Positions 1 to 64,000 of a DNA stretch of 64,000 bases are shown one piece after another. Position 1 is the stretch's first letter, and every line of letters begins with the position of its first letter. Under the pieces are notes generated by a model. The model was given only the letters and a program-made list of their open reading frames with translations, was not told the DNA's origin and did not search any database. The stretch spans positions 782,001 to 846,000 of the forward strand of contig OZ025825.1 in the NCBI GenBank assembly GCA_964019425.1. The letters run 5' to 3'. The translations under genes were made by a program, and so were the position numbers. The stretch is from Flectonema sp. DT1601. Lineage: Eukaryota > Euglenozoa > Diplonemea > Diplonemida > Diplonemidae.

Positions 1-10
1 TTAAATAAAA

Positions 11-709
11 ATGTATCGATCGATGAGGACATTTATTATATCTGAAGTAGAAGTCGAGAATTTAGGTGGTTGTGGAATTTGTTTTGAAGACTTCAGAAAT
101 GGAGAACAAGTCTATGACGTTCCCTGTTATCACGTTTATCACATGAACTGTATTGAATCTTGGTGGAAAATAGAAGCCAATTGTCCAACATGTCGAAGTG
201 AAGAGATAACTGGGGTTGTGGGAGGTGCAAAACTCAGACATAGAAAGATTTCTCAATGGAATTGTGAAAAAACTGGCAAAGCCAGAGGTAAGAAACTAAG
301 CGACCTCACCAACAGGGAAATAATGAAAAGACTTCGCGATTTAAAAGTTAAGGTACCAGGTGACTGCAGTAGACTCGAAGCGATAGAATTACTTCTGATT
401 GCTGATCCTCAGATGGGTGTTCGAATAAAAGAAGACATCGATGAGGAAGAAGAAGAAGAAGAGGAAGAACAAAAAGAAGAAGAACAACCACCAAAAGAAT
501 CTTATTACCGTTCTCCATCTCCTCCTCCTGAGTTGTCTCTTGAAGAGGAACAATTAGGAATGAGTCTTCAACATTTGAAATCACTTTCTACTAAAGATCT
601 TCTCGCTGTTCTTCGGAGTTTTGACATCCCCACAGTTGGTGTTCTTGAGAAACATGAGCTTCACATAAGACTAAAGCAATATCTACAACAACAACAACAA
701 CAACAATAA
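11..709 (+). CDS. RING-H2 finger protein with SAP-like helical segments
   Basis: Predicted E3 ubiquitin ligase of 232 residues. An N-terminal RING-H2 finger runs from about residue 21 to 63: CGIC, then a C-x-H-x2-H-x2-C cluster (PCYHVYHMNC), then CPTC, which gives all eight zinc ligands. Residues about 98-130 (LTNREIMKRLRDLKV...) and about 190-226 (LSTKDLLAVLRSF...EKHELHIRL) both resemble SAP-type helix-turn-helix segments, the second in the style of the RNF34/rififylin family. Between them lie an acidic Glu-rich run and a Pro-rich stretch, and the protein ends in a poly-Gln tail coded by CAA repeats. An in-frame stop lies 9 bases upstream, so ATG 11 is the first possible start; ATG 23 is an alternative. 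The true 5' end could lie beyond the window edge if there is an upstream exon. The RING assignment is firm; the SAP-like assignment is inference from spacing of hydrophobic residues. Confidence 0.8.
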   Translation: MYRSMRTFIISEVEVENLGGCGICFEDFRNGEQVYDVPCYHVYHMNCIESWWKIEANCPTCRSEEITGVVGGAKLRHRKISQWNCEKTGKARGKKLSDLTNREIMKRLRDLKVKVPGDCSRLEAIELLLIADPQMGVRIKEDIDEEEEEEEEEQKEEEQPPKESYYRSPSPPPELSLEEEQLGMSLQHLKSLSTKDLLAVLRSFDIPTVGVLEKHELHIRLKQYLQQQQQQQ

Positions 710-1421
710 CAGCAAGCAATCACACTACTGAATGCATCTATTCAATAATAGCACTCGTTGGGAGTCGCACAAGACACCTTTCGAAGCTGACGATGGAGTG
801 CAATGGAAAGACCATTTGAATGATCATTTGATCACAAAAGAGTCGAGTACGACATCTTTTAATAGTTGACTCGAGTTATTAGAATCTAATCAATAGTAGT
901 ACCTCTGGAATGATATCATTGAATAAGACAGAAGAGAATAATAAAAAAATAGCTTCCCTTACCTCAGCTTCGGCTTCGTTTTGTCGTCACTTTCGCAATT
1001 TAGAGTTTTTTTCGTTTTGTTTGGACACATCCACTAACCCTTAGCTAACTATCATAATTTTTTTATTTAATTAGTTCGCTTTGTAAGTTTTCGAACTTTC
1101 AGCAAAAAACAGCACCTGTCACTCAAATAGCAGAAAAGTAATCATCTGAAACTAAAAAAACAATTTGAGATGAAGGTGGTGTAGTTTTGTATCAGAATTC
1201 TACTCGTCATTTTTCTTTTTTTTGAAAGAACTTTTATTCAGTTCCGGCCCATCTTACACTTCAGTAGCACCAGTTGAGGTAGTTTGTCAGTTCCATTCTC
1301 TTTCTTATGCTACCCTAAATAGGTAATACAATACAATACTTATGTTGTGAAGTAAGGTCTGGAACAGTTTAAGAATTTCTCACCTGTTTTGTTACTTTTA
1401 TTTGAAGTGTATTTACAAAAA
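710..1421. other. Intergenic region, no gene seen
   Basis: About 700 bases of moderately AT-rich sequence without an open frame of note. It would hold the 3' UTR of the RING gene and the leader of the next gene. A pyrimidine-rich stretch ending in AG at about 1405 lies 16 bases before the next start codon and could be its splice acceptor. Confidence 0.5.
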
Positions 1422-2342
1422 ATGATAACGTTCGGTGCGATTTCAGTTTTTGCGTACTTTGCTTCTTTGAGTTTTGCATTTCTTGTTGTGGTCAAGGATT
1501 TGAGTAGACGTGCTGACTGGGGATTGACGAGGAATGTAACGCTGGTTGTGTTTAGTATCGTTGCCTTCGCGTTCACTTGGTATCATATTATAAGTTGGAT
1601 GATTGGTGATATCGCTCGATATGAAAATCTTAATGAGTGGCTTGATAAAAGTGATTTATTCGTCGAAGCATACAAACAAGTTGCGCTGTCAGCTGAGCAT
1701 TGGTTCTGGTCGAGTCAGCTACTTACCTTCGTAGTACCTTGGGTTTTATTTGTATCTTTATGCACTAAGAAAGATAAAATATGGATTCCCTTGTCTTACA
1801 TCTGGCTTGGATTTGCTGGTGCTATAAGTCTTGCCTTACCATTATTCCTGATAAGATCGCAGTCGACTGTTCGATCACTTAAACTTCCACGTGGTGGAAA
1901 CACTCATTTCATAGTGTCGATGTTAGTGTTCATTTCACTTTGTTGCATTGTGGGAATGCCGTTTGTTAAAGATGAAGGAATCTATTTCGGTGTCTTATTA
2001 GGACTTTTACATGTTGCTCTGTTCCTTCTTCCGATTGCTTTTAATAGGTTTGGTTCACCAGATTTCTCTATTCTATTGAAACTAGTACTCACAGCTGTTG
2101 TTATTGCTTATGTTTATAATATATATTTGGTTTCATCTACATCACCTCAATTATTGTGGGAAGCAATTTGGTCGAACCATTGTCAAGCAAGTATCACGTT
2201 GGATTTGTTTTTTGTTTCTTCAATTACTCTGTATTCCATAAGTACCTCTTCTTCTTTATCGGTGGTTGTGACTACCTTGTTGACTATGCCTTTATTATCT
2301 CCCGGAGGGTCTTATATTTTATGGATGTTGTCGTCTTTGTGA
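1422..2342 (+). CDS. Multi-pass membrane protein, conserved but uncharacterised type
   Basis: A 306-residue integral membrane protein with seven to eight hydrophobic helices, at about residues 3-24, 41-62, 98-117, 126-148, 162-182, 187-207, 214-236 and 258-275. A lumenal or cytosolic segment between helices 2 and 3 carries the pattern NEWLDKSDLFVEAYKQ followed by HWFWSSQLL. From memory this W-L-x-D-x2-LF-x2-A...WxxS arrangement occurs in a family of fungal and algal membrane proteins with no assigned function; I could not test this. The first ATG in frame is 1422. An upstream extension would need a TTG start and is unlikely. The frame closes at TGA 2342 and an AATAAA-like signal follows at about 2353. 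Confidence 0.65.
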   Translation: MITFGAISVFAYFASLSFAFLVVVKDLSRRADWGLTRNVTLVVFSIVAFAFTWYHIISWMIGDIARYENLNEWLDKSDLFVEAYKQVALSAEHWFWSSQLLTFVVPWVLFVSLCTKKDKIWIPLSYIWLGFAGAISLALPLFLIRSQSTVRSLKLPRGGNTHFIVSMLVFISLCCIVGMPFVKDEGIYFGVLLGLLHVALFLLPIAFNRFGSPDFSILLKLVLTAVVIAYVYNIYLVSSTSPQLLWEAIWSNHCQASITLDLFFVSSITLYSISTSSSLSVVVTTLLTMPLLSPGGSYILWMLSSL

Positions 2343-2615
2343 ATAATTACACAAAAATAAAAGTTGATTAAAAAAAAAAAAAAAAAAAAAACTTGAAAGC
2401 AGAACTTGTGATGACCTAGTTATGGGGATACACTGTTGGTGTTTCCGTTCATTGGTGACCTTTTATTCTGTCTTCCTGAACTACTTTTCTTGTTGGAAGG
2501 ATCCCGACAAAGAGGTCCTTGTGAATCAGCTTTGATTGATGTTTTTAAAATTGGAATCGTGTTTTTTTTATTTCATCTTTATTTTTTGTATCAGTTTTTT
2601 ATATTTTCCACAAAA
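2343..2615. other. Short intergenic spacer with poly(A) tract and acceptor
   Basis: An AAAATAAAA signal at about 2353 is followed 10 bases later by a run of more than 20 A residues. Such runs are everywhere in this DNA, so this need not be a copied mRNA tail. A T-rich tract ending in TCAG at 2594 sits 21 bases before the kinesin start and fits a splice acceptor. Confidence 0.5.
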
Positions 2616-5600
2616 ATGGGTCCCCGACCAGGGCTGCCGTTGACTCCTCAGCGGGCACCAAGTGGTGTGCGCACTCGAACCCCTACTTCTCGTAACGCTG
2701 GGAGAGATGCAACACCACAGTCTGCCAGACTACACAGAGAACGAGCACACACTGATAGCTCTCAGAGAAGCTTTAGTGGAGGTGCTGCCATGAAACCAAC
2801 TTCTCTGGACAGCCAATTTTCAGAAGTCACTGAGCGCACAAAGACTCCCCGAAAGGGAAAGGCAAGCGGAGGCGAGAACGTTGTCGTCGCAGTTCGAGTT
2901 CGTTCTTTTCTCGAACGTGAGATGAAGGCTGGCGGTAAGGACTCGGAACTCTGCATTCGAATGAAGAATGAAACAACAGAAATAAAGAGTGACCGTGGTA
3001 AGAATCTCTTTAGTTTTGATCACTGCTTTTGGTCAAATGATATTCACGACCCTGAAGTTCCATACAGCAGTCAAGAACAAGTATACGACAATCTAGGAGC
3101 TCCTGTTGTTGAGAATGCTCTGAAGGGTTTCAACAGTTCTGTTATTGCTTATGGTCAAACAGGTTCTGGTAAATCCTATTCCATCTTTGGTCGTAAAGAT
3201 TCAGAACAGGCTGCAGACGAAGGTTTAATCCCCCGAGTCTGCAAAGAACTATTCCGACGAGTTGAAGCAAAGTCTGAAGAACAACCAGACGTTACTTATC
3301 GTATCACTGCTTCCATGATTGAAGTTTACATGGAGAAGGTTTATGATTTATTAAATCACAAAAACGTTCTTCCAATTAGAGGTGATCTTCAGAGAGGATT
3401 CGCTGTCCAGGGATCTAAGAGAAGAGAAGTGAAGTCCTACAGAGACATCAACAAGTTACTAAAAATTGGTGCTAAAGAGAAAACCATCGCTGAAACCCAA
3501 CTTAACAAAGACTCGTCAAGAGCGCATACTTTGTTTGAATTGGAAATCCACGCGAGCACTCAAAGTGTTACAAAGATCAGTAAGTTATCTCTTTGTGATT
3601 TAGCAGGTTCGGAACGTCAGAAGGATGCGAAGACTGTTATTGGAGGAGAAGAATTCAATCAGGCCTGTCAGATTAACAAATCGTTACTTTGTCTTGGTAA
3701 GTGTGTTGAAGCAGTTGTTCAAAAGGGAAGCGGAGCCCTGGTGACAGAATTCCGTAACAGTTCTCTAACGAAACTTCTTCAAGACTCAATTGGAGGGAAC
3801 TCCAAGACTGTGATCTTAGTTGCGATTTCACCGTCTGCAAAAGACGCCCACACGACATTACAGGCACTGCGATTTGCTGACCGTGCAAAGGGAATCCAAA
3901 CCCACGCCGTCATCAACGAGGACGCTATCTGGGAATCAAAGATGAACGCTCGCCTCATCGCTCAGATTTATGAAACAAAGATGCAGGCGCTTCAAAAAGA
4001 ATGGGACCTTGAACAGCAACAGGCTGAGATGACTCAAGCTCAACTCCGTCTTGAGCAAGAAGCTGCGGCTCTACAAGCTGAGAGAGAAAACCTCACAAAG
4101 CAAAGAGACGACATGACTCGTAAGAAGGAATTGTCGGATTCTGAGAAGGCAAAGATCGCAGCCAGAGAATCAGCGCTTGCGAAGAAGTTGCTACAGGTGC
4201 AGAGTGAATTTGCTCAAATTCAAGACAAGGCATCTGAACTTGAAGCAAAGTTATATTCAGAAGGTCAGAACGCAAAGAAGGAACGCGAAGACGTTGAAAA
4301 CGAACTTGACATCCAACAGGGAAAACACGACCTCCTACAACGTCAATACGATGAAGAAGTTGGAACTGCTAAACAAGAACTTGACGAAGCGAAGAAGGTT
4401 CACAAGATTGCTATGGATCAGCTGCAATCAGGACACCTGGCGGCAATGGAAAAGAAGGAAAAGAAGTACACAGAAGAGAGGAAAAGCTACGTACTGGAAA
4501 TGATGAATGCCATTACTAAGATAAAGAAAGAGTCCCAAGGAAAAGAAGAAAAGTGGAGATCTGAAAAGTCAAACTTCAAAAAGCAAATCGAAGACTTGGA
4601 ACACCAACTCCGATCTGGAAAACAAGACGTCGAACGTTTAGAACAACAAAACTCTGAACTTCGTGAAATGACTGAAGACCTCGACAGAAAGATATCTGAC
4701 GGAAACTTTCAAATAAGTAAACTAAACAGCACTAAAATTAGTGAATTAGAAACCCTTCAGGATCAACTAAATGCTGCCTCTTGGGGTAAGGAAGAAGCAA
4801 CAAACAAAATAACTCAACTCTACGAAGATCTCGGAGAAACTAACGGCAAGCTTCAGATCGCCGAAGAAGAAGTGACGGAAGTAAAACTTCTACTTCAGAG
4901 AGAAATTCCAGGGCTGGTCAATCCTGATCAACACACAGCATCACAGTTGACTTCTCTGTTGTTGGATTTACGTAGAAATGATAAGAGCAAACAGGAAGAC
5001 CTTTCAGTCAAATCTAAACTGATGCAACAAAAGCAAACAATGAAATTAGAATCACTCGCATCTAAACACATCGAAGACATTACTTCAATGAAAACACATC
5101 ACAAGTCAGCCCTTGACAGTACTGCAACTGCTCACGCTGAAGAGATTACTGCTTTAAAGGAAATGCATGAAGCGGAATCGAAGAAGCTTCGCGAATTTCA
5201 ATCAGAAATTGAAAACGACAGCTCAACTATCAGATCGGAGTCACTTCAGAAGACTCGTCAGCTTCAATCACTTCAGGATGAAGTTGAGATCCTGACCTCC
5301 AACCAGTCACTCGCAGAAAAACGAATCACATCAATGAAGCATCAGTTAGAGGTTTGTTTTTGTTTTTAGTGTTTTGTTTTAATCTAAAAGTTAAAGACAC
5401 TCAAACTTTTAATTAGTTTGTTCCCTTCGCCTTCCCTTCACCCCCCTCCGCTCAATGATGTTCGATCCCTGTCCCAGTAAAAGAAATTGTTGGGATAGTT
5501 TTAAACTTATCAAAGACTTCTCATCCTTACCTAGAGAGAGGTACTTCACGACAGACACACTTGTAGGCATCACCTACAGCGGCCCGTTCCTTGTCCAAGC

Positions 5601-6905
5601 ATTTAACCATGGCAGTAGTCGGGGGTAGCTACCCAAGCATTCTGATGAAGCACATCTAACAACTCGCACAACACTGCCGAACTAAATGAAAACTCTTCGT
5701 TCCACTTGCACCTCTGTGTCCCCGCTCGCCTTACAAAAGCCAGGAAATACAGACGACGTCCCGAGTGTACCAGAACCCATCAGCATCACTCAGATGTAAT
5801 CTGCCCTTCTCTTGAACTCGAACAATTTCATTAGTCTGTTGACTGATTGATGTTACTGTAGAATACATCATCAACACGAAGTAATATTAAAACATTAATA
5901 AAACAACAGGTTGAGGAGAATGCATCTGACGCTCTCAAGAAGGAAATCCGCGATCTAAAAGCCGGACAGGCCAGTGAGATTGATGAACTCCTCAGAGAGA
6001 AGAGAACCAGCAGAGAAGATGCTCGCAGAATTCTTGAAGATGAAAAACAAGCAATGATTGTTGACCTTGAAGAGGAAAGGAAATCAACTCAAAGACGTCA
6101 TGATCAAGAAATTGAAGAACTGAAGCAGCATGAGGTCGAGAGAGTTACTGCGATTCGCAGAGAGATGGAGAACCGTCTCGACGAGTCTTCGTCAGAGAGA
6201 ACAAGATTCGTAAATGAGAACATCTCACTCCGTCACAAAGGACAACTTCAAGAAGAAAAGATCGAAGCTCTGCAACGCGAAAAGCGTCACACAGACAGAA
6301 GCCACCAAGATGAGATTGAAATTGAGGGACTCCGCGCTAGAAAAGAAATAGAAGCCCTGACATCCATGAACAGCGAATTAAAGACTCAACTTACTCACCA
6401 CACTCACTTAAGTAGAGGTGAGTCTGCTACTCTACAAAAGAAGATGGAAGAACAAGATGCTGAATTAGACCAAATCATTCTTCGTAATAAAGAATTAACT
6501 TCACAACTTGAAATCAGAGAGCAGACTGGTAGAGGTGAAATTCAAAACCTCGCCAAGAAGCTCAAAGATCAGGAGGAGGAAATAAAATCAGGACGCGAAG
6601 AGAACAACACCCTGCTTCGTAAATTAAAAGAACAAACTGCTAAGAATGATGAAGAGATGAAGTTTGAAAGGATAAAGAGAAAGCAACTCCAAGACGAGTT
6701 ACAGAAGGCTCGTGCTAAAGAATCGAGTTCAATGCAACACCTGCTGTCGATGTTTCAGAAGACTCAAGATGAATTCCAATCCCAACTTCAAGACGAAGCT
6801 AACCAAGCCAAGAATGTCTTTGAGCGTTCGGTCTGTGACAGTCCAACAGCATCACCAGCTTTACGTCCGCAGTCTGGCAACTTGAAATCAAGAACAAAGG
6901 TATGA
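2616..6905 (+). CDS. Kinesin with N-terminal motor and long coiled-coil tail (two exons)
   Basis: A microtubule motor. The motor domain spans about residues 85-430: P-loop GQTGSGKS at 180-187 (YGQTGSGKS, as in kinesin-3), switch I NKDSSRAH, switch II LCDLAGSE at about 325-332. The basic, Pro/Thr-rich residues 1-80 are probably disordered. From about 445 to the end the sequence is almost continuous heptad-type coiled coil, rich in Glu, Lys and Gln, so the protein should dimerise. Exon 1 is 2616-5351 and exon 2 is 5910-6905. The intron 5352-5909 begins GTTTGT, ends CAACAG and is phase 0, joining ...HQLE to VEENAS. The predicted length is 1,243 residues. ATG 2616 is preferred because upstream codons in frame are hydrophobic junk without an ATG. 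The last codons read AAG GTA TGA, and AAG|GTATGA also looks like a splice donor, so a further 3' exon is possible. No PH or FHA domain is visible. Confidence 0.92.
5352..5909 (+). other. Kinesin intron
   Basis: A 558-base intron with GTTTGT donor and T/A-rich tract ending AACAG. Its middle (about 5420-5830) is less homopolymeric than other non-coding DNA here and has several short inverted repeats. I looked for box C/D snoRNA signatures and found no convincing C/D pair. Confidence 0.8.
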
Positions 6906-7243
6906 CTCGGTGATCCTTTGTATTATAAACAAATTAACATAAATCATAAAAAAACACGACACAAAAAAAACAGCGTATCTCTGTTTCTCCAGCACCAATG
7001 CACTTGGATAAGGAGAATATTTTGTCTCCTTTCTAATACTCTGATTAACCTTTTTAACAATTTTGAGAAGCAAGCTGTTTGCGTTCTCTTCCACCAACCC
7101 ACTTTGTCAACTCAACTTAAGAATTTTTTTTTTTTTTTTTTTGTTCCCCCTCACTGCATCCCTATAGATTGCGATTAGCAGATTTAAAGAAAAACAGAAA
7201 GGAAACTTTTAGAAAAGGGGAGTTAGGGTTGAGGGAAATATCT

Positions 7244-7312
7244 GTTGTTGGCAGCACACCTTTAGCTTTATCCAGTTTTAAGTCGGTTCACGGTTTTCGT
7301 GTCCAAACAAAA
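7244..7312 (+). ncRNA. Duplicated structured element, copy 1 (candidate non-coding RNA)
   Basis: About 69 bases that recur at 53024-53102 in a different setting. Shared blocks in order are GGCAGCACAC, CTTTAG-TTTATC, AGTTTTAAGTCGGTTCACGG, TTTCGTG and AAACAAAAA; copy 2 carries a few extra bases between the first two blocks. Both copies keep the small hairpin CACG/CGTG, with loops of different length. Neither copy lies in a coding frame. The strand is arbitrary. It could be a small RNA gene or a short repeat. Confidence 0.4.
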
Positions 7313-8536
7313 AAAAACTCTCTTTTCTTTTCTAAAGCATCGTCGGATGATATTCTTTTTTTTTTTAATTTTCAAATTAAAAAAAAAGAATTATTCTGAT
7401 ACATAAAAACGTTTTAATCAAAAGTTTTATTAAATAAAAATAACATTACAAAGGTGCCTTTTAATTCCTTCCCATTGCTTGTTCCTTTTTGTACAAAAAA
7501 ACTACTCTCCCATTTCATTTGTATATTTGTTTTATTTTTTTCTTAATTAAAGTCCACAAAGGAATTGTTTCCTGCGTGTTGACTTGTTCCCCTTTAGAAA
7601 CATCCCCTAGACCACCACCACCCTTTTCCTTTTTTCCCATTGTTAAGAAGAGAATATTCAACAAAAAGAATGAAAAAAAAAAATGAAAAAAACTAAATTA
7701 GATGCTTTTCCTCTCTGCCTTTTAAACTTTAAGGTATTTTTGTTCTCTTCCCTTCCCTTTTTTTTTTCTGATTTCCATTTATTATTTTAGACAAACCTAA
7801 CTCAAGGATCGTAATTTGCGATAATTGGTGAAGGAATTTGGGAAACTAAATTACACATTTTCTTTGTGTAAAAACATGTTTTAAAATAAAAAAAAAATAA
7901 AATTGGTTCGCGACGAATTGCTTTTTTGTAAAAATATCAATGACTCGGAATCGAACTTGAAAGACTCATTTTTTTTCAATATTTATTTTTGTAATGTTAT
8001 TAGTCGACTTTTTCTGTCCCTTCACACGCGAGGAGAAAATGGAAATCGTTGATAAACCATCAGAGCCCACCCTAATTGAAGCTTTGAATAAGCGCTTCAT
8101 GTTAAATTTTGTTTTGAGGCTGTAGCAGGTAGCACATTTCCTTTGTACGGATGTGCATGCTGTTTATTTTTTTTTTAAGTTGTTGTGACTCAATGGAAAG
8201 AGATTTATGCGACCACCGAGTCGTTATCAAAGATTTCAATGGTAAAATACTTTCTCTTTGCTGTATAACTTTTGTAGTACTCCACGCCCAAAAAAAAAAA
8301 AAAAAAAAAAAAAAGAAAATTCAGAAACAGAAAAAGAAGAATTCCTCCCTCCATTCTTTCTTTTTTTTAAAAATAATACGGTCGTTGACATATCTTTTTG
8401 TTAAGCCAACTGTGTTTGCATCTCTCTTGCGTTAAATTAGTGTCCTGTTATGAAAAATTAAAATCATTTTTTTTTTTTGTAAATCAGACTCAGTTTTAAA
8501 CAGATGTAAAAAGCATTGACACTGGTGGTATTTGTT

Positions 8537-8567
<31 letters not shown>

Positions 8568-8575
8568 GAATTATT

Positions 8576-8596
8576 ATTTTTTTTTTTTTTCAACAG
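8576..8596 (+). promoter_or_regulatory. Splice acceptor-like tract before kinase
   Basis: A long T tract runs into CAACAG, ending 52 bases before ATG 8649. No upstream exon is evident, so it may accept a trans-spliced leader or a 5' UTR exon. Confidence 0.5.
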
Positions 8597-8648
8597 AGTG
8601 GGCCGAAAAGTAGTTTTTTTTACAACAAAAAAAAAAAACAACAATAAA

Positions 8649-9746
8649 ATGAAAATGTACGATGCAATGTCCTCATCCTCAACTCTTCAGATCGATTGCT
8701 GCAGATCTACGTCAAGCATCAGCAGTGGAGTCGATATTGATGGTAACAACACCGTCAACCAGTATTCTCTCATTCAAAAACTTGGAGAGGGTGCTTTCGC
8801 AAAAGTAAAGCTTGTAGTTGATGAAGACGGAATGACATTTGCTGCAAAAATTATTAAGAAATCAGTCATGTCGAAAATGAGAAGAAAGAGATCAGCAGGT
8901 TGTAAGAGCTGTATGAACATGGTTCACACAGAGATCGCGATTATGAAGAAAGTCCGTCATCCAAATATTGTTGTTCTTCGCGAGGTTATCGACGATCCAC
9001 TAAATGATAAATTATTTATGATTATGGAATACGTTAATGGAGGTTGCATCCTTGATCTTCATGAAGATGGAACTTGCGCTCCAATTGCGGGAGACTTGAT
9101 AGTGTCATACTGCCGTCAGTTGACTTCAGGACTAAAATACTTACACACTAACGGAATTGTTCACCGTGACATTAAACCAAACAATATTCTAATCAACCAG
9201 GAAGGACAAGTAAAACTTTGTGACTTCGGAGTCTCGTCATTCATTGACACCACTGATGATAATACCGTTGAGGGAACTCCATTTTTTCACTCACCTGAAA
9301 TTGCAAAAGGACATGTGGTTGATCACAAAGCTGCTGATGTATGGGCACTTGGATGTACAGTGTTCTCGATGTTTGTTGGACAAGTTCCATTCTCTGGTGT
9401 TTCGTACTACGAAATTCGTCACAATATTATTAATGAACCAGTTGTAATCCCATCTTGGATTGATGAGTTTGGAAGTGATTTCCTTCATGGTCTTCTTGAT
9501 AAAGACCAAACTTCAAGGTTTACAATTGACCAAGCTCACAAACACGGATTCTTAAATTCTTCTAGGAGACGTGCTTCAGCAAGCTCTTCTCCAATTTACG
9601 TCACATCTTGTGATGTTCAAGGAGCTGTTGTCCCACGTGCACCATCATTCAGAGAAACCCTATTTGAGACTTGTAAGATTCCGCTAGAGAGTGACGAAGA
9701 CTCGTGGGGAATTACAATTACTGATTGCGACAGTACAACGGAATAG
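8649..9746 (+). CDS. CaMKK/SAK-like serine/threonine protein kinase
   Basis: A 365-residue kinase with its catalytic domain at about residues 38-300. Visible elements are the glycine loop LGEGAFAKV, the ATP-binding Lys in FAAKIIKK, HRDIKPNN at 172-179, CDFGVSS with the Mg-binding Asp at 192, and activation loop VEGTPFF followed by SPE in place of APE. The segment after the VAIK Lys has a basic insert (SKMRRKRSAGCKS) where CaMKKs carry their Arg/Pro insert, and HTEIAIMKKVRHPNIV then DDPLNDKLFMIMEYV closely resemble the CaMKK/ELM1/SAK1 pattern. These kinases phosphorylate AMPK/SNF1-type targets. No calmodulin-binding helix is obvious in the short C-tail. ATG 8649 is chosen because codons upstream in frame are poly-Phe from a T run. 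Confidence 0.88.
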   Translation: MKMYDAMSSSSTLQIDCCRSTSSISSGVDIDGNNTVNQYSLIQKLGEGAFAKVKLVVDEDGMTFAAKIIKKSVMSKMRRKRSAGCKSCMNMVHTEIAIMKKVRHPNIVVLREVIDDPLNDKLFMIMEYVNGGCILDLHEDGTCAPIAGDLIVSYCRQLTSGLKYLHTNGIVHRDIKPNNILINQEGQVKLCDFGVSSFIDTTDDNTVEGTPFFHSPEIAKGHVVDHKAADVWALGCTVFSMFVGQVPFSGVSYYEIRHNIINEPVVIPSWIDEFGSDFLHGLLDKDQTSRFTIDQAHKHGFLNSSRRRASASSSPIYVTSCDVQGAVVPRAPSFRETLFETCKIPLESDEDSWGITITDCDSTTE

Positions 9747-10550
9747 GTGCTTTTTCTTTCTTTCTTTGTTTGTTTTTTTTTTTCTTTTTTTTTCTCGTTT
9801 TAACAGAGGGGGAAAAAAAAAAAAAAAAAAAAAAAGAGAGAGAGAAGGAAATTTAAAAATAGAAATCTATTTCTACTACTTTGATATATTCGAATCTGGT
9901 GATCCTTAAACAGAACAAAAAAAAAAAAAAAAAAAACTACAAATAGTACCTTTCATCCTGTTGGGATCTCATATTCTCTGAGTTGCCTGGTCGGCTTTAT
10001 TTTCTTGTGAGCTTTGTTTTTCTGTCTCCCTCACCACCTCTCTTGATAGCTCAATTCTTTCGTCGACAGGGAAGCTCTTTGTTGTGTGTAGTTTGCCTTC
10101 TAGGTGATTGGCAGTTTTTTTTTTTTTTTTGGTTTTATCGAAAAGAAAAAAAAGGAAAACCGGAACATACAAAAGGAAAAAAGAGAGTGAACTTTAGGTA
10201 GGAATAGCAAATGATTCCAGTCCTTTTGAAACCAAGAAATTTTATTGAGAGAAAAAAAAAAATAATTAAAAAACGCATTGCTTAAGTGGGGTACTGCATA
10301 TCATTTTATTGCAATTCTTTTCTCCTCGCTTTTGTTGTGTTGTTTCTTCCTTTACCTATTTAAGAATATTTTTTAAAGCTCCTTTTTTTTTTTTTTTTTT
10401 TTTTTGTTGTTCTTTTAATTGATATGTTTTCTTTTCATTACCTACTTATTTATTTTTGAAAAGAAAAAAAAAAAAAAAAAAAAAAAAAAGAACAGAAAAA
10501 ATAATCGATGCTTACGGTTCGCGTATTCCTTTAAGTGAACCGGACACGGT

Positions 10551-10562
10551 ATGCCTAGGCAT
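10551..10562. repeat. 12-bp perfect palindrome
   Basis: ATGCCTAGGCAT, inside a non-homopolymeric island. It has no assigned role. Confidence 0.4.
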
Positions 10563-10821
10563 CTTATCAAAACGTAATTTTTATCCTGGTAGTTGTTTTT
10601 GAGGTAAAGTTGCAAGTAATGTTCCGCAAGGTACTAAGTTGTGCTTGCCGACACAGTCGCAGGTATTGAGACCTGTGAATAGTTGTCGATGAGTTTTCCC
10701 TCAGTCTCTCTCTTCCCTATCTTTTTTTTTTTTTTTTTTTTTTTTGTTACTTTTTTCTTTCATTTTTTTTTACAAGGAAAAAACAAAAAAAAAAAAAAAA
10801 AAAAAACGAGCAGCTAACTAA

Positions 10822-10878
10822 TCACATCACACGTCTCATGACGGTGTGATGTGACTTCTGTTGTACTGAAGTCTTTTT
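10822..10878 (+). ncRNA. Two consecutive hairpins followed by a T run
   Basis: The first inverted repeat is TCACATCACACGTC paired with GACGGTGTGATGTGA (10822-10854). It forms a 14-bp stem with one bulged G and a TCAT loop. It runs directly into a second stem, GACTTC (10853-10858) with GAAGTC (10868-10873), followed by TTTTT. The combination resembles the end of a small structured RNA with a Pol III-type terminator, but no promoter boxes are recognised. Confidence 0.35.
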
Positions 10879-13800
10879 AGTTATAGTTCTCTGGCCTCCG
10901 ACAAACCTTTTTTTTTTAATAAAAAAATAGTTTGTTTGTGTTTTATACGTAAAAGTAGAGAATGAAGCTTTTTTGTCGATCCTGGGCATCCTTTTTTTTT
11001 TGTCACTTGAGCCCTTTATTTTTCAGTAATCTTCCAAAAGTGTAGCTAACCAATGTTGTATAATTGCGGTAAAAAAAACGTCCTCTTCCCTTATCCAAGT
11101 AACTCTCTCCGATTTTTTTACTTCCCCCCCAATTTTTTTTTTTTGTTCCCTTTTATTCTCCTCCCTAAAAAATCGAGAGAGGGAGCGGGTAAGGATGAAA
11201 TTGTTTTTGAAGAGAGGAAAAAAAAAAAAAAAAAGAAAAACTCCACTTTTTTTTTTTTTTTTTTGATGTTGGAAAGCAACTTTGCGGAAAAAACCACTAC
11301 AGCATTGTTTTGGTGTGATACTCTCATTCATACCAGATTTTCGAGGATTTCATTTTTTTTCCTTCGTAATTTAGGTAGATTATGTTATTAGTGTCACGCG
11401 CTACTGGTGAAAAAAGTGGGGAAAACAAGTGTCAAAAAAAAGTACGTGTGAAAAAGGAAAAAAAAGAAAATGAAAAACTAAAAGAAAATGGATTTGGGCA
11501 TAGAATAGAAGAAAAGAAAAAGAAAAGAAAAAACTAAAAGAAAATTGTTTGATCTTTCGTGGGGATAATAAAAAAAAAAAAAAGAAGAATTTAAAAAAAG
11601 ATAATAATATCATTTAGAAATTAGTTAGTGAAGCGAAGTCTCTACTCTTTTTTTTGCTTTTGCTTTTGTGCTTGTTTTTTTTTTTTTTAAATTAATAATT
11701 TTTACTTCCCTCCCAGCAATTTTGAATTAATCAAGCTAGGCGTTTTTTTTTTATTTTAGTTTTTGTTTCCTCGAGCTGTTTTCTTTCATTGTATTGACAA
11801 AACGACCCCCTTCACTCATTTAACTGAGTAAGGAAACATTCGCAGCATCGTTTGAAGAAACTGATTTTGTAATTACATTTTTTGCTAAATATATATTTTA
11901 GTGTTTATCTTTAGACTCAAACTATTCAAGACCCAGAGTTTTTTTTTTTTTTTTTATATTCTTAAAACCAAAGCACAATGATTTTCCAACAAAAAAAAAA
12001 AAAAAAAAAAAAAAATGAATTTTTATACAATTTTGCGATTTTTAATTTAAAAAAATGAAATTAAAGAAAAAAAAGAAGAGGAGGGGAAAAGACTTTTTGG
12101 TGTGGTAAACTTGTAACTGACTGTGATTTTCTTGAAAAGTCTTCAGTTTTTTTTTATTTTATCGATTTATTCGTATGTTCAAGAACAGGACAATTTTTAA
12201 TTTTAGTTTTATTTTTTGTTTCCTTTATTACCCAATCACTGAGTTGATAAATCTCTCGTGATTAAATTACTTTAGTTTTTCACCCTCTCTTCACTTTTAC
12301 CCCATTTTTTTTATAATTTTTACCACACCAAGAAAAGTAGTTTTTCCTTTCGTTAAATTTCAAGACACTTAGGCATGGCTTTTCAGATCATTTTACCCAC
12401 AATGATGATGAGCTCTCTTTTTGGTTGATCGCAAAATATTTTTCATTTTTTGTTTTTTTTTTCCTGGTACAGAAAAAAAAATATTAATGTGTTTCTTTAG
12501 CAAACTTGTTATTAAGTCATAATTTACTCGCTAGCAAAAAAAAAAAAAAAAAGCATCAACCCTGTAAAAGGTTTGTTGTTACCTGACTACTGGTTGTATT
12601 GCTTTTGTAGTTCTGCGAATTGACACCTTGACCTTCGTCTCTTTCCGCGACGTAAGACAATCTTAGTCTTGTGGTCTTATCGCAATTATTTAAAAAAAAA
12701 AATAATTAGTAAGGCAATGTGTCCTTATTTTTTACTATCAAAGATCCCTATGCGGGGACGAAGACAAAAAAAAAAAAAAAAAAAAAATTTAAACATAATA
12801 ATATTATACACATGCGCTACAAAGCATGACCGGAGCTTCCATTGGACCTTGAAATTGTGGGTACTCAGATTGCTTTTACGTTGATGAGAGTAGTCTATGA
12901 AAATATGGAGCTTTTAATTGTCATCTTTTGGGGTGGAAATACATGTTGTACTTTCGTTCTACGGAACACCAATGATTTCACAGATTGAGGAGCATCACAA
13001 CGAGCAGCCTGCACAGTCGTTGTGTTTTGCGTAGTTATTTTTGTTTATTTAATTTTTTTTTTTTTTTCGTTTTTAACTGGACCACTGTAATGAAAGGATA
13101 GCTGTGTTGTAGTAATTTAAACCTTTTGTCAAATCAGAATTTTCGTAAATTTAATAATCAAAAAAAAAAAAAAAAATTGTGGCTCTACATGTTTGTCGAT
13201 GTGTACGTACATCTGACAACTGTTTATTTATTTTATGTATATTCTTTCTGAAGCCCTCTCAACCTTTTGCTTGGCGATAGCCAGCGGGGACATTGATTGC
13301 TACGTCCTTTAGGGATTTTTTTTGTTTTTGTTATTTCGAAGCTCAAAAAGCAGCTAAGATGCGCGACGAGCGCGTATGCGACCTCTCTTTTTAATGCGCG
13401 GGAATATACTTTGTGGTCTTGAATAGATTTTAAAAAAAAAAAAAGAAAGCTTTCCTTACTACTCTTGAGCTTGTGCCTTGCTTGTTTCTCTGTTTTTATT
13501 AATCACATTTTTCAAATGTGTTTCTATAACAGAAAGAATTGTACTGGGACCCCCAGATTTTCCAAGTTTTTGGACGTTTTTAAATGGTTTTGAGAATATC
13601 TATTTCTATTTTTTTTTTTTTTTTTTTTAAAATATCACGTATCAGTAAGAAAAAAAAAAAAAAAAGAAAAAAAAAACCAAAACAGTCCTGACTAGGTGAG
13701 GGAGACTTTCAGTCATCACAATTGCGTGTGTGAATTCATTCAATCCAAATAGCTGTTAAATAGTAATCAACGTTTGATTATTTCAGCTTGTATAGACGAA

Positions 13801-14080
13801 CAATACTACTTTGAACATAACTCTACTTCGAAACAATGAGCTGCTGATTTCGATCAGTAACAAAGTGTCTACTGCCTAAGAAGACAGCCATAGTTACAAT
13901 AGAAGTAGGGGTTCTTTTTTTTTTTTTTTTTATCTGAGGGAGACGAGTAGTCTCGACCTAACAAAAAAAAAAAAAAGGGAAATCGGCCTTTTGAGAAAGT
14001 AATTGTTCTGTATTTTGGGGATTGTTTTGCGCCAGATGTATGTTCGGCTCAAATTGCATTCAATCACTGTGCAATTCCCG

Positions 14081-14308
14081 TATTAACCGTTCTGAGACAA
14101 GAGTCTCGATTCAGGTGAGGGACCCATGAATTTAAAATGTTGCGTCACTTTTATCTTCCAGAGTAACCGAATTAGCAGACCTTAAAACATTAGGCTTGGA
14201 TTCAGGTGAGGAAAATAAAAAGTATTCATTATTGAGAAGGTTTTTAAAAGCGATTAAACGTTCCCAGATTAACCATGATTTGTGCAACTTAAAAAGAATG
14301 AATCATAG
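14081..14308 (+). repeat. Three exon-like cassettes ending in AG|GTGAGG
   Basis: Three units at 14081-14114, 14162-14205 and 14268-14308. Each begins with a (A/T)TAACC-like block preceded by TTCCCG, TTCCAG or TTCCCAG, and ends at AG followed by GTGAGG. The two spacers are 47 and 62 bases, like short introns. A further AGGTGAGG occurs near 13693. The reading frames do not join without stops, so if these are exons they are probably non-coding. Confidence 0.35.
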
Positions 14309-17300
14309 GTGAGGAGGCGTTTCCTTTGGTTAACTTATTAGCTGTATCACCTGTAATTGTAAATTAATTTTGATAATTTTGTGAATTCTACGAGATTGAT
14401 TGCTGTGTATTAGCAGCTTTGTGATCTGCAATGATTGCTTCTTCATTTCCCCCCCTTTTTTCTCTCTCTTTTCTTGTTTTTTTTTTTTTTTTTTAAATTT
14501 TTTTTACATTACTGCTATCTATAAACAATTGGTTTGTAGTACCATTTCAAATCAGCCTAGAAATATAAGCTCTTCTAAATATATTAGAATGAGATGAAAG
14601 ATGTAGGGAGGCTGATGATGGGCTCACCAAGGTATCACTTTGGTAAACAGCCATGTTTTTATAGGCGCTACAATCAATGATGCTTCGGGGTACTGCTGTT
14701 TAAGAATTGAAGCACTTATTTTTTTGTTCTGTACCTTATTTACAGAAAAATCATTCATCAAGAAACTTGTTTATAATAATGTAACAATAATCGTTATTGA
14801 AAATATCTTACCTGTTTATCTCTTATTTGTTTTTTGTTTTGTTACGTTCATTATAACATTAAAAAAAAAAAAAAAATGAAATAAAAAATTCACATTGTTT
14901 AGTTTTGTTTGCTAGTTAGTTGTCTGCGTTGGGAAAAAAATATTATTATTTTTTTTTCTCGTTCATTTTTTTTTTTTTTTTTGCTTGTCAAAAAGTTTTT
15001 TCCAAGTGAGCGATAATGTTCACGAGAGGAAGGTTTGCAAGGGAGAAAAAAAAAAAAAAAAATAATAATAATAATAATAAATAAATAGAAAAAATGCAGA
15101 CTAACTATTGCACGTTATCTCAATGAACCGAACCGTGCTCCCATAGATATTGAAGCATCCCTTTGATGCTTTTCTTTTTATTCTTAAATGCTAGCTGAAA
15201 CTCGCCAACGTTTCGTTATCAACATTCTAGTTCAGTCTTTTTTTTTGTTCTTTTTTGAAGCAAAAAGGGCGAACCTTATGAGTGTTGATATTGAAAAGGT
15301 TTGTAAAGTGTTTGTTTTTGCTTTTGTTTTCCTCCCTGCCCTCTGTTTTAATTTTTTTTTTTTTTGTGATTTTTTTAAAAAAAAGCATAATTTTCGTAGA
15401 GACTGATAAAGTAAAGCAAATACTACTTTTTAAGGAATAGAAAAAAAAAAAAAAATGAAAAAAAAGAATTAACTCCCTTTTTACTCTTCATCTCATGAAC
15501 AAATAGCGGAATGTTGGGCTGCTGTTTACCTCTCCTAGTTGGCACGAATTTGTATATGAAAGAAACCCCGCCTTGAATAGTTTGGCAAATAAATATCTGT
15601 CCTCCAAAGCTGATTTCTCTCATTTTCGCTTTCGTTTGACGGAAGATCGGTACCTTGCGATCTTTTTTGTTGGTGCTTTTCTCTTAATTAATGTTACATC
15701 GTGGTAGTTGTTGGTTAGACAACACTTGCCCTGTTTTGAAAAAAGTTCTATTGTTCCCTTGCTATTTATTCTTAACTGCCATAAAGACCTTTCTAACTTA
15801 ACCCTTCATCATAATGATACGCACCATAACTCTTAAAACAAAACAAAAAAAAAAAAAAAAAAAAAAAGGGAGAGAAAAAAAAAACTGAATTACGGAAAAA
15901 TTTAAAATGGTGTAGTTGTGTTCCCCTCAAGTTTTATTTTTGTTTATTTAACCACAAATCTCCCAACAGCTGACTTCCTGAACCGAAGTGATTTTTTGTA
16001 AATAAGAAACTGAAGAAAAAAAGAAAAAAGAATTGTTTAAGTTGCTGCTGTTTATTTCCTTTAAATCAAAGCCTAATGTGCTTCACAGTAGAGAATTCAG
16101 CTGCTCGTTTTAATCTCGCGATAAGTTCAACTTTAATCTGTGTTTGCAAAAAATGAAAAAAAGAAACTTTTTCCCGTTTCTCTGATTGACTCGGAAATAA
16201 GTCAGTATTTTTTCTGTTTTTCCCCCCTTTTTTGTTGCTTTCTTTTTTTTTTGCAGAGCTTTGTCTCACTCACTTTTGACTGCTGTTTTTTTTTTTTTTA
16301 TTCCTTTTTTTTTTTTTTTTTCCCCTTCCCTTTCATCTGCAGCAAAAAAAGAAATTATATACCAATATATAGTGTCAGTCTGCTGCACTTAACTGATGGA
16401 AGAAAAAAAACGAGAAGAGGAAAAAAAAAAAATAATTTTCGTCTACTAACTTTTTGTACCCCTATTGCACTGAGACTTTCAGCTATCCGCTCTCTATGTG
16501 TGTGGCCACGAAGAAGGCCGCATACGCTGATTAACCACTTAAAATGTAAAATGAGAAGGCTGTTTTTGTATTTAAAGTGTTTTTGTTGGTATACGAAGAA
16601 CTACCCCCTTGCTTCCCATTTTGAGATTCTTTTTTTTATTATTAAATTTCGAGATAAAGAAAAATAGTTGTTTTTTAGTTCTCTTACGCTTTTTATGTTT
16701 CTCATAACTTTCTTTTTTTTTTTTTTTTCCTTTTAGAATATTAGCTAAAACACACAAAACACTCTAATTAATTTAATTATTTATTTATTTATTTGTGAAG
16801 ATCCTCTAAACAGCTGGTGTTACTATATTATAACACATTATTATTCAAAACATTTTTTTTTAAATTTTTTTTAAAAATTTTTTAAATACTTGCAGTGGCA
16901 CAAAAAGTTTCACTAATAAAACAAAGTAACCTTATAAATCACGAACGAAGTACTTCATCTCGTTTGTTCATCGCCCCTCTTATTTATTTTGTTTTTTTTT
17001 TGTTTGCCTCTTTTTCTTCAACGCGCCATTCCATGGCTGATTTTACAATATTTTTTTTAATAAAATACCAACCGAAACCACCACGACTGGTGACCGGTGG
17101 AGGACACTAACAATTACATTCCCCACATTGCAAAAAAAAAAAAAAAAAAAAAAAAAAACTTTGCTATTTCAGCCATGGCGATAAATGCGACATTTCGATG
17201 GGACCCTTTTCTCTGATTGTGGTTTCTGCTCTTATTTTTCAAGAATAACAACAAAGCGAAGAAAGTGTTTTTACTGTTTTTTTTTTTAAGTGTAAGAAAA

Positions 17301-20300
17301 AATATTAGGAGGGACGACGACGACAGCAAAAAAAAAACTAGTGGAACCAAGCTCTGACTTCCAAAGTAATAATAATAACAGCGAAGAGCCCTCACGGGCG
17401 CGTTATTTGCGATTTCGCCGTTGTTATTTTTCTTCTCGGCACTTATTTTTTTTAATTTTTTTTTTTTTAGTTTTTTAGTTATTTCTTCCCAACAGCAGTA
17501 AGAAACAGCAACCTTTGTAACTTTTTGTGAGCGTTGTTGTTTCCTGTTGAGATGTTATATTATTGGACTCGCTTCTTTTTTTTTTTTTTTTATATGGTTT
17601 GTGAAAAACAACAGTACTGCTTCATTTAGCAAGTAAAAGGATAGATTTGCGATTTGTTTAAAGAAGAAGAGAAAAAGCTCCACAAAGGAGCTGATTCCTT
17701 TTTTTTTCCTCAAATTTTAATTCCGTTCTTTCTCGTTCTTTTTTTTTTTTTTTTTTATATGCTGTCGCAAATCCTTCTAGACTTTAGAAGGCTGCAATAA
17801 TGACCCTTGTCGGTTATATTCAATACGGAAAAGCGTAATTGGCACATCGTTATTAGAATTAATGCCAGTGGTTATTCCGTTTTTTTTTTTTTTTTTTTTT
17901 TTTTTTTTGTTCCCTCTCATTTCCTTGCTGATTCTTAGTTTATTTTTGCAAGTATAAGAAACAAAAAAAACGAAATTGTAATTTTAGGTGAGCCGTCTTT
18001 TATCATGCGATCTGTTCTTCTTGAGTTGCTTACTGACTTCCTGTTGCTAAGTTGAATATGTGTATGCTATTGCGTTGGTTAGAATTACAAATGCTGCCTT
18101 ACTCTGACTCGTTGGTAGATTTAACATCTCTAAATAGGAAATTGAATTCGAAGGGAAGGTTTGCCATGATGCTTCAACTCTAGGCTATTTGTTCTTCTTT
18201 AGGACAAGGCAACTGACTCCTTCGGTCAGGTTTGATATTCTGGTGACCGCAAACTCGTTTTCAAAAAATTCTTAAAACCTTTATACTGCACAATACTTTA
18301 GTACATAACAATCTTCCCCAACATGACCCTTGTTGTGTTGACCTTCTTCAGCGTGCGGCATCAAACCGCATGCTGTGGTATTATAAATGATGCTTTGTTT
18401 GTATTTAGTTCTCTTTTTGGCTTCTATCCGGCGGTTTCCTCCTTTTTTCCCAAAAGGACAACGTTATTGTAAGTGCGAAGACGCTTTATTTAGAAGTACG
18501 GCAGAGGAAAGGAAAGGCATCAACTGTGTGCTTCCTCCAGGAAGGAGAAATTGCTGTTTAGTTTTCGATCTGTATGCGATGTATGCCTTCACAGAAAATA
18601 GAGGGAAAACCAAAAAAAAAAAAAAAAAAGGAGGAAGAAGAAAAAAGAAGAATACAAGTAATGAAGTTATCAAAACTTACATAAAAAAGAGTCCTACTCA
18701 AGGGTGCTCCTTATTATGGTTTTTATGTTTCTCTATGCCTTTCCTTGTTTACTAATTAACAAAAACTACGTTGTTTGACACCAGCTCTCTTGCTGGTAGT
18801 GTGTTGTTTTCTTAAAGGTAACTCCAAAACATCCGGCTTGCGAAATGAAATATTTTAATTCGATTCGTATTTGAATGTCGTTCAGACATGAAAAACGAAA
18901 AAAAAAAAAAACATTTCTTTTTTTTTCCCTTCACTCACTCCCCTTAACTTTTCTTCGCAAAAATCGCGACGGGCAACAACAAGAACTGTAAAAACCGTTT
19001 GAAGGCAACGACACGTTTCTAATTCTGAAGAATCTCTTTTTTTTTAAATATTTTTATTATTTATTTTTCCCCTTAAATCTCATTACATATGAATAGAATA
19101 GAGAGTTTTCTGTTTTCCCCCGGCTATTTTTTCATGCGCTTTCCCGCTTGCGCTGTTCTCTCTACTCTCGCCATCCCGAACATGTGTCTTCGACGGTTAT
19201 GAGGGTTAGCTCTCTTGTGTTGTCTGCCTCTCTGTATCCCTCTTGGCTGTAGTACTCAAAAAAGAATAATAAAATCACACATTTGAAGAAAAAAATTTAA
19301 AAGTTCTCATTTCTAATGAGGTTACTATTTCCCCCTGCTTTTTATTTTTTTTTTTTATGAATGAAGAAGAAAAGAAATGGTCTCCACGAAAGATCCAAAC
19401 ACTCTGATAGTATATTCCCAATCCCCGAATGGAAAAAAAAAAAAGAAAAAGTGTATGCCCGTTTCTATAATACCTAAGGAATTTAATCCCGAAAAAATGT
19501 TTCGAACTGCTGCCCTTTCGTTCCCTGACTCTGGAGATTGTAAACTTAGGACTACTTTTGTAATAAGAATCGTCGTGTTTTTTTTATTGTCTCTAATATT
19601 TTTTTTTTTTTTTTTTGTGTAAAAAAAAAAAATACAGGGACCTTTTTTTTTTTTTTTGGTGGGTTTTTTTCTTGTATTTACTTAATAATTTGGTTGTACA
19701 TCGAGCACCGAGCATTGAAGAAAAATTCATAACCGCGACTGTGCATTTCTCGTTGTGCGATGGATTGACTTTTGTCTTTTTCCCAGCATGTTAGTTTTTA
19801 TCCCTCTCATTTTGTTTGCTAAGAATAGTTGTTCTTTATATCGGCATAGAGGATGGAACATCACTGTTGAGCAACTTGAATTTTTCATTTAAAAAAAAGT
19901 ATTTCGATCGACCACAGAATAGTGGTAATTCTTTTTTTTTATTATTCTTTATTTTCTCTTTTTCTTTCTCTGCTCCCTTCTTCACCTGTTTAAGCTTATT
20001 ACGGCTTGACATTCCCTCTGATTGCCTAATTGACAACAAAAGAAGGAAATATAAAGAAACCCGCGATCGATGTTAGGTTTTTTGGTGCCATGTACTTTTT
20101 ATTTCGATAAAGTACTTATATCTTTTTTTGTTTTCTTAAAATCTGTTATGCACGAATCGCATGTGGTTGTAAAACTTTTTTTTTTTTTTTTTTAAGTAAG
20201 AAAAAAAAGAATGAAAAAAAAAAAAAAAGAAATATTGCGTTGTAGAGTCAAGTTTAAAGAGGTAATAGATATTCTTTGCGAAAAAAGTAATTTTTTCTTT

Positions 20301-21186
20301 TTTTTTTTTCTCCAAGATCCCCTGATCTTGGAAACAATGTGAATACACCTGAAGGCATGAAATCAACGTCAACGGATATATGAAATATCCGTAACCCTGA
20401 AAACTGTATTAGAACGAAAGTAAATCTTCTCAATGAATACCCCTTTTTGCATAAAGCCGTGAAAACAGCTTGTTGGACAATGCTTTTCTAACCCTTCGCT
20501 CCGTTTCCATGTTTCGTCATACTATTAGGAGCTCCTTTGATTGAAGTATGACCGTTTTTTATATTTAGTTTTTTTTTTTCTTTCTTCTTGCTTGATGACT
20601 CTGCTCATCATCCACACACACATTACAATTATATATGTTAACCTCTTATAAGTGCCTTAGTTTGCATTGTACTGTATTGTATAATACTGTACATGTCTTC
20701 ATTTTATTATTAAAACAAAAAGATCACCGCAGGTATAAAAAAAAAAAAAAAGAATATTTTACGTATCATACATAACATAGTTGTTTTCCATTGACGAGAT
20801 TTAGTTTTTTTTTTTTTTTTTGTTTGCATGATTTTGAACTCCCCGAGGCATGCAATTTTGTGTGGAATCCATTTATGATGATTCATGTCTAATTTGCTGC
20901 GTGTTAACCTTGATTTATTTATCCCAAGTCCCCCCGATTTTGACTTTGGTATCTCTTGTGTGTTTTTTTTTTTTTTTTTTTTTTCCAGTATTTTACGTAC
21001 AAAACCAAATAGTTTAAACCCCCGATTTGACATTTTATATCCGTTTTATGCTTCTTTTTTTTTTTTTTTTTTTTTTTTGAGACATTGCAAAGAAAAAAAA
21101 AAAAAAAAGCAACTCAATCTGGATTAGCTTTTTATTTCATTGGATGCCGAATACGTCGGTACAAAACAAGAACTCCCCTGCATTAT

Positions 21187-21217
<31 letters not shown>

Positions 21218-23386
21218 GTAATTGTATTTTCTTTTTTCAAATAATATATATTTCTTTAAAATTTTTTAATTCAGATTGTCATGAAAAATTAATAGCGTTT
21301 GCATGCAGCTAAAAACCCCAATGCACCTTCAACCATACTTGCCTGCGTAAGTTGGATGTGGGACAGGAAACGGAAAAGTGTTTCTTGATTGTAGATTCAG
21401 TGCATCGTGCTGGTCTTTTTTCTTTGCTGATATCAAAACACAAATTTACTTTTTTTTCTTCTTTTTTTTTTGTTCGTCTTGTCGGACATACATTGGTTTA
21501 CAACAATGTTTCGAACACAGTTTAGGATTACTTGACATACAGAGATACTTGCGTTGTCAAAGAAAAAGCTTTTTAAAAAAAAAAAAAATCGAGTCGTAGG
21601 CCACTCTTTCTTCAAGAAAAAAAATTATTAGACGAAGAGGAAAGGAAAAGGAAGGACAACTTTCTTGTTTTTCTCAATATGCCAGGAATTTTGTTTTCTT
21701 CTTTTTTTCTATTCTTTTTTTTTTTTTTTTTTTGTTAAATGATGAGTACTTCGTTTATGATGGATGTATCATTATTTTTTCTATAAATTATAATGCGGTT
21801 CATACATAAAGGCAACGGAAAGGCATGTGAGGTATACTCAAAATCGGCCCTTATCCGTTACCCTCAATTATTTATTTTTTTGCAAATGACAAATTGTGTA
21901 ACTTTGAAAGCAACTGTTTAAAAAGTTGACGTATTCTCCATCATTGTTTTGGATGGAATATCTCAAATGACTTGGTAGTTCAGCTTCAAACGCAATTAAC
22001 GAGTTTTATCACTCCAATTTTCCGCTCACGGAGAATGGCAGGATGCTGACGAGGCCGGTTGCGGATTCGTCCAGGTGTGTTTAATGTGACTTTGATTATA
22101 TTTTTTTTAGCTCTCCTTTTTTTTCTTTCTTTTTTTTTGTTTTTTTTTTTTTTGTTGTTGATGTCCTGAATGCCAGCATATACAGAAGTGTTCAGTGGCA
22201 TACGACAAATCAAAAAAAAAAAAAAAAAAAAAAAACACACTTTTTTTAATATTTCTCTTTTTTACTGATACATTTTATTTCAACTGAGTCGAGTTTTTTT
22301 TTTTTTTTTTTTTTTTTATGAAAAAATTTTCTCAATTATATATTGTCCCTTTTTTTTTCCTTTCTTTTTTTCTTGATGGTTTTGCTCTATTTATTATTCC
22401 AGTGGAATCTTATGTGTTTTAAACACTGTCTCTCCACATTCTTAAGCCGTCCTTCCCCTTTAGTGTTGGTACATACAGTTTCGGTATTTTTTTTTTTTTT
22501 TTTTTTTTCCTTTCTCATGCATTTTTAAAAATGCAAAGAGAAACGAAAAAAAATATAAAAAAATAAAATAATGAAATACTCCAAAAACCAAAAAAGGAGA
22601 GGGGAGGTTAAGGGCTTTTTGCAAAAGTCAAAAATAAAAAAAATCTAACTCGACTCGTACATATTTTCAGAGATTGTTTATTCTCAATTGAAAGACATTT
22701 CGGATTGTCTTTCCCTGCATGCCTCTCTTTATTTTTGTTCATTTTTTGGAGTCCCGGTAGAGGGAACTTGTTCTTTAATTACGCACTCTTGCCCTCAAAA
22801 GTTATTGTCTTGTTCTTTTCTGATTTCTTTTTGCAAAGTTAAAAATCGGTGGGACTGGCAATAACGACAATAAAGATTGCGTGATGTGAACTCACCATTT
22901 CTGTTAAAAAGTTTAGAACAGGATTTGTCATAAAACCAAATTAACATATCGCATGCGTGAAAATGATAGACAATATTATATTCTCAGCGTGCTTTTATTT
23001 TGTGATTCAGTCCCTACTTTCGTAGCAATGAAGGTGACGCCACACCACAGTCAAAAGCTTTTTTTTTGGATATCATATTTGGTTGTCTTCCTGTTGATTC
23101 TATCTCCTTGGTCATAGTGTTGGTTTTTTGAATGTCCAGATGCAAAAAAAAAAAAAAAAAAAAAAAACTGAATCCTGGTTGATAACTAATGGTGATTTGA
23201 TTCGCCAAAAGTTTTCTGCACAAGCCCTTTTATTTTTTTTTTATCCCATTTTTTTTTATGGTGAAGTGGTAATATAATTAATAAATTTATTGTTGTACTG
23301 TATTGTATTTAAAAAAATTACAGCACGCATCCGCTAATTAGCATCCCCGTGATACCACACGTTGCTCTTTTGTCAGTCAATCGGCT

Positions 23387-23614
23387 GTGGTAGGATTTTT
23401 TCTTTTATTCAGTAAAATAGATTTCCATTGGTTGGGGTACAAAGATGTCACTTTCACTATTCACGGTACCTTCAACTTCCCTACTTCAGGGGAGACTCCG
23501 TACGGACTTAAGCATGCTTCAAGGGTTCCTTTTGGTCTTTGGAGAAACAGACTGGAAACGCAAGGCCTGCATTGCCGACATGCATGCGAGTTAGTCCTTT
23601 GCACTCGGATTTAA
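23387..23614 (+). other. Open frame in a complex island, unrecognised
   Basis: About 75 codons in a locally GC-richer island inside the gene-poor region. The middle (DVTFTIHGTFNFPTSGE...) has ordinary composition, unlike the surrounding homopolymer frames. I recognise no family and there is no strong start context. It may be a decayed gene fragment or chance. Confidence 0.2.
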
Positions 23615-24274
23615 GGAAAATCACAACAGAAGGGTGTCCGCGTCAGCCTTGAAAAAAAAAAAACTCGGCTGGCTTCGTATAACAAACTGTGATGGAAGTT
23701 ACATCAGACCCCGCTAATAGAGAAAACGGTTTTACAAACCCCAAATGATATTGTTTCCTTTTTATACAGTAAGGCACTTTTTTTTTGTTTTTTTTATTAT
23801 GGTATGAGTCCCATTCACCCCTCCCGTCATTTATATTGAGTAAAAGGTCATTTGTGATCGTCTAGTCATTTTTGTATGGGGAAAACAAAAAAAAATATAT
23901 ATTATTTCGTGGTGTGTGGATTTTCCTTTTTTTTCTTTTTATTTGTTATTGTTCTCACACTCATTTCTTTTTTTTTTTTCGAAACGGTGGCCAGAATAAG
24001 TTGGTCGGCGAATATAAGAATATTATATCGTGTGTGGACTTACTATTCACAGAGACGTTCATCAAATTGTGTTTTATAACGCACTCTTTACCCCTTTTTC
24101 TCTCGTTTTTTCTCTTTTTTTTCATTCCTCGAATCCTCATCCTCGTTGCTCCTTTGTGTCGCTGTTTCTTGTTCTGACAAGCCGGCTTTGTGGAAGATTT
24201 TAAAAGAAAAAAAAAGAAACGAAAAAGATAATAATAATAATAATAATAATTCGTTAAGTCAATCAAACACTTGA

Positions 24275-24312
<38 letters not shown>

Positions 24313-25327
24313 TTTTTTGTACCTCATTAAGAAGGAATCACCAAAATAAGCTTGTCTTTTACCCGTTAGTACAGCTGGTCATGCTTTTACGCCGTGCGTA
24401 CTTGGCTTGCTAATTGCTGTTTTTAAAAAAATTCTTTTAGACGACGCTGCGCTAGTTGGGCAGTATTCATTTTTCTTAGACCTTTTTATGTTTTATGCAG
24501 CTTTTTTATTTTATTTTTCTTTGAAGGTTGGGTTGCTTCGCTATAATATAGTACGAGCTGAACCTTCTTGCGACTGGCTGCAGAGAACATCTCCCCTTAA
24601 TCCCTAAACAACTTGTGCTTGAAAGAAGAAAAAAAAAAAAATCACATTACTCGATAGATTACTTCGGGTAAGGGAGAAAAAAAAAAAAAAAAAAAAAAAA
24701 CTGCCCTCTCTCCCTCTCTCTCTCTCCCTCTCTTTCTCTAGTGTAAAAATAAAAGAAAAAAAAACAAGATGCACACAAAAAGTAGGAAAAATTAAGAAGA
24801 CATTCTATTTTCTTTTTGTTAATATCTGTTTTAAAAAACAACAACAAAAAATATACATAATTGAGCGGTTCTTCTCGCGAATGAATCTTAGACGAACCTC
24901 AAGCGTGTATCATGCGTCCACTGCTTGGCTTTTTTAGTGTGCTGAGCCAAGTTCAGTCCCTTTGATCGTATTTACCTTAAAGTAGTGTAGGTATTATCTG
25001 AACCTCAATAAACGATATCTCGTTCAAAAATCTTTTCTTTTTTAAATTTTTCGTTAGTACTACCCACTCATTTAAGGGTTTTTTTATCTCAGGTTTTTGT
25101 AGTGCAACTCCGTGAGCTTTTACTGGTTGTTGACCTTTTTTAACTTTAATAAGCAATTTAAACATTTATATTAAACTTTTTTTTTTTTTTTTTTTTCCAT
25201 TGACAACTGGAGCCCTCTTTCCCTTCACATTTTCTTTTTAATACCTATTATTCTTTACATAAAAAGAGTTGTGAAAGGGGAGAGGGAATGTGTAATTTAC
25301 GGTTGGTTAACAATGTCTGAGCGAACA

Positions 25328-25421
25328 ATCACAATCAGATCACAAAAAATCTAATAGAATTCGTGCTGTTGCTCGACTTACTCTAAAGTCCTTCGCAACA
25401 TCACAATCAGATCACAAAAAA
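25328..25421. repeat. 22-bp direct repeat, 72 bp apart
   Basis: The 22-bp unit starting ATCACAATCAGATCAC and ending in a short A run occurs at 25328-25349 and again at 25400-25421. It has no known function. Confidence 0.4.
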
Positions 25422-26887
25422 AAACAACAAACGAAGAACGTGTTTTTTTTATTCATCAAAAGTTGCATTCTGTTTGCTTTTTTGTTTTTTTTTTAGCTTT
25501 CCTTATTTTTTTAAAAAAAAAAAAAAAAAAAATTCTTCACAATAGTTTTTCTTGTCTTTGCTTTCCGATACTTGTTCTTTTATTGAGTACCATCCTTTTA
25601 CAGTAAGAAAGGAAAGAACAAAAGGGAAGAAGAATTTGTTTGTGCGCAACCGGAAACAAGCCTATAAAGTAAGGGTGTTAACGTTACGCTGCCACAATTC
25701 TCTTTCGCTCGTAAAACATGTCTTCGAGATGAAAAAAAACTTTTATCACCTTGGATGGTTGATATTAGATATTCAAGTTTGATTTAAGTTAAACACCGAC
25801 ACCTGACTGCGATAAAAAATAAATTTAATAAAACCGTATCCCTGTTTTTCTTAATTTTATTAAACAGGTAATTATTTATTAAAAAAAAAAAAATGTTGTT
25901 ATTTTATTTTATTTTTTAGTTTTTTTTAAAAGTCCGCCATAAAAAGAAGGAAGAGATATATAACTGTTTTTTTTTTTTGCATCCCTTTGAGGTATATAGC
26001 TGGACAAATGTTTTCTTGGTGTTTTCATAATTATTATTATTTTTTTTTTTTTTGTACAACTAAGTTGAATCTGTGAGACTCAAATTGGTGTTCGATCGTT
26101 TTTTTATAAAAAAAAAAAAAAAAAAAAAAAACTTCATTTCATCACCACCAAGATGATAAAATGTGAAGGAAAAGTATTTGTGTTATTTTTTTTCAGAAAT
26201 ACATGGCTACAGACACCTCTTCAGTTTCTAAGTAGTGTTTTATTTTTTAGTAATTGTGGTAATTAAATAAATCATAACTACCTCATATTTGAGAGGTTGG
26301 GTTTTTTTTCCCTTAACAAGAAGTGTTTTTTCTACCACTTTCTGTGCGAACATTGTGCAACAAAAGCTTAGCAATGTAGTGGTTTGGGGGGGAGCTAGCA
26401 AATATCTGTTTCCTTCTCTCTTGTTCTTTGTTTTTTCTCATTATTTTTATTACTTCATTTTTTGAGTGCTTTTATTAAGTTAACAAGTTTAAAAAAAAAA
26501 AAAAAAAAAAAAAGACTGCTAGAATTGCATTATACAACTAGTGTTTTTTTTTTTCTTCTTAATTTTCTGTATTTATAAAAAACAGAGTGTAAAATACGGG
26601 ATATAAAAAGTCTCCAAAATCTCCAAAAAAAAAATGCATCATTAAGGGGTTCCGGAAAATTTTTTTGTTGACTTTCTGGTGTCCAGCTCAGGCAAAATTC
26701 CTACGGTTGGTTTTTTGTACCAAGGCTGTTAGGATTAAGCTCGGTCTCAAATCGAAACGATTTCTGTTTGCAGAAGTAGATTAACTTGTGCATACCAACC
26801 CAGTGACGGTTGGATAACTATGTCCTTAAGGTTGAGGTTACCTCATATTTAGAGCCCCGCCTACGTACCCACAAATAACGTTGAGAG

Positions 26888-27202
26888 ATGTCGAATACGG
26901 ATACAGAGACCAGGACAGAGCAGCTTGATGCCGTCAGCCATATTGAGCAGGACAGTCTAGAGAAGATAGACAGCCTGAGAACGCAAAGGGTAGAGGCGCA
27001 CACCAAGGGTGTTCAACATGGCAGCCAGGGAATACCATGTACAGGGGCCACAAGGCTCCTTTTTTTTCAAAAAATTGTGATTGCTGAAAAAATTCATGCC
27101 CATGCTCCATCTTTTTTATTTCCAAAAAATTATATTCCAAGTTTTCTATACACCATGTTTTTTTTTATAAATACCATACATACTAAAAAAAAGAAAAAAT
27201 AA
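26888..27202 (+). CDS. Possible small hydrophilic protein, unrecognised
   Basis: An ATG-initiated frame of 104 codons in an island with near-balanced base composition. Residues 1-57 (MSNTDTETRTEQLD..., rich in Glu, Asp, Gln and Thr) look like an ordinary hydrophilic coil. From about residue 58 on the frame becomes Phe/Lys-rich, as the DNA returns to homopolymers, so any real protein probably ends or splices near 27050. No family is recognised. It may instead be a fragment of a dispersed repeat. Confidence 0.25.
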   Translation: MSNTDTETRTEQLDAVSHIEQDSLEKIDSLRTQRVEAHTKGVQHGSQGIPCTGATRLLFFQKIVIAEKIHAHAPSFLFPKNYIPSFLYTMFFFINTIHTKKKKK

Positions 27203-29151
27203 AAGTCAAAATATTTTTTTATTTGTTGTTTTCCTTTGCGATCTTAGTCATTAGTTTCATATCATTGACCATGGGTAAAACTTCCTGTTCTTTTTTTTTT
27301 TTAATTTATTTAATTCTTTTTCATAGAATTCAGTTTTTTGTTGTTCATTTATTTTCATTCATCCTTTTGATTAAGAGGAATAGTAATATATTTATTGTTA
27401 TTTTACAAAGAAACGTAGAGGGGGGGAGAAAACGTTTATTCTCTTCGGTGATGAACCGGGATGTGTAAAACCAAAATATGGGGCTGACCCGAGAAGCCAG
27501 AAGTCTTTTCTTAGTGTCTTTGCTCTGTATAATAGTTTGTTAGTTTTTTTTTACCGAAAAGATGAGCGTTTTCTTTTTTTTTCTTAAAACCTTTGTCTTC
27601 TTAGCTTCTGCGATTCGTATTTTTCTTTTAATATTATTAAGCGCCTCCAAATGACTTTTTTTTCCCTGAGCTATATATATTTATATTGTCTTATCATTCT
27701 GGGAGAACAAAAAACTTACAAAAAAAAAAAAAAAAAAAAAAAAGTGTAATTTTTTCAGATTAGACTCAAATATACATTTGTGTTTTCTATTAATAAATAA
27801 AAATATTTTTCTTTTTTTTTTTTTTTTGTAAGTTACAAACGAACAAATATACGACTGCGACTATCCTGCTAACTATCGAACATTTCGTAGTTATGAAATG
27901 CTGTAGTACAAAACCTGTAAACCCCCCCAGGTAGTTATAAACCGAGCGAGCTGTCTATCTGGAAGAATACTATTTTTAATTTTTTTTTTTTTTTTGTAAG
28001 TATTTCGAAATGCGCTGTTTTTTTCCTCTGTAACTCTTTTTTTATTGTATTCCCCCTGCTTAATTAATTTTTTTTTTTTGTTTTTTTTTAAAGCACACTG
28101 TCTGCTCGCGTGGGCGGTGGGTTTAGGTAGTCAATTATTCCAGGTTATTCTACCGCCTCTTTTCGTCTGTCTCACAGATGCTGGTTATAACTGTACCCTG
28201 TGAGCTTTTCCTGGCTTTTGGCTTCCTAGGCTCCGTAAATAAATAAATAAGCTTGTTTTTGTTGAAATTTTTTCTTCGAATTTTTTTTATCCAAGCTCCA
28301 GATTCCTCACGTATTAAAAAAAAAAACAAAAATGAGGTCCTTTTTTTTGATTAGTTTCTTAGCTTACGGGAAACTGGAGAACAAGGATTATTCCTTACAT
28401 GAAAACTAATAAGCAATTATTGTCTAGGGATTACCGATTTCTGAGACACATTAATCACTTTTGACTGACTATTCTGCTGTGAACTTATTTTTTTACGTTT
28501 TTTCACAATTTTTTTTTTTTTAATTTTTCTGTTGTTAATTTTTAAGGAAGTCTCCAAAACATTTTTTTTTTTGAAAGGGAAGATTGAATGGAATGTTTTT
28601 TTTTTTTTTTTTTTTTTGTTCGTCAAAAAAAAAATACAAGTAAAGACCCTTGTTTCCCATAAAATTCTTACCACGTATTCGCACCCTTCAAATACTACCA
28701 GTGCTACATGGCAACATGTTCATTTTCTTACTCCCTCCCATCATTTAATTTTTTTTAAATTTACCGACAAACTCCTATCTAGTTGTTGAGGTATTTAAAA
28801 AAAAGAAAACCTAACTATAGTACCCCTCTGTCATGTTTTTATGACTTCTCTTCGTATCTAAAAACCCCCTCGGGAAGGCGGTCCCAGGTCTATGTTGCTC
28901 TGACACTCGATAGCCCACTCCGAGGTATACATTTCTTTTTGATTGCAGCTCTTTTATTTTTTTTTCTCTCTTCCCCGTAGGAGCAAAAATTTTTTTAAAA
29001 AAAAAAAAAAAAAACTGGTGAGAGGCTCAACCAGATAATGTATTGAATAGCAAAAAAAGAAATAGTAAAATGATGGCCTCAGTTCGATTCTCTCAATGGC
29101 CAATTTCAATTTCAAAAAACTAAGTCTTTTCAGATGATCAGTTTTTAAAAA

Positions 29152-29530
29152 CATCTGTGTGACTTCGCGCCATCGTTTTTGTAATGGTGAGAGGTCATCG
29201 GATGCAATAGTACTGATCAATCTTTGCAAGCAATTAAAAAAAAATAATAGATAATAAAGAAATGCTCATATTTAACAAGGCAACAAGTTTAATATCGGCG
29301 TTTCTTTCATAAGGTATCTGTGGAGCTTCGCGCCTTCGTTTTTGTAATGGTGAGAGGTCATCGGATGCAATAGTACTGATCAATCTTTGCAAGCAATTAA
29401 AAAAAAATAATAGACAATAAAGAAATGCTCATATTTAACAAGGCAACAAGTATAATATCAGCGTTTCTTTTGTAAGGTATCTGTGGAGCTTCGCGCCTTC
29501 ATTTTGATGGTGAGAAGGCTTTTGTGGATG
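29152..29530. repeat. Tandem repeat, about 163-bp period, 2.3 copies
   Basis: Two near-identical units start at about 29152 and 29315 and a third, shortened and more diverged, starts at 29479. Each opens with ATCTGTG...CTTCGCGCC, then TGGTGAGAGGTCATCGGATG and a CTTTGCAAGC block ahead of an A run. Units 1 and 2 differ at only a few positions, so the duplication looks recent. Confidence 0.7.
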
Positions 29531-32160
29531 CGCTTGTTGATCTCGCTTCGCAAGCAAGAAAAACCCAACCAACAACAACCAACAACAACAACAATAACAA
29601 AACAATAACAAAATAAAAAAATGAAAAACTAAAAAATGCTCTTTTCCCTTCCCAATTAGGAATTGTTGGAAGAAAAAAAAAACTACACACCGTTTTTTTG
29701 TTTTTTTTTATATTGGACTAAGTTTCTTTTAATTGTCGTAAATTGCTATTCTTCGCTATGCTAAGAATGAGAACAGACGGTATCAGTCCATTGTCGCTTT
29801 ACAAGTAAAACGGTCATTTTCAAGACCAAGAAACGCCTGTCCTCGTTTTAGAAGAATTAGTGTTCCTAACCATATGCGACTCTCACTCTTGACCTGCAAT
29901 TATTCTTTAAGCTGTAGCCAGCTGTATTTATGATTCTTCCTTTACTACTATCTGTTGTAAATATAGTTTTCGTTATTCTTAGTTCTTACTTTACGAAAGT
30001 CTCAAAGTAAATAGTTTGAAGATTTCCTTACCTCACTTAAAGCTCCCTTTTTTATGTGTTGAGCTCAAAGTGTAACTATCCTGCTTTTCTTTTTTGTACA
30101 AATAATAGGTCAGGGAAGATTTAGCAGCTGTTGCTAGCAATGTTGTTGTCGTCATACTTCAACAGTGAAAGAGCAAACAGTGGCCTCAGCTCTGTCGTTG
30201 TAACAAATTTACTGAAAACTTAGCTTTTTTTGGTAGGTGTTATTATTTTTTTTCACTTCCCCTTCAGTGATCCAAAATTTTTATTACCTCCTAAAGGTGG
30301 TTGATCTCTGTTGCTTACTAGCCTTTCGTAAAGGAGATTTCTCTGTTATATCCTACCACTCCCTCATTACATTGTTAAACTACCCCCGCCCCCGCCTTTG
30401 AATCGGTTTGTGTGGAAATTCACGAATTCGAGTTCTTTGCCTCAAGTTATACCTAAGAAATATGTTTCTTGAAATACTGCATACTTTGGTACCCTAACTC
30501 TGATCCACCTTGTAGGGTTATTAATCTCACCCATCGTTCTGTATTGGTGGGAATGATTTTTTTTGTTGTTAATATAGTCATTGAAAAAAAAAAAAGAAAT
30601 AAATTAAAAAAGAAAGATACAAACACAATAGTCATTGTCTTGGTCTACTGTAGTCGTTCGTGATTGGAACGTAATCATCACCAGGCGGTGAGTGGGTGGC
30701 ATCATTTTCTTTTCTTAAAGTAAATACCCTTACTAACTCTTTTGAACACACCGAGTACTTTGTTAATACGAAATAATCATTCCAACGATGTGCATCTGGG
30801 AATATCCGTGGAAGGAAAAAATGCTAAGAAGCTGTAATTCGTTTATCCGTTTTTTTTTTTTTTTTTTTTTTTTTGTTTGACGAAAATGAAACGAGAGGTT
30901 TTGCGAGGATACATCAAGCTACAATCCTGCAGAGACCTGACTGTTTTTTTTTTTTTTTTTAAATTCCCTCACATCTTCCTGATCCGTGCTTGACTTTATT
31001 TCACATACTCTTAAAATTGAAAAGAGTGAATTTTGTTGTTGTTTTTATTTTATTTTTTTTTTACCTGTAATTCTTTTTCTGTCGGCGTATTCTTTTTTTT
31101 TTTTTTTTTGCATGTCAAGTAAAAATATGCAATACCCATGCATGTCTGTCTGTATGACGGCGTGAATTTTTTTTTTAAAAAAAAAAAAAAAATTAATATC
31201 AACGCTTTTTTTTTTTTTTTTTTTTTTGCTCCTCGTTATCATAGCACTTTTGGTTTCTAAAACTCAGATTTAATACGAAGGCTTATTACATACCCGACAA
31301 AAGATAAGGAAGAAGAATGAAAAAAAAAAAAAAAAAAATGTTGTAAAATGCTACTTTCGCTACTTCTCGTTGGTTTAAAAAAAAAAACAAAAAAAAAAAA
31401 AAAAAAACTAATTTGTTTTTTTTTATTTTTTGTTTTTTTACTTCTGTATATATCACGAGAATCGATAAAATTACGGAGACAACAAAAAAAAAAAAAAAAA
31501 AAAAAAAAAGAAAAAGAAAAAGAAAAAAAGAAGAAACAAGCCTAATAATGCAAGTTGGTTGCCTGTATTCTGTGCGCATGTTCAACAAAGAGCGTTTTAT
31601 GATTTATAATAGTCTCGACATAGAACATGTGCAATGCAATGGTTTTTCATTCGAATAGTTTTTTTTTTTCTTTTTTTTTTTTCTTGTCTTCTGTCTCTCT
31701 TTGTTTGAATAATTTATTAATGTTGTCTTGGTCTCCTTGTTCCCTCTTCTCTCCCTTCTTCTTTTTTTTTTTTTGTTTATTTTTTTTTTTTTTTTGTTTT
31801 CTCCTCTTCATTTATGATAACTCTCAAATCAATCAGAAAAAAAAAAAAACATAATAAAAATTTGAGAACGAAAAACAAAAAACAAAATATGCGCAAGTGA
31901 AAATCTCCCCGCCCCCGACCCTTCTGAAAAAACAAAAAAAAAATAAAAACAAAAAACATTTCAATATCAAACCTTTGAAACAAAAAAAAAAAGAAGAGAA
32001 AATCCCCCCCCTCTGCTGATTGTACGGCTTCCTGGTTGTGTTCTTGGGATATTAAATAGAGTTGGAGAACAATAACAAGAAAATCGTTTTATCTCACATT
32101 TGACATTCAGGTTATCATCAGCACAGCACATGGGATTGTGATGTTTGTTATTTTTTCTAT

Positions 32161-32184
32161 TTGATTTTTTTTCTTCTTTTCCAG
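32161..32184 (+). promoter_or_regulatory. Splice acceptor-like tract before the Akr1-like gene
   Basis: A clean pyrimidine tract ending TTTTCCAG at 32184, 10 bases before ATG 32195. It is the clearest example of the acceptor pattern seen ahead of most genes here. Confidence 0.6.
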
Positions 32185-32194
32185 TCAGTAAAAG

Positions 32195-34405
32195 ATGTCC
32201 GAAGTGTTGTCGAGTGGCGGAGAAGCCGTCACTGCAGCACCAACCCCTCGTCTTGATATTAACAAGTATCGATCTGATGGAGGTGGAAGATCTCTTCCTG
32301 CTATGAGAGAATGTGCTGAGGCAGGTCGACTCGATTTATTAGTTGCGCAAGTACTCGCAGAGGGAGAAGAACGTTTACATGACAACAACCAGGAGGGAGG
32401 CGGATGTGTTCACCAGGCAGCAAAGAATGGACACACCACTATAATTGATTTCCTACTAGAGAAGCGAGTAAATATAAATTCACCGGCATATGGAACTGGC
32501 ATGACTCCATTGATGTTCGCTGCGGGGGCTGGACAAGATGTTGGAACCATTCGTCAACTCATTACTTTTGGTGCTGATGTAGCACTTCTCGACAATTTAG
32601 GAAAGTCAGCTTTAACATACGCCTTAAACAAGCCGTTATTAGCTCATCTGTTTTCTGTAAAGGGTTCTCCTGTATCGGATATTGATCTCTCTCATTGTAT
32701 TGTATCACAGAATACTGAGGGGATTATTTATCTAATGGAAAACCACAGGCATGTTTTTGACTTGTCTGACTTACCAAATACAAATTCTCTAAAAGTGCAA
32801 AAAGTATTAGCACATTTTGAACCAAGTCTTTACCCAACAGTAACCGGAACACTTGAAACTGATAACACAAACTTACCAAACCTTTTAAAAAAAGATAAGA
32901 TTTTAAGAGCATTGGCAGCAGCAATTCTTCCCAACCTGAGTTTTGCTGTTGCTGCCTTACTACCTGGAGTTTTTGGTTTTGTAGCACTCGCTGCTAATCT
33001 TTACGGAGTACAAGCCGCAACCTATAAAGCAGCAAAAAGTAGAAGTCCGGATCCAGGTCTGGCTGGATGGTATGCCGGGGCATTAATATTTGGTAGTGGT
33101 GTTCTGGTCACTCAAGTGTTTCCTCACGTTGATGCTCCGAGAGCGAAGTTAGCCTGGGAGATGGTAACGCTGATGATGTTTTATTGTTACGTGAAAGCAA
33201 TGATTGCTGATCCTGGAGTAATTATTTCAACAAAAGAAAGTAGAAAACAATGTCTCGACTACATTCAAAACGGATACGACATTGAGTACACAGACTTCTG
33301 TCCTACTACTATGGTAAGAAAACCAAATCGATCAAAATTCTGCTCCACCAGTAAGAAATTAGTAGCTCGTTTTGATCACTACTGTGTGTGGACCAGCAAT
33401 ACTATTGGTGCTGGAAATCACAGACCATTTTATATGTTTACGGTATTTCAAGTTATCAGTCAGTTTCTGGTGTTGTACTTTTCGTTATCATTCTTGAAAT
33501 TATCATCGTTAGAATCTTACGCATTGTGTGACGTTCTCGACTACTTCTTTGATACGAAGAGATCCTTAGTAACCTACTTCCTGTTTCTTTACAACATAGC
33601 AGTCATTTTATTTATATTAAGTGTCTTTGTTATTCAGTCTTGGTACATAACTCGTAACGTGACGTCTAATGAGATTTGGTTCTCAAAGAGGTATTCTTGG
33701 TGTTTTAATATCGGTCAGCGTACATACACACTCTATAATAGAGGAGCTTATGAAAATTGGAAGGAATTTATTTCTGGAAAGTTTGAGGCGGGTTTTGAAC
33801 CTCCTCCGATTGAGCAAAACTCATATTTGAGAGGTGTGTTGTCGAAGTATGAAAGTTATCAAGTGACTGATGGTGATGCTCAACTGTTTGCTAAACAACA
33901 TCTTCAGGCGGTTGATATGGAAACTCCTCAGGTAGCTATTGATATGAGTGGTTCAGGTTCAGGTGTTAATATGCAACCACCACCACCACCACCTCCACCA
34001 CCTGCTCCTACTCCACAGGTTGACACTGGATCGTCAAATTGTGTTGATGAAGAAACTGGTTTTGTTTATCCAATTCAACTTAAAGAAAAGATTCTTTCTC
34101 TTTCATTAGAATCTCGTCGTAAACTCGCTCGTAAGCAGCAAGCAGACTTTCAACAACATAATGTGATTGATGAATCTGGTAAGGTATCTCTTCCTACTCA
34201 ACCTGATCAGGATGCTCTTCTGACATCAACAGCAAAGTTCCATCAGGAAACTATTCATCGATCTCAACCAGATGACATCTCACAACCTCCTCCAGTACTT
34301 CGTACGACAGAAGACACCACTGATATGACTCCAGGTGCTATTACTCGTAATGCTGGAGGTGCTCAGCTTCGATCTGCAAGTGTAAGAGTTAGGAAAGCTG
34401 AGTGA
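32195..34405 (+). CDS. Ankyrin-repeat DHHC-type palmitoyltransferase (Akr1-like)
   Basis: A 736-residue protein expected to S-acylate cysteines of Golgi or endosomal proteins. Ankyrin repeats cover about residues 65-170 (GGGCVHQAAKNGHTTIIDFLL, TPLMFAAGAGQ, KSALTYAL). Hydrophobic helices follow at about 228-270 and 280-330. The catalytic Cys-rich domain is at about 355-415, and two more helices lie beyond it. The catalytic motif is DHYC at 394-397, not DHHC; DHYC is known in active yeast Akr1, which also has ankyrin repeats. Several usual zinc ligands are replaced: CPTT for CPxC, FCSTS for HCxxC, and NTIG for NCIG. A poly-Pro run lies near residue 593. The gene is a single exon, starting 10 bases after a strong acceptor. 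Confidence 0.88.
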   Translation: MSEVLSSGGEAVTAAPTPRLDINKYRSDGGGRSLPAMRECAEAGRLDLLVAQVLAEGEERLHDNNQEGGGCVHQAAKNGHTTIIDFLLEKRVNINSPAYGTGMTPLMFAAGAGQDVGTIRQLITFGADVALLDNLGKSALTYALNKPLLAHLFSVKGSPVSDIDLSHCIVSQNTEGIIYLMENHRHVFDLSDLPNTNSLKVQKVLAHFEPSLYPTVTGTLETDNTNLPNLLKKDKILRALAAAILPNLSFAVAALLPGVFGFVALAANLYGVQAATYKAAKSRSPDPGLAGWYAGALIFGSGVLVTQVFPHVDAPRAKLAWEMVTLMMFYCYVKAMIADPGVIISTKESRKQCLDYIQNGYDIEYTDFCPTTMVRKPNRSKFCSTSKKLVARFDHYCVWTSNTIGAGNHRPFYMFTVFQVISQFLVLYFSLSFLKLSSLESYALCDVLDYFFDTKRSLVTYFLFLYNIAVILFILSVFVIQSWYITRNVTSNEIWFSKRYSWCFNIGQRTYTLYNRGAYENWKEFISGKFEAGFEPPPIEQNSYLRGVLSKYESYQVTDGDAQLFAKQHLQAVDMETPQVAIDMSGSGSGVNMQPPPPPPPPPAPTPQVDTGSSNCVDEETGFVYPIQLKEKILSLSLESRRKLARKQQADFQQHNVIDESGKVSLPTQPDQDALLTSTAKFHQETIHRSQPDDISQPPPVLRTTEDTTDMTPGAITRNAGGAQLRSASVRVRKAE

Positions 34406-34803
34406 TCCTTTTGTCATCACCCGAACGGTACATCACACGATCTCGATATGAAGAACGTCTTATGTTCTCATTTGATACGCTACCAAAGTTATGAAAAATT
34501 ACTAATTACTATAACAAGTTGTTGTTAAGAAGAGTTATTAGTTTAGACTTCACTACTAGAAGGTAGTCTTGTACTTCTTTAGTTCTGCTCTCCTCTATTT
34601 TTGCAGAATTGTTGTCTCAATAGCTGTCTGGTTATCAGTAGGTCTTTCGATTCTTTTTATCGGTCAGTGACTTGCTACTTGGAGCAGTCAAATTTAAATT
34701 TTATTTGTTTTCTTAAAGTGTGGGGGTCCGTTTCCTGTGTTTTTAAGAACCTTTCTGATAAACAATAGATATGGAGAAGAAAAAAAAATACAAAAAAAAA
34801 AAA
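34406..34803. other. Intergenic region, no gene seen
   Basis: About 400 bases of 3' UTR and spacer after the Akr1-like gene. It ends in an A-rich run into which the next element appears inserted. Confidence 0.5.
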
Positions 34804-34850
34804 GGGAAAACCTCTAATTCAACAAAAATAGTTTGCGAAATCGCCAACTC
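34804..34850 (+). repeat. Left terminal inverted repeat
   Basis: 47 bp from GGGAAAACC to CGCCAACTC. It is the reverse complement of 35946-35992 with two mismatches. Confidence 0.9.
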
Positions 34851-34863
34851 CCTACAAAAAAAA

Positions 34864-34888
34864 GTTGTCCACCAGGACTCGAACTTGA
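34864..34888 (-). other. tRNA 3'-end-like block with B box and T run
   Basis: On the minus strand this reads AGTTCGAGTCC, close to a Pol III B box, then CTGGTGGACAAC, then a run of T (34856-34863). No matching tRNA 5' half is seen, so it is at most a tRNA remnant. Confidence 0.3.
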
Positions 34889-34954
34889 CCCAAAAATTTG
34901 GCTTGCGGCGGGTTTTTTGTTTTTTAGCCTACCAAGCGGGAAGAGTGCAAGGGT

Positions 34955-34991
34955 GGCTTGCGTCCGCCAAATTCTTGGCGGGACGCAAGCC
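34955..34991. repeat. Strong GC-rich hairpin
   Basis: GGCTTGCGTC-CGCCAA (34955-34970) pairs with TTGGCGGGACGCAAGCC (34975-34991), with a single bulged base and a 4-base loop. It is followed at once by runs of C and then of about ten G. Confidence 0.8.
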
Positions 34992-35077
34992 CCCCCAACC
35001 CCCCCAAGGGGGGGGGGAGCCCCTAATAAAAGCCCGCCTGTTCCGTACAAAGTCCAACTTGAAAAAACAAATTTGCA

Positions 35078-35081
35078 ACTG

Positions 35082-35113
<32 letters not shown>

Positions 35114-35460
35114 TTCTAATCAAAGACGCGCATGAATGGACTAATGAGATTCCTTCTGTCCCTACCTACTATCTGGCGAACAGCAGTCAAGGGAACGGAC
35201 TTGAAACTGTCAGCGGGGAAAGAAGACCCTGTTGAGTTTGACTCTAGTCGGGTGTAGTTATAGGTGGGAGGTTTACCAACAATGAAATACCACTACTCTT
35301 ATCGTCGCTTTACTTATCCAATGATGGGGGAACGGCAGCTGCCTCTTCGGAGGTTAGGGTTTCGGACTCGTAGCTTTTCCGATTCCAGCGACAAACGGGC
35401 TTCGGCTCGACCCCTCGTTTGGAGACACCAGTCAGGTGGGGAGTTTGGCTGGGAGGGGCC
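35078..35460 (+). rRNA. Fragment of nuclear 28S (LSU) rRNA
   Basis: From TGACTCTCTTAAGGTAGCC through CGCGCATGAATGG, TCAGCGGGGAAAGAAGACC and AATGAAATACCACTAC to GTCAGGTGGGGAGTTTGGC, this follows conserved eukaryotic LSU rRNA in order. It includes the region used as target by R1/R2 elements elsewhere. Compared with yeast it lacks about 24 bases after the CTCTAGT block and has unusual bases where most rRNAs read GCGAAACCACAG. Neither the 28S start nor the peptidyl transferase core is present, so it is a fragment and not a functional LSU gene. Confidence 0.88.
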
Positions 35461-35560
35461 ACATTGCGGCTTCTAAGTCACGAAACCTACATCAATGATG
35501 AGGATCGTTAAGCCACATTTCTAAAGGTCAGGCTTTTACTAACGTGAGAATTTCTGTTCT
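35461..35560 (+). rRNA. Possible 28S piece near the 3' end, joined to the central piece
   Basis: Directly after GGGAGGGGCC the sequence reads GGCTTCTAAGTCACGAAACC, resembling the block that in 28S lies near the 3' end (GCCTCTAAGTCAGAATCC in yeast). If so, most of domains V and VI is missing between the two pieces. Similarity beyond the first 25 bases is weak. Confidence 0.4.
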
Positions 35561-35803
35561 CGATGGTTCGAATGTGTCTGACAAAAATTACCTAATTTGG
35601 AATGCTGCTTGAAGTCTGGTGAATTTTGGTTGGAGGTCTTAGTCTCACTGGTGAACTGCACAGTAACATTTTAAAGTGATCGATCACACGGGAGGGGTCT
35701 TGGTGATTTATTGCAACGGGAATATGTCTCAACTCGACCAGTGGGTGATCAATCCGCCCTTTGACTATGTTTTGGTCACATTTTCCGTCATTACGAAAAA
35801 GAG

Positions 35804-35885
35804 AAAAAAGGATGTCACGGGGTTCGAACCCGAGACCTCCGGGTCATGATTCGGCGGTCATAACCAATAAACCACCGGAGCTCCG
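35804..35885 (-). tRNA. tRNA-like module (degenerate) with Pol III-type T run
   Basis: The minus strand holds an A-box-like TGGTTTATTGG, a TCATGA stretch at the anticodon position (CAT would be Met) and a perfect B box GGTTCGAACCC. It ends GTGACATCC followed by TTTTTT. T-arm pairing is good at four of five positions. The acceptor stem does not pair, because the 5' side reads as its own palindrome CGGAGCTCCG, and the anticodon stem is poor. I read it as a tRNA-derived pseudogene or SINE-style promoter module. Confidence 0.5.
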
Positions 35886-35945
35886 AAAATTCTGAAAGTT
35901 TTCCCGTCATGTTGGGTTGTTTCGAGCGGTTAAAATTTTTGTGAT

Positions 35946-35992
35946 GAGTTGGCGATTTCGCAAACTATTTTTGTGGAATTAGGGGTTTTCCC
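35946..35992 (-). repeat. Right terminal inverted repeat
   Basis: 47 bp from GAGTTGGCG to GGTTTTCCC, mirroring the left repeat with two mismatches. Confidence 0.9.
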
Positions 35993-36183
35993 AAAAAAAA
36001 AAGTGGTGAGTTAAAAAAAGTAAAAAAGACAAAAAAAAAAAACAAAAAAAAATCATATGAAAAAAAAAAAAAAAAAAAGAGAACAGAATACCAACCCTGA
36101 GTATGTTTTTTATAAAACAGTTTTTTTTTAAAAATGTAAAAAAAAATTTATAAAGAAAAATACTATTTTTTCACTTAAAAGGT

Positions 36184-37464
36184 ATGCTGGGAGCACCACC
36201 ATCGGTACTCTACACGAACATGACGACTGTGACTTACACAGAGTCGGCTGCTGACCAGTCGAAAGGATTTGAAGTAATTCCTCTCCTATCATTCTTAGCA
36301 CTTACGATTGGTATATCGATTCTTGCAAAGATTGTGAGAAGTAGGATTGGATTGCGAACATGTGGATGGGTAGACGTTCCTCATTTTCTAAGACTGTTGA
36401 CTCTTTCGATGGCGTGGTTTGCAGTAAGTGTCCCTCTAACACTTTATAATAAATGGTTCAACCACACTCTGTATGGTGGTTTAGCTTATCCCTTGGCACT
36501 CACTACTATTCACATGGTTACTAAAGGATTAATAGCTGTTTTGATACTAAAGATTTATTATAAAGAAAATCTTTCATCTATTGAATTAAAAAATTTTATT
36601 GACGGAGCTCCAGTTGGTCTGAGCACTGGTCTTGACATTGCGTTTACGATATGGAGTTATGTCTATATCGATGTTTCGATGGCAACAGTCATTAAAAGTA
36701 CAAGTATGATATTCACGTACATCATTTCAGTTTGGTGTAAGCTTCAAATCCTACGATTTGACGTAATTTTATCGATGGTTTCAATTTTTATTGGAATACT
36801 ATTATATATGATTGGAGATTTAAAACAAGAGAGTGTTCAAGTTGGGTTCATTTTGTCGTTAAGCGCCACCATCATGAGCGCAACCAGATGGTCGCTTACT
36901 GAAGTTCTCCTTAAGAAAATAACATCAAAAAGCAACGCGATCAGTAATTATAAAACACTTTTGTTTATTAGTCCATCAGCTAGTTTAGGACCTTTGATAA
37001 TGTCGTTGGTACTTGAGAGGAAGAAATTAGTGAACGAACCGTTTATGACGTCGCCTGAAGAGAGTCTCATGATTTTATTTATCGCGTCTTTGGGTGGTAT
37101 TGCCGCGGTTGCTTTGTTATTTTTTGAGTTGCAGCTTGTTCATGTGGCCAACGCTGTTACTTTAGCTGTGATTGGTCATTGTAAAGAAATAACACTGATA
37201 ATCATGGCGATTGTTATATTCTCTGAGGAGATGACGATTATGAAATTCATCGGAGTTGGAATCGCAATATCAGGAACCTTCGCATATTCTTATCTAAAAT
37301 CTGTTTCAAAACATGACTTACTACGGGCAGCTCTATTCCCTTTTCAACATCTTGAAGAAGGACAGGCAGGCAGTCAGTCGGCATCTGTTACTAATCAATC
37401 ATTCACAAGTAGTGAAATGATAGAAGTTAGCGACAGCAGACATGATGGTGATGCTATAGAATAG
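36184..37464 (+). CDS. SLC35C2-like nucleotide-sugar/triose-phosphate-type transporter
   Basis: A 426-residue member of the drug/metabolite transporter superfamily with about ten membrane helices from residue 25 to 375. The segment VPLTLYNKWF at about 82 is the family's first-helix signature (YNKW). TGLDIAFTIWSYVYIDVSMATVIKSTSMIF and TRWSLTEVLLKK are typical of the SLC35C/TPT branch, closest by eye to SLC35C2. These proteins sit in Golgi or ER membranes and exchange nucleotide sugars or phosphosugars; the substrate cannot be told from sequence. The C-tail is hydrophilic and Ser-rich. The start may be ATG 36184 or ATG 36220. AAAAG at 36177-36181 directly before it would serve as acceptor. Confidence 0.85.
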   Translation: MLGAPPSVLYTNMTTVTYTESAADQSKGFEVIPLLSFLALTIGISILAKIVRSRIGLRTCGWVDVPHFLRLLTLSMAWFAVSVPLTLYNKWFNHTLYGGLAYPLALTTIHMVTKGLIAVLILKIYYKENLSSIELKNFIDGAPVGLSTGLDIAFTIWSYVYIDVSMATVIKSTSMIFTYIISVWCKLQILRFDVILSMVSIFIGILLYMIGDLKQESVQVGFILSLSATIMSATRWSLTEVLLKKITSKSNAISNYKTLLFISPSASLGPLIMSLVLERKKLVNEPFMTSPEESLMILFIASLGGIAAVALLFFELQLVHVANAVTLAVIGHCKEITLIIMAIVIFSEEMTIMKFIGVGIAISGTFAYSYLKSVSKHDLLRAALFPFQHLEEGQAGSQSASVTNQSFTSSEMIEVSDSRHDGDAIE

Positions 37465-37479
37465 GGTTGATCATATTTA

Positions 37480-37515
<36 letters not shown>

Positions 37516-38128
37516 AAATAATAACAATCATCCACAAAAGTAGATACCAAAAAAAAAAAAAAAAAAAAAAAAAAGAAATGAGATATTTTGTTGTTCCTTT
37601 TTTTTTTTTTTGTGTGAAATTATATTGAATCATTATTATCTTTATTCACTCTTATTGGTGTAAACCATTTTTTAGAAAATCCGAAAATAAGAAGGCAACA
37701 CAATCTCTTTGTTGTGGTTAATATTCTTCTCTCTCTCCGTTGTTGGTGATTAAGTTAAACTAATATTTTCATCATTATAACCAAAAAAAAAAAAAAAAGT
37801 TTAAAGGGAGAGAGATAACTAAGATGTTATTACCTGCGAAACTTTACTGAGTACGTATGCCCAGCAGGAAAGCTAAAAAAGATAAATGAAATTTTAAAAA
37901 AAAAAACTGAAAGAGGTACTCGGGGGCAGAGATATAGTACCAATTCACATATTAGATAACTCGTGTATTGAAAGCTATCTATCCCCCTTTTTTATTTTAT
38001 TTTATTTCTTTTCTGATTGCCGAAGAAGGTCATGCGGCACAAACAATACGGTTCGTCTTCTTAATTCTGATCTGTTAACATGAGTAGATTATAAAAAATT
38101 AAAAAATTCAATTTTTTTTTCCCCCCCA

Positions 38129-38159
<31 letters not shown>

Positions 38160-38303
38160 TCATTCTCAGAAACGAAGACACCGTCTTTCATGGTCGATAG
38201 AATGAATCGAGACAGGGAGTACAGTTGTAGTCCAGTTTTTTTTTTTTTTAATGCTTACACGACTATTCAGAATAAAATCATAACAACAAAAAAAATAAAA
38301 TAA
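37465..38303. other. Intergenic region with long homopolymers
   Basis: About 840 bases with T and A runs of 15 to 30 bases near 37485-37575 and 38110-38160. No gene is seen. A tract ending CTATTCAG at 38270 may be the acceptor for the next gene. Confidence 0.5.
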
Positions 38304-38777
38304 ATGATCCGTTGGCTGCTAACAATATTACTAACGACATATGAAGTGTGTTGTGTTTATATTGAATCGCCTTATAATATAATGGGAAAAGTTGATTATT
38401 CAACAGCGCAATTTGGATTACCATATCTGACTGTGAGACGTGATGTTGGAGAAGTGATGATGGCAGTGCCGTACAGAGCTTGTCGAGAATTGAGAAATAA
38501 ATCAAGCATGAAAGGGAAAATATGTCTTGTAAAAAGAGGAGATTGCACCTTCACACTAATGGCTGAGTTCTGTGAAGCAGCAGGTGCTATGGGTGTGTTG
38601 GTTGTGAATAATGAAACCGATTCTATGACTTCAATGATGAGCGGATCCTCTTCCGTTACTTTACGAACAGCAATGATTCCAAAACAAACTGGAGACGCGA
38701 TCATATCAGAAATAGAAAGCGGAGAAGAGGTGATCGTTAAACTGGGATACAGCATTGCTGGTACTCCTTACTTGTAA
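38304..38777 (+). CDS. Secreted PA-domain protein (PRADC1-like)
   Basis: A small protein of 157 residues consisting of a signal peptide (about residues 1-18, MIRWLLTILLTTYEVCCVYI) and one protease-associated domain. The PA core is visible as PYRACRELRN, then GKICLVKRGDCTFTLMAEFCEAAGAMGVLVVNN, followed by AMIPKQTGDAI. That order matches PRADC1/PAP21 and the PA insert of vacuolar sorting receptors, which act as protein-interaction lids in the secretory or endosomal lumen. No protease, RING or membrane domain is attached. The ATG lies 33 bases after an acceptor-like CTATTCAG. Confidence 0.8.
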   Translation: MIRWLLTILLTTYEVCCVYIESPYNIMGKVDYSTAQFGLPYLTVRRDVGEVMMAVPYRACRELRNKSSMKGKICLVKRGDCTFTLMAEFCEAAGAMGVLVVNNETDSMTSMMSGSSSVTLRTAMIPKQTGDAIISEIESGEEVIVKLGYSIAGTPYL

Positions 38778-38954
38778 AAATATAATAGGAAAAGGTTTTT
38801 GGAGAACAGTTTTTTAGAGACCCTTGAACAAAGTTTTATCAAACAGAAGTAAAAAAAAGTCTTTAATTAACAATTCTATTCTGAAGTAGGTAACACAAAT
38901 AATAATAATAATAATGACTCAAACAGTCAGATATCACAAAGTAATAACAAAGTG

Positions 38955-40802
38955 ATGTCTTGTTCTCATCACTGTGAGAGACAAGGTTGTACCAAACAAT
39001 GTGTTGGTAACTGTGATGACAAGAAGACTCACTCATGTGAAGGCATCCACTACTGTAATGAACTATGCAGCTGTGATACAAAAACAGGAGGCTACTGTGA
39101 CGTTATTTGGGATGACAATGGCAGTCTACGACCCGCTCAGAGAAGATGTCGTCGAATAATTCTACCGAACGAAGAATGTCACAGCGGTCTACACAAATGT
39201 ACTTTAGAAGCAACAGATTCCCATCTGTGTTGTGTTCCATGTCCGATGTGTAGACATCCTTGTTTACTAAAATATAATCATTCGGGTAAGCATCAGACTC
39301 AACATGGAGTAGTTAGTATTCCTCACATCTCACCTGATGATAGAAATCTTAATAAATTAACTTGTAAGGATATGTGTTTATCTCTTGGAGAAGGTCATTG
39401 CCATTACGTTTCATTCGGAACTGGAATAACACCATCGGAAGACATGCTTGGATTTGATTTGACTGATCACAATAGTTTTTGGTCGAAATGGAATGATCCT
39501 TGTGAAGAAACAGATCATCAGATTGTAATGTCACAATGTCGTCAGCAATGTCAACATTGTACAGAACCTTCAGGTTGTAGTCTTGGAGTCTTACACAGTG
39601 GATGTCATAGTTTTTATTGTACTCATTCGAAGAATATAATATTTCTAATCGACTATTCAAAAAGTTCTGAAGAAGATAACAAAATCTCACAAATCAGGAA
39701 TACCGTCTCATCAGTGTTATCACACAGGGCAGCCTGTACTGATGTCTACTCGACTGTCTTATTTAACACTCGAACTGTTACGACAGTTGAACGCAAGCGT
39801 CGAAGCGAAATTAATATCAAAAAACAGACATCTGATAATCTTCCTGAAGGAGGAACGAAGTACTCGTTGGGACTCGAAAAAGCAAAGCAAATCATCTCCG
39901 GAGTTCCAAAGAAACTAAAGTCTGCTTCGGTTGTGATTCTAATTTCTGATGGAAAGAGTTCGAAGAGATCTGGAATTATAAAACCTGTAGTCACTGCACA
40001 CAATTCTATTGAAAGTGAGCTTCTTGATCAACAAGTTCCTATTCACTGCGTTGAGCTATCAGCGAAGGGAAGGTTTTACTCAAAAATGATTAGACTTGCT
40101 GAGCTGACGGGAGGAACAACAGTTCGCGATAATAATTTAACACCGATGTTGGATGCGTTGGATTGTTCTTTTGATCCAGGGAGGACAGAGATAAAGACGT
40201 CGATAAGTAAAAACTCTTCAACACAAAAAGTTCGAAAACATTTACGAAGACTTTCAATGACGTTGGTGTCTGTTCACACTCCTGGTTTTGGATTTAAATC
40301 AGAAATATGTGACGTTTCTTTAATTGATGCGGAAGTCTCTTACATCAGAACTTTGACTGTAATGTTGTCAGAGAAACATTCTTCAATAAAATTAATTAAA
40401 AATAACATCACAGAAATCATTTCAATCCACAGCTCACTACTTGGTGTGTACAGAGCTCATACTGAAAGTAATTTATTTGTTGGTGTTCTTAAAATGTTAG
40501 AAAGCCTAAGTAGTAGGATAGTTTCTGTGTATTCGGAATACATTTCTTCGTTTCAGAGATTGGTGGAGTCTGTTTCAGATAACAGCAACTTGCAGTTGTT
40601 GGTCACAGCGCCTGTTCAGCGACTCCCTAAATTTAAATTATCATTTTCAAATTCATATCGAAAATGTGTTAAAAATAAGAAAAACTCAACCAAAACTAAT
40701 AACTCCATCAACGAAGAAGATGATGAAATAGTTATCAAAGAGTGCGAAGAGAAAGTGAGAGAACTACTTTTAGCAATTGAAGGTAACTATCGAAGGTTGT
40801 AA
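38955..40802 (+). CDS. Cys-rich, von Willebrand A and Dbl-homology (RhoGEF-like) protein
   Basis: A 615-residue protein with an unusual domain order. Residues 1-225 carry about 30 Cys and many His in CxxxC/HxxxC spacing (SCSHHCERQGC, CCVPCPMCRHPC, CRQQCQHC), suggesting several zinc sites. A VWA domain follows at about 227-395: MIDAS DYSKS at about 232, GGTKY, and VILISDG. Residues about 455-575 resemble a Dbl-homology domain: DAEVSYIRTLTVML, ITEIISIHSSLL, VYSEYISSFQRL, then LLVTAPVQRLPKFKL, matching the P-x-QR-x-x-K/R-Y helix that contacts Rho GTPases. There is no PH domain and no signal peptide, so it is probably cytosolic. VWA is firm. The DH call is by pattern and could be a degenerate DH fold. 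The first in-frame ATG is 38955. Confidence 0.72.
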   Translation: MSCSHHCERQGCTKQCVGNCDDKKTHSCEGIHYCNELCSCDTKTGGYCDVIWDDNGSLRPAQRRCRRIILPNEECHSGLHKCTLEATDSHLCCVPCPMCRHPCLLKYNHSGKHQTQHGVVSIPHISPDDRNLNKLTCKDMCLSLGEGHCHYVSFGTGITPSEDMLGFDLTDHNSFWSKWNDPCEETDHQIVMSQCRQQCQHCTEPSGCSLGVLHSGCHSFYCTHSKNIIFLIDYSKSSEEDNKISQIRNTVSSVLSHRAACTDVYSTVLFNTRTVTTVERKRRSEINIKKQTSDNLPEGGTKYSLGLEKAKQIISGVPKKLKSASVVILISDGKSSKRSGIIKPVVTAHNSIESELLDQQVPIHCVELSAKGRFYSKMIRLAELTGGTTVRDNNLTPMLDALDCSFDPGRTEIKTSISKNSSTQKVRKHLRRLSMTLVSVHTPGFGFKSEICDVSLIDAEVSYIRTLTVMLSEKHSSIKLIKNNITEIISIHSSLLGVYRAHTESNLFVGVLKMLESLSSRIVSVYSEYISSFQRLVESVSDNSNLQLLVTAPVQRLPKFKLSFSNSYRKCVKNKKNSTKTNNSINEEDDEIVIKECEEKVRELLLAIEGNYRRL

Positions 40803-41028
40803 AGAAAAAAGAATCGTTGTTACTGGCCACTCTGATGCTGTTTTTTTTTTATTTTATTTTTATGTTTGATTCATTTTATTTAATTCTGATTCATCTCAAC
40901 TTGCCTGTTTTTTTTTGTTACCAATTTAGGTACCAACACGTTCCTCATTACTGACTCTCTTTCATCATAAACTTCTACCAACACCACAGTTAATATGATG
41001 GAGGAGGTTTTTATTTAATTAGTTCGGT

Positions 41029-41053
41029 AGTTTTATTTTATTTCTTGTTCCAG
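41029..41053 (+). promoter_or_regulatory. Splice acceptor-like tract
   Basis: TTTTATTTTATTTCTTGTTCCAG ends at 41053, 37 bases before ATG 41091. Confidence 0.55.
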
Positions 41054-41090
41054 GCCAGCCTTCCCCCTCACCCAGGGGGGGTCTCAAAAC

Positions 41091-41960
41091 ATGGCAGTTG
41101 ATCCCCAGCTTGCGAATGATAGAGCGAGACTGATCTTAACCATTCAAAGACAAACAGAAACACTTGATAAGCTACACAGCGCTTTGAGAGATAATAAAGA
41201 ACGTCTTACTGCTGCGGAGACGAGTAATAAACATTTAGAAAATGAGAATAGAGGACTGCTGGAACTTCGATTAGAGAACGCTGACTTTAGAAGAGAATTG
41301 GGAATGCTTCAGTCGATGGTTGAGGATTTCCAACGTAGACAAGAAGAGTTAAAAACAAGAGAACAGCTATCTTTGGATCAACAGGCTGAGATTCATGTAA
41401 CTGAATCGAAGATAAAAGACTCTCAACTATTCAAACTGTCGGAGGAGGTTACTTTACTTCGAAGATCTGTTTCAGAGAAAGACAACAGAATCTCTCTTCT
41501 TGTTGAGAAGATGACGATGGTGAATCCACCTGATGTTGAAATCAAACTTGAGATCGAAGACATGCATCAAAAGATGATTGAACTTCAACAGGAATTAAAA
41601 ATGAGAGCAGAGCAAGTCCGAGCAGTCACCGCGCAGTCTGACCATCTAAAGAGCAGCTTAGTAAATGCTAACGAGGAACTTCAATTAAAGACCGAAACTA
41701 TTCAGGCATTAGAAAGAGAAAACAAAGCTCTTCAGAAGAATGTCAGCCAACTTATTCGTCAGGTTCATGTTAACAAATCGACTGGTGGTGGTGGTGGTGG
41801 TGGTGGTGCTTCACATCTCACTCCTATTCTGAATGAAGCAACTGCTGTGTTGTCGACACCTCTCCCGCAACCACCACTTTCACCTTCTAGGATAACAAAT
41901 GGAAATCTTTATTCAACTATGTCACGAATTGAGAATTATCGTAATCAACGTCGAAACTGA
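41091..41960 (+). CDS. Coiled-coil protein, unrecognised
   Basis: A 289-residue protein that is almost wholly helical coiled coil from residue 8 to about 225 (heptads such as LENENRGLLELRLENADFRRELG), with a short break at the VNPPD stretch near residue 146. A poly-Gly run encoded by GGT repeats follows at about 234-241, then a Pro-rich tail ending in MSRIENYRNQRRN. No family signature is seen. It could be a structural or centrosomal/flagellar scaffold, but that is only a guess from composition. Confidence 0.75.
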   Translation: MAVDPQLANDRARLILTIQRQTETLDKLHSALRDNKERLTAAETSNKHLENENRGLLELRLENADFRRELGMLQSMVEDFQRRQEELKTREQLSLDQQAEIHVTESKIKDSQLFKLSEEVTLLRRSVSEKDNRISLLVEKMTMVNPPDVEIKLEIEDMHQKMIELQQELKMRAEQVRAVTAQSDHLKSSLVNANEELQLKTETIQALERENKALQKNVSQLIRQVHVNKSTGGGGGGGGASHLTPILNEATAVLSTPLPQPPLSPSRITNGNLYSTMSRIENYRNQRRN

Positions 41961-42015
41961 CGACCACACCACGTTCAGGATTCCCAGTCAGCATTTTGAA
42001 TTGTTTTTAATACAA

Positions 42016-42125
42016 CTCACGTTCCCTGTTAGTGGGTGAACAATCCAACCCTTAGACAATACTGCTTGTCTAGGTTAAGAAGAGCCGACATCGATTACGT
42101 CGCTCTTCTGGTAACTTCTCTAACA
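42016..42125 (-). rRNA. Antisense fragment of 28S rRNA with internal gaps
   Basis: Read on the minus strand, this runs GAGAAGTTACCA, AGCGACGT, TCGATGTCGGCTCTTC, AAGCAG, and TTGGATTGTTCACCCACTAA-AGGGAACGTGAG, in the same order as LSU rRNA domain V. It lacks two segments present in normal 28S, including the CAGGGATAACTGGC part of the peptidyl transferase region. It begins about 55 bases after the stop of the coiled-coil gene, so it may lie in that gene's 3' UTR, antisense to rRNA. It is a pseudogene fragment. Confidence 0.8.
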
Positions 42126-42285
42126 GAGTTGAGCAATGACACTAATGGTCCTCAACGCTCTTATTGGTGGTATATTTCATTTTATTTCATCAAATGACGG
42201 GTCGTTGTCTAACCTGTTTGTGTAGTTGGGTTGCAGTGAGCAGTTCTCGAATCGATACGTTGCTTTTAGAATCGGCAGCAGAAAA

Positions 42286-42316
<31 letters not shown>

Positions 42317-43393
42317 CCGCATTAGATTTCATCTGTTTATTTTAGTTTTAAAAAGTAATAATTTTCGCAGAAACACGGGTGCTTTTGTGGGTGAATTTAG
42401 TCTCCCTTTACTGTTGGGATTATTTATATTGCATCTTAAGAACAAAAAGGGTGCGTTAAATTAGATTGGTACCTTCCTCGCAAAATGGCAGTAATTAGCG
42501 TAAATGGTGATTGAATTGTCTTTCACTTTAAACTTTTATGATTTCTGAGGGGGAGGGGAATTGAGTTATTGTCTTTACTCCGTGTATTTCAAACGTTTCT
42601 CCTTTTGTAGTTTTTTTTTATAACTATTCATGTGAGAGCAGTTAATGTGTACCAACCAAGGCTTACACAACACGCTTTACAGTTGCTAGTTATCTGAAGG
42701 GGTTTTTTTTTTTTTTTTTTTTTTTGTGTGTTCCGTTGTTATTTTTTTTTCCCTTACATCAACAATACAAAACCAATACAAATCAGTGTTTTTATCACCA
42801 AAAGAGATGTTCGTATTGGATAGCAGACTCTTTGACTGTTATTCCGATTCTTAGATTTAACTTTTGACTAAAACACAGAAAGGCGGTGATACCATCGCAC
42901 CAATGCGCTCTTTCATGAGTCGTTTACTCCGACAGAGAGAAGCAGGTCAGTCTGCTGCTTTCTCGATAGAATTATTGTGTGTGTTGTTCCCTTTTTTTTT
43001 TTTTCTTTCCATTTCAATGTATTTACTAAAAGTCTTTCCCCCTGATCGTTATTTGTTTAGATTTTCTTTTTTTTTTTTTTTTTTTTTTTTCTTAAAAGAA
43101 GTGCCTTTAAGGCTAATAAAAGCAAAAAAAATCTTTAAGGGAGGGGAAGAAAAAGAAATCAGGGAAAAAAAAAAAAAAAAAAGTTTGAAAAAATAGAATA
43201 ATAATTGCTCGTTTATTGAATTTCAGTATAATTAAACATCACCTCAATTCCTCGTTTTAGTTCACTTTCAGACGAGTTTTAAATTTTATGATGTTCACTG
43301 CTGCTGTTGTTTGATGTGGTGTATTATGTGAGTTCGATTATTCATTATCTTCCTCTCAGTGTACACTTTTAGAAAACACCAATTCATTCAAAA
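42126..43393. other. Intergenic region, no gene seen
   Basis: About 1.27 kb with A runs near 42290-42315 and T runs near 42702-42725 and 43068-43090. An acceptor-like CTTCCTCTCAG ends at 43359 before the small gene. Nothing else is supported. Confidence 0.5.
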
Positions 43394-43643
43394 ATGTTGA
43401 AGACTCCAGCAACAAAGAAACCAGGATGCCCAGCTATTGCATGTGTTCAGGTATGTTGGTTAATAGGGTTGAAAGGGAAACAAAAATGCAAAAAAAAAAA
43501 AAAAAAAAAAAAAACAGACTTGTGACGCGAAATTTCCAGCACCAGGCCCACCAAAGGTATTCGGCGCTGGTATTAACCAACCTTCAGCACATGCAACTGA
43601 CAAGCAGGTGATGAACAACGACATGCCTGAGACATTCTTCTAA
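43394..43643 (+). CDS. Small 60-residue protein, two exons, unrecognised
   Basis: Exon 1 is 43394-43450 (MLKTPATKKPGCPAIACVQ) and exon 2 is 43518-43643 (TCDAKFPAPGPPKVFGAG..., ending NNDMPETFF). The 67-base intron has a GTATGT donor after CAG and a long A run ending AACAG. Both exons stay open and join in phase 0. The protein is rich in Pro and Ala with three Cys and no signal peptide. The ATG lies 34 bases after an acceptor-like CCTCTCAG. I recognise no homologue. Clean splice sites and composition unlike the flanking A/T runs make a real gene more likely than chance. Confidence 0.6.
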
Positions 43644-43948
43644 GCACTTGTGGAGGAAAAATAAAAAAACCGAAAGAAAAAGAAGACGGGAAAGAAAAAA
43701 GAAGAAAAAAAAGAGGGAAGAGGCTCTTTTTTTTTGATTTTTTTAAAATTTATGAAATAACATTACACACAAACAGTTTGCCAAGCTGGACTGCAGAAAG
43801 TGTCGATTCCAATCTTAACTATTTAAGTTATTTCAACCCAGTCAGAAACAACAACAAAAAGAATGAAAACACTCAGCAGGGTTTGAAGTTTAGAATCAAT
43901 TTGAGTATTCGAAAATTATTTATTTTATTATTCACCAGATTGGAATAA
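43644..43948. other. Purine-rich spacer
   Basis: Just over 300 bases starting with a long GA/A-rich stretch, with no gene. It ends with ATTATTCACCAG (AG at 43938), 10 bases before the next ATG. Confidence 0.5.
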
Positions 43949-45598
43949 ATGGAAGGTGTTGAACCCCCGCCCACAGAATCGAAGAATGTGTACGAGCAGT
44001 GGAGAGACTTCGACTTTGAGGATAGTCTTTCTTCATTCCAAAGTCGATATGAAACGATTGTTACAAACATATCGAACTCTGCTGATGAGAAACGAGAATT
44101 AGTAGTTTTCGTCAAAGAGTTTACTACGAAGGTACAGAAGCAAGACACGTGTGATCGAAAAGACATTGAAAAGGTTTTGGGATTTTTTAAGGCGTTTTTC
44201 GCGAGATTACTCGAACGATCGAGTCTTGCTGAAGAAGGTTTTCAACAACTGTACAGTCGATTTGGTCAGCTACCAAATCCGACACCAGTTTTATTGAATG
44301 CGATGATAGTGTCCAGTGAGAATAATAAATTAGAAACACAAGTGAGAGCAGCAGAACACCTCCAGTCATCACACGAAGAGTCTCAAACTAGAAATCAAGA
44401 ACAGCAAAAGTTGGTTGAATCACTTCGTGAGAATCTGGATAAAACAATGTTGGGTGGACGTGAATTGGAAACTGCGATTGAAATTAAAAACAGAGAAATC
44501 ACTCAACTGACTACTCAACTACAACAACAACGCGACGTCCTTACAGTTCTGGAGACTCGTAATGATGACCTCAGTAATCATCTTTCAACGATTCAACAAA
44601 CTCAACTCAGAGAGACAGAAATATCACAAGAAGAGAACCTCCGACAAGCAGACACCATAACAGAGCTTCAGAGTGAACTGGATTCTCTTCGTCAGCAAAC
44701 ATCTCCAACAGACACGTCAATAAAACAAAATTCTGAATTAGAATCACAACTAAACTCAACAGAACTACAACTTGAAGAAATAAAATTAAACCTAACATCA
44801 GTACTCACCGATAAGACTAGTCTTGAATCACTCGTAGAGGTAAAGAATGAGGAGATTAAACAATTAAAAATAAGTCAACACAACATAAACAACACCCACT
44901 CAAGGTCATTAAAAACAATAAGAGATATGGGAATTGAGACTTCTTTAGTTGATGAAGGTGGTGATATTATTCAAGTCGTCCTCACTTTAGAAAAGAAACG
45001 AAAAGACGTTCTAAACCAACTCCGAGACAAAACAGAAGAACTCATCCGAATGGAGGCCACCACTGATAAGTTAATTGAAAATATTAAAAACTTAACAACT
45101 TCACTAACAGAGAAGGAAGAACATCTTATTACTATAACTCAACAGCTTGGATCAATAAAACAAGGTGGCGATGACTTTAATTTCAGCAGCCTCATTCAAC
45201 AAGAAAGTGGCATCCCATCTGCACCCGGAAGTGAGGCGGTGGCGCTGCTAACGTCACAAAGAGAGCAATTGAAAGACAAGGTGACTCTTCTGGAAAAACA
45301 GCGCAACTCCACAATCTGCGAATTAGATAATTTAAAGAGAGCAGTTAAACTACAAAACGTTAGCAACAATCTAATCACTTGTGTGTCCAGTTCGAAACCG
45401 TCTTCACAACCATCTGCAGCCCAACCTTTTCGATCATCTTTTGACAGCTTTGCCTTCCAACTAATTAAACAAATAAACAGCAATGCTTACACCAGAATAC
45501 TAATCGTATCGTATGTTGGAGTGTTACACTTTCTGGTATTCGCAATTTGTTATTATGTTGCCTACGATTATAAATCTGTTGGGAAGAACAGTTTTTAA
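43949..45598 (+). CDS. Golgin of the CASP family
   Basis: A 549-residue tail-anchored coiled-coil protein of the Golgi, where CASP tethers vesicles. The N-terminus (about 17-120: YEQWRDFDFEDSLSSFQSRY... DIEKVLGFFKAFFARLLERSSLAEEGFQQLYSRF... PNPTPVL) matches the conserved start of CASP/CUX1-type proteins, including the K-x-FF-x-x-x-x-x-RS-x-AE pattern and the NPTP turn. Residues 130-480 are long coiled coil. The C-terminus has one membrane helix (about 517-540, YVGVLHFLVFAICYYVAY) and a short lumenal tail, as expected for CASP. It is a single exon with its start 10 bases after a strong acceptor. Length is shorter than the roughly 650 residues usual in animals. Confidence 0.85.
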   Translation: MEGVEPPPTESKNVYEQWRDFDFEDSLSSFQSRYETIVTNISNSADEKRELVVFVKEFTTKVQKQDTCDRKDIEKVLGFFKAFFARLLERSSLAEEGFQQLYSRFGQLPNPTPVLLNAMIVSSENNKLETQVRAAEHLQSSHEESQTRNQEQQKLVESLRENLDKTMLGGRELETAIEIKNREITQLTTQLQQQRDVLTVLETRNDDLSNHLSTIQQTQLRETEISQEENLRQADTITELQSELDSLRQQTSPTDTSIKQNSELESQLNSTELQLEEIKLNLTSVLTDKTSLESLVEVKNEEIKQLKISQHNINNTHSRSLKTIRDMGIETSLVDEGGDIIQVVLTLEKKRKDVLNQLRDKTEELIRMEATTDKLIENIKNLTTSLTEKEEHLITITQQLGSIKQGGDDFNFSSLIQQESGIPSAPGSEAVALLTSQREQLKDKVTLLEKQRNSTICELDNLKRAVKLQNVSNNLITCVSSSKPSSQPSAAQPFRSSFDSFAFQLIKQINSNAYTRILIVSYVGVLHFLVFAICYYVAYDYKSVGKNSF

Positions 45599-45767
45599 TT
45601 TTAATAAAATTCCCCCTCCTTGCCTTAACTGGAACTGATTTGTTGAATTGATCCTATCTTCTGTTCTATCTTTATTGTGATATCTTACTGTTGGTTATTT
45701 TAGTACAAAATGTATATTTGTGATTATATTTCTCATTCCTAAACGCAGACAAAAGACATCAAACAAT

Positions 45768-48700
45768 ATGAGTGATAGCGAAGATGACCGCAAGCACATC
45801 GATCCGAGTGAGGAGGTCGATGTCGGAGAAGATCCATTCAGCAAACCAGCACCTCCAAAACCTAAGAAAGTTGAGGAGGAAGTTGAAGAAGAGAAAGATA
45901 TCTCTGTTGAACAACCAGAACCAACTAAAGCACCAGTAGAATCAACAATCCAAAGAGAAGAACCTGGATCAAGAGAAGGAACCATTAGAGTTGCTGATCC
46001 GATTGTAGAGGCAGTTGCGGGAATTTCAAAATTCCAATTCAGAGTAACCGATCCAAAGATGACAATGCCAGAGAAAGCAACCGACCTTGGATATTGGATT
46101 TATCACGTAGTCACTAAATGTGAACTTCCAGGATGGGGAAAGAACCTTCGCGTCCCTCGCAGATACAGCGACTTCGTCTGGCTACGTGACGCTGTCTGCT
46201 ACGACAACGCTGGTTGTATTATACCTCCTCTTCCTGAGAAGAATGTAAAGGGGCAGATCGAAAAGATTGTTCTCAGTGACGTATGTCTTTTAAAAGTTTT
46301 CTTCATCAAAACCTATCCAGTTCGGTAAGTCAAATAAAAACAGGCTGATCTTTTGTCGTACCGTCAGCGTGCGATGACTAAATTTCTTTCAGCACTCGCT
46401 GTTCATAAATACGGAAAGGAAAGCGAACATCTTCGGGCTTTCTGTGAGAAGGAAACAAGTGATTGGGAAGCATACAAAACTAGTCACAAGAGAACAGTTG
46501 AAGAAAGAACTGCAACTACTTCAGGTGGAGCTATGTCAAGTATGGTTCAGAAGGGTAAGGAAGGATGGTTTAAGATGTGGAAAAAGAAGGGAGCCGAACA
46601 GACTGCCACTGCCGCGGTATGTGTTTCGTATTAGTTTGAAGTCTTTTAAAACTCATCGGTCGCAATGGTTGGGAGGCACCCTCTCAAATGGTGCAAAGCT
46701 CCCCGCTGGTCGTACCGTATAGCAAGTTGATAGGGTTCTTCGGGACCTTGTCATGTTACGTATATTCCATATTCCAACTTCTATGCTCAGTTGGGCTATT
46801 ATGAAGTTTGGGACAACCATGCGTGATACAGTTTTTTTGAATATTGCTTGTTGTCGGAAATACAATTCCCTTTTACACGCACATGGGGGTTTGTGACGAG
46901 GGAGGGTGTTCCCGATGCCCTCAGTGACTCAAACCATGTGCAAGACTTGTTCTTTCCCCAAATGAGATTGGATTTGAAGAACTAAAATACGATAGTTAAA
47001 ACCTTCTCTTTGTACTCTCCCGATGAGAGATTCCCTTTACTGAAGTACATTTGAGAAAAAGATGCCAACGACATCTTTTTCTCAATAGCCCACGGGATCT
47101 TTCCTGTTGCGACTGAAGTGGTGCAGCTGGAGGTCGTCCAGCTATCTTCCCCCCTGGACGACTACTTGACTTACTTCACCATCAGTCCACCAGTCGGGTT
47201 TGTTGCAGTTGGTGATGAGCCATTCTAAGCTTTTTCGTAAAGCTAGTCCTCCATCATTTGCACATGGCTGCTGCTGAATGGGCAGTCGTTGAACATGGGA
47301 TTGCTGTTGCTGCATCATTGCCTCCATTATCATTCTTCCGTCTGGAATATCCGCACTAACGAGGCTGCAGTACTCGAAGCTCTTATCAGGGAATACCCTT
47401 TCCTTCCACAACTTATCCCACTAGCTGCACCAGCTGTTCGGCCAAGACATTGTCTGGCTTGCAGGTCCTAACTCTGGAGTCTGCGAACACGATCGACTTG
47501 GTCCTTTGCAACAATCCAGCACATGGGGGTTTGTGACGAGGGAGGGTGTTCCCAATTCCCTCAGTGACTCAAACCATGTGCAAGACGCTAATGATTTAAG
47601 CAAACTCTTCATCTTCCTGGAAGGAGGTTGTCTATTCCCCACCTCATTCTCTCACAGTAAGGATGATTTTAACCGACTCCTGAGTAGCTTTTCGCTGCAT
47701 TGCAGATACTGATACGAGTCAAAAGTGCAGGATCAACCACCTGAACAAATTCTGTTTGCCTTCTCGCTTGAGTTGTCTTCTGTCTTGAGCCTCTTCAAAA
47801 GGAGTATTGCACGCCGCCTCCGACTAACCCATTTGGAGTGATAACGGTGACTTGTCCTCTCCAAGACTTCGATAATTTATTTTTGTTCAGATCTCCAACT
47901 CGGTCGCAATGGTTGGGAGGCACCCTCTCAAATGGTGCAAAGCTCCCCGCTGGTCGTACCGTATAGCAAGTTGATAGGGTTCTTGCGCTCGCTCCAGTGC
48001 TGAATTAGCTGTCTGGCCGACGTATATTACTTTGCCGTCGGAGCGCCTAAACAGTGCATAGATTACACCGCGAGAAGTGCGGGTTGTTTTCCGCGGATTT
48101 TACGACGAGAGAAGTTTCTTCTTAGAAATGACATCCTTTGCCTATTGCAGCTCAGGACCTTGTCATGTTACGTATATTCCATATTCCAACTTCTATGCTC
48201 AGTTGGGCTATTATGAAGTTTGGGACAACCATGCGTGATACAGTCTTTTTGAATATTGCTTGCTGTCGGCAATACAATTCCCTTTTACACGCACATGGGG
48301 GTTTGTGACGAGGGAGGGTGTTCCCGATGCCCTCAGTGACTCAAACCATGTGCAAGACTTGTTCTTTCCCCAAATGAGATTGAATATGATGAGGTAATCT
48401 CTTTATGTAACTGTCTTGACTGGAGGTTGTTTTGATTTGGTTAAGATAAGATCACAAGAAGGATGTGAAAGCTAATTCCCTTTTACACGCACATGGGGGT
48501 TTGTGACGGGGGAGGGTGTTCCCGATGCCCTCAGTGACTCAAACCATGTGCAAGACATCTCGTACTGAATGTGATGTGATGTTCATTAGTCTTCAGTAGT
48601 GAATAATATTAAAACAAAACAAACAGGAATCTGAAAAGAATCTGAAGCTCGAAGATCGTAAAACATACGCCAAGAACATGGAGGATGCGCTCAGTCTCGC

Positions 48701-49286
48701 GCAGGACAGATTAAAACGTCACATCGACAACAGAACTGGTATTTCAAAATCTTTGTCTGAGTTGTCGTCCTTTCTCTGTTCGACTGGTGAGTTGGAATCT
48801 ACAGCTGATCAGAATTTAGGTTCTGATTTGAAGAACAGCGGAACGTACACCAACCTCCTGAGTAAACTTGCACAAGCTCAGGCTGCGAAGGAAAACATGC
48901 AAGTACTCGAAGTACTGAAGTACTACATTGGTTGTTATGTTGCTATCAAAGAAGAAATCAGAAGAATTCAAAGAATGCAAGTCACTATGAAAGTTTGTAA
49001 AGAAGATGTCGATTCAGCAAACGCAGCTCTTACGAAGGCTGCCGGTACAAAGATGGCAAAGGCAGAACAAAACAAGGGAATTGCAGACCGTAAGTACAAA
49101 GACGCCAAAGAACGCTATGAAAAAGCCTGTATCCTCTTCGACGAGGAATACGCTGATTTCCACGCGAACAAGAAAAGAGACTTTAAAAAAGTTCAGCAGA
49201 CATTCGTCCAGCTACAAATTCAGTTTGGAAGACAAACCGAAAAACTTGACCACGCTCCTATCCAGCCAGCTGTCTTTGGCCAATAG
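45768..49286 (+). CDS. PX-BAR sorting nexin (SNX1/2, Vps5-like), three exons
   Basis: A retromer-type sorting nexin of about 481 residues that should bind phosphoinositides and bend endosomal membranes. Exon 1 is 45768-46280, exon 2 is 46344-46616 and exon 3 is 48627-49286; all junctions are phase 0. Donors are GTATGT in both introns; acceptors are AAAAACAG and CAAACAG. The acidic N-terminus is followed by a PX domain from about residue 85 to 205 with RRYSDF, PPLPEK and RQRAMTKFL, then a BAR region in exon 3 (DRKTYAKNMEDALSLAQDRL... KKVQQTFVQLQIQFGRQ). ATG 45768 lies 19 bases after an acceptor-like AAACGCAG. The 63-base first intron is typical here. The 2,010-base second intron is filled with repeats described separately. 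Confidence 0.9.
46879..46941 (+). repeat. 63-nt hairpin unit, copy 1
   Basis: Starts GCACATGG and ends CCATGTGC, with inner pairing blocks GTTTG/CAAAC and GAGGG/CCCTC. The other copies are 47519-47581, 48291-48353 and 48489-48551, all exactly 63 nt, with only a few substitutions. Confidence 0.8.
47051..47085. repeat. Perfect 14-bp hairpin
   Basis: TTGAGAAAAAGATG pairs perfectly with CATCTTTTTCTCAA across a 7-base loop. It lies between the repeat blocks and may mark an element end. Confidence 0.75.
47200..47586 (+). mobile_element. Possible non-LTR retrotransposon endonuclease remnant
   Basis: One frame reads LTLESANTIDLVLCNNPA, close to the N-x-LDLVL-x-N segment of LINE apurinic-type endonucleases. 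Shortly after, in a neighbouring frame, LSDSNHV occurs where such enzymes have SDHNxV. A VAVGDEPF stretch upstream could correspond to GDFNxP. The sequence is degenerate. The opposite strand also carries an open frame of about 90 codons (47142-47411) that I cannot assign. Confidence 0.35.
47519..47581 (+). repeat. 63-nt hairpin unit, copy 2
   Basis: The most diverged copy, differing in the loop (CCCAATTCCCTC). It overlaps the endonuclease-like remnant. Confidence 0.8.
47985..48083 (-). mobile_element. GIY-YIG nuclease remnant (Penelope-like or homing type)
   Basis: On the minus strand the frame reads TSRGVIYALFRRSDGK then VIYVGQTANSALERAQ. This has the GIY (GVIY) and YIG (YVG-QT) halves of the GIY-YIG nuclease fold at normal spacing, followed by a helix with the expected Arg. 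Penelope-like elements end in such a domain, and some homing endonucleases and repair nucleases also have it. It is only a short fragment in an intron. Flanking frames are decayed and I recognise no reverse transcriptase. Confidence 0.45.
48291..48353 (+). repeat. 63-nt hairpin unit, copy 3
   Basis: Shares long flanks with copy 1 as part of the larger duplicated block. Confidence 0.8.
48489..48551 (+). repeat. 63-nt hairpin unit, copy 4
   Basis: Shares only about 15 bases of left flank (AATTCCCTTTTACAC) with copies 1 and 3, so it marks the boundary of the mobile or duplicated unit. Confidence 0.8.
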
Positions 49287-49920
49287 ACAACTATTGGTTT
49301 TGTTTGGGACTTCTAACTTTATAATAAAATAATCGTCAAAAGGCCATTTCATTGTAGGCCTTTGTACCAACACATCTGATTGTCTGCAGGGATGTTTCGT
49401 CATCTCGTTGACGTTGAGAAGAGCTTTCCCTGATGGAGTGTTCTTCAATTCGTGTTTTTAAGTTATCTGAAGTAAGTTGCGCGCAATAACTTTGAAGCCG
49501 CAGCCAGCAGAACGCTTACCTCTCTTGTATGTGTGAATGAGTTCTGAACTGAATTTGCAGAAGGAAAAAAAAAAAAAAAATAATAATAACAATAACAATA
49601 ACAATAACAACAACACGCATTCGTAGTGCGCTGAGTTAAAAATCTAATTTTACGAAATTTTGTGTTCAGAGAGGTTTAAAAAGGACAAAAAAAAAAAAAA
49701 AGAAGAAAAGAATATAGAAAAAGAAGAAGAAAGAACTTCAGCTCCCTACAAAAATAGGATTCGAAAATATGAATGATTCTTGCTCAATGTTTGGTGCTTT
49801 ATTTCAACTCAAATAGAAGTCTTCATGTGTCATCCCCCGACCTGAAGTCGAGTCAAAGAGTCGCAAAGAAAATTGTTATCTTTTTTTCTAGTGTTCTATA
49901 GTAAATATGAGTTGGAATGT

Positions 49921-49963
<43 letters not shown>

Positions 49964-50158
49964 CCCCGAATTCCCCCCCGCTGCGTGAGGATTTAAGAAA
50001 AAAAATAAAAAAAAAAAATGAAAAAAAAATAGTAGTTACTGTCTTGTAATGAAATGTTGTTTGACACCCAAATCTGAGCTAATCATTTCCGGAAAAGTAA
50101 ATTTTATTTTTTTATAAAGGAAAAAAAAAAAAAAAAAAAAAAACACACATCTAAAAAA
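49287..50158. other. Intergenic region with homopolymers
   Basis: About 870 bases with a microsatellite of AATAAC/AACAAC type at about 49580-49615, a T run of about 30 near 49932-49963, and A runs to 50143. No gene is seen. A T-rich tract ending AAAG near 50118 is the only acceptor candidate before the next gene. Confidence 0.5.
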
Positions 50159-50815
50159 ATGTTTCATCGAACAGTACTTCGACTTCACAAACAGCGAATA
50201 GCAGTATTCGGAGCAACGATGGATCCTCCAACAGCAGGTCATATGTTGTGTATTGGTGAACTAATTAATGGAAAGCATGCTGACAAAGTCTTAGTCGTCC
50301 CTTGTGGTGATAGAGAAGACAAGTTAACTATGAGTAGATACCATCACAGGTTGGAATTAACTGAGCTGTCAGTGAATGGATATTTTGGAAAGACAGATAA
50401 AATAGTAATAGAGGACATCGAACGTGATCAACCAAAAGGGTTTGCGACTTATGATTTATTAAAGTTACTGTCGACTAAGTATAGCGATTCTAAATTATCA
50501 TTTATTGTTGGATCCGATTGGTTAGAAAACAGTTCATCAATTGTTGAATGGCCATCTTTAGAAGGAAAGACTGGAGATAAACTTATTGCGGAATTCGATT
50601 TCACTGTCGTTCCGAGACCAGGATACCCTCATCCATCATCTCTTCCTCTTCCAAGTGATCGATTTAAAGTCGCTTCTGACCTGATTGGAGCACCTCTCTC
50701 ATCGACGTATATCAGAGAGAGCATACGCAATGATACATCGATATATGGACTTGTTCATCCTTCTGTGATTAAATATATTGAAAATCATAATCTCTATTCA
50801 CCTTTAAAGTGTTAG
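50159..50815 (+). CDS. Nicotinamide/nicotinate mononucleotide adenylyltransferase-like protein
   Basis: A 218-residue nucleotidyltransferase of the NadD/NMNAT type, which joins NMN or NaMN to AMP in NAD synthesis. The signature GATMDPPTAGH at 18-28 is the (T/H)xGH nucleotide-binding motif; the first His is Thr here, which the superfamily allows. SFIVGSDWL at about 119 fits the substrate-binding segment, and LSSTYIRESI at about 180 is the ISSTxIR motif. No targeting peptide is obvious. Some superfamily members are cytidylyltransferases or coenzyme A enzymes, but the GSDWL and SSTYIR spacing favours NMNAT. Confidence 0.78.
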   Translation: MFHRTVLRLHKQRIAVFGATMDPPTAGHMLCIGELINGKHADKVLVVPCGDREDKLTMSRYHHRLELTELSVNGYFGKTDKIVIEDIERDQPKGFATYDLLKLLSTKYSDSKLSFIVGSDWLENSSSIVEWPSLEGKTGDKLIAEFDFTVVPRPGYPHPSSLPLPSDRFKVASDLIGAPLSSTYIRESIRNDTSIYGLVHPSVIKYIENHNLYSPLKC

Positions 50816-51161
50816 AAGTACTCTGACTACTGTAATTGAATACAACAACAAGGGAGTCTATCCTATCCATAAGTAGGGAAATATAATAAATATTTTCCAG
50901 ACTGAACTGCAAATAGCTTTGTAACCAACACCCACTAACACATAAATAACACAGCAAGTCAACGTGCTGTAGTTTTGTTTGTTTTGTTAAGAGCGATGCT
51001 TAAGCACCTCTAAACCGATTTAAGATCTGCGACCGAAGATGCAACACTTTGCTCCTCCTTTCCTCGTATTGTGTTGCTTTGATTTGAGGTGCTGATGATG
51101 GAATAGCTCACAAGTTTTAAAGTTTATTCTCGTTACCCCCATCAGAGCTTCTCACCACAAA
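50816..51161. other. Intergenic region before RPL3 copy 1
   Basis: About 350 bases with no gene. It ends in a pyrimidine-rich tract CTCGTTACCCCCATCAG (AG at 51145), 16 bases before the RPL3 start. Confidence 0.55.
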
Positions 51162-52346
51162 ATGTCTCACCGTAAGTTCGAAGTACCACGTCACGGTCAT
51201 TTGGGTTACCTCCCACGTAAGAGATGTCGTCACATCAGAGGACGTGTCAGATCATTCCCAATTGACGACGCTGCTCAGGAGCCACACTTGACCGCGTTCA
51301 TGGGATACAAGGCGGGTATGACCCACATTGTCCGTGAGCTTGACAGAGCTGGATCCAAGATGCACAAGAAGGAGGTCTGCGAGCCAGTCACCATCCTTGA
51401 CGTCCCAGAGATGGTTGTTGTTGGTATCGTCGGATACAAGCCAACTGCCCGTGGTCTCCGTGCCGTCACCACCGTGTGGGCCCAGAAGCTTGGAGAGGCG
51501 ATGCTCCGTCGTTACTACAAAAGCTGGTTCTCATCGAAGCAGAAGGCTTTCACCAAGTACGTTGCTGACTACGAGAAGAACGCTGCCAGCAGAGAAACCA
51601 CCTTCGGACGCATGGCCAAGCACGCGACCGTTCTCCGTGTGTTGGCACACACCAGCCCAAGCGCCTTGAAATTGGGAAGCAAGAAGGCTCAGGTCTGTGA
51701 GATTCAGATCAACGGAGGAGACATGGCGCAGAAGATCAAGTACGCCCAGTCCCTTTTGGAGAAGAAGGTGACCGTTGACCAGGTTTTCACTGAGTCCGAG
51801 AGATGTGATGTTATCGGAGTCAGCAAGGGTCACGGTATGGAGGGTGTGACCCACAGATGGGGAGTCAGCAGACTTCCAAGAAAGTCTCACAGAGGTCTTC
51901 GTAAGGTTGCCTGTATTGGAGCATGGCATCCTTCCAGAGTCTCGTACTCTGTTGCCCGTGCTGGTCAGAACGGATTCCATCACCGTACTGAGTTGAACAA
52001 GAAGATTTACAAAATCGGAGTTGAGGCTGCCAAGGCTGAGAACGGTAACGCCACCACCTCAATCGACATCACCGGAAAGGACATCACTCCATTGGGAGGA
52101 TTCCCTCACTACGGAGTTGTTAACAACCAGTACGTCATGTTGAAGGGTTCATGCCCTGGACCAGTGAAGCGTGTCATCACCCTTCGTCGTCCACTTGCCC
52201 CACAAACCAGCAGAGCTGCTCAGGAACAAATCGACTTGAAGTTCATCGACACCTCATCCAAGATGGGACACGGTCACTTCCAGACCCAGACTGAGAGAGC
52301 AAAGTTCATGGGACTCCGTAAGAAGGACATCCAGAAGCAGGCATAA
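51162..52346 (+). CDS. RPL3: Large-subunit ribosomal protein L3 (uL3), copy 1
   Basis: A 394-residue ribosomal protein that reaches the peptidyl transferase centre. It begins [21 protein letters not shown], the conserved eukaryotic start, and continues with [48 protein letters not shown] and the basic C-terminus. Length fits the family (about 390-405). Codon use is strongly biased to C- and G-ending codons (AAG, GGA, CGT, ACC), unlike neighbouring genes, as expected for high expression. The protein is identical to copy 2, and the coding DNA differs at four synonymous sites that I could find. Near-identity begins at the acceptor CAG 16 bases before ATG and ends at GTGGTATGT about 40 bases after the stop. 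Confidence 0.97.
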
Positions 52347-53599
52347 ACACTTAGCTGATGAGGTTGGTGTTGTGGTATGTAATCCGTCACATTTATTTAG
52401 ATCTAGTCTTGCCCCTCCCAGCCTCCACATTCGGAAGAAGGCTATGACCAAAGTTAGCGGGACCAACCACTTGCTCTGGGGTACCTCGGTAGCGTTCAGC
52501 AGTATTGTGATCCGACTCGTGGATCTCGCTTCCATCAAATATGTAATCCGTTACATCCACAGCCGCGTTACCAATCCAAGGGGAATGGTCCTCACATAAA
52601 TCCTTCGACGTACTAGCTAACAGGCCAGAACCGAGAAAAAACCCACATACTGATGCGTTTGCCATGGCTTGCAAGTCTATACTATATATATATAATAATG
52701 TACTCCATTGTGTAGTATATTATGGTTGCTATCTTAGCTATTCTATAACGGAGCTTTATATTTTGTAATTTTTTTTAATTCCAAGATTTAACCTTCATTA
52801 CTTACTTTAGTATTATAAAGGTTTATTACTGTTTCTATTGTGAAACTTATCACCCTTTTGGGTATGCCCATTCTCAACCAGGTATTTGGTAATCACGTTA
52901 ATCTCTTATATAATTCTCTCTGAGTTGGGTGATTCACGGTTTAAACTCGTTAGACCTTACGATACGGTCGTTCTTTTTTTTTTTTTTTTTGCATTTAACA
53001 AAGTATTGTAGGAACGAAAAATAATGTTGGGCAGCACACGTAAACCTCCTTTAGTTTTATCAGTTTAAGTCGGTTCACGGGGGGTTTCGTGACACAAACA
53101 AAAACATCACAACAAAGTGTTCTTTTGACTAATAATAGTTTAAGATAAAAGTCAATTTTTTTTTTTTTTTTTTTTTAAAATCTATCTTAGATGATAAAGT
53201 GAACAACAAGTTCTGAAAACAAAACAAAACCAAAACAGTACCTCATTGTGAAGTGCACAAGTAGTCCGCTGTAAACAATGGCACATAAAGCCGCAGCGGG
53301 GGGGGTGGTAAGCTCTTATGAAAAGAAAACATTAAAAAAAAAAACATTCAAAAAAAATAAAAAGAGTCTTTGATATCAGATAATGTAAAGCGTCACCCAA
53401 CAGTTATTTATTATTTCCTTCTTCAGGTGAACTGATGACTGATATCAGTTGTCAGGTTGTGTTGTTCAGGTGGCTCTCATTACGGATCTGTTATTGTTGT
53501 CGCTTTGTAATGATGTCACGTGGTAAGATGCGTCCACTTTGTTACTCTCTGTTTTCTTGTTGTATGCTCATTCTCTTCCCCAGAGCTTCTCACCACAAA
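52347..53599. other. Spacer between the two RPL3 copies
   Basis: About 1.25 kb. It starts with the roughly 35-base 3' block shared with copy 2. A GC-richer part at about 52390-52675 has open frames on both strands that I cannot assign; ATGTAATCCGT-ACAT occurs twice near its ends. The duplicated element 53024-53102 and T/A runs follow. A pyrimidine tract ending CTTCCCCAG (AG at 53583) precedes copy 2. Confidence 0.55.
53024..53102 (+). ncRNA. Duplicated structured element, copy 2 (candidate non-coding RNA)
   Basis: Matches 7244-7312 over nearly its full length, with small insertions. It keeps GGCAGCACAC, the AAGTCGGTTCACGG block and the TCACG/CGTGA hairpin. It lies next to a T run of about 17. 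Confidence 0.4.
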
Positions 53600-54784
53600 A
53601 TGTCTCACCGTAAGTTCGAAGTACCACGTCACGGTCATTTGGGTTACCTCCCACGTAAGAGATGTCGTCACATCAGAGGACGTGTCAGATCATTCCCAAT
53701 TGACGACGCTGCTCAGGAGCCACACTTGACCGCGTTCATGGGATACAAGGCGGGTATGACCCACATTGTCCGTGAGCTTGACAGAGCTGGATCCAAGATG
53801 CACAAGAAGGAGGTCTGCGAGCCAGTCACCATCCTTGACGTCCCAGAGATGGTTGTTGTTGGTATCGTAGGATACAAGCCAACTGCCCGTGGTCTCCGTG
53901 CCGTCACCACCGTGTGGGCCCAGAAGCTTGGAGAGGCGATGCTCCGTCGTTACTACAAAAGCTGGTTCTCATCGAAGCAGAAGGCTTTCACCAAGTACGT
54001 TGCTGACTACGAGAAGAACGCTGCCAGCAGAGAAACCACCTTCGGACGCATGGCCAAGCACGCAACCGTTCTCCGTGTGTTGGCACACACCAGCCCAAGC
54101 GCCTTGAAATTGGGAAGCAAGAAGGCTCAGGTCTGTGAGATTCAGATCAACGGAGGAGACATGGCGCAGAAGATCAAGTACGCCCAGTCCCTTTTGGAGA
54201 AGAAGGTGACCGTTGACCAGGTTTTCACTGAGTCCGAGAGATGTGATGTTATCGGAGTCAGCAAGGGTCACGGTATGGAGGGTGTGACCCACAGATGGGG
54301 AGTCAGCAGACTTCCAAGAAAGTCCCACAGAGGTCTTCGTAAGGTTGCCTGTATTGGAGCATGGCATCCTTCCAGAGTCTCGTACTCTGTTGCCCGTGCT
54401 GGTCAGAACGGATTCCATCACCGTACTGAGTTGAACAAGAAGATTTACAAAATCGGAGTTGAGGCTGCCAAGGCTGAGAACGGTAACGCCACCACCTCGA
54501 TCGACATCACCGGAAAGGACATCACTCCATTGGGAGGATTCCCTCACTACGGAGTTGTTAACAACCAGTACGTCATGTTGAAGGGTTCATGCCCTGGACC
54601 AGTGAAGCGTGTCATCACCCTTCGTCGTCCACTTGCCCCACAAACCAGCAGAGCTGCTCAGGAACAAATCGACTTGAAGTTCATCGACACCTCATCCAAG
54701 ATGGGACACGGTCACTTCCAGACCCAGACTGAGAGAGCAAAGTTCATGGGACTCCGTAAGAAGGACATCCAGAAGCAGGCATAA
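53600..54784 (+). CDS. RPL3: Large-subunit ribosomal protein L3 (uL3), copy 2
   Basis: The encoded protein is identical to that of copy 1. The frame stays open upstream to about 53435, but that extension is not shared with copy 1, contains the acceptor CAG at 53583 and has no ribosomal similarity, so MSHRKFEV at 53600 is the start. The four synonymous differences from copy 1 and the different flanking sequence show a recent duplication or ongoing gene conversion limited to the exon and its splice-like borders. Confidence 0.97.
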
Positions 54785-55197
54785 ACACTTAGCTGATGAG
54801 GTTGGTGTTGTGGTATGTGATGTTTGTTATATTTAAGAATCTCAAACAGCAAAAATCTAATATCACTTCAAACAGTTCTACATGAGGACAGCCTACCTGT
54901 TGCTATCGCATTTAGTCATTAGCTAAAATCTCCTCTCCAAAAAAAAAAAAAAACTTTTTTCATTCCGCGGACCCCTCCAGAGGAGTTCGATTTGCATTTT
55001 TTTTCCATTTTACTTTTCTTCGCTCGATCAAAAACAGGATATTGTACTCTTGATGGTTTCTTTATATTATCTTCTTGTACAGGTTGAAGGAAAAACATAA
55101 AGTAAAGAAGAAGAATTATTCTAATTTAGTTAGTTGGTGTTTGACTTCCCAAATAATTAGAGATTTTGTTTCATCAGCAGGACGACGAAAACATAAA
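54785..55197. other. Intergenic region
   Basis: About 410 bases with no gene. The first roughly 35 repeat the 3' block of RPL3 copy 1. CTTCTTGTACAG (AG at 55082) and TCATCAGCAG (about 55180) are both acceptor candidates for the next gene. Confidence 0.5.
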
Positions 55198-56967
55198 ATG
55201 CAAGTTTCAATTACTTGTCCAGATTCAGGATTTCCGGATGTTATTTACACAGTGACAACGGATTCACTTGTTAGTGATGCATTACAAACAGCTGCTGATG
55301 AGTGGGATGCTGACGCTGATCTTTTTGAGATTTCGTTTGCGGGAACACGACTTCCAGCAGCTAGTCGGCTGGTGTCACACGGGATTGAGGGAGATTCACT
55401 ATTAGACGCATCGATGGTGAGGGTGTTCGGGATGGAATGGTTCACAGATGTAGACAAAAGAGCGAAGATTCCCCTCAGAGTTGATGTTTGCTACCTGGAT
55501 ACTCCTACATTCGCAGTGGATGGCAGACCTGTTTTTATGAGTGAATGGCTACCAGATGATACTAATCTTGCATTTATCAATCCAAGCACTTCAATTACCG
55601 CTGTTGGAAATAACTTTCTACGTCACCGTCGAGCCATTACGACCCTCAACCTGTCAGGTCTCAGCAATGCTGCCTCGATTGGGGATGCGTTTATAGCAAA
55701 GTGTTCATCCTTAACAGATTTAGACATCACAGCATTGTGTAACGTTTCATCTATTGGTTGTGATTTCTTATGTCGTTGTTCAGCTATGGAAACTCTGGAC
55801 TTATCAGGTCTTTATAGTATTGTTTCTATTGGTAAGTACTTTCTAGGCTACTGTTCAAACATAACTACGTTGGACTTGTCAGCCTTCAGCAACGTTACTT
55901 CAATTGAAAAATATTTTTTGTATTGTTGTAGTTCTATTCTAACCCTTAACTTGTCAGGTCTTCGTAATGTGACGTCGATCAAAGAGTATTTTCTAGGACA
56001 GAATTTTTCAATTACATCTCTCGATTTATCAGAGTTGCGAAACGTTTCGACAATCAAAGGAGATTTTCTTCGAGGTTGTTCATCAATTGAGTCTTTACAT
56101 TTATCAAAAGCAACTGAGATCAATCAAATTGGTCATTCTTTTCTTCAAGGCTGCTCATCTTTGACATCCCTGGATGTATCTTTGCTTAAGGTTAATAATT
56201 ATAAAATTAGTTTCTTACGTGATTGTTCGTCAATAACAGAATTAGACTTGTCAAGTCCGAGTAAGGTTAAAATTATTGAGGGTTTTGTTTTTTATAATTG
56301 CTCATCAGTTACTTCTGTTAACTTGTCGGGTCTCACAAGAGTGAAGTCAATAGACGAGTATTTCTTGTACTGTTGTTCGTCTGTTGGGACTTTGAATTTA
56401 TCGAGTTTTAAAAGTCTTCGTTCTGTTGGAAGTCATTTCTTACACGGATGTTCGTCAGTTACTAATTTAAACTTAGACATGAGAAATCTTACATCTGTTG
56501 GTGATTATTTTTTGTATCGAAGTTGTAGATTGATGACGTCTTTGGACTTGTCGAGTCTTACCAATCTTGAGCACATTAAAAATTATTTCATCGTCGATTA
56601 CTCAAACCTCACGACGATAGATCTCTCAGGTTTTTGTAACGTAAAGTCAATTGGAAAACATTTCCTAAGTGATTGCTCATCACTGACAATACTGAACTTA
56701 TCATCCTTAGTTAACGTGAAGAGTATCGAGGGTTATTTTCTGTACCGTTGTTCCTCCATTACGAACTTAGACTTAACAAGTCTCAGTAATGTGATTTCTG
56801 TTGGAGAATACTTTTTAGGAAAGTGTTCTTCTATTAAAAATCTTAATCTTTCAGCACTCAACAGTGTTGTACGAATTGATAATAATTTCCTTTTTGGATG
56901 CCCAGCCATCACATCACCCGAACGTGATGTATTCTTAGCAGCAACTACACAAACAGGAGAAAAGTAA
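55198..56967 (+). CDS. Ubiquitin-like domain plus BspA-type leucine-rich repeats
   Basis: A 589-residue protein. Residues 1-80 (MQVSITCP..., then VIYTVTTDSLVSDALQTAADEW, ISFAGTRLPAASRLVSHGIEGDSLLDASMVRV) follow the ubiquitin fold pattern, including the L-x-F-x-G-x-L turn and gI-x-x-x-s-x-L. There is no C-terminal Gly-Gly. After a linker, about eighteen 23-residue repeats of the form LDLSGLxNVxSIGxxFLxxCSSIT run from about 140 to 575. This repeat style resembles BspA-like/LRR_5 arrays of kinetoplastids and other protists. The repeats are mutually diverged in DNA, so the array is not young. Probable role: protein interaction. ATG 55198 is the first Met in frame after an acceptor-like GCAG. Confidence 0.8.
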   Translation: MQVSITCPDSGFPDVIYTVTTDSLVSDALQTAADEWDADADLFEISFAGTRLPAASRLVSHGIEGDSLLDASMVRVFGMEWFTDVDKRAKIPLRVDVCYLDTPTFAVDGRPVFMSEWLPDDTNLAFINPSTSITAVGNNFLRHRRAITTLNLSGLSNAASIGDAFIAKCSSLTDLDITALCNVSSIGCDFLCRCSAMETLDLSGLYSIVSIGKYFLGYCSNITTLDLSAFSNVTSIEKYFLYCCSSILTLNLSGLRNVTSIKEYFLGQNFSITSLDLSELRNVSTIKGDFLRGCSSIESLHLSKATEINQIGHSFLQGCSSLTSLDVSLLKVNNYKISFLRDCSSITELDLSSPSKVKIIEGFVFYNCSSVTSVNLSGLTRVKSIDEYFLYCCSSVGTLNLSSFKSLRSVGSHFLHGCSSVTNLNLDMRNLTSVGDYFLYRSCRLMTSLDLSSLTNLEHIKNYFIVDYSNLTTIDLSGFCNVKSIGKHFLSDCSSLTILNLSSLVNVKSIEGYFLYRCSSITNLDLTSLSNVISVGEYFLGKCSSIKNLNLSALNSVVRIDNNFLFGCPAITSPERDVFLAATTQTGEK

Positions 56968-57231
56968 ACTGCTGTTTAACCTACACTGCTTCCTTTAAAT
57001 TTTTAGAGGGTGCTCTTAACTTTTATTTGTTGGATCTGAATTGATGAATCGAACCCGCAACCTGATGTTGTTATTCGACTCAATTGAGTCTTTTCATCTC
57101 ATCATCAGGTGATGTGGTTTGATGTGATTTAGTAGTCTGTTAGGTGTTGTAGAATAGCAAGTAGTAATTTAAATTAAAAAAAAGTATTTCATTCTCCCTT
57201 CAGCATTAATCACAAAAAGGAAAAACTAAAA
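56968..57231. other. Spacer with nested palindrome
   Basis: CCTGATG (57061-57067) pairs with CATCAGG (57103-57109) around a perfect 14-bp palindrome GACTCAATTGAGTC (57077-57090). Just upstream, the minus strand reads GGGTTCGATTC, a good Pol III B box, without a tRNA fold. CTCCCTTCAG ends at 57203 and may be the acceptor of the next gene. Confidence 0.4.
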
Positions 57232-57924
57232 ATGGCACTTCGCTCTATTGTTATGTTACTGGCAGTTGGTGTTTGCCTTGGAGCTGATAAGGTGAAGGTG
57301 GACTTTTATGCTGAGGCACTTTGCCCGTACTGCAAGCAAGCCATGGCTGGGCCAGTTAACCAAACCTTGACAGCTTCTGGTGTTTTGGCAATTATGGATT
57401 TCGAGTACGTCCCGTGGGGTAATGCTTACTTCACTACATCTGAATGTGGAGGTAAGAAGGGACAGTACGACTCAACTGTTCGTGATTGTTGGGACAAGGA
57501 CTGCGGTGCCAATCCAAAGGCTGACTGTTTCACAGGAGACCTCGTCTGCCAGCATGGAGACGGAGAGTGCTACGGAAACAAAGTTGAAACCTGCGCCAAA
57601 CACTTTGCTGGAAACCAGACTATGGGTTACATGCCATTTACTTACTGCTTTGAAATTGTTCACGGTGCATCAAAGGACAGTGTGATGCCATGCGCTGCCG
57701 CAACTGGAGCCGACGGATCAAAGATTGCCGCCTGTGCTGACAGTGACACTGCTATCAAGTTGAACCACGTTGATGCTGTGAAGACTGCAATGATCCCTGG
57801 AGGACACCCTGGAGTCCCTTACATTATTGTTAATGGTGTTCCTCTCTCAAATGTTGATGACCTGTTGAAGACTGTCTGCTCTGAATATAAAGGACAGAAG
57901 CCTTCTGGATGCCCTTCGGTATAA
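57232..57924 (+). CDS. Gamma-interferon-inducible lysosomal thiol reductase (GILT)
   Basis: A 230-residue lysosomal or vacuolar thiol reductase that breaks disulfides in proteins at acid pH. A signal peptide covers residues 1-17 (MALRSIVMLLAVGVCLG). The active-site CPYC is at 31-34, and the GILT signature CQHG-DG-EC-YG-N-KVET-C is complete at about 106-121. Further Cys residues (SECGG, RDCWDKDCG, PCAAAT, CSEYKGQKPSGC) match the family's disulfides, and NQT motifs offer N-glycosylation sites. Codon use is biased as in RPL3, suggesting strong expression. Confidence 0.93.
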   Translation: MALRSIVMLLAVGVCLGADKVKVDFYAEALCPYCKQAMAGPVNQTLTASGVLAIMDFEYVPWGNAYFTTSECGGKKGQYDSTVRDCWDKDCGANPKADCFTGDLVCQHGDGECYGNKVETCAKHFAGNQTMGYMPFTYCFEIVHGASKDSVMPCAAATGADGSKIAACADSDTAIKLNHVDAVKTAMIPGGHPGVPYIIVNGVPLSNVDDLLKTVCSEYKGQKPSGCPSV

Positions 57925-58445
57925 TACCCCTCGCGGTGTTTAATTCACTTCTTTCCCACACCACTCACTATACAAGGTTGCAAGCCGTTTTTGTGTTCTT
58001 TTTTTTGTCCCCTACCCATCGGGGAAGAAATCTGAATGGTCTTTACGACCAGAAACGATTCTACGGAATACACGCTCTCTAAATTACGTGAATTTCGTAC
58101 CCTTTTCTATTTTTAATACTTTTGAATTTATGAGTTGCTTGTTACGGAGCTACTGCCCGACGCACAACTGCAGTCATGAGACGCTCTTGTTGCTGTTCTA
58201 CTGCAGTACGCAATTCGCATCGGACAGGAAGCTCCTCCTCATTGCAACTGGCCTTCTTGGTCATACCGCGTACTCGTCGTCTTTGATTGAATCCGTCAGT
58301 TTGTTGGCGGGACGATTTTTGTGAATTAACGTTTTTCAAGTTGAACCAACAGATATCGTAGTTTAACTTGTTTTGATTTCTCCATTAGTGTGAAGGATGA
58401 CTTGATAATTCTCTTCTTAACTTAGCACTTACACTTGTTAACAAA
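57925..58445. other. Intergenic region, unassigned open frames
   Basis: About 520 bases. Open frames of about 65-78 codons occur on both strands at 58088-58339. The minus-strand one is rich in Arg, Gln and Glu, but I recognise neither and have no splice evidence. CTTAACTTAG ends about 58424, a possible acceptor for the next gene. Confidence 0.4.
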
Positions 58446-58694
58446 ATGCTTCGGTTAGACTCGCGCACCATTCCCGGAATGGGAGGCAATCCAAGTAGTG
58501 GAGGAGGAGCATCCGGAACCGCTTCAGCAGCTGCCCGGGTTGCGGCTGCGAATTCGCAGCGGCAGGCGCAGAAGAAGGAAAATCAGCTGATCTCTGGTAT
58601 CGATGATTCTTCTTCTGTTAAAGATGTTTCTATTCACGGAAGTCATTCATCAGCTTTCAAGATGAATGATCACAGCGAGCAATGGTTAATATAA
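58446..58694 (+). CDS. Small 82-residue protein or first exon, unrecognised
   Basis: MLRLDSRTIPGMGGNPSS starts a Gly/Ser/Ala-rich head, followed by a basic, Gln-rich stretch (SAAARVAAANSQRQAQKKENQ) and an acidic Ser-rich tail. The ATG follows two acceptor-like tracts. Near the end, CAATG|GTTAAT could be a weak donor, so the frame may continue in an exon within 58700-59000, where another open frame exists. No homologue is recognised. Confidence 0.5.
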   Translation: MLRLDSRTIPGMGGNPSSGGGASGTASAAARVAAANSQRQAQKKENQLISGIDDSSSVKDVSIHGSHSSAFKMNDHSEQWLI

Positions 58695-59009
58695 TTATTT
58701 TAGTAGTCTAAGTCAGTCTTTACACTCCGTCACGAACGCGACTTGGAACTTGTCCAGCTACCTCCAAATACATGCTGAGGAATATATTAGCGCACTCGTC
58801 AGATCTTACACGGCAGGCAGGTTTTCTAACATTTCATCGGTGTTCAGTTTCTTTTTGAAAATCAGACTCAGCTGCGAGTTATTAAAATGTATTTCTGTCA
58901 GTACAGGTTTCACATGTGAAGAAGTCGTATTGTTTGTCGCATTCAAAACTTTTATTTTCGCATCTCTCAAAGTAACGTCATCTCTTCAACAGATATTTGT
59001 ATTGTCGAA
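58695..59009. other. Short spacer before the opine dehydrogenase-like gene
   Basis: About 315 bases with an open frame (SSYLQIHAEEYISALVRSYTAGRF...) that could be a further exon of the preceding small gene or chance. CATCTCTTCAACAG ends at 58992, the acceptor of the next gene. Confidence 0.4.
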
Positions 59010-60269
59010 ATGTCGAACAGGTTGCTCACTATAACTTCGCACATTAAGAGTGCAGAACCTCCAACTGTGCCAACTGCTGCTGTCACAGTCACAGTATGTG
59101 GAGGTGGAAATGCAGCGCATGTGATGGCGGGAGACTTAGGCAGTAGGGGGTACACTGTTAATTTATATCTTCCATTTAGAGATGAGGCTGAGCGATTTAA
59201 AGCTGCCTTACCCAGCCGCGGATTGAAGATAAACTACACAACTAAAGGAAGAGTTTCCTACTCAAAGCCTGGGAACATATCAAAGAATGCTGAAGATGTC
59301 ATCCCTGGCGCTAAGTTTATCTTTATTCCACTTCCTGTGTTCGCTCATGAACCAACTCTAATGAATATTGTTCCTCATTGTGATGATGATGCTGTAATCG
59401 TTGCTTTACCAGCAACGGGTTGCTTTGATTGGACCGCAACAAAAGTCTTTAAGAAACTCGGAAAGTGTGTCACCATCGCTGGTATTGCTCCACTTCCATA
59501 TGTCTGTCGTATCGCAACGTACGGTGCAGAAGTCAATCTAATGGGAATTAAACATAAAGTAGGAATGGCTACCTTACCTTCAAACAGAATACACGACGTC
59601 GCTAATGTTGTCGAAGAGGTGATCGGACTCAAAGTAGAAAGATTTCCATCATTTGTTCCAATTACTTTAACTCCAACTAATCCAATTATGCACACGGCTC
59701 GTTTGTACGGCATGTTCGTTGGTGCAGGAAACTGGAGAGATAGAAAAGGATACCCAACTATGATAAAGTTCTACGATGACTGCGATGATGTCAGCAACGA
59801 ATGGATCCATCGCTTGAATGATGAAAACCAAAAGATTGCAGCTGCTATTGAGAAAGCTATCCCAGGATGCACTGGAGGAAAGATTCGAAGTATCACCGAC
59901 TTTTTGAAGTGGGCTTACGGACCAGATATTACAAACTGCGATACAGCAGGTGATTGCTATCGTTCTAATAGTCAGTTTAGAGGAGTTGGTTCTCCAATGC
60001 TTGAAGTAGCCCCGGGATACTTAGTTCCTGATTTTAAGAATCGATACTTCGCAGAAGACTTTCCGTTTGGATTACTAGCGAACAGAGGACTTGCTGAACT
60101 ACTTGGCGTTCCTACTCCAGACATGGACACAGTTATTGAATGGGCTCAGAAAGAGATGGGCAAGCAGTGGATTGTTGACGGAAAACTCAATCCAAATGAA
60201 AAGCCTCAAATGACTCCTCAAGCCTTTGGCTTCAGTCTTGAAGACATCAGAAAGATGTATTCTCTCTGA
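59010..60269 (+). CDS. Opine (octopine/tauropine-type) dehydrogenase-like enzyme
   Basis: A 419-residue member of the NAD/NADP octopine/nopaline dehydrogenase family, which reductively condenses pyruvate or another keto acid with an amino acid and regenerates NAD in low oxygen. The Rossmann loop CGGGNAAHV at about residues 30-38 follows a hydrophobic strand. The catalytic region NPIMHTARLYG (His near 227) corresponds to the NPxxHPxxxYG motif of molluscan octopine dehydrogenase, with Thr for the usual Pro. TLTPTNP before it and YLVPDFKNRYFAEDFPFGL after it are family-like. Length fits the family (about 400). The amino-acid substrate cannot be told. The start is 17 bases after a strong acceptor (TTCAACAG). 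Confidence 0.85.
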   Translation: MSNRLLTITSHIKSAEPPTVPTAAVTVTVCGGGNAAHVMAGDLGSRGYTVNLYLPFRDEAERFKAALPSRGLKINYTTKGRVSYSKPGNISKNAEDVIPGAKFIFIPLPVFAHEPTLMNIVPHCDDDAVIVALPATGCFDWTATKVFKKLGKCVTIAGIAPLPYVCRIATYGAEVNLMGIKHKVGMATLPSNRIHDVANVVEEVIGLKVERFPSFVPITLTPTNPIMHTARLYGMFVGAGNWRDRKGYPTMIKFYDDCDDVSNEWIHRLNDENQKIAAAIEKAIPGCTGGKIRSITDFLKWAYGPDITNCDTAGDCYRSNSQFRGVGSPMLEVAPGYLVPDFKNRYFAEDFPFGLLANRGLAELLGVPTPDMDTVIEWAQKEMGKQWIVDGKLNPNEKPQMTPQAFGFSLEDIRKMYSL

Positions 60270-61020
60270 TGGCGTTGGTTACATTTCGTACATTTGATTA
60301 AAATTAATTTATATTCCTCTCTGTTTTTTCTTCCCCTTGAATGTAGTGCTTTGCTACACAAGCGTCTGTTTGAAAATTCAGAAAAATAAAATTTCGACGT
60401 TCCAATGACCCAGTACATACATCTACTTATTCCCACTCGCTATTGCGCGAAAGTGATGAAAACCTTATTTTCCCTTTTTAACTATTGCGGCTTTGTGCAC
60501 AAAGACGCAGCGGAATAGGTGCCTGTGGAAGAAAACCTTGCGGGTACTTTCATTCTGTGTGAACTATACTATCGTATTTTAGGCGATTGAAGTCTGCATC
60601 GTGTGAATGCGCGACTTAAAGAATCGATCGCGTTCTTGTTTTATTTTCATAGCACTGTTTGTTTACGTTTTGAAAAACTGAAAGGAAACAAATATCCTCC
60701 TCTGTGGACCAGTGCCCGGTGCGTGCAGCGGGAGCTTCGTTCCCTTTTAAAGCCTGCACACACACACTGAAATACTAATAAAGATAACACTGCAGTAACT
60801 CGGCGGTTCTTAGCTCAACTAAGAAGATGATACGCCAGTTACATTGGAATCTGTTGCGTTGAAGAGCTCGTTACTTATTATTACAAACAGGAGAATAACA
60901 TTACAAACATTATAATCCACACGCTTGGTGCTCTCATAGATAGCTCCTTCATAAAACTCTTTATTTTATTACATTAGAGTCCACACATATGTGGATCGTC
61001 GCTTAGTAAAAAAGGAAACG
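60270..61020. other. Intergenic region, no gene seen
   Basis: About 750 bases of ordinary complexity. A hairpin TTCTTAG/CTAAGAA (within 60803-60836, with outer GGCG/CGCC) is the only clear structure. Polyadenylation-like AATAAA occurs near 60386. TTATTTTATTACATTAG (AG at 60977) may be the acceptor for the next gene. Confidence 0.5.
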
Positions 61021-62741
61021 ATGCCAGTACTGGGAAGGCAACAGCAGCGGAAAGTGTTTCGGTTGAAATGTCTGGCTGCTGTCATTCTGGTGGCGTTTGC
61101 GATGTTGGGTGTGATCTTTGAAATGAGTTTCGATATAAGTGATGACGGTATTGGAAAGCTCACACCGATACCGCAGGTAGAGGTAAAGGAGCACCTGGTA
61201 GTCACTACGGAGCGCCCGGTGGTTACTACAGAGCAGCCCAAGAAAACGACAACTGCGTCGTCTTCATTTGGTTCTGAGGCGATTGGTGCTTTGGGTAAGT
61301 TGGGTGTGAGTTCAAAGTTACCAGAAAAGTTACAAAAGGGATCTCATCTCTGCAGTCAGTGCCTTCCGAAGAATCCTATCGACCTCCCCGCCTTCTGCTC
61401 TCAAACTGAATCCGAAATGCGACTCAGCAACGACCTCCATTTTGAATCCAATCAGCGAGTTACAAGTGAGGACATAGACATCCCAAAGACACACACTATG
61501 ATTTATGTTGCTATCGGTTCTTCCTTACATGGTGTGAATGGATCAAGTGGTGGGAGACAAGACTACGTATTTGAAGCAATAAAACAATGGAGACTATTCA
61601 ACAACCCTGATGAGAGTCATGTTATTCTCGTGGTTTCAGATGAGTTCGCGACAGAAGCGACCACTTTGACCAAAGCTCGCGAGTTGTCTGTTGAAATTGT
61701 TTCTGAAAAAGACATCCCTGTGACACCTTTCTGGGAACGTTATTTAAAAGTATTTTATATTCAAGGATACATGCATCCTGGTGGTTCTCGTAAAACTGGT
61801 AATAAAGATTTCAACAGACTGGTCATGCAGAGATTTCATGTCCTTCACGCTTTGATAAAACACAGAAACTTAGAACATGTTGTCCACACTGAGAATGATA
61901 TTATGGTTTACTCACGATGGGCAGACCAGGTTACTCCAATTATTAAATGTGGTATGCAATTAGCGAGTACATTCGCATCCCCAAAAGGAGTAATTCCGAG
62001 TGTTGTGTACATTAAGAATTATCTCTCACTTGAGCACATGATTTCGTTTGTGAATGACTTGCTTACCTGCGGTGAGAAGTGTCTTGGGAAGGCAAAAGAT
62101 AGTTGTCCTGCAGGTTGTACCTGGACTTCGTCAGGATCTGAAGCAAGATCTGGAGGATGTCTTCCTTCGTTTGGAATATCTTTAAATAAAGCACTCAAGA
62201 TTGGTACCTATGCTAATGATATGTATGGAGATGTCTTTTTATTTACTTTTCTAATCCTTTTCGTTAAACATTGTCGTCACAACAACCCAACACAGGACAT
62301 ACCTTCTCAACTACTGGCAATATTATGGAAGCTATCGTTTGTCAGCACTCCCGGCATGGGAACATCAGCCTGGTGAGAATTGTATTTACGATCAAAGACC
62401 TAATGAAATATACGGTATGTGATTATAAATATATTTTTGTCGATTCTTCTCCACAACAGGGAATAACGAAAAAAAGAAATAAAAAATCAGACTTGGCATC
62501 CTTCGGACAGTGGTACAGCTTCTCACCCCCAGGTCAAAAGCACCCAAAACCACCGAAGCAATATGTACAGGCAATGAAAAAAGGTCGTTTTCTTGATCCA
62601 TCGCCACCTCCTTACATCGAATGGAAAACTGATGACGAAGGCCGCAGAGTCCCCTGGTGGAAGACTTATAAAGTTCTCTCTCTTCATATCCACGGTAAGA
62701 ACCTTGAAAGGTTTCGATCGGTTGACCCCATCGATCCGTAG
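61021..62741 (+). CDS. Type II membrane glycosyltransferase-like protein, three exons
   Basis: Predicted Golgi protein of 523 residues. Exon 1 is 61021-62222, exon 2 is 62296-62414 and exon 3 is 62491-62741. Donors are GTATGG and GTATGT; acceptors are ACACAG and AATCAG; the introns are 73 and 76 bases. The junctions read ...YANDM-TYLLNYWQYYG and ...RPNEIYD-LASFGQWY, keeping one frame through different genomic frames. A short cytosolic head and signal anchor (about residues 16-38, LKCLAAVILVAFAMLGVIF) precede a Thr-rich stem and a lumenal domain with HVVHTENDIMVY, which resembles the DxD-like site of glycosyltransferases, and FGISLNKAL. The C-terminal LHIHGKNLERF is also typical of such folds. 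The first in-frame ATG is 61021. The exact family is not recognised. Confidence 0.72.
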
Positions 62742-63065
62742 AGGAGAGTTCACTACTGAGGGCCTTTACTTCACAAGACAAGAACAACAGCAGTTCAATA
62801 AGCTGCTGCTTATCATCGTTGAGATGACCTCTCAAGGATAAAGACAGAGATTAGAGAAGAATTAATTAATAGATTTGGTTTAAAGTTATTATTACTTTCC
62901 ATTAATCAGAGTTACTGTGTTGACTCTTTTACGACTTCTTTGACAAGTTGTTCTGAACAATTAAAACTCTCTTTTTTCACACGCAGATAGTCAATGAGAG
63001 AATTAAATTAATGTTGCCATCCGTCGTGTCAAACCTTTCCTTAACAGCGCACTCAAATATGTAAC
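62742..63065. other. Intergenic region
   Basis: About 320 bases with no gene. CTTTTTTCACACGCAG ends at 62986, about 80 bases before the next ATG. Confidence 0.5.
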
Positions 63066-63788
63066 ATGTCCACAGTTCTTATAGCAAGCATAACGGGAGG
63101 TTCTTTGTTTCTTGTTGTGATTTGTATTGCAGTCCAAGTGTGGAGGTACTTGCATGGTGAAGATATCTCCAAGAAAGGAAATAAAGTAAACCACGAGGCG
63201 GAACCAGATGAGAATGCCCCAGACGGCTACCTCGACAATCCGTTGGCGGAATTTAATATCGACATCAGTGCGAATCCAAAGACGAATACGAATACTGTTT
63301 TACTAACAAATGAAAAAGTACTTCGGCAGGTACTCGAAGACATTGATAGCAATTCTGAAGTAACAACTTGTCCTGTTGTAGATGTCGTTGACGTCGCTGT
63401 CGGTGAACGTACCCCGGCAGCTAAAGTACTGCCACCACCTCTACTTCTGAATAAAGAAGTTCAAACCCCTCCCCTTGATATTCCTGATGACAATAGCAGC
63501 TCACAACTAAGCCAGCAGAAAGAAAATCTGAGTGAGGGTTGCACTATTGGCACGCAGACGCCTATCAAATCAGTCGAGTCTACGAGTGCACACGTCTTCG
63601 TCTTAACGTTGGCCGCAGCTGTGCAATTCGAGTCTTTTCACGCGAAGTATATTTCTCCACATATTGAGTTGTCCCCAATTCGAAATTTGAACACCTCCCT
63701 TCAGTCCATCGCGTCATTAACAACGCTCACTGTTTCTGATGAAGAGGGACCGCAGACTCCACCTCTCCAACCGAGCGCTTCAGAGTAG
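63066..63788 (+). CDS. Single-pass membrane protein, unrecognised
   Basis: A 240-residue protein with one N-terminal hydrophobic helix (about residues 4-26, VLIASITGGSLFLVVICIAVQVW) and a long acidic, Ser/Thr/Pro-rich tail. The tail contains three similar short blocks, KEVQTPPLDIPDD, TIGTQTPIKS and EGPQTPPLQPS, that look like repeated QTP(P) docking or phosphorylation motifs. The helix lacks a clear signal-peptidase site, so it is probably a membrane anchor. No homologue is recognised. Confidence 0.6.
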   Translation: MSTVLIASITGGSLFLVVICIAVQVWRYLHGEDISKKGNKVNHEAEPDENAPDGYLDNPLAEFNIDISANPKTNTNTVLLTNEKVLRQVLEDIDSNSEVTTCPVVDVVDVAVGERTPAAKVLPPPLLLNKEVQTPPLDIPDDNSSSQLSQQKENLSEGCTIGTQTPIKSVESTSAHVFVLTLAAAVQFESFHAKYISPHIELSPIRNLNTSLQSIASLTTLTVSDEEGPQTPPLQPSASE

Positions 63789-64000
63789 AGTCGCAAGACA
63801 CCTAACTCAGAAAGCACGATGCTGATTGTGAGATTCTATCCGCCTACTCCGTCAGCTTTGTATTCTGTTTCAAATTTGAGGCTTCGAATTCAGATTCAGT
63901 CAACACATAAAATATCAGCTGATAAAGTTTTGTATATTAGTCTGGCGGCGGTATTGTTTGTGTTACAGCCGCTCTTCAATAATATTCACATCTCAATTTA
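63789..64000. other. Trailing sequence to window edge
   Basis: About 210 bases with no gene seen. It may belong to the 3' UTR of the preceding gene or the start of the next unit. Confidence 0.5.

Follow-up and report, generated by a model that had tools for sequence, protein, structure and literature searches.

The element at positions 34804-35992 of the window (the whole 64,000-nt stretch of Flectonema sp. DT1601 DNA that was analysed) is very probably a Pack-MULE-type member of the Mutator-like (MULE) DNA transposons, a non-autonomous element that holds captured host DNA and would be moved in trans. We read it as a non-autonomous MULE because it shares its terminal inverted repeats (TIRs) with 2.5-kb MULEs that code for a transposase in the same genome, and because its copies are flanked by 9-bp target site duplications. 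Judged from sequence, the MULE assignment itself merits high confidence and any role of RNA polymerase III (Pol III) low confidence; the route by which the 28S cargo was captured can be given with moderate confidence.

Architecture and copies of the element

The element spans 34804-35992 and is bounded by inverted repeat arms of 57 nt that are 91% complementary (Table 1). Their outer 47 nt differ at two positions, in agreement with an earlier note on this DNA, which had described 47-bp TIRs with 45 of 47 bases matching. Also borne out is the strong hairpin reported there: the GC-rich region near the left end folds at -63.7 kcal/mol with z = -5.1. The same note had seen no transposase, and we likewise find the longest open frame inside the element to be 101 codons, with no Pfam match up to E = 1 for the translations of five of its six longest frames.

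Table 1. Features of the element and its flanks, in window coordinates
Feature	Position	Strand	Remarks
Left target site duplication copy	34795..34803		9 bp, A9 within a longer A run; weak on its own
Left TIR	34804..34860	+	begins GGGAAAACC; nucleotide diversity 0.002, n = 35 copies
B-box-like motif followed by T8	34856..34885	-	looks like a tRNA gene 3' end; present as well in autonomous L051 and L053; left ~95 bp common to L051-L053
GC-rich region with strong hairpin	34938..35045	+	stem arms 34951-34965 and 34981-34995; most variable part, n = 35 copies
Captured piece of host 28S rRNA gene	35077..35453	+	22-nt deletion relative to the host gene
Cargo without identified donor	35454..35803		no better than shuffles against the host rDNA parts compared; ~110 copies by internal marker
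Degenerate tRNA-derived module	35804..35881	-	A- and B-box-like motifs, T6 directly after; best match host tRNA-Ile(UAU) over 35818-35881; ~109 copies; no covariance match
Right TIR	35936..35992	-	nucleotide diversity 0.000, n = 35 copies
Right target site duplication copy	35993..36001		9 bp

Copies of this structure are numerous. When the host's own genome (89,535,806 bases on 92 contigs) was searched with the whole element and the best 40 of 687 first-look candidates were scored, 31 of these 40 places proved to be full-length at 91-100% identity. A 35-base TIR pattern, with up to three mismatches allowed, marks 286 ends (144 forward, 142 reverse; none for the reversed control), and of two interior markers one is found 110 times, the other 109. 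We then have 50 loci that were read individually, 20 from a second set and 30 being the best matches of the whole-element search, so that the sample is skewed towards intact copies. They contain 46 complete TIR pairs: five loci (L018, L023, L063, L064 and L066) lack a complete pair and stand outside the 46, and L009 gave two.

The target sites of these 46 elements are strikingly uniform in kind. The duplication is exactly 9 bp long, the length of roughly 9 bp being typical of MULEs, and its two copies are identical at 44 elements and differ by a single base at the remaining two (L020 and L059). Duplicated sites have a mean GC content of 1.2% and are often runs of A or T, the window copy, with its A9 set in A runs, among them. 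For 23 of the 46 elements there is an empty-site counterpart that spans the joined flanks, with best identities of 84-99%. One type of flank is common to 18 of the 46 insertions, which lie in both orientations and include three autonomous copies; the duplication TTTATTTTT recurs at eight of the 18, and TRF found tandem repeats of about 255 bp, rich in A/T, in the flanks of three of the 18 (L014, L016 and L026).

The earlier note had suggested that the element might belong to a non-autonomous TIR family carrying rDNA, to be checked by an assembly-wide search for paired TIRs and to be given up if the genome held no other pair. Copy number, 9-bp duplications and empty sites all back the family: 286 TIR ends, about 110 interior copies and 46 pairs, 44 of them with identical duplications, together with the full-length copies, exclude a genome devoid of further pairs. 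Might the inverted ends still stem from a single local inversion that took in an rDNA insertion, or from an artefact of assembly? We found no point in favour of either. Some 110 copies are built alike, lie on many contigs and occupy differing target sites, which argues so directly against both readings that we attach practically no weight to them.

Variation among copies is unevenly distributed along the element. The two TIRs have a nucleotide diversity of 0.002 and 0.000 (35 copies, each 1150-1320 bp long), the 28S piece has 0.013, the cargo at 35454-35803 and the tRNA-derived module have 0.020 each, and the hairpin has 0.10. The low values for the TIRs derive in part from the choice of copies by a TIR pattern with at most three mismatches, although the variation seen lies far under that limit. 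A special constraint on the 28S piece finds no clear support, with 31 segregating sites in 377 positions there against 39 in 348 in the 35454-35803 cargo.

Autonomous relatives and known kinds of element

Three loci (L051, L052 and L053) carry elements of 2477-2543 bp with complete TIR pairs and lack 28S sequence. What they have in common with the rRNA-bearing element is confined to the left ~95 bp (98% identical) and the right 57 bp (100%). Of the three, L051 is the one for which the open reading frame was read out: a single frame of 648 aa lies between its TIRs, in which Pfam recognizes a MULE transposase domain (E 4.7e-6) at 27.4 bits, just under the curated cut-off of 27.6. In a genome-wide search for the MULE domain, which lists 83 places, the same stretch scores 31.7, above that cut-off, and the domain matches of all three loci are enclosed by TIR pairs of the family. 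By eye, the L051 frame also has SWIM-type and CCHC-type zinc motifs. A marker drawn from it occurs 18 times in the genome. Relatives in a very large protein collection number six: five come from ENA and are 44-98% identical, though one of these aligns over just 19% of the query, and the sixth, from JGI, is 28% identical. The same domain search turned up a second MULE group, with the best PF10551 scores, where for example C59:314974-327684 has four matches spaced exactly 4146 bases apart.

The element thus has its TIRs in common with elements that encode a MULE transposase, and the suggestion that it might represent a new class has to be dropped, as its ends belong to a MULE family with transposase-coding members in the same genome. 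Plant MULEs usually have TIRs of more than 100 bp, and those here measure 57 bp, a difference we do not take as defining. TIR lengths given for other MULEs include 99 bp in Hop and 22 bp in Mutyl (PMC2725143). A full-length relative with the same ends probably spread the element through the genome: a MULE transposase would bind the common TIRs and move the element in trans by cut and paste. The true helper could nevertheless be a different autonomous subfamily, because the sequence outside the TIRs that is common with L051-L053 is short (left positions 58-95 only).

Given its contents, one might instead take the element for a 28S- or tRNA-derived SINE, or another retroposon, copied from RNA by a LINE and bounded by TIRs through coincidence. 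28S and tRNA parts are typical SINE material, and 28S-derived SINEs (SINE28) are RNA-mediated, lack TIRs and have target duplications of variable length. SINEs headed by a tRNA may exist in this genome: an insertion at element positions 1106-1569 of L056, with two tRNA-like stretches and a run of more than 30 T (poly-A on the other strand), resembles by eye a tRNA-headed element with a poly-A tail, though Rfam at the gathering threshold finds no tRNA match in L056. However, the element in question is bounded on either side by a 57-bp TIR, its family makes duplications of a constant 9 bp (44 of 46) and shows no A tail at a fixed end, and the same TIRs also enclose a MULE transposase gene. The marks of a 28S-derived SINE (no TIRs, a 3' tail, variable duplications) are therefore not those found here, and we consider an origin by retroposition very improbable. 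SINE28 resembles the present family in being a dispersed short repeat with 28S sequence and differs in its RNA route, its want of TIRs and its variable duplications.

The better comparison for a non-autonomous MULE is with Pack-MULEs, elements with MULE-type TIRs and 9-bp duplications that lack a transposase, contain captured host DNA and are multiplied in trans. The element matches plant Pack-MULEs, and Pack-TYPE elements, in its MULE TIRs, its 9-bp duplications, the absence of a transposase and the presence of host DNA, the step in trans being one that we infer. Its interior stems from host sequence present elsewhere (28S and, in L065, 18S). It departs from the plant cases in three respects: these carry exons of protein genes, whereas the cargo identified here is rRNA and tRNA-derived DNA; the host is a protist outside the plants; and most of the about 110 copies seem to go back to a single capture event. 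Because the usual plant case is a captured fragment of a protein gene, we file the element only as Pack-MULE-like; the ~350 bp at 35454-35803, for which no donor was found, may still hold such a fragment. The kind of element is, in other words, already known, and the combination of rRNA and tRNA-derived cargo is a new variant of it.

Other systems are more distant. In Pseudocercospora fijiensis, a hAT transposon carries histone H3-like sequences, which are borne by 471 repeats (PMC6710886). There too, a TIR transposon took up and amplified a host housekeeping gene, but the TIR is 20 bp, the duplications are 8 bp, the gene is a protein gene and the 9.5-kb element keeps a hAT-type domain. MULEs of protists include the TvMULEs of Trichomonas and EMULE-Ei1 of Entamoeba, the latter 2,882 bp long with a 9-bp duplication (PMC2725143). 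They are alike in having MULE transposases in protists; the portion of the source on which we draw mentions no rRNA or tRNA cargo for them and describes TvMULEs as being without typical long TIRs, unlike the element here. In titles and abstract openings of the open-licence papers searched, we found no report of a MULE or other TIR element with 28S cargo.

The tRNA-derived modules

The tRNA-like module described in the earlier note, with A box, B box and T run, stands as a tRNA-derived stretch with A- and B-box-like motifs and a T run, but it is degenerate, lies on the minus strand and finds no covariance match. Over 64 nt it aligns ungapped with host tRNA-Ile(UAU) at a score of 60, against 20.3 +/- 2.8 (maximum 34) in 200 shuffles. 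A closer host tRNA may exist since 20 of 63 host tRNA places were compared, the 63 being those scored out of 4699 candidates. The tRNA covariance model RF00005 has no match to the element up to E = 5, and ARAGORN at its default threshold calls no tRNA gene in it. At an 80% threshold ARAGORN calls tRNA-Ser for the right module of L001 as well as that of L009, and tRNA-Met for L054, weak evidence given that about 3-7 calls per element are made among eight elements at that setting. The remaining modules are closer to background: the right module of the autonomous copies scores 26 against host tRNAs, at the edge of the shuffles (18.6 +/- 2.6, maximum 29), and the left module of the rRNA element is also at the shuffle edge. 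Going by these comparisons, a tRNA origin is well supported for the right module and plausible for the others.

Whether such modules are working Pol III promoters, kept because transcription through the ends aids expression or transposition of the element, is a separate matter. An internal B box followed by a T run occurs twice in the element, against a mean of 0.05 in 200 shuffles, and once more elsewhere in the 64-kb window; in autonomous L051 and L053 there are three, the mean for shuffles of L001 and L051 being about 0.05. At least one such pair is present in each of the eight elements scanned, always in minus-strand orientation; at 12 loci of the second MULE group there is none. The combination thus exceeds shuffles in autonomous and non-autonomous members alike, the spacing from A box to B box is preserved in the right module, and the relaxed tRNA-Ser and tRNA-Met calls point the same way. 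Several observations argue against promoter function. Besides the missing covariance match, the right module folds with z = -1.2 (24 of 200 shuffles fold equally well), its diversity of 0.020 is the same as that of the unmatched cargo, the relaxed ARAGORN calls are accompanied by two to six others per element, and the autonomous modules match host tRNAs just at the shuffle edge. Moreover, L059 is without the right module and yet has full TIRs and near-perfect duplications. We consider selectively kept Pol III promoters unlikely on balance, and would call Pol III transcription of the element no more than possible. Pol III units would be an unusual feature for a DNA transposon, should the tRNA-derived modules turn out to be active.

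Captured rRNA gene pieces and their dispersal

Host rDNA was located through its 5.8S gene, and a stretch of contig C92 served as reference. Against it, element positions 274-650 (377 nt) align by BLAST with 373 of 405 columns identical, 29 gap columns and 3 substitutions, most of the gap columns being accounted for by a single 22-nt deletion; a longer alignment has 4 substitutions and 31 gap columns. The nuclear 28S segment seen in the earlier note is accordingly real and close to the host's own gene, at 3-4 substitutions. It is present in 42 of the 46 elements, with substitution levels of 0.25-2.5% relative to the host gene, and is missing from four, namely the three autonomous copies and L059. 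In one copy at L009 (element at 101), 407 identities, one mismatch and one inserted base are found with no deletion, and we regard that copy as nearest to the original capture for its 407 identities, single mismatch and lack of a deletion. Among the 42 carriers, 41 have the left boundary of the 28S piece at the same place, give or take a few bases, as would be expected of a single capture followed by amplification; in the remaining one, L060, the match begins later, with an internal deletion in that region. The host 28S itself shows no break in the 1690 nt read. An unbroken 28S has also been reported for Diplonema papillatum, unlike kinetoplastids and euglenids (PMC10161547). Apart from the contigs with strong 5.8S matches, weaker scattered 5.8S matches occur on C61, C69, C55, C22, C62 and C85 and are possibly old pieces of rDNA.

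Two copies differ in cargo. L065 (C6:308491-309801), which has a clean duplication, ATTCTTTTT, holds 140 nt of host 18S (99.3% identical) that interrupt its 28S part. In L059 the family ends (left ~153 and right ~106 bp) surround an unrelated interior of about 740 bp; by eye this could be taken for the tail of a LINE reverse transcriptase, but Pfam gave just a weak zinc-ribbon match (E 0.017) and we left it unnamed. Cargo capture therefore seems to have occurred more than once.

A second 28S piece, given as probable in the earlier note, could not be upheld. In Smith-Waterman comparison with the host rDNA parts the stretch 35454-35810 scores at the level of shuffles, and its sole BLAST match there (20 nt of spacer at 90%, E 0.007) is taken as chance. 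The rDNA compared comprised 18S from model position 551 to 28S position 1273, 28S 1704-3401, 491 bp of mid-28S, and 1.4 kb of spacer with the start of 18S. Nor was a donor of the ~350 bp at 35454-35803 found among ten seemingly unpaired places in two lists of interior-marker matches, picked by eye as a subset of such places: nine are element copies, either partial in the stretch read or with internal losses. The tenth, L097 (C50:280641-280770), is an isolated 130-nt fragment identical to the window copy, with no TIRs or other element parts in 701 bp, and we read it as a templated fragment insertion rather than as the donor. Elsewhere in the window, just after an open reading frame (region 41999-42094), a separate 82-nt 28S piece lies at 42013-42094 on the minus strand; it comes from another part of the gene and is 96% identical to the host.

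How might rRNA sequence have entered the element? We suggest, with moderate confidence in the route, that the 28S piece would have entered once, as filler DNA copied from rDNA during gap repair inside an element, and would then have been amplified by transposition, a later event adding 18S DNA to at least one copy. More generally, fragments of rDNA and of transposons would often be copied in during gap or filler repair in this genome, and the MULE would then have multiplied one such event.

This bears on 28S pieces scattered through diplonemid genomes. For Diplonema papillatum some 3600 of them have been described, of up to 10% of the gene, and likened to SINEs and TRIMs; a MULE is mentioned among the DNA-transposon ORFs of the same species (PMC10161547). 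Those pieces are dispersed like the ones here, and the relevant part of the description identifies no vehicle. In the present genome a marker from the core of the 28S piece occurs 129 times, rDNA arrays included. Of the 36 exact places listed for it on contigs C1-C24, the C18 array aside, 34 have a TIR or interior marker of the MULE family no more than 700 bp away, counted from listed exact matches of those markers, the exceptions being C7:576422 and C10:1048353. On this count the MULE looks to be the main vehicle of this 28S segment in this genome. Matches to a different 28S segment (window 41960-42160), for which the best 40 of 89 candidates were scored, number 41; 23 of them are dispersed beyond the window and the arrays, with C83 counted as array, and the MULE need not explain all pieces.

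A more sweeping interpretation would hold that structural-RNA genes (first 28S, later 18S, with tRNA-derived modules even in autonomous members) are taken up time and again by a diplonemid MULE family, that this is a main route by which 28S is scattered, and that the retained B boxes and T runs are Pol III units kept for use. We put this forward tentatively, and think it rather doubtful as a whole. The element is nonetheless a concrete candidate vehicle for scattered 28S pieces like those of D. papillatum. Pack-MULE-type capture would extend to rRNA genes and to Euglenozoa, and 28S copy counts and the mapping of rDNA reads in such genomes are open to confusion by transposon copies.

As to the surroundings of the element, 23 of the 25 open reading frames of at least 150 aa in the window are on the plus strand. 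Two near-identical genes for ribosomal protein L3 lie in tandem at 51162-52346 and 53435-54784; their product is 76% identical to that of Diplonema papillatum, the nearest entry under an organism's name, which makes a diplonemid host most likely, and transcript or metagenome entries reach 81%.
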